From positions 1-20,980 of the IMG/VR virus record IMGVR_UViG_3300009703_000133: a stretch of 20,980 nucleotides of DNA; one strand, written 5' to 3'. Under the pieces are notes generated by a model that worked only from the letters and a program-made list of their open reading frames with translations, made no database searches and was not told where the DNA came from. Shown here one piece after another: positions 1 to 20,980 of the stretch (position 1 is the first letter of the stretch; every line of letters starts with the position of its first letter). Origin of the DNA: a virus. The position numbers and the translations under genes were made by a program.

Positions 1-372
1 ACTACTTGTAAACACATCCGCGCCAACGGAGAACAACTCGGCTTCTGTTGTTGAGTTGTTAGTTAGCTTAACGCTAGCATAATAACCTAAAGGTGAGCTT
101 AGGTTAGCTTTATTATCTTTTGAGAACAACATGAAGTAAGTGGCGCTATTACTATCCCAACCCAATAGCGTAGAATCTACTATAATTCTATCATTAAATG
201 TAGAGTCACTATCTTGTGTTGTTATTTCTAAGATAGTACCTATCTCTACTATATTATTAGCTCCGTTTGTAGTAAAACCACCATCACTACCTGTTGCCAC
301 GTAGTACGCTGTATCACCAACTTGGCAAGATACATTTATTGGGTTATTAAAGTTTATAGTTACTAATGGCAT
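1..372 (-). CDS. Hypothetical phage structural protein, C-terminus cut by window edge
   Basis: An open frame runs from an ATG at 372-370 to the left edge without a stop: 124 codons, incomplete at the C-terminus. The protein starts MPLVTINFNNPINVSCQVGD and continues with short beta-strand-like stretches rich in Thr, Asn, Ser and Asp (for example GTILEITTQDSDSTFNDRII, then VDSTLLGWDSNSATYFMLFS). There is no signal peptide or membrane segment. Its start overlaps the stop of the upstream 415-aa gene by one base (TAATG), so the two are probably translationally coupled. Position after the tail hub and two other structural genes suggests a tail or virion-surface component. The 'NF.NPIN.S.QVGD' opening is one I associate with marine phage structural proteins, but I cannot name a function. 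Confidence 0.85.
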   Translation of the reverse strand, partial: MPLVTINFNNPINVSCQVGDTAYYVATGSDGGFTTNGANNIVEIGTILEITTQDSDSTFNDRIIVDSTLLGWDSNSATYFMLFSKDNKANLSSPLGYYASVKLTNNSTTEAELFSVGADVFTSS

Positions 373-1619
373 TATGATGAAGTTAGTAGATTATCTATAT
401 ATAAAGGTAGCGTTACGTTGTCTGTAATTTTGCTTACTTCAACATATCCGTATATTTTAGCTATCTCTTGATTATTGGTTGGGTCACCTGAGGTTGTTGT
501 TATCGCAGCTTGTGCGTGTACTAATTCAACACCACTCATAGTTGATACTGCTGCGTCAGGATCTGGGCTTTTGCTTATCGTTAATGTTACTCCACTAGCT
601 ATCTCCTGCACAGGAGATACTGTTATACTTTTACTACCAATATTTGAAGATTTAATTTCAGCGTAATTAGCACCACCTATTCCGGTTATACCTGGGCCTC
701 TAACAACCATTCCGGGTAAACCATACTGTACTCCAGGCGCTTCTAACACTATATCAGTACTAGGAGATCCAATTGTAGAACCAGCCGTATTCACGCTAAA
801 TGAATTAACCGCACCACCTAAAGCGTAGTTTGGTAAATAACTCGCTGATGAAGTACTTATTACATCAAGGTTTTTATATGACAACCTCTTCACTGACACG
901 TTGTCTACCGTAAATACGCTGGCTGTCGCTGAAGTGTTATATATTAACAAATGACCAGTAGCATTAGCAGCGGTTATATCTTGCGTATAAGTCGTCTCTG
1001 TTGTTGTGATGTCAAAAGCAGAGGATAAAGTACCACCTAACCCCATCACCATTGACATAGTGCCAGTACCCGGCGTAGTTAAATCTAGATCCATACTAAC
1101 TCTATAAACTTGCCCCGCAACAAGAGATGTAGAAGAGCCATCTCCAACGTCCTCCTCGGGTAGTTGTGCTCCTTCTATTTCATTATCAGTTGTAGTAGTT
1201 ACTTGTAACTTCGCGCCGTCTCTACCTATAGAAACATCACTACCAGTATCATCAAGTGCAACCCAGTCACCAACACTACTGTTAAACGTTGAATTCTCAG
1301 CCGTGCCAGCCGCGCCAACAACAAGCTCAGAACCTAAAGTGCTGCCAGCTGGTATTACAAGCGTGAATGGTACAAATTTAGGAGATTTAGTATCAAACCT
1401 TAAAGTTTCTGATTGGTTGATAACGCAACTATTGCTTAGCGTTATTTTTTCTCTATTTACTTTAGTAACAGTAGTTAAGTGTGGTATACCACTCCCTTGC
1501 ATTGGGCTGGTGACGTACATACCTTCAAATATTCTATCGTTACGCTCTTCTAGTAATAGTCTAGTTGATCCCGCTACATTTGATTTAGGAGAACCATACG
1601 TTGTTATGTGTTTTTTCAT
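372..1619 (-). CDS. Probable tail fibre or virion-surface protein with jelly-roll carbohydrate-binding-like domain
   Basis: 415 aa. Residues about 93-246 look like a CBM4/9-type jelly roll. The domain opens with GSELV near residue 97, is followed by STFNSSVGDW, has the strand VAGQVYRVSMDLDL, and closes with VFTVDNVSVKRL (residues 235-246), the usual end of such phage domains. It is flanked by two copies of a beta motif: residues 33-75 (GMYVTSPMQGSGI then ITLS and LRF) and residues 303-349 (GMVVRGPGITGIG then ITVS and LTIS). Jelly-roll domains of this type commonly bind glycans or decorate virions, so a host-surface or tail role is plausible. The ATG at 1619-1617 lies five bases after the upstream stop. 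The C-terminal stop overlaps the next ATG. No catalytic motif was seen. Exact position in the virion is unknown. Confidence 0.85.
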   Translation of the reverse strand: MKKHITTYGSPKSNVAGSTRLLLEERNDRIFEGMYVTSPMQGSGIPHLTTVTKVNREKITLSNSCVINQSETLRFDTKSPKFVPFTLVIPAGSTLGSELVVGAAGTAENSTFNSSVGDWVALDDTGSDVSIGRDGAKLQVTTTTDNEIEGAQLPEEDVGDGSSTSLVAGQVYRVSMDLDLTTPGTGTMSMVMGLGGTLSSAFDITTTETTYTQDITAANATGHLLIYNTSATASVFTVDNVSVKRLSYKNLDVISTSSASYLPNYALGGAVNSFSVNTAGSTIGSPSTDIVLEAPGVQYGLPGMVVRGPGITGIGGANYAEIKSSNIGSKSITVSPVQEIASGVTLTISKSPDPDAAVSTMSGVELVHAQAAITTTSGDPTNNQEIAKIYGYVEVSKITDNVTLPLYIDNLLTSS

Positions 1620-1624
1620 TTTTC

Positions 1625-3082
1625 TTAGGCTTTTCTACTTATAACAGCGTCTCTTACTGAAGTTCCAGTACCACTTAAATCCCAATTAGCTTCCGTACCG
1701 GCTGTAGCTCTAATAGTTAAAGTGTTGTAACCAGTTTTTTCAAATGTTTTGTCACCTAGTTTTGTTGGTAGACCTTCCTTAATTTTCGTGTCTCCAAGTG
1801 GTGAAACATAAATATCATACATTTTCTTTTCAGTTACCTCTGGCAATATAAACCTATGATTGTTTCTACCGTTAGCACCGATCTGAAATATATTTCTATC
1901 TTGCGTTGTCGTTAATCGACCAACGCCATGGAAACTGTAAAACTTTACAGGTGTAAAATCTTTTAAACTCGTTCTTTCTGTTACACTAATTTCATATTGA
2001 GCATCTGGTGTTCCTCTAACAACAATATTTTGATATCCAGACGTTGGGCGTAGAGCAGACGGTACTTTAACACTTGTAATCATTTTCTCATCATAGCTGA
2101 CTCCTCCGGTTGGAGTTATTGTATCGAAGTCCCAGTTTATAGTGTGCCCTAACCAAGATAAATAATCATCAAGTAACCAACCCTCCCACATATCTGGCGG
2201 ATTATAAGATATGGTTAAAGTAAGAGCATAAGGAACTCCAGGTAAATCAAGTGGATTACCCTGTACGTCAGTTTGAGGGGCGTGCCATTCGCCAAGAACT
2301 GTAGAATAAGCATCAGAATAGAACTGCTGCGTAAAGTAGCCTTGGACACCGCTCACTGTATTGTATGTAAAATAGTGACTGTGAGGATTGAAATCTGGTG
2401 CTCCATCCCCACTTTCTACAACAGAAGGTAAAGGATCTAAAAGCTGTCCCGTATCGGGGTTTGTTCTAAAAGCAGCAATTTTTGTAATCTGATAATCCGC
2501 ATCAAGTTGGTAGTCGTTTATAGTACCCGCAAATCTATATTTATAAAAACCATCATCTTCAACATCACCTTCATTTACTAAAGTTCTAACCAACATCCCA
2601 TTGTTCATACTTGCTGGTTGTGGAACCCAAGAGTTATTCGACCACGGATAATAAAACTCGTGCGTCCACCTATTGCTGTATGGTATTGTCACGAAAAAAT
2701 TCACGGCTCTTGCTAATACTTGAGTAGTACCACCAGTAGCTTTTTCATCTATATCAATATGAAACGACGTATCCACATTAGGTGATGTTGTACCCATTTT
2801 AACGCGGGCTCTAACATTATTATTAATTTGACCAGCTGTACCTAAGTCCGTGAAAGTTACTGATGCAACACCAGAGTCTACGTTACCACCTGTCCATACA
2901 CCAGATCCTTCAGATGTTTCGCTTGCGGAACCGATTGTAAAGTTTGATGCCTGAATATATGTACCGCTATGTATACCAGTATCTGGGTCTACAGGACTTA
3001 TAATGATATCGTATATATCATCAACTAGATCTGTTCCACCTATTTCAGTTGCCGTAGCTGTAGTTGTATACCAAGTTCCCAT
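1625..3082 (-). CDS. Hypothetical phage tail-associated structural protein
   Basis: 485 aa, starting one base after the stop of the giant hub gene, so almost certainly co-transcribed and probably part of the same substructure. The N-terminal 100 residues are Thr/Gly/Ser-rich beta-like sequence. The middle (about 125-310) is rich in Tyr, Trp, Asp and Pro (EFYYPWSNNSWVPQP near residues 141-155), as in virion beta domains. The C-terminal third contains ISVTERTSLKDFTPVKFYSF and a YDIYVSPLGDTKIKEGLP segment, the latter of a style I have seen in other marine phage structural proteins. No membrane segment, coiled coil or enzyme motif is visible. I cannot give a precise function; tail or hub-associated protein is inferred from position and composition. 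Confidence 0.82.
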   Translation of the reverse strand: MGTWYTTTATATEIGGTDLVDDIYDIIISPVDPDTGIHSGTYIQASNFTIGSASETSEGSGVWTGGNVDSGVASVTFTDLGTAGQINNNVRARVKMGTTSPNVDTSFHIDIDEKATGGTTQVLARAVNFFVTIPYSNRWTHEFYYPWSNNSWVPQPASMNNGMLVRTLVNEGDVEDDGFYKYRFAGTINDYQLDADYQITKIAAFRTNPDTGQLLDPLPSVVESGDGAPDFNPHSHYFTYNTVSGVQGYFTQQFYSDAYSTVLGEWHAPQTDVQGNPLDLPGVPYALTLTISYNPPDMWEGWLLDDYLSWLGHTINWDFDTITPTGGVSYDEKMITSVKVPSALRPTSGYQNIVVRGTPDAQYEISVTERTSLKDFTPVKFYSFHGVGRLTTTQDRNIFQIGANGRNNHRFILPEVTEKKMYDIYVSPLGDTKIKEGLPTKLGDKTFEKTGYNTLTIRATAGTEANWDLSGTGTSVRDAVISRKA

Positions 3083-3083
3083 A

Positions 3084-6000
3084 TTAATCCCAATTTACAT
3101 CTCCAGCTGCATTAGCTGAATCGTTTTTAACAGTTATAGTTATATTACCTTTGTAAGCTGCACCACCAGCGTGAGTCATTGTAGCTTGTCCTAAACCTTG
3201 AACAGAAAACTCTTTTCCATTTAGATTATTCAGCGTTGTAGTTTCACCCGTTGGATAAGCAAACCACTTACCTTCTTTATCCTTAAACTCTAAGCTACCG
3301 CATGACTGTAGATTTGTGGTTAAATTTTCTACAGACCAACCTGCTGTACCAACGCTATCAGCGCCTGATCCACCTAAGTTAAAGTATTCACCATCAGTAA
3401 TAGTGGTGATACCTGCTTGAATCCCATCATTGGTAGTGACATCATTATTGTAATAACCATCAAACGTTTCTGTATCAAAGTTTGTTATTCTCGCTTGTGA
3501 ACCCTCGTAGTTTAAAGTGTTAAAACTTTTTATAAACTCAGGTTGATCATTAAATAACAACGTAATATCAGATGTATTTTGTGTTGCGTAGAAATTATTT
3601 CTCGTAGCATTGTGGTGGTGCTGCCAAATATGCCCATCAAAGAAAGTATAATATTCGTTATTTAAACTCACGCCGGTTTCTAAACCCTTGACTTCTGTCA
3701 AAGCTCCAGATACACTAACAGTAGAGCTAAACGTTTTAAAACTAGACCAACCTTTAGATCTCTCATTGTAGGATACTGTTGTTTGAGCAGTATAAGTATG
3801 TTGTTCGTGTTTATATTTAGTGCCTATTGATACGTTGTATTCATTTTTGCGCTCATCATACGTACCTATAGCAGAGTGCACATTACGAGCCATTAAATCC
3901 GAAAAATAATCCTTCATACCAGCTTCTGATATATCACGTATGCCCTCATTGTCATTCAAAGCTAAAACTTTACCTCTCATAACATCTGTAAAGAACATGT
4001 TTCTAGGTGTTACAGCTAAGGACTCTGGATTTGTAGATATACCGTAGTCACCTTGATACGCTACAGCGCTACCAATCACCGCTGTACTAGCAACAACTTG
4101 AGAACTACCATCAGCATTAAAGAGCATGTCTCTATTAGTATCTGCTCGAAGAACTTTATCTTCACAGAACATGATCACTCTAGTATCTCTTGCTTTTAAA
4201 GCCTGTATACTACCGTGAGATGGATTTATATCTTTAGTTATGTTTTCACCAGCGATAAATTGGTTAGTATTATTTACTCCAGCTTGAGAATTATATATAC
4301 CAGACCATATCATACCATACTTCCTACGCTCTTCTTTTACATCTGGATTATCCACAGACGCAGACACTTTAACACCATTATCTACTTCAGGCGCATTAAA
4401 GTCATCTCTTATTCTATCAGATTCTACGCCATTTCCAAAACACCAACAATTATTCCAACCAAGCTTATGCTCTTGGGTGTATAGCATATGATCTACGTTT
4501 TCTGTGCTAATATCTCCAGTTATTTTTATATCTATATTAACACCTCCAAGTGAGATGTTTGTTGTTGCGTTACTAAGATACACGTCCTCAGCCACAACGG
4601 CTGTGACACTGTTGTTATTAGGCGTGTTGAAGTGAATCACTTCGCCAGCGCTTAATACGGGATTGTTGGCGTCGTAGTTTGGTTGAAGACTACTGTAAAA
4701 AGCATTTACAATCTCAGGCCAATATAAATTACCGTTTAAAGTAATAGTTGTTTTGTCCCAACTTAGAACCTGTAACTTGTTATTATATACAACTTGCACT
4801 AACTGTGCGGCATCTAGAATATTAGTAGGTTCACCTGGTACAAAATAACTGTTTGCTTGAACAAGTTCAGATCCTAGAGGTATAAACTCCTCATTTGTCT
4901 TATCGTTAAGCACTAATGGTATTAGCGAACTTGCTTGATAGTATATATCTAGTTCAACAGATTCTTTAGGTTCAGTTTCCCATATACCTGGATTGTCAGA
5001 ATAATGTGAACTTTGGTCACTAAAAGGATGTACTATTTCTATAATATCTTGATCAGTACCATCATGTTTTAAAGCTCTTCTAAAGTCAGGATCATCAACA
5101 CCAAGTAAGAAACCGTTTTCATTGACATTAACTAGAGCGGTTGGGTGTGTACCGTGTATGGGGTTATATCCACGCGCGGTGTCACCTATTTTAGGTTCAA
5201 CTAATATTGTCCAGCGTTGTCTTCTATTCCAATTAGCCCACTGTTCCATGTGACCAGTGTCACTACTTGGATCACTTCCTACGTTAAATATACCATAAAC
5301 ACCATCTTGTATACTAGTTGGTTGATCATAATATGATGGGTTATCAAACCCATCAAAAACATATGGATATACGTAAGGAAATACTGTATACACCTGCTTG
5401 TCTGGATCGTTTTGAAATCTAAATCTAGTGCCAGGCTCAACGAGTTTTTCCATAAACTCTTTAACCATATTGTTATAAGTGTCTTCTGGATGTTGAGATA
5501 TATTCACAGAAACTGTTTCTTCCGTGTTTGGTACTCCATCATCTCCTTCCGTGTCATCCCAGCCACACCAAGATAAATCTATAGCTGAGAAGTTATTAAC
5601 ATCCCATATTCCTCTACTTGGTGTGCCGTGAAACGCCGGGTTTAAATCACTATACCCGTTTTCGGCTGCACCGCCTTGCCCACCCGCTGCGTAGTAATCT
5701 CCAAATGCACCTCCAGTGCCAGAAACCGTTGGTGCTGGTATATTAGTAATTCCACCTTCAGAATCCGGATCAACACTTGATCCTCCAGGTACTCCATATA
5801 ACGCTAGTGCTCCACGGTTATGAACGTTGTGTGGACCAACGTCTCCTGGTGTAATTTGACCCTGCGCATCACTTGGATAGTTATCACCACCAACGCCATA
5901 GATATCGCCTGTATTTGGCGCACCGGCCATGAAATCCCAAAATCCATTATCGGAGTTTTGGTCGGGAGAACCCGCGTTATTTATTGATCCGTCTGGATTA

Positions 6001-9000
6001 ATTTGACCTGGATTTATTACTGTAGAATTAAATCTAGTACCTGGTCTAGAGTATTGCCAACCGCCGTAACTATACGCAGTGCAAGCATCGATAAAAATCC
6101 TAGGTTTTGAATTAATATATTTCCAGTACCTTACAGCAGCAGCGTGATATGTATCCTCTTGATAAGGACCGTTTGTATAACCATTTCCGTTTATACTACG
6201 TATATTGCATATTTCCATTAAGCTGGCCATGTTTGTAATACCAGCGTAGGTATCGTCACCGTTTAACCAAACATATGGAGCTCCCTGTATGTGCGTTCCA
6301 TCACCGACATATCCATTTAAAGTAGACCAACTATGCTCAGTTGGATGGGCTTCATTCCTGTAATAATTCCATGTTGTCCAGAATTCTAATCCGTTATAAG
6401 GGTAGTTTGTCCACCAATTATCCATAAACCCATCCTGATTCAGATCGTAAGTAGAGTTAGTACCGTCGTTTAAATTAGCATATATAGGGCGCTCAGGAAC
6501 AACCCCGGCATATCCGAAGGCTCCAGTTTGAGCGGTACCCATTCTAGTACCAGCGTTAATATAACCATTATTGTTAATATAAGACACCGGCATAGCCATA
6601 TCGACAAACCATTCACTTGGAGATGATTCAACAACGTACTTTTGCAGCACGTCATCTTTAAATACTTTAACAAAAAATCTACCATCAAATTCTGGTAAAT
6701 TCATAACTCTAAACTCTACAAGTTCTATTTGAATTCCAGAGACACCAGAAGCTCCTTCGTATGTACCGTCTGTAGACGTGAATCCTATATCATCACCAAA
6801 TAATTCCTCTACAGTAATAGCAAATGGGTCGGTGTTCGCACCCTCATCTTCATCACCGGTGTAATTAATGTTTGTTACTAAGTAAAAATTTGATTTATTT
6901 TCCGATCCTTGCCATATTCTAAGATATAAGTTCTTTGGTCGTTCTCTATGAAGTTGATCTCCAAACGTAGATATAAATTCCTCACGTTCAACAAAAACAC
7001 GCCTGAAATTAGGTAAAGGGTATCCTATACCAGATTCACCTATAGCATCACCTTGGATAGTTCTACCGATACTTAATCTTCGCGTTTTGATAAAATCTGG
7101 TGCTTCGCTTTCTATAGCCAGTATTTTATACTTAGCTTTATCTTGAACAACGTGGTTTGATCCATGCGCTTTTTTAAGTATCAAGAAATCCTCTTCATCT
7201 ATTTTATTTCTTTCTGAAGAAGGAAATGATAACCACACATTGCCATCAGATGCGTTATACCAACGGTCTTGAGATAACGTGTGATAAGGGACAGATGTTT
7301 CTTTAACGTAAAAAGAATAATACTCAGCCCAACTAGGTGGCTCAATAGAATTACTTAAACTAACTTTTAACCTGTTTCTGGTTGCGGTGTTTAATTTGTT
7401 GACACGTATTGTAGCAGCTTCGTTAGTTAACACGGGTGTTTCTCTTCCATAACGATCGCTAAATACAACTCCTACGTGGTAATCGCGTAAAGACTTTACA
7501 GATGGAGCTGGATAACCGTTGTAATCTAAAGTATACTCATCAGCATTTAACGACAGTTCAATTTTTGGAGGGTTTTTTACATCAAAATTATGAACGTAGT
7601 TTCCGTACACTATTCTATTAGCCGTTACCTCTTGAGCTAAAGCTTTTTTGGGAACGTTGTCCCACGGTCGTATAAGTTGATTACTAGGGACAACAGCGTG
7701 TATCATATCTGTCGTCAACTCAAACTCACCTCTTTTGTTTGGAAATTCACTAGTTGCGTTATTCGGCCATAATGGATGTGGATCTGTAGGTCTTATAGTT
7801 TCAACAACATATACGGTAGGATTGTTAGTCTCCTTATACAGTATGTCTATCTCTACTACATCGCTAGGTCGAGACTTGTATTGCGGGTAATAACCTTTCA
7901 GTTTTAATCCACGTAATCCATTTACCATTCCTAAGTTATGACCTTTTTTAGGTTGATAATCAAAGTGACCTGGTAAAAAAGCCATTTCAGACCAAGGTGC
8001 GAACGTAGAGTACTCTCCATCTTCGTACTTATATCTATAAGAAAATCTAGGGAATTTTAAATTAAATAGCGGATCTTTATCTTCTAATCTTACTATCCAT
8101 TCTTGGTTAGCAATAGTTACGTCCTCCTTAATAGAAAGTACTTCTACTATAAATGGGCCTGCGTGTATGACGTTAGGATTTAAATCATCACCTGGAGAAT
8201 ATACCACTTTAGCTCTAACATCTCTTATGCCTACATCAAAGTCTTCATCTAAGTCCACTAAATTATTGTCCATTGAAGCGAACAGCAGTACGTCGTTCAT
8301 ACGAAAATCAACGGGTTGATTAAAAGTTACTGTTACTTCTGTACCAGGTTGCACAATAAGTTCGTTCGCGGCTTCGTTCCAGCCGCTTTCCATTAACGTT
8401 GTAAAGTTTGCCGATGTAGTTCCTGAAACTGGGTTTTGTACACCTGTTATGGTGTTAACCCTATCAGTTGATGTTCTATACATGTCAAGCTCTAGCGCGG
8501 TTACAGGAGCTCTTTTAATAACAGTTACATCTGGCAAGCCGACGTATATAGGTCGATTTGTATCTGGGTTTGTTACTATTTCATACGAGTTTATCTGTTG
8601 TCCTGCTACAACTAAGCGTGTGTGGAAGTATGGGTTTTCTCCTTGGAACGTAGATTTTATAGCGTTAGTCGCTGCTGTGTAACCACCGTTTCCCGCGTTG
8701 TGTAAAGGTTCTGTACCACCTGTGCCTAATATAGATCTTGTTACGTTTATTTTCTTAGGTTCATGTTTATTATCTGTCCAGAATATAAAATCGTCAAGAA
8801 TATTTATTGCAGGAATTAATTCTCCTTTTTCAAACTCAAGAACTCTTTCACCAGTAAATTGTATAGCATTAGTTGCTGTTAAGTTAATAGGCGTATCAAC
8901 AGTGATCTTCCATTTATTAACACCTCCAGTTGTATCATAAGATATATCGGTTACTAAAACGTCGTTCGTAGAATTTATATCACCACTTGTCACGGTCATA

Positions 9001-9530
9001 CCAATTCTAATACCCGTTTGGTTGGTTGCCACTCCAGCGCCTAGCTCTACGTGGAAAGTATTAGATGAGCTTACAGTAGACGTTACAGTAGAAGATACGT
9101 AGAAAATATCTACAAAAACATATCTAAGTCTTTCTGTTACCGTATTGTATTCTAAGATATAATCTTTCCACGTATTTAAGGCAACGCCTGTTACAGTGTT
9201 AATAGACGATTGTACGAAGAAGTATACAACATCTTTTGTTTTATCCTCTATAGCTCCAACGCACGTCGCTGAATTTGTATGAAGAGATCCACTTGATACG
9301 AGATCGTAGTAACTAGTTAATGTTGAACCTAATGTGTAGTTATCAAACGTAGCCATAGTCTCACGCTTAGTATTACCTAAAATAGTTTGAACTACTCCAG
9401 CGTTTGAACTTTCTGATGTAGCTATTTCTACATTTGTTGCGTCTCTATATTCTCCGTTGGGTACAAGTCTCTCATCAAGATCCTTGTTCATTCTACCAGC
9501 GGAGAAAGTATGTTTCAACTCTGTACTCAT
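3084..9530 (-). CDS. Giant tail hub / tail stabilisation protein (P22 gp10-like, inferred)
   Basis: 2148 aa, about 31% of the window. The N-terminus has FSAGRMNKDLDERLVPNGEY then RDATN, a signature I recognise from stabilisation/hub proteins of crAss-like and marine podovirus-like phages. Further landmarks are a GMTVTSG beta motif (about 175-230), FSYRYKYEDGEYSTFAPWSE (about 490-510), CWCFGNGVESDRIRDDFN (about 1694-1711), YNERSKGWSSF (near 1920) and DGHIWQHHHN with RNNFY (near 1965). Repeated beta-blade-like strands towards the C-terminus suggest a propeller hub. Residues about 990-1340 are a Gly/Asn/Tyr/Pro-rich block that looks inserted, including a DxNxDGxxD calcium-loop-like motif at 1029-1037. 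The gene lies two or three bases from both neighbours, after the connector genes, as expected for a protein joining head adaptor to tail. No signal peptide or protease motif was seen. Family assignment is from remembered motifs, not a search. Confidence 0.85.
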   Translation of the reverse strand: MSTELKHTFSAGRMNKDLDERLVPNGEYRDATNVEIATSESSNAGVVQTILGNTKRETMATFDNYTLGSTLTSYYDLVSSGSLHTNSATCVGAIEDKTKDVVYFFVQSSINTVTGVALNTWKDYILEYNTVTERLRYVFVDIFYVSSTVTSTVSSSNTFHVELGAGVATNQTGIRIGMTVTSGDINSTNDVLVTDISYDTTGGVNKWKITVDTPINLTATNAIQFTGERVLEFEKGELIPAINILDDFIFWTDNKHEPKKINVTRSILGTGGTEPLHNAGNGGYTAATNAIKSTFQGENPYFHTRLVVAGQQINSYEIVTNPDTNRPIYVGLPDVTVIKRAPVTALELDMYRTSTDRVNTITGVQNPVSGTTSANFTTLMESGWNEAANELIVQPGTEVTVTFNQPVDFRMNDVLLFASMDNNLVDLDEDFDVGIRDVRAKVVYSPGDDLNPNVIHAGPFIVEVLSIKEDVTIANQEWIVRLEDKDPLFNLKFPRFSYRYKYEDGEYSTFAPWSEMAFLPGHFDYQPKKGHNLGMVNGLRGLKLKGYYPQYKSRPSDVVEIDILYKETNNPTVYVVETIRPTDPHPLWPNNATSEFPNKRGEFELTTDMIHAVVPSNQLIRPWDNVPKKALAQEVTANRIVYGNYVHNFDVKNPPKIELSLNADEYTLDYNGYPAPSVKSLRDYHVGVVFSDRYGRETPVLTNEAATIRVNKLNTATRNRLKVSLSNSIEPPSWAEYYSFYVKETSVPYHTLSQDRWYNASDGNVWLSFPSSERNKIDEEDFLILKKAHGSNHVVQDKAKYKILAIESEAPDFIKTRRLSIGRTIQGDAIGESGIGYPLPNFRRVFVEREEFISTFGDQLHRERPKNLYLRIWQGSENKSNFYLVTNINYTGDEDEGANTDPFAITVEELFGDDIGFTSTDGTYEGASGVSGIQIELVEFRVMNLPEFDGRFFVKVFKDDVLQKYVVESSPSEWFVDMAMPVSYINNNGYINAGTRMGTAQTGAFGYAGVVPERPIYANLNDGTNSTYDLNQDGFMDNWWTNYPYNGLEFWTTWNYYRNEAHPTEHSWSTLNGYVGDGTHIQGAPYVWLNGDDTYAGITNMASLMEICNIRSINGNGYTNGPYQEDTYHAAAVRYWKYINSKPRIFIDACTAYSYGGWQYSRPGTRFNSTVINPGQINPDGSINNAGSPDQNSDNGFWDFMAGAPNTGDIYGVGGDNYPSDAQGQITPGDVGPHNVHNRGALALYGVPGGSSVDPDSEGGITNIPAPTVSGTGGAFGDYYAAGGQGGAAENGYSDLNPAFHGTPSRGIWDVNNFSAIDLSWCGWDDTEGDDGVPNTEETVSVNISQHPEDTYNNMVKEFMEKLVEPGTRFRFQNDPDKQVYTVFPYVYPYVFDGFDNPSYYDQPTSIQDGVYGIFNVGSDPSSDTGHMEQWANWNRRQRWTILVEPKIGDTARGYNPIHGTHPTALVNVNENGFLLGVDDPDFRRALKHDGTDQDIIEIVHPFSDQSSHYSDNPGIWETEPKESVELDIYYQASSLIPLVLNDKTNEEFIPLGSELVQANSYFVPGEPTNILDAAQLVQVVYNNKLQVLSWDKTTITLNGNLYWPEIVNAFYSSLQPNYDANNPVLSAGEVIHFNTPNNNSVTAVVAEDVYLSNATTNISLGGVNIDIKITGDISTENVDHMLYTQEHKLGWNNCWCFGNGVESDRIRDDFNAPEVDNGVKVSASVDNPDVKEERRKYGMIWSGIYNSQAGVNNTNQFIAGENITKDINPSHGSIQALKARDTRVIMFCEDKVLRADTNRDMLFNADGSSQVVASTAVIGSAVAYQGDYGISTNPESLAVTPRNMFFTDVMRGKVLALNDNEGIRDISEAGMKDYFSDLMARNVHSAIGTYDERKNEYNVSIGTKYKHEQHTYTAQTTVSYNERSKGWSSFKTFSSTVSVSGALTEVKGLETGVSLNNEYYTFFDGHIWQHHHNATRNNFYATQNTSDITLLFNDQPEFIKSFNTLNYEGSQARITNFDTETFDGYYNNDVTTNDGIQAGITTITDGEYFNLGGSGADSVGTAGWSVENLTTNLQSCGSLEFKDKEGKWFAYPTGETTTLNNLNGKEFSVQGLGQATMTHAGGAAYKGNITITVKNDSANAAGDVNWD

Positions 9531-9533
9531 ACG

Positions 9534-10451
9534 TTAGTGCTTGATTATTTTAGAGTTTCCTCTAAGTATTTGAGTTAATTCTTCTAATTTGATATTAGAT
9601 AGTCTTAGTTTAGCTTTTCTAGTCTCTGCGAATCTTTCCTTCTTTATTAAAGCAAGCATGTTAGGATCGCTACCACGTCTAGCTGATAATACTCCATATA
9701 ATATGTGTTTATATATAGCTTCTTCAGCTAATTTTGGTACATAACTTCCAGCTAGATTTATCGTAGAAGAAGCAGAACTAGTGGATACTATGCCATCACT
9801 AAGGTATCTTAATACTAGCGTTTTACCAGCTAAGTTAGAACTAAAGTGAAATTTACCCTGTTCTTCATCAATAAAAAATGTTCCGTTAGATTGACCATAC
9901 TGCGGATCAAGACCATATCTATTTCCCACTAATTGTCCCCATTCATCATCTACGTGGTCAGCGTTAGTACTACCTATTTCAGTAGTGCTTTGAGCGTTAT
10001 AATTATTCCAAGTAGTAGATAATTCATCATCAGCTAGATCCGTGTCAGTTCCAGGGCTAGCAAATGCTCCCGCATCTGTTAACGTAGGTGTTATATCTCT
10101 AGGATTAGAAGTTTTACTAGTAGGATAAAGTATTCTTTCAATACCATTACCATCACTCCAAGAAACTTTAACGTAATTTACGTAGTCTATTGGCATAATC
10201 ATAACCAATGTAGATGGTACAACAATCTCCCAGTCTTTCGTAGTTCTTAGAGTGTCGTAACTCAACTCTTGTAAAGCTCTAATAGCGTGGAAAGTAATGT
10301 CGGATAAAAGAACATTTTCACACAACTTGTCTTTACCAACATACGTAGCTGTAAACGAGTCTATAATTTCTTCAAGACTTATTTTAGTATATGAGCCGTG
10401 ATCACCAGCGTCTACGTAATAATCGTGATATCTATCTATTGTTACTCCCAT
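9534..10451 (-). CDS. Head-tail connector / adaptor protein candidate
   Basis: 305 aa, immediately before the tail hub gene (three-base gap) and four bases after the 244-aa gene. The N-terminal half looks alpha-helical: SLEEIIDSFTATYVGKDKLC, then SDITFHAIRALQELSYDTLR (residues about 50-69), followed by IVVPSTLVMIMPIDYVNYVK. A helical start with 'HAIRALQEL.YD' followed by a 'VP..L...P.DYVNYVKV' strand is what T7 gp11/P22 gp4-type adaptors show, and gene order supports a ring between portal and hub. The middle (about 110-200) is acidic, Thr/Asn-rich and probably flexible. The C-terminus returns to helix (LAEEAIYKHILYGVLSARRG) and a basic tail. Function is inferred from order and pattern; it could be another ring or tail-tube protein. 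Confidence 0.85.
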   Translation of the reverse strand: MGVTIDRYHDYYVDAGDHGSYTKISLEEIIDSFTATYVGKDKLCENVLLSDITFHAIRALQELSYDTLRTTKDWEIVVPSTLVMIMPIDYVNYVKVSWSDGNGIERILYPTSKTSNPRDITPTLTDAGAFASPGTDTDLADDELSTTWNNYNAQSTTEIGSTNADHVDDEWGQLVGNRYGLDPQYGQSNGTFFIDEEQGKFHFSSNLAGKTLVLRYLSDGIVSTSSASSTINLAGSYVPKLAEEAIYKHILYGVLSARRGSDPNMLALIKKERFAETRKAKLRLSNIKLEELTQILRGNSKIIKH

Positions 10452-10455
10452 TTAA

Positions 10456-11190
10456 TTATTGGTTTTGACTCTGCACCTCGCCAGCAGCAAGTTGAGATAT
10501 AGTTGTTGTTAAACCTGTTTTGTTCATTACAATACCAGCTAGCTCTAGTATTTTAAAGACTAAAGTATCTTCTTCAGATCTATGTAATTCGAAGTCAGTT
10601 GAAGCATATGGGTTAGATAGCGCATTACCGTTAACAACTACATATCCCCAGTTAACCTCTCTTGGCGTGCAAAAACATTCAACAGTAACACTACTTGAAA
10701 CAGGAGTGTCACCACCGTCATATACCTGTATGTCTTCACCTGTTGTTCTACTGTCGCAGTATATAGGAGCTCTTCCGGCTGTAGTAGCCATATGCCTAGT
10801 TGAATTTTTTAAACGTTGAGCTTCAAACACACTTACTTTTTGACACGGTTCGTTACCGGATAATACCATACCGTATTGAAACACTGGTCTAGCTACAGAG
10901 CTTATAGTTCCGTTAACTGGAAACGTAGTTCCACTCGTAACAGTTTGAAATATAGAAAAAGGTGATAGCTTTCTTGCTAACAACTCATCTATATCAGTCT
11001 CGTCTATCTCGTTAGATCTGTCCGGCTCGGTTCTATTGCGAAGATTTTTGTGATAAAAATAAGACTCAAATATAGTCATTTGAGCCTGGTTGGCGAGCAA
11101 GTTAAACTCCTGCGGGGTAATATAACCTCTTTGCTCTTTATTAGCAAGAGCTAAAACTCTTTGATATACCGTATCTACACTTACTGCCAT
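10456..11190 (-). CDS. Probable head-completion or connector (ring) protein
   Basis: I choose the ATG at 11190-11188, giving 244 aa starting MAVSVDTVYQRVLALANKEQ. An in-frame ATG at 11238 would add 16 residues (MGGHPSGWSLNYKKRI), but that extension is encoded by the 11211-11234 hairpin and looks unlike a protein start. The N-terminus is helical with GYITPQEFNLLANQAQMTIF, a pattern I have seen in marine phage proteins located between capsid and tail hub genes. The centre is beta-rich with a Cys-containing strand (VTVECFCTPREVNWGYVVVN). The C-terminus is helical (EEDTLVFKILELAGIVMNKT). Position between capsid and hub genes argues for a portal-proximal ring or adaptor. The stop lies four bases before the next gene. 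The family is not identified with certainty. Confidence 0.82.
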   Translation of the reverse strand: MAVSVDTVYQRVLALANKEQRGYITPQEFNLLANQAQMTIFESYFYHKNLRNRTEPDRSNEIDETDIDELLARKLSPFSIFQTVTSGTTFPVNGTISSVARPVFQYGMVLSGNEPCQKVSVFEAQRLKNSTRHMATTAGRAPIYCDSRTTGEDIQVYDGGDTPVSSSVTVECFCTPREVNWGYVVVNGNALSNPYASTDFELHRSEEDTLVFKILELAGIVMNKTGLTTTISQLAAGEVQSQNQ

Positions 11191-11210
11191 AATTCGTTTT
11201 TTATAGTTTA

Positions 11211-11234
11211 GTGACCACCCCGAAGGGTGGCCAC
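11211..11234 (-). other. RNA hairpin with C(UUCG)G tetraloop between two structural genes
   Basis: Read on the transcribed (minus) strand, a 10-bp stem with one G-U pair closes a UUCG loop with the stabilising C-G closing pair. It lies 15 bases after the stop of the 278-aa gene and 20 bases before the start of the 244-aa gene. The bases after the stem (ACTAAACTATAAAAAACG) hold no U tract, so it is not a standard intrinsic terminator. It may be an mRNA-processing or 3'-end-stabilising element, or a weak attenuator. The left arm is also part of a perfect 12-bp palindrome (GGGTGGCCACCC, 11225-11236), so a competing fold is possible. Confidence 0.6.
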
Positions 11235-11249
11235 CCAACTAAGTGATTA

Positions 11250-12086
11250 TTATTTTAATCGTTTTTCTATATTGGAGTATATCTCCATCCCTTCGTCAGT
11301 CTTAAACCAAGCGGCTAAGGCATTGTAAGGGTGTTCATCAAAAGGAACTGTCATTAGCTTTCTACCGTTATCTCTCCAAGAAATATAACGTTGATCAGCT
11401 GATAACTGTAAAATTCCAGCTTCAACCGCTCTAACACCAAAGTTTCTTAACATAACGTTATCATCATTCGCTAACTCTAAGAACAAACGAGGGTTCTTCT
11501 TAGCGTATAGTAATAAATCACGCTTAAGCTCCTTAGAACTCATCTTAGATACCTTAGAACCAATCTCTACTCTCATTACTGCTTCTGCCATATCTATATC
11601 CATGTTTAAGGCTGCATTCATCGCTTCAATCTCTTGTTCGATTAAATCAATAGTGCTAGCTGCTTCTCTAACAGGTTTGCGCTCAGCAAAGAGAGTATCT
11701 CTGTGAGGGTGGTATAAGGATAGTAATTTCTGCAAAACAACTTTTTGCTTAGGCACGTGAAGTATTCCATTTTGGAAAGTTATGTGCTCTAATCTTTGAT
11801 CGCCTACCATCTCGTCAACAAAACAAGTTCTTTGATTAGATGTGTATTTTAACTCTCGTTCGTAACCTTTTTCTTCATCAAAATAATGTATATTTGAAGA
11901 TCTAACAGAATACGTCAAAGGCGTCATGTTATTTAATAGAAAATAATGCCTATCTTTTACTTCCCAAGTATCTTTTTTAGGTAGTTCTTTTTCAACTACT
12001 GGTTGAGGCTTTGGCTTTGGCGCTTCAGCTACAACTGTATCTATTTGAGGTTCTTCTACAACCTCTTGTGTTTTCTTTTTAGCCAT
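11250..12086 (-). CDS. Conserved phage head-associated protein, function unknown
   Basis: 278 aa, first gene after the capsid gene and isolated by hairpins on both sides. Residues 1-40 are a Lys/Pro/Glu-rich flexible leader (PKPKPQPVVEKELPKK). A beta-like domain follows (HYFLLNNMTPLTYSVRSSNI, then YFDEEKGYERELKYTSNQRT). From about residue 145 the protein is helical (DLIEQEIEAMNAALNMDIDM, SKMSSKELKRDLLLYAKKNP). It ends in a compact region with ISWRDNGRKLMTVPFDEHPY and WFKTDEGMEIYSNIEKRLK. I recognise the overall pattern from marine phage genomes, where it also follows the capsid gene, but no function is known to me. A head-completion, internal head or capsid-decoration role is possible. The region before the ATG is a run of A/T with no Shine-Dalgarno. 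No membrane or enzyme motif was seen. Confidence 0.85.
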   Translation of the reverse strand: MAKKKTQEVVEEPQIDTVVAEAPKPKPQPVVEKELPKKDTWEVKDRHYFLLNNMTPLTYSVRSSNIHYFDEEKGYERELKYTSNQRTCFVDEMVGDQRLEHITFQNGILHVPKQKVVLQKLLSLYHPHRDTLFAERKPVREAASTIDLIEQEIEAMNAALNMDIDMAEAVMRVEIGSKVSKMSSKELKRDLLLYAKKNPRLFLELANDDNVMLRNFGVRAVEAGILQLSADQRYISWRDNGRKLMTVPFDEHPYNALAAWFKTDEGMEIYSNIEKRLK

Positions 12087-12112
12087 AATATAATATAATA
12101 AAAGTTAATATA

Positions 12113-12142
12113 AAACTACCCCACCCGAAGGTGAGGTAGTTT
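12113..12142 (-). terminator. Terminator-like hairpin with C(UUCG)G loop after the capsid gene
   Basis: On the minus strand a 13-bp stem (arm AAACTACCTCACC, one G-U pair) carries a UUCG loop with C-G closing pair. It begins 13 bases after the capsid stop codon. The 3' arm runs into UUUU and then UAUUAACUUUUAUUAU. This is the shape of an intrinsic terminator, though the U tract is short and broken. Because the same-strand genes continue, partial read-through is likely. It would allow high capsid expression and lower tail-gene expression, similar in logic to the terminator after the capsid gene of T7. Confidence 0.65.
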
Positions 12143-12155
12143 CGTCAAATATAGT

Positions 12156-13634
12156 TTACTTCATCAACATGAAGTTGTTACCACCTTGTACTACTAAGCA
12201 ACGCTCAGATAACATGTGGATTTGCATAGCGTCAAGATCTGACGTTACAGCTCCAACAGAACCAGTAACCCAAGACTTCATCTTACGAGATTCAGTTTGA
12301 GAAGCTCTGTAGCGAGTGTGTAAGAACGGACGCTTGAGGTTTCTACCTAACTGCTGATCGTATACAGAAGATACACCCGCTGGGATAACAACTCCGCGAA
12401 CCGCGTTTGTTGTATCTATAGCGTTGATAAATCCTCTTGTAGCCTTATCGTTAAGGTACTTCCAGTCAGACTTGTAGAAATCGTAAGATCCACGGCGGAA
12501 ACCAGAGAAACCTAGGTTTAATGCCATGTCCTCGTCGTTTTCGAATACTCCGTAAGAAGTACCACCAGCACCGTAAGAATTCATAGATGCAAGCATATCG
12601 TCCATAGCAAGAGCTGTAGCGCGATTTACAAACAACATATTTTCTTCAATAGCACCGTTCTCGTCAAACTTAGCAAGCATGTCATCAAACTCAGCTAAAT
12701 CAGTAGTCGCGTTAACACCAGTTACACCAGTAGTTACGTGGCCACGCTCTTCAATAGCAGCGAATAATCCTTGAGTACCTACGTTAACGTCTGTACCTAA
12801 ACCGCCAGTGTGATCGTGAATCTCTGAAGTACTATCACCTGTGTTAGCCTCAATCATAGTCATCTCTAAGTAATCAGAGAAACGAAGACGAGTTTCAGCT
12901 TCTGCCTTTAAGTACCATAAGTAACCTGAAGTTCCATCCTCAGCAGCTACTTCAACCCAACCAATTTGCGAAGCGTCTGATCCAGATACCTCGTACATAT
13001 CCTTAAGGATAATTGGCTTGTTTGTTAAAGATTTGTGCTGTGGCTTGTTACCTGCAGCTTTACCTGTAGTACCTTTAGCGTGCTCAGAACCGTAAACCAT
13101 AATTCTACAAGTGTCGTCGCCATTAGCCCATAGTGAGCTAGTGCCTAACTCTGCTTGACCATAAGGTAGAACAGTGATGAACTCATTAGATGAGGTTGCA
13201 GCAGATCCTGAATTATCTAAAGAGATTTCTGCAACGTAACCTCTAGTAGTCGTACCCGCTTTAGCAAGTAAAACTTGATCTCCAACGCGGATACCGTGGT
13301 TAGCACCAATAGCGTTATTATCTACGTCGTTTACGATCTTTACTAGAGATGTACTAGCAGTTTGAATCTCACATGTGTATGTTAAGTGAAGACGACCTTG
13401 CTCAGCCCAAATAACTTGGTCTGCGCTCATCGCTTCTTCAGCGCCTACTTGCGCTAGAAAGCCGGAAACAGTTCTATTACCAAAGATCTCAGCTTCTTTC
13501 TCCATAAGGTCTGGTACGTATTGCTGTGCCCAGTCCACACCTGATCCAGTTGCGAAGTCGATGTAATTAGTTGTTAACGCGGCTTGAATTGGAGCGGCAG
13601 CGAATGTGCCACTCGAATAACTTGTAATAGCCAT
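12156..13634 (-). CDS. Major capsid protein (probable HK97 fold)
   Basis: 492 aa. It lies right after the acidic scaffold-like gene in the order terminase-portal-scaffold-capsid, the standard arrangement. The N-terminus (MAITSYSSGTFAAAPIQAAL then IDFATGSGVDWAQQYVPDLM) resembles capsid N-arms of large podovirus-type phages. Alternating helix and strand regions include LWYLKAEAETRLRFSDYLEM (helix, about residues 239-258), FDDMLAKFDENGAIEENMLF (about 320) and a C-terminal ARG-rich stretch LGRNLKRPFLHTRYRASQTE. The composition is balanced and less acidic than its neighbour, and codons look regular. The ATG at 13634 is preceded by AAAGAAAATTAAAA and no Shine-Dalgarno. A terminator-like hairpin follows. 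HK97 fold is assumed from family knowledge, not shown. It might need the phage co-chaperonin encoded upstream. Confidence 0.85.
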   Translation of the reverse strand: MAITSYSSGTFAAAPIQAALTTNYIDFATGSGVDWAQQYVPDLMEKEAEIFGNRTVSGFLAQVGAEEAMSADQVIWAEQGRLHLTYTCEIQTASTSLVKIVNDVDNNAIGANHGIRVGDQVLLAKAGTTTRGYVAEISLDNSGSAATSSNEFITVLPYGQAELGTSSLWANGDDTCRIMVYGSEHAKGTTGKAAGNKPQHKSLTNKPIILKDMYEVSGSDASQIGWVEVAAEDGTSGYLWYLKAEAETRLRFSDYLEMTMIEANTGDSTSEIHDHTGGLGTDVNVGTQGLFAAIEERGHVTTGVTGVNATTDLAEFDDMLAKFDENGAIEENMLFVNRATALAMDDMLASMNSYGAGGTSYGVFENDEDMALNLGFSGFRRGSYDFYKSDWKYLNDKATRGFINAIDTTNAVRGVVIPAGVSSVYDQQLGRNLKRPFLHTRYRASQTESRKMKSWVTGSVGAVTSDLDAMQIHMLSERCLVVQGGNNFMLMK

Positions 13635-13658
13635 TTTTAATTTTCTTTAATTGTTAAT

Positions 13659-14852
13659 TTACTTTTTTCTTTTGAACTTAAAAGTAGGAGAAGTATCATT
13701 ATCTAACACTCTAACTTTAACACCTCCTTTAGGTCCTCCTTGAGTAGTTCTAGCAGACGTGTTAATGTTTTTAGCTTTAGCTACGCTATCTTTGATAGCA
13801 TCAGCTTTACCTTGTTCGTAGAAATGTTGAGCAATAGCATCAGCATTCATAGCTGTGTACAAGCTTTTGTGGTAACCTTTAGCATCTGACATTGTGTTGT
13901 CTTCGTTAAGAAACTTTCTCACGAAATTATTAATGTCCAACTGAGTTTCCTTTACTTGATCAGCGTTATTAACATTGTACCTGTATCTTTTATCTCCGAC
14001 ATTATATTCAAAACCTTTGAATTTGTCATTAAAAACCTGCTCGGTTTTTTTATTAAAAGCACTAGCGGTAGTTTTAATTTGCTGTTGTTTTTGCTTCTCC
14101 TCTTTATTGTATCGGTTGAAGAAATCAATTGCCTTCTGCTGCTCTTTAGTGAGCTTGCTTCCAGCTTTAATCTCTTCGTAATATTTAGACTTTTGCCCGT
14201 CTAAGTAGGTCTTGGCCTCAGCAACTTGCTCTTTTCGGGCCAATTTTTTACGTTTAATATCTCTTTCATCATCTTCAGATTCATCGTATGCAAATTGATC
14301 TTCCATCAAAAAGTCTACTTCATCATTTGACAAATGAGGTTTAGTTCTCTTATAGTATTCGCGTAAAGCGTCTTGATCATCTATGTCCTCAATATTTCTA
14401 TTAAGCTTAACATAGTCTTCAATATCACCACCAGTATCATCCATAAAGTCAATTAACTTCTGAACATTCTCAGGAAGAGGTTTGCCCGAAGCTTCTGCTT
14501 CGTCGATAGCTTCAGCTATCTCTTCTTTGAATTCTTCTACATCATCGGTTACCTCCTCTAATGCTGGTACTTCTCCTTGTACTTCTGCTTCCTGTTGTAC
14601 TTCTTCTTGTTCTTGTGCGGACTCGGAACCTTCATCGCTTCCAGCCACTCCTGTGTCGTCAGTGTTACTTTCTTTAGTTTCATTGGTTGGTGGTTTTGAT
14701 AAATCTACTTTAATAACATCTGGGTCATCTTTTGTTTCGAATTTATCTAGATCAATCTCTGGTTTTTCTTCTACCACTTCTTCCACTTGTGGCGTTTCAT
14801 TTTCGACCTCGTTGATTACCTCTTCAAGATCTGTTTGGTTGTCATTTTCCAT
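13659..14852 (-). CDS. Acidic scaffolding-like protein
   Basis: 397 aa between portal and capsid genes. Residues 1-130 are extremely Glu/Asp-rich with little hydrophobic content and look disordered (EEVVEEKPEIDLDKFETKDD and later QEQEEVQQEAEVQGEVPALE). Residues about 130-200 hold helical segments (LPENVQKLIDFMDD, DALREYYKRTKPHLSNDEVD). A charged coiled-coil-like region follows (KRKKLARKEQVAEAKTYLDG to EEKQKQQQIKTTASAFNKKT). The C-terminus is basic and ends FKFKRKK. An acidic, helical protein with a basic C-terminal end directly before the capsid gene is the classic profile of a head scaffold, whose basic end binds the capsid protein. I see no protease catalytic motif. The assignment rests on position and composition, not on homology. 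Confidence 0.78.
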   Translation of the reverse strand: MENDNQTDLEEVINEVENETPQVEEVVEEKPEIDLDKFETKDDPDVIKVDLSKPPTNETKESNTDDTGVAGSDEGSESAQEQEEVQQEAEVQGEVPALEEVTDDVEEFKEEIAEAIDEAEASGKPLPENVQKLIDFMDDTGGDIEDYVKLNRNIEDIDDQDALREYYKRTKPHLSNDEVDFLMEDQFAYDESEDDERDIKRKKLARKEQVAEAKTYLDGQKSKYYEEIKAGSKLTKEQQKAIDFFNRYNKEEKQKQQQIKTTASAFNKKTEQVFNDKFKGFEYNVGDKRYRYNVNNADQVKETQLDINNFVRKFLNEDNTMSDAKGYHKSLYTAMNADAIAQHFYEQGKADAIKDSVAKAKNINTSARTTQGGPKGGVKVRVLDNDTSPTFKFKRKK

Positions 14853-14873
14853 GATAAAATATTATATAATTAA

Positions 14874-17270
14874 TTAAGTTCCAATTTGAGGGTTGAACTT
14901 ATCTAAACCCATTCCGCCTCCAAGTATATCATTACCTGAAGACTCAAACTTTTTAACTCCTTGTTTAGCACTTTCTCGTCTATCTTTACCTTGCTCTTTC
15001 ATCACCTCTAATCCTCGTTTTTCCATACGATCATCTTTGATGTTAGATTGCTCTTGATCTCTGAGTTGTTGATTTAAATCAAACTCGAATTGCATTAACT
15101 CTTTTTTCAATCTAACTTCCTCCTGAAGATGCGTTAATTTAGTTTGTGCTTTAACTTGCTCTAATTGCGTGTCCGCTTCAGCTTTTGCCTGATTTTTTTG
15201 CATCTCAGCTTGAGCAACGGCTTGTTGAGCCTGTGCATTCGCGTCTGCCTGAGCTTTCGCTTGTTGGGCCTGGAGTTCTTGGTCACGCTCTTGTTTTTTC
15301 TTACGCTTTATTTTTAATAATTGATTTGCTAACTTTAAATTACTAACTTCTCTAATATCTATAGCATCATCTAAATCTATCAACTGTTGAGCTAACGCTG
15401 TTTGTATATTATTTTCTAGTAATTGCTTTTCCTCTTCATCTGGCTCTAACTCAATAAATATACCAAAGTCATATAGGTATAGATCCTTCATCTCCTTCAA
15501 CGTAGCTACATTATGGGCTCCAATTGCCTGAACAAACGCGTCTGCTGTTGGTGAGTACTCTAATATATCAGATATTCTTAGCGATAGAGCTTCAGCAACT
15601 TCCTTTGTTAAGAACATTGATCCAAGTAATATATGTCGCGTTGCAACATTAGAATTTGCAGCAGCTAGCTTTTGTACGCCAACCAATGATTTAGGATCTG
15701 GAACACTCGCGTCTCTAGCCTCATTAAGACCCGTTACGTCACGAATCATTTGAAGATAATAATTGTAGTTGCCTATTAACGCTTGGAGTTTATTACCCGC
15801 TCCTGCTCCACTTGATATCTCTTTAATAGGTACAGCACCAGGATTAGCGTCTCCATCTGCGGTGAAGCTTCGACCAATTACACTACCTGTTTGGAAGAAC
15901 ATATTAAGAGCTTCCTGAGGATTATAGTTAGTGCCATTACCTAAATCTATTTCAGCAAGTCCATCAGCGTCAAGGTATACTCCGTCAGGAACCATGCGCG
16001 ACATAACCTGCTGTAACTTTAAATGAGTTAATTGAATCATATCAGCAAAACCAGTAATTCTGCTAACTAACGACTCAATACGTCCTTCGTACATACGCGG
16101 TGCTACAAGAGAATAGTTCATCTTAACTTTATTAAAGTCAGATTTACTACGCATCATGTTTTCACATTTACACCATTTTAACAATTTGTCAGTACCTAGA
16201 ACCATAGCTCCTTCGTACACAACTTCTACCATTCGCTGAAGTCTCGAGTATCCTTCTTGTTTATCTTGAGGAGGATTAAATGTATCGTCTTTTTCAATCG
16301 CTTTATATCCACCTGTTTTCGTTTCCTTTAACTTATATACATCGTTTGCGTATGTTTTGTAATTAAAGTAAAGAACTTGTACTTTGTTATTATCAGACTC
16401 TACTACTCTTCTGTTACCTAGAAATCTTTTGCTAGAGGTGTTATGTATATCTTGTAAATCAGATTCTGTTAGATGATCAAACTCTCTAGCAAGTTCATTA
16501 ATTGGAATTGTTTTTACTTCTCCTATGTAGTATATATCTTCAAAATACGGAGATTCAGTGTATGAGTAAACAATATTTGCTGGATCCACATACTCTACAG
16601 TAGCACCCTCACTCCAGTTAAAACACGTTTTAACACAACCAATGCCTAATACCGTAAGATCATATAAGAATCTACGTCTAATTGAATCGTAGTTGTTACC
16701 TTTTAACAAAACGTTAATAGCCTGCTCTTCAGCTATTTCTACAGCCTGCTTGTAACTAAGCTGCATATGTAAGTCCAATTCTTCTATTGAATCGGGCAGC
16801 TTGTCTGGTTCATTTTCGTATAGATTTATATTAAACTGCTTAGCGGCTTGATCATTATATACTTTAGAATCCATATCCCTTTTAATAGACTCCATATACT
16901 CCGTACGCTTGCTTACACCATATTGGTCTTGAGATTGCGCCTTAACATCAAACATTCTCTCAGACATACCGTTTACAACTATGTCTACAAACTTAGGTAT
17001 AATAGGTACGGGTTTCCAATCTAAATTAAGGTATGATAAATCACCATTAATAGATAATTCGTCTTTATATTTTTGTATAGACTGCTCTCCTCTAGCATAT
17101 AATCTCAAGTTGTGAAATTTACGCTGTGTGCTACGATATCTATTATCGTGGTTATCTTTAAACCACTCTGTTTCAATAGCGCGCGCAACTTTCAACCCAT
17201 ACTCAGGGGTCATTTTCTCTAGGTCAGAAACCGCTTGAGAAGGAAAGTTTACATATATATTATCCGCCAT
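14874..17270 (-). CDS. Portal protein with long C-terminal coiled coil
   Basis: 798 aa, two bases after the terminase stop. Portals form the dodecameric ring at one capsid vertex through which DNA enters. Supporting sequence: an N-terminal wing/clip part with IIPKFVDIVVNGMSERMFDV (about 89-108), VLGIGCVKTCFNWSEGATVE then YVDPANIVYS (about 205-235), and a core from about 460 with FFQTGSVIGR, MIRDVTGLNEARDASVPDPK and LVGVQKLAAANSN, typical of large phage portals. An acidic helix block IFIELEPDEEEKQLLENNIQ (about 600-620) follows. Residues about 655-765 are an Ala/Gln/Lys/Glu-rich coiled coil (QAQQAKAQADANAQAQQAVA), longer than in small portals; it may form the barrel inside the head. The protein ends with a Gly-rich tail. 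No Shine-Dalgarno precedes the ATG. Confident as portal; subfamily uncertain. Confidence 0.9.
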   Translation of the reverse strand: MADNIYVNFPSQAVSDLEKMTPEYGLKVARAIETEWFKDNHDNRYRSTQRKFHNLRLYARGEQSIQKYKDELSINGDLSYLNLDWKPVPIIPKFVDIVVNGMSERMFDVKAQSQDQYGVSKRTEYMESIKRDMDSKVYNDQAAKQFNINLYENEPDKLPDSIEELDLHMQLSYKQAVEIAEEQAINVLLKGNNYDSIRRRFLYDLTVLGIGCVKTCFNWSEGATVEYVDPANIVYSYTESPYFEDIYYIGEVKTIPINELAREFDHLTESDLQDIHNTSSKRFLGNRRVVESDNNKVQVLYFNYKTYANDVYKLKETKTGGYKAIEKDDTFNPPQDKQEGYSRLQRMVEVVYEGAMVLGTDKLLKWCKCENMMRSKSDFNKVKMNYSLVAPRMYEGRIESLVSRITGFADMIQLTHLKLQQVMSRMVPDGVYLDADGLAEIDLGNGTNYNPQEALNMFFQTGSVIGRSFTADGDANPGAVPIKEISSGAGAGNKLQALIGNYNYYLQMIRDVTGLNEARDASVPDPKSLVGVQKLAAANSNVATRHILLGSMFLTKEVAEALSLRISDILEYSPTADAFVQAIGAHNVATLKEMKDLYLYDFGIFIELEPDEEEKQLLENNIQTALAQQLIDLDDAIDIREVSNLKLANQLLKIKRKKKQERDQELQAQQAKAQADANAQAQQAVAQAEMQKNQAKAEADTQLEQVKAQTKLTHLQEEVRLKKELMQFEFDLNQQLRDQEQSNIKDDRMEKRGLEVMKEQGKDRRESAKQGVKKFESSGNDILGGGMGLDKFNPQIGT

Positions 17271-17272
17271 AC

Positions 17273-19489
17273 TTATTTAATTATCTGGGATGTGAATCCG
17301 TCATTGTTGTATTTTGCTATATTCAAATCTAATGGTTGTTTTTCTACAGTTGCGTTTGGTGCGTATAAATGTCTGTTGCAAGCCATAATAGCTAGACCAG
17401 AGCTTATTGACGCATCGTGCTTTGTTCTTTTGTTAATATCAAATCTTGCCCAATCGTTCAGTAGATCGTTAAAATATAGTGTACCATAGTTACCATCTCC
17501 TAAATGACCAACGTGATTTTGGATGTACATCTCAATCGCCGCTGCGTGAGCTTGCTTAACATCTTCACTAGAGTTTGGTATACCGCCAACCTCCTTCTCT
17601 GCTGTAGACATTTTTCTCCAAGTTCTATCTGGTCTGTTCATACTGTATCCTCTATAACCTCTTCTGCGTAGATAATACAATAATCTTGGTTTGTTATTCT
17701 CTGCTAACAATGGCATACCGTAAAAAACTAATGCCATTAAAACGTCTTCAAAAAACATCTCTGCGGTTTGTGGTCTAGCTATATATTCTAGGAAGAACGT
17801 ACTTGACGGCGCGTCTTCCATAGAGAATTTTGTTAATCCGTGAAGAGCTCCTTTAGAACCTTTCCCATCAACAGTACCGCTAATATCATAGCTATCGCAA
17901 CCGAACGCACCAATGTGTTCATTAGCAGGGTACTTAATTCCATTTTTTATTATTTGTTTATTTTGTAAATGGGCTGGAGGAACCCAACTTACTTTGAATC
18001 TACCCGTAGGATCAGGATAAAAAATAACCTTACTATCTTTTATACCGTTTACCCACTGAAAACTACCAGTAGTAGTATGCGCCGCGTGTCTACTACCTTC
18101 GTTAAAATCTATTTGTTCGTATATCCTTATAAGATTAAATATACTATTTTTAGTCTCGTCTCTAAACGCATGCTCCTCGGTTCTAGGGAACTGTCGGTAA
18201 AACTCATTTAACGCGTCTTGATCATCTCGTAGACCATCAGCCTCATTCTCCCAATTAGTTACTACACCTACGTCTATTAGTTCACCGTTTGGTCCATATC
18301 GTACATCATCACCTGGATTATCAAAGACTGGAAGTCCGTATTCGTCAATAAATCCTTCATAGTTCCATTCCATTGGGATAAAGAGAGAATAAAGGCCAGA
18401 CTTCGTTTGTCCATTAGCATTTCGTCTTGATACGTCAGAATCATTGTACAGTTTTTTAAAGTTATCCCCACCTTTATCAAGCGCGTTGCTGGTACTACCC
18501 ATCATGCACTTACCAACGATTCTACTACCTAACCTTAGACAGGTTTTAGTAACTCGCCAGTTGTTTAATATGTTATCAGGTCTTTCCCACTTACCACTTT
18601 CGTCGTGTACTAGCAAGTTTAACTTTTCGCCATCATAGCTATTGTCACCAGTATTTTTCCAATCGATTGTGGTATCAAGACCTGCTATCTCTTCAAGTTG
18701 CTCGTTTGCTTGTATTTTCTTACGAGTAAACTTACTAGCTGGAACTCTATACGCAAGTTCGGATTTTGGACGATCCATACCATCTTGTATAGGTTTAAAG
18801 AAGAACGGGTAATTTATTGATATAGGTACAACTTTATCAGTAAACATTTTCTTCGCATCGGCACCAGACTTAGAAAGGATCCCATATCTACTATCACTCG
18901 ATATAGTGGCTAAGTTAACTGTTTCAGCTGACGACATAAACGAGAAACCTGAACGACGGTTTTTAAGGTAGCACATCCCATAGCATCTCTTGTCAGCTTT
19001 ACAGGCTTCCCAGAATATAAAGAATAGTCTGTTTGCCTCTCTAAAGTCTGGAGCTCCAACGTCAATCTTGCTCCATTGTAGGTACATATAATGTGTACCT
19101 GTTATGTATGTCGGCACTCCGTTGTTAGTGAACCAGAATCCTTCTTCTCTACGTCTGAACTCTTCGTCAATATAGTCGTGCCACTTTTCTTTTTGTTCGT
19201 CTGGATAATTTCTCCAGTCGAATATATTTTTAATACGAGATAACTCTTTGGGATATTCTTGTTTAACCCACTTGTTCTTCTCGTGCTTAAACACGTTCTT
19301 TGGTGCTTTAGGTAAAGCTATCTTAAAACCTTGTATTTCGTATATATCACCTATAACCCCGTTGTGCGAAAGAACAACTATATCATGCTCTTTATTATAA
19401 CCGTACTTCCACTTTTTACCTCTGTTAAGTCTGGTAAGAGTGGTTTTCTTTATAGGTTCTATTATCTTATATAAAGTCTGTTCGTACAT
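17273..19489 (-). CDS. Terminase large subunit (packaging ATPase and nuclease)
   Basis: 738 aa. This motor pumps phage DNA into the prohead and cuts the concatemer. The ATPase half has a Walker A-like segment at residues 174-186 (YLKNRRSGFSFMS), a Walker B at 290-297 (LNLLVHDE, with the catalytic Glu 297) and a coupling-type motif MGSTSN at 330-335. The nuclease half, RNase H-like, has Asp 532 in GAFGCDSYDISG, acidic/polar residues at 597-599 in LLAENNKP, and Asp 692 in KHDASISSGLAIMA. The Walker A lacks the usual GK(S/T): Gly-Phe-Ser stands there and the basic residues lie earlier. The N-terminal 110 residues are basic and precede the motor. The ATG overlaps the stop of the 91-aa gene by one base (TAATG). 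The size is on the large side for TerL, as in crAss-like phages. Confidence 0.93.
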   Translation of the reverse strand: MYEQTLYKIIEPIKKTTLTRLNRGKKWKYGYNKEHDIVVLSHNGVIGDIYEIQGFKIALPKAPKNVFKHEKNKWVKQEYPKELSRIKNIFDWRNYPDEQKEKWHDYIDEEFRRREEGFWFTNNGVPTYITGTHYMYLQWSKIDVGAPDFREANRLFFIFWEACKADKRCYGMCYLKNRRSGFSFMSSAETVNLATISSDSRYGILSKSGADAKKMFTDKVVPISINYPFFFKPIQDGMDRPKSELAYRVPASKFTRKKIQANEQLEEIAGLDTTIDWKNTGDNSYDGEKLNLLVHDESGKWERPDNILNNWRVTKTCLRLGSRIVGKCMMGSTSNALDKGGDNFKKLYNDSDVSRRNANGQTKSGLYSLFIPMEWNYEGFIDEYGLPVFDNPGDDVRYGPNGELIDVGVVTNWENEADGLRDDQDALNEFYRQFPRTEEHAFRDETKNSIFNLIRIYEQIDFNEGSRHAAHTTTGSFQWVNGIKDSKVIFYPDPTGRFKVSWVPPAHLQNKQIIKNGIKYPANEHIGAFGCDSYDISGTVDGKGSKGALHGLTKFSMEDAPSSTFFLEYIARPQTAEMFFEDVLMALVFYGMPLLAENNKPRLLYYLRRRGYRGYSMNRPDRTWRKMSTAEKEVGGIPNSSEDVKQAHAAAIEMYIQNHVGHLGDGNYGTLYFNDLLNDWARFDINKRTKHDASISSGLAIMACNRHLYAPNATVEKQPLDLNIAKYNNDGFTSQIIK

Positions 19490-19764
19490 TATTTAGATCT
19501 ACCCTCAGCAAAACCCTTGAATACTCTTTTCTTTTCTTCTTCCGGTGCTTTACCCTCTAAAAGATTTTCTTCTTCTTGGATTCTGTTTAATATCTCAAAG
19601 GCGTCGAAGATAGCAAGCTTTTTTGTGGCAGCGGCATTCTTGAGTCTGTCAGCTGATATATCATCATCTGAATCAACAATAGCTTCTTTAGCTACTTTAA
19701 TTAATTCCTCAACCGCTCTGTGCCCAGCTTGGATTATACTCTTCTTCGTCTCCTTGATATTCAT
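19489..19764 (-). CDS. Small helical protein, candidate terminase small subunit
   Basis: 91 aa from the ATG at 19764, MNIKETKKSIIQAGHRAVEE onward. The same frame stays open upstream to an ATG at 19851, but those 29 residues are hydrophobic, unlike the rest, and lie inside the preceding gene, so I prefer the shorter form. Even so it overlaps the end of the GroES-like gene by 56 bases in another frame. The protein is helical and charged, with AAATKKLAIFDAFEILNRIQ in the middle and KRVFKGFAEGRSK at the basic end. It stops on the terminase ATG (TAATG). Small size, helical content and position just before TerL suit a small terminase subunit, which recognises phage DNA, but no helix-turn-helix is evident. 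Function is inferred. Confidence 0.75.
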   Translation of the reverse strand: MNIKETKKSIIQAGHRAVEELIKVAKEAIVDSDDDISADRLKNAAATKKLAIFDAFEILNRIQEEENLLEGKAPEEEKKRVFKGFAEGRSK

Positions 19765-20299
19765 ATTTAATTGTAATAAAATTCGACATAACTCTGTAAA
19801 GTCTTTTACCATCAATAACAAACTCAAATTTGCTATTAGGTTTAAAACCAACTAGATCTTTTATGTCAACAGTTCCGTCAGTATATTTTACAATACCAAC
19901 TAAAGGTTTTTCAGTTTCCACGCTTAACTCGCTATTGTCTTTAATAGGTTGTATGAAACAATAACCTTTAGGACAAGTCCAATTACTGTCGCGTTTGTAA
20001 AGAAATATCTGATCGTGATTCACAAAGTATTTATTTTCTTTATAATAAGATCTACTATTTCTTTCTTTACCGTGTAAATCATGCCAACGCCTAAACACGT
20101 TGAAATGGACTACAACTACATCTCCACACCGTATGTCTGTATCTCCTAATTTAGGTACAGAAACAACTCTAGCAAGCCTATTGACATGCTGGTGATTAAA
20201 CACTTCAGTGTTTAGTATTAATTCTTTATCACCAACTTTCTTAGAGTTATTATATCGTTCACCTATAGGTTCTACAACAAAGTTGTAAAGAGACTGCAT
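19709..20299 (-). CDS. Co-chaperonin-like protein with two tandem GroES/Cpn10-like domains
   Basis: 196 aa. Residues about 5-103 read as a Cpn10 fold: VVEPIGERY at the start, a flexible segment with ELILNTEVF that resembles the GroES mobile loop, then RLARVVSVP, CGDVVVVHFNVFRRW and finally YFVNHDQIFLYK. Residues about 112-181 repeat the pattern: YCFIQPIKD, KPLVGIVKYT, VGFKPNSKFEFVIDGKRLYR and NFITIKYEY. The last resembles the end of GroES (strand, 'DGK.Y', strand). The tail is EYNPSWAQSG. GroES homologues cap GroEL and phage versions such as T4 gp31 adapt the chamber for capsid protein. A similar role here, for the MCP encoded downstream, is an inference. The ATG overlaps the previous stop (TAATG). 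Assignment is by pattern, moderate confidence. Confidence 0.75.
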   Translation of the reverse strand: MQSLYNFVVEPIGERYNNSKKVGDKELILNTEVFNHQHVNRLARVVSVPKLGDTDIRCGDVVVVHFNVFRRWHDLHGKERNSRSYYKENKYFVNHDQIFLYKRDSNWTCPKGYCFIQPIKDNSELSVETEKPLVGIVKYTDGTVDIKDLVGFKPNSKFEFVIDGKRLYRVMSNFITIKYEYQGDEEEYNPSWAQSG

Positions 20300-20523
20300 T
20301 AGTATTCTAAGTTATACTCTACTGATATTGCCATGTTTTTATTAAAATCTTTCCAAGGTATAACTGCTTTTTCTTTGCGGATATAAATAGAGTACTTGTC
20401 TTCCTCTTCAAGTATATCGCAAATAGTATGACCGCCATACACCTCTTGCCCAACGGCATAGTGCATGGCGTCATTCTTGTAGTCTTTACCTATCGTGATC
20501 TTACGAATCAGATGGCTCATCAT
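20299..20523 (-). CDS. Small conserved phage hypothetical protein
   Basis: 74 aa (or 73 if the second of two adjacent ATGs is used, at 20520). Sequence opens MMSHLIRKITIGKDYKNDAM and holds HYAVGQEVYGGHTICDILEE, followed by YSIYIRKEKAVIPWKDFNKN. The strand-turn-strand pattern with 'VGQ.VYGG..I' and 'W..F' looks like a small beta-barrel, such as an SH3-like fold, but I cannot assign it. It overlaps the end of the 92-aa gene by 23 bases and its stop overlaps the start of the GroES-like gene by one base, so the three genes form a coupled group. I recall similar small proteins upstream of the co-chaperonin-like gene in marine phages; the function is unknown to me. Confidence 0.75.
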   Translation of the reverse strand: MMSHLIRKITIGKDYKNDAMHYAVGQEVYGGHTICDILEEEDKYSIYIRKEKAVIPWKDFNKNMAISVEYNLEY

Positions 20524-20779
20524 CTTTATAATTTATCGTGCCATTTTGAATATTGATATCGTTTGTACCGTATTCTTCTTTAAATTCAGACTGCATTGCA
20601 TTAAGTTGATTATTACCTTCAAACAAAGCGTGCAATAAACCGTGTTTTTGAACTTCAGCGTTTCCAATATCAAACTGTAGTTTATTGATTGCTGAAACCA
20701 CTTTTTGAAGTTTTGACAACTGCTCGTCAGTAATCTTCTCTGGCTTTAGGTCTACGACCTTATCTTTCTTTTTTCCCAT
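20501..20779 (-). CDS. Small coiled-coil hypothetical protein
   Basis: 92 aa, beginning with a Lys-rich stretch MGKKKDKVVDLKPEKITDEQ. Residues about 17-70 are a predicted helix with heptad-like hydrophobics (LSKLQKVVSAINKLQFDIGN, then LLHALFEGNNQLNAMQSEFK). The pattern suggests an antiparallel helical hairpin like a prefoldin-type coiled coil. It ends in an acidic segment with INIQNGTINYKDDEPSDS. No membrane or enzyme motif is present. The ATG follows an A/T-only leader with no Shine-Dalgarno and lies 25 bases after the stop of the upstream gene. It is the first of a cluster of small genes leading to the terminase. I recognise the type from marine phages but know no function. Confidence 0.75.
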   Translation of the reverse strand: MGKKKDKVVDLKPEKITDEQLSKLQKVVSAINKLQFDIGNAEVQKHGLLHALFEGNNQLNAMQSEFKEEYGTNDINIQNGTINYKDDEPSDS

Positions 20780-20804
20780 AATTAAATTAAATTAAAATTG
20801 TTGT

Positions 20805-20980
20805 TTATTTAAATTGTTCTATTTTTACATTTTTTAGATAAAATCTAGCACCTTCTCGCATTTGAGAACCTGACACACTCCAAATAATTCTAAAATGATT
20901 ATCCCCACTAGATGTGCTAGTAGCTGTAATTGAAACGTCGCTAATAGAGTGCCATTGATTTTGAGGTATATCTACATTGC
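20805..20980 (-). CDS. C-terminal end of a jelly-roll-like phage protein (N-terminus beyond window)
   Basis: An open frame enters from the right edge and stops at 20805-20807. The first complete codon is at 20978; 57 residues are visible, starting NVDIPQNQWHSISDVSITAT. The C-terminus has RIIWSVSGSQ, then EGARFYLKNVKIEQFK. This 'W..I....I.AT....FRI....G...FYLKNVKIE' pattern is the closing part of a CBM-like jelly roll, similar in style to the end of the central domain in the 415-aa protein at the other end of the window. A tail fibre, head fibre or other surface protein is plausible. It is not in the 92-aa gene's frame and has its own stop; the 25-base gap to the next gene is A/T only. Confidence 0.75.
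   Translation of the reverse strand, partial: NVDIPQNQWHSISDVSITATSTSSGDNHFRIIWSVSGSQMREGARFYLKNVKIEQFK

Follow-up and report, generated by a model that had tools for sequence, protein, structure and literature searches.

In the large tail gene of this phage, the unusual stretch encodes two outsized loops that change quickly and sit on a conserved frame of the tail-tip protein. The window, the whole stretch of 20,980 nucleotides that was analysed, encodes on its minus strand a protein of 2148 residues (3084-9530). Residues 990-1340 of this protein (window 5511-6563; the block) had been described in the first-pass annotation as one insertion of about 350 residues in a tail hub. Length variation through insertions into the crass and IG2 regions of crassvirus muzzles is already on record in PMC10172136; we add the two-loop anatomy, the faster divergence of the region in most close pairs, and one pair of relatives (L051 and L059) distinguished by a short tract at the frame anchors. 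The features are the following:

3084-9530, minus strand: muzzle (tail-tip) protein, 2148 aa (Pfam, PHROG and HH matches)
3255-3605, minus strand: crassvirus muzzle C-terminal domain, residues 1976-2092 (Pfam PF25729 match)
5379-5471, minus strand: frame helix and strand ...PGTRFRFQNDPDKQVYTV, residues 1354-1384; near-constant length (29; 26-37 in relatives)
5472-5564, minus strand: variable loop 3, residues 1323-1353; 31 aa between anchors 1322 and 1354 (0-82 in relatives)
5565-5621, minus strand: frame strands TPSRGIW...AIDLSW, residues 1304-1322; mean filling about 52-64 of the 64 rows
5622-6062, minus strand: hypervariable loop 2, residues 1157-1303; 148 aa between anchors 1156 and 1305 (7-135 in 63 relatives)
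6066-6140, minus strand: frame helix and strand (W1136 ... F1146 I D1148), residues 1131-1155; conserved anchors
6141-6572, minus strand: hypervariable loop 1, residues 987-1130; 145 aa between anchors 986 and 1132 (4-215 in 63 relatives)
6411-6446, minus strand: calcium-loop-like motif DLNQDGFMDNWW, residues 1029-1040; probably no metal site
6654-6695, minus strand: frame strand PEFDGRFFVKVFKD, residues 946-959; filled in 64/64 rows, mean column identity 0.61-0.83, pLDDT about 89-93

Identity and relatives of the muzzle protein

Judged by its sequence matches, the 2148-residue protein is a crassvirus-type muzzle, the gatekeeper of the tail tip, and the earlier label of a fibre "hub" should be replaced. 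It matches PF25729 (crAss_MUZ_C) with an E-value of 5.3e-7 and 30.4 bits against a curated cut-off of 27, and phrog_14478 with an E-value of 5.6e-114. An HH comparison of its family with that of phicrAss001 gp44 (PDB 7qok, 7qol; PMC10172136) gives an E-value of 2.7e-13 over muzzle residues 1765-2098, marking the C-terminal regions as homologous. PF25729 is found at E <=0.1 in 21 of the 22 sequences chosen for alignment A1. The main muzzle model, PF25731, reaches the same threshold in 14 of 22 relatives (best 7.9e-16) and has no match in the window protein itself; its best-matching stretch is N-terminal in the two proteins whose coordinates were inspected. No PDB chain was retrieved with the family profile at E <=1. 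The crass-domain sequence has no convincing profile similarity to gp44, and there is a weak colinear HH match between muzzle residues 673-699 and gp44 residues of about 365-390 (E 0.042, probability 1.3%). The window protein is longer than gp44 (1371 residues). In both phages the gene immediately before the muzzle gene is structural: that of tail tubular gp43 in phicrAss001, and that of a phrog_13977 'virion structural protein' here. The T7 gp12 nozzle has a ring-joining domain and a beta-propeller that resemble those of the muzzle, whose other three domains are distinct from the nozzle, according to the structural comparison given in PMC10172136.

The source phage is a relative of the gut crAss phages and probably infects Flavobacteriia, as, of 87 similar phage records, 86 come from phages of Flavobacterium, Cellulophaga, Tenacibaculum or Maribacter. 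The records inspected among the similar phages listed (muzzle 40 of 87, terminase 12 of 87, capsid 12 of 85) belong to Pervagoviridae, Pachyviridae or Elemovirus or are unclassified, and include no Crassvirales record. Cellulophaga phage phi38:1 (Pervagoviridae) and the Flavobacterium elemo phages have a like neighbourhood, with two short genes before the muzzle gene, and phi38:1 gp97 and the elemo virion structural proteins share blocks of 27-36% identity with the window protein on both sides of the slot, the variable stretch between a left and a right anchor. They are shorter (1324 residues in phi38:1, 1470-1493 in the elemo proteins, against 2148), and the difference is visible between the anchors: about 365 residues in phi38:1 against about 878 here, and about 204 in elemoF against about 860 (between residues 833 and 1694). 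Two homologues, phi40:1 gp97 and phi18:3 gp114, are virion proteins according to MS/MS-based annotation.

Anatomy and composition of the loops

The block is not a single insertion, because the frame crosses its middle at about residues 1131-1155 and 1304-1322; it consists of two expanded loops and a short third variable one with conserved frame between them. W1136 is invariant in 64/64 aligned rows, and F1146 and D1148 are kept in at least 90%. Alignment with relatives, as the first-pass annotation had proposed, shows the block to be unequally present. The slot is 367 residues long in the window protein, the longest of 64, against 68-341 in 63 relatives (lengths between anchors being a safer measure than sequence alignment within the loops, which is unreliable); loop 2 is longer here than in any of these relatives, and the loops are nearly missing in isolates such as elemoE, elemoF and phi13:2.

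The relatives were drawn from two sets of loci, the 80 most similar to the window among 304 and the best 78 of 156, with several contigs common to both. The second derives from a scan with an eight-member alignment of the block (A3), which gave 156 relatives; the 78 loci kept contain 63 ORFs with both anchors. Alignment A2 holds 63 distinct fragments with both anchors, and A4 takes the 36 highest-ranking of 110 non-redundant fragments. All anchored ORFs found by the A3 scan have muzzle homology that either flanks the slot on each side or runs along it, and six block peptides scanned against viral_contigs matched no DNA; we reject the idea that the block is a mobile or shared module.

The odd composition described for residues 990-1340 stands, except that the rise in Asn is slight (10.0% vs 8.5% in the rest of the protein). 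Lys falls to 0.6% (vs 4.3%) and Glu to 3.1% (vs 6.2%), while Gly rises to 14.8% (vs 7.1%), Tyr to 7.1% (vs 4.7%) and Trp to 3.4% (vs 1.5%). Residues of about 985-1335 form the 351-residue segment richest in Gly, Asn, Tyr, Trp and Pro and nearly the poorest in Lys and Glu: the top five segments for the former begin at 983-987 (149-150 such residues, median segment 97), and the four lowest for the latter begin at 974-977 (10 residues, median 34). The slots of relatives have a block-like composition despite dissimilar sequence, with Lys plus Glu below the rest of the protein in 63/63 and the five enriched residues above it in 62/63. The loops change within a loose composition limit of few Lys and Glu and many Gly and aromatic residues.

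Predicted structure

Two AlphaFold2 models (mean pLDDT 65.6 and 66.6) have a confident frame and low-confidence loops, and neither folds the block as a domain of its own, in disagreement with the acquired domain first proposed. Loop 1 has pLDDT below 50 over most of its length in model 1 and about 53-74 at residues 1054-1123 in model 2, and loop 2 is mostly below 50 in both, values that may reflect a shallow alignment instead of true flexibility. In model 1 the frame comprises, at 1131-1155, a helix (1127-1140) and a strand (1145-1148) with pLDDT 75-89; at 1304-1322, strands 1308-1311 and 1314-1321 with pLDDT 77-91; and at 1354-1384, a helix (1351-1363) and a strand (1369-1372).

Foldseek against the PDB gave no match at E <=0.001 for either model. 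With VIA, residues 160-1051 of model 1 align with residues 317-929 of the phicrAss001 muzzle chain 7qol_P (Z 6.8, rmsd 5.0, 215 aligned residues), a Z-score equalled by unrelated barrels; model 2 does not repeat this and aligns to gp44 elsewhere (chain 162-264, Z 5.4). By the domain definitions given in PMC10172136, the aligned range of model 1 includes the greater part of IG2 and of the E-F crass insertion (453-904), with which it is colinear; the gp44 fold may be partly alignable over IG2 and the crass domain. Searched against BFVD, model 2 has its top match in a crassvirus muzzle C-terminal-domain protein (E 6.7e-23, TM only 0.30/0.26). By colinearity with gp44 and the structure of the latter, the block would lie at the tail tip, within the crass domain.

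The calcium-loop-like motif

A motif with the spacing of a calcium loop does begin at residue 1029, and DLNQDGFMD is the sole match in the protein to a loose calcium-loop pattern. Such a match also arose in 111/5000 shuffles of the block and 384/5000 shuffles of the whole protein, rates that make the motif uncommon, yet weak evidence after the fact. EF-hand and TSP3 loops are expected to have an acid at position 12. By the EF-hand/dockerin/TSP3 loop rule, which asks for acids or Asn at positions 1, 3, 5 and 9 besides the acid at 12, positions 1, 3, 5, 6 and 9 fit and position 12 is Trp, which breaks the rule. The motif occurs in 0/57 distinct slots of relatives; a second set of 63 fragments, of which 54 are distinct and some stem from contigs also in the first set, gave a single loose match, the frame stretch DISWSGMGE in L123, and the five relatives that align across the whole slot (L091-L094, L096) have no counterpart. 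With HMMER's filters on, neither the block nor residues 911-1677 matched a Pfam family at E 10, and a PDB sequence search with the block gave no match at E 10. The motif lies in segments with pLDDT of 35-39 in model 1 and 34-35 in model 2. A calcium site is not supported, and the resemblance of DLNQDGFMD to a calcium-binding loop is most likely accidental.

If the tail-tip protein had acquired by insertion a domain that folds on its own and has a calcium-stabilised loop, this would account for the composition outlier, the DxNxDG motif and a slot longer than all others. This origin is nevertheless very improbable: frame residues pass through the block, its composition is common to the slots of relatives, and the motif, database and fold results given above all stand against it.

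Divergence and recombination

The slot is less identical than the N part in 33 of 34 pairs with N-part identity above 60% and equally identical in the remaining pair; as these pairs overlap in members, they are not independent. Pooled amino-acid differences amount to 11.65% in the slot vs 4.54% in residues 488-960, and pooled pN/pS to 0.29 in the slot and 0.16 in the N part; as the slot value is below 1, it gives no direct sign of positive selection. Twenty close pairs entered this comparison, and in the 18 with a measurable slot, the slot differs more than residues 488-960 in 13, less in 4, and there is no difference in 1. In L153/L158, L031/L058 and L012/L014 the "slot" takes in the next variable region, because the right anchor fell to about residue 1500. 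The muzzle has further hotspots: the top difference window lies within the slot in only 2/14 close pairs. The pairs with the less different slot are L134/L136, L134/L137, L152/L165 and L151/L157, and L003/L006 differ in neither part. The slot is 102 residues long in both phi38:1 and Calle_1, phages of different Cellulophaga hosts, and their listed slot stretches are nearly identical.

The muzzle genes of L051 and L059 differ mainly at the W...FID anchors. In a tract of 113 nt that begins at the FW codons and ends just past FID, they are separated by 28 substitutions, with synonymous ones among them, and by a length change of 30 bases; outside this tract, 5 bases differ in the preceding 2.4 kb of the gene and 21 in the following 1.7 kb. 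This pattern is suggestive of recombination at the anchors. Two patterns run over viral_contigs for a donor of the tract matched only the contigs of L051 and L059. A diversity-generating retroelement is unlikely: the 21-kb window contains no template-like repeat of at least 24 nt involving the block, and the differences between L051 and L059 are not adenine-limited and have no adenine bias.

Possible function of the loops

We consider it probable (about 0.62) that the block is part of the muzzle crass domain at the distal tail tip and forms long surface loops that contact the host; host-surface contact is most likely their role. To our knowledge, the receptors of crassvirus-type phages are mostly unknown. 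The conserved crass-domain frame would carry two long surface loops of quickly changing length and sequence, these would shape the docking of the tip on the outer membrane or a surface glycan, and docking would then allow the muzzle to open. In the phicrAss001 muzzle the exposed tail tip is formed by the crass domain, according to PMC10172136, which makes it plausible that the block reaches the cell surface, as first suggested.

Alternatively, the loops could be weakly constrained filler, exposed segments tolerant of length change whose composition is set by solubility and assembly, with no receptor role. A pN/pS that is raised and still below 1, the near absence of the loops in elemoE, elemoF and phi13:2, and the equal variability of other muzzle sites agree with this; however, composition is kept in 62-63 of 63 relatives and sequence is not, and drift alone would not readily explain growth to 145 and 148 residues, so that we regard filler as rather unlikely. 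Elements at subunit interfaces are usually of conserved length, unlike loops ranging from 4 to 215 residues, which makes a location inside the muzzle, where the loops would act between subunits or in the gate and serve assembly or cargo retention, improbable. In favour of such a location, PMC10172136 describes the muzzle as a gated hexamer in which inter-subunit interfaces take part in opening.

Within the reading of host-contacting surface loops, we tentatively raise the possibility of a CDR-like system, in which the W...FID...IxIS tail-tip frame presents two to three loops; these would evolve through expansion and the exchange of short tracts, and would determine host range at irreversible binding, separately from the tail fibres; L051/L059 would then be a recent swap. 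Should the loops set host contact, adsorption might be predicted in part from muzzle sequence; otherwise, the present account is a plain description of a length-variable region known in outline. With the W...FID...IxIS frame, the tail-tip loops of relatives can be located and compared in a simple way, and L051 and L059 are a natural pair in which the muzzle genes diverge chiefly at this site.

Identity of the protein and its neighbors

The block of residues 990-1340 lies in a protein that the first-pass annotation had labelled a tail hub. This protein scores above the cut-off against Pfam crAss_MUZ_C (E 5.3e-7), and its PHROG match is 14478, annotated 'virion structural protein' (E 5.6e-114). 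An HH comparison of an alignment of 22 family members with an eight-sequence alignment of gp44, the muzzle protein of phicrAss001, gave E 2.7e-13 over window residues 1765-2098. The supposed hub is therefore a muzzle protein, of the tail-tip gatekeeper type found in phicrAss001. The phicrAss001 paper describes the muzzle as gatekeeper of the tail tip and reserves 'hub' for the fibre-docking proteins (PMC10172136); a review concurs on the gatekeeper (PMC10136315). The two genes downstream of the muzzle gene may, by position, encode tail proteins.

Muzzle gene and downstream genes in the window
3084-9530, minus: muzzle ORF, 2148 aa, containing the block at residues 990-1340
1625-3082, minus: 485 aa; Pfam (E 1) and PHROG searches both empty
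372-1619, minus: 415 aa; no Pfam match at E 1, PHROG match only at E 0.39

The host likely belongs to the Flavobacteriia, judging from the matching records: 86 of 87 phage records come from Flavobacterium, Cellulophaga, Tenacibaculum or Maribacter phages, and the three genome-collection matches comprise two Flavobacteriaceae/Flavobacteriales MAGs and one 'bacterium TMED88'. At two related loci the muzzle appears as two ORFs, in Maribacter phage Panino (L085; 8519-9481 and 9592-12432) and L054 (7992-12803 and 12858-16112). The junctions fall close to window residues 1778-1823 and 1914, and the gene may be split there, carry an intron-like insert, or reflect an error in sequencing. In Panino an annotated co-chaperonin GroES gene (23828-24001) adjoins the terminase gene.

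Two variable loops on a conserved frame

The block had been read as a single insertion of about 350 residues. We aligned 64 fragments over residues 488-1538, from the window and 63 distinct relatives.

Elements of the block in the alignment (window residues)
Between anchors 986 and 1132: variable stretch 1, 145 residues in the window; 4-215 in the 63 relatives, median 58
1131-1155: frame between the loops; W1136 invariant in 64/64, F1146 and D1148 conserved in at least 90%
Between anchors 1156 and 1305: variable stretch 2, 148 residues in the window; 7-135 in the 63 relatives, median 31
1307-1320: frame after loop 2, GI...IxIS pattern
1354-1384: frame after the slot, length almost constant

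Conserved elements thus separate and follow the variable stretches, so the block consists of two long loops carried by a conserved frame and not of one insertion. The whole slot (the segment between anchors 986 and 1354, with loops 1 and 2 and a short loop 3) spans 367 residues in the window and 68-341 in the relatives. The wider region is reduced further in four named isolates: from q833 to q1694, elemoF has about 204 residues; phi38:1 has about 365 from q815 to q1694, MW202828 about 249 from q814 to q1676, and phi13:2 has 106 from q961 to q1690. Further length-variable sites of the family lie at window residues 141-228, 1384-1495, 1556-1680 and 1902-1918 and at the C-terminus, and the muzzle ORFs of some relatives reach 3368 residues.

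Predicted structure and possible role

The AlphaFold2 model of residues 488-1538 (model 1; 64 sequences, mean pLDDT 65.6, pTM 0.47) is confident for helix 1127-1140, strands 1145-1148, 1308-1311 and 1314-1321, and helix 1351-1363. Most of residues 989-1125 and 1155-1302 falls below pLDDT 50. A model of residues 644-1535 from 37 nearer sequences (model 2; mean pLDDT 66.6, pTM 0.55) reaches about 53-74 at 1054-1123, but segment 1019-1055, which holds the calcium-loop-like motif, and loop 2 (1157-1301) stay below 50. VIA-align places residues 160-1051 of model 1 on chain 317-929 of the phicrAss001 muzzle (7qol_P; 215 aligned, rmsd 5.0 A) with a Z of 6.8, the same as for unrelated small barrels; this range takes in most of the IG2 domain and the E-F crass insertion (453-904, limits as in PMC10172136). 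For model 2 the sole gp44 match is at chain 162-264 (7qok_A, Z 5.4), and a weak colinear HH match puts window residues 673-699 on gp44 at about 365-390 (E 0.042, probability 1.3%). The block thus likely sits in the crass domain. In BFVD, model 2 matches best to a protein of virus NIOZ-UU157 named 'Crassvirus muzzle protein C-terminal domain-containing protein' (E 6.7e-23, 876 columns), with low TM-scores of 0.30 and 0.26.

According to PMC10172136, the crass domain exposes loops at the tail tip and likely contacts the cell surface, thereby starting opening, and insertions in the crass region and in IG2 account for differences in muzzle length; length variation in general is thus already published. 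By analogy, the window's block would be an extreme case of these exposed, length-variable loops, which may lie at the tail tip and touch the cell surface, and this contact could trigger opening. Passages of PMC10172136, PMC12386605, PMC10136315 and PMC11054128, and searches whose scope excluded most subscription journals and all preprints, held nothing more specific on these loops.

Composition and the calcium-like motif

The unusual composition described in the first-pass annotation is real: the block holds 0.6% K, 3.1% E, 14.8% G and 3.4% W, versus 4.3%, 6.2%, 7.1% and 1.5% in the rest of the protein. The limits proposed for it are also good, since the protein's GNYWP-richest windows begin at residues 983-987 and its K+E-poorest at 974-977. 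However, the suggestion that the block was acquired finds no support in this bias, which relatives share. K+E is lower in the slot than in the remainder of the protein in 63/63 relatives (means 7.2% vs 14.5%), and GNYWP is higher in 62/63 (34.6% vs 25.3%). The window is near the extreme and has company, as two of the 63 relatives have GNYWP as high, and five K+E as low, as its slot. The composition therefore marks a place in the protein and not foreign origin.

The proposed calcium-binding loop, DLNQDGFMD at 1029, is the protein's sole match to a loose calcium-loop pattern; such matches arose in 111 of 5000 shuffled blocks and 384 of 5000 shuffled whole proteins. None of 57 distinct slots of relatives contains the pattern (1.25 expected by shuffling), and the eight matches in their proteins all lie outside the slot. 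In the second set, 63 fragments yielded a single loose match, on a frame stretch of one relative (DISWSGMGE in L123). Five relatives aligned across the slot (L091-L094 and L096) have no counterpart at the motif position, and the loop has Trp at position 12. We therefore reject a calcium site here, though one private to the window is conceivable. Elsewhere, L045, L062 and L066 carry DxDxDG stretches resembling TSP3 calcium repeats near the muzzle C-terminal end (DTDGDGVID and DADGDGVCD in L045), in extensions past the part aligned to window residue ~2115; L066 has an additional one before its slot, at residue 712.

Divergence and possible tract exchange

Identity over residues 488-935 exceeds 60% in 34 pairs (overlapping in members); identity in the slot is lower than this in 33 of them and the same in one. 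Pooling 20 close pairs, with the slot measurable in 18, gave amino-acid differences of 4.54% for residues 488-960, 11.65% for the slot, 8.69% for the next variable region and 7.20% for the C part, with pN/pS of 0.16, 0.29, 0.27 and 0.20. Taken singly, 13/18 pairs show a larger difference in the slot than in residues 488-960, 4/18 a smaller one, and 1/18 no difference in either. The slot thus evolves fast on average, with no net positive selection apparent.

Synonymous divergence is also raised in the slot (pS 0.25 vs 0.15), which is compatible with import of tracts. In the pair L051/L059, the clearest example fitting this pattern, the muzzle genes show five differences over their first 2.4 kb, 28 substitutions (synonymous included) plus a 30-base length difference in a 113-nt tract that starts at the FW codons and ends shortly beyond FID, and 21 differences in the final 1.7 kb. 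Pattern scans of viral_contigs found no donor for the tract. The slot is one hotspot among others: the top 150-nt difference window falls inside it in 2/14 close pairs, and 8/14 have one or more of their top four windows there. The near-identical phages L051/L059 and L031/L058 diverge strongly a few kb downstream of the muzzle start (from ~16800 in L051 and ~18900 in L031), perhaps in tail fibre genes.
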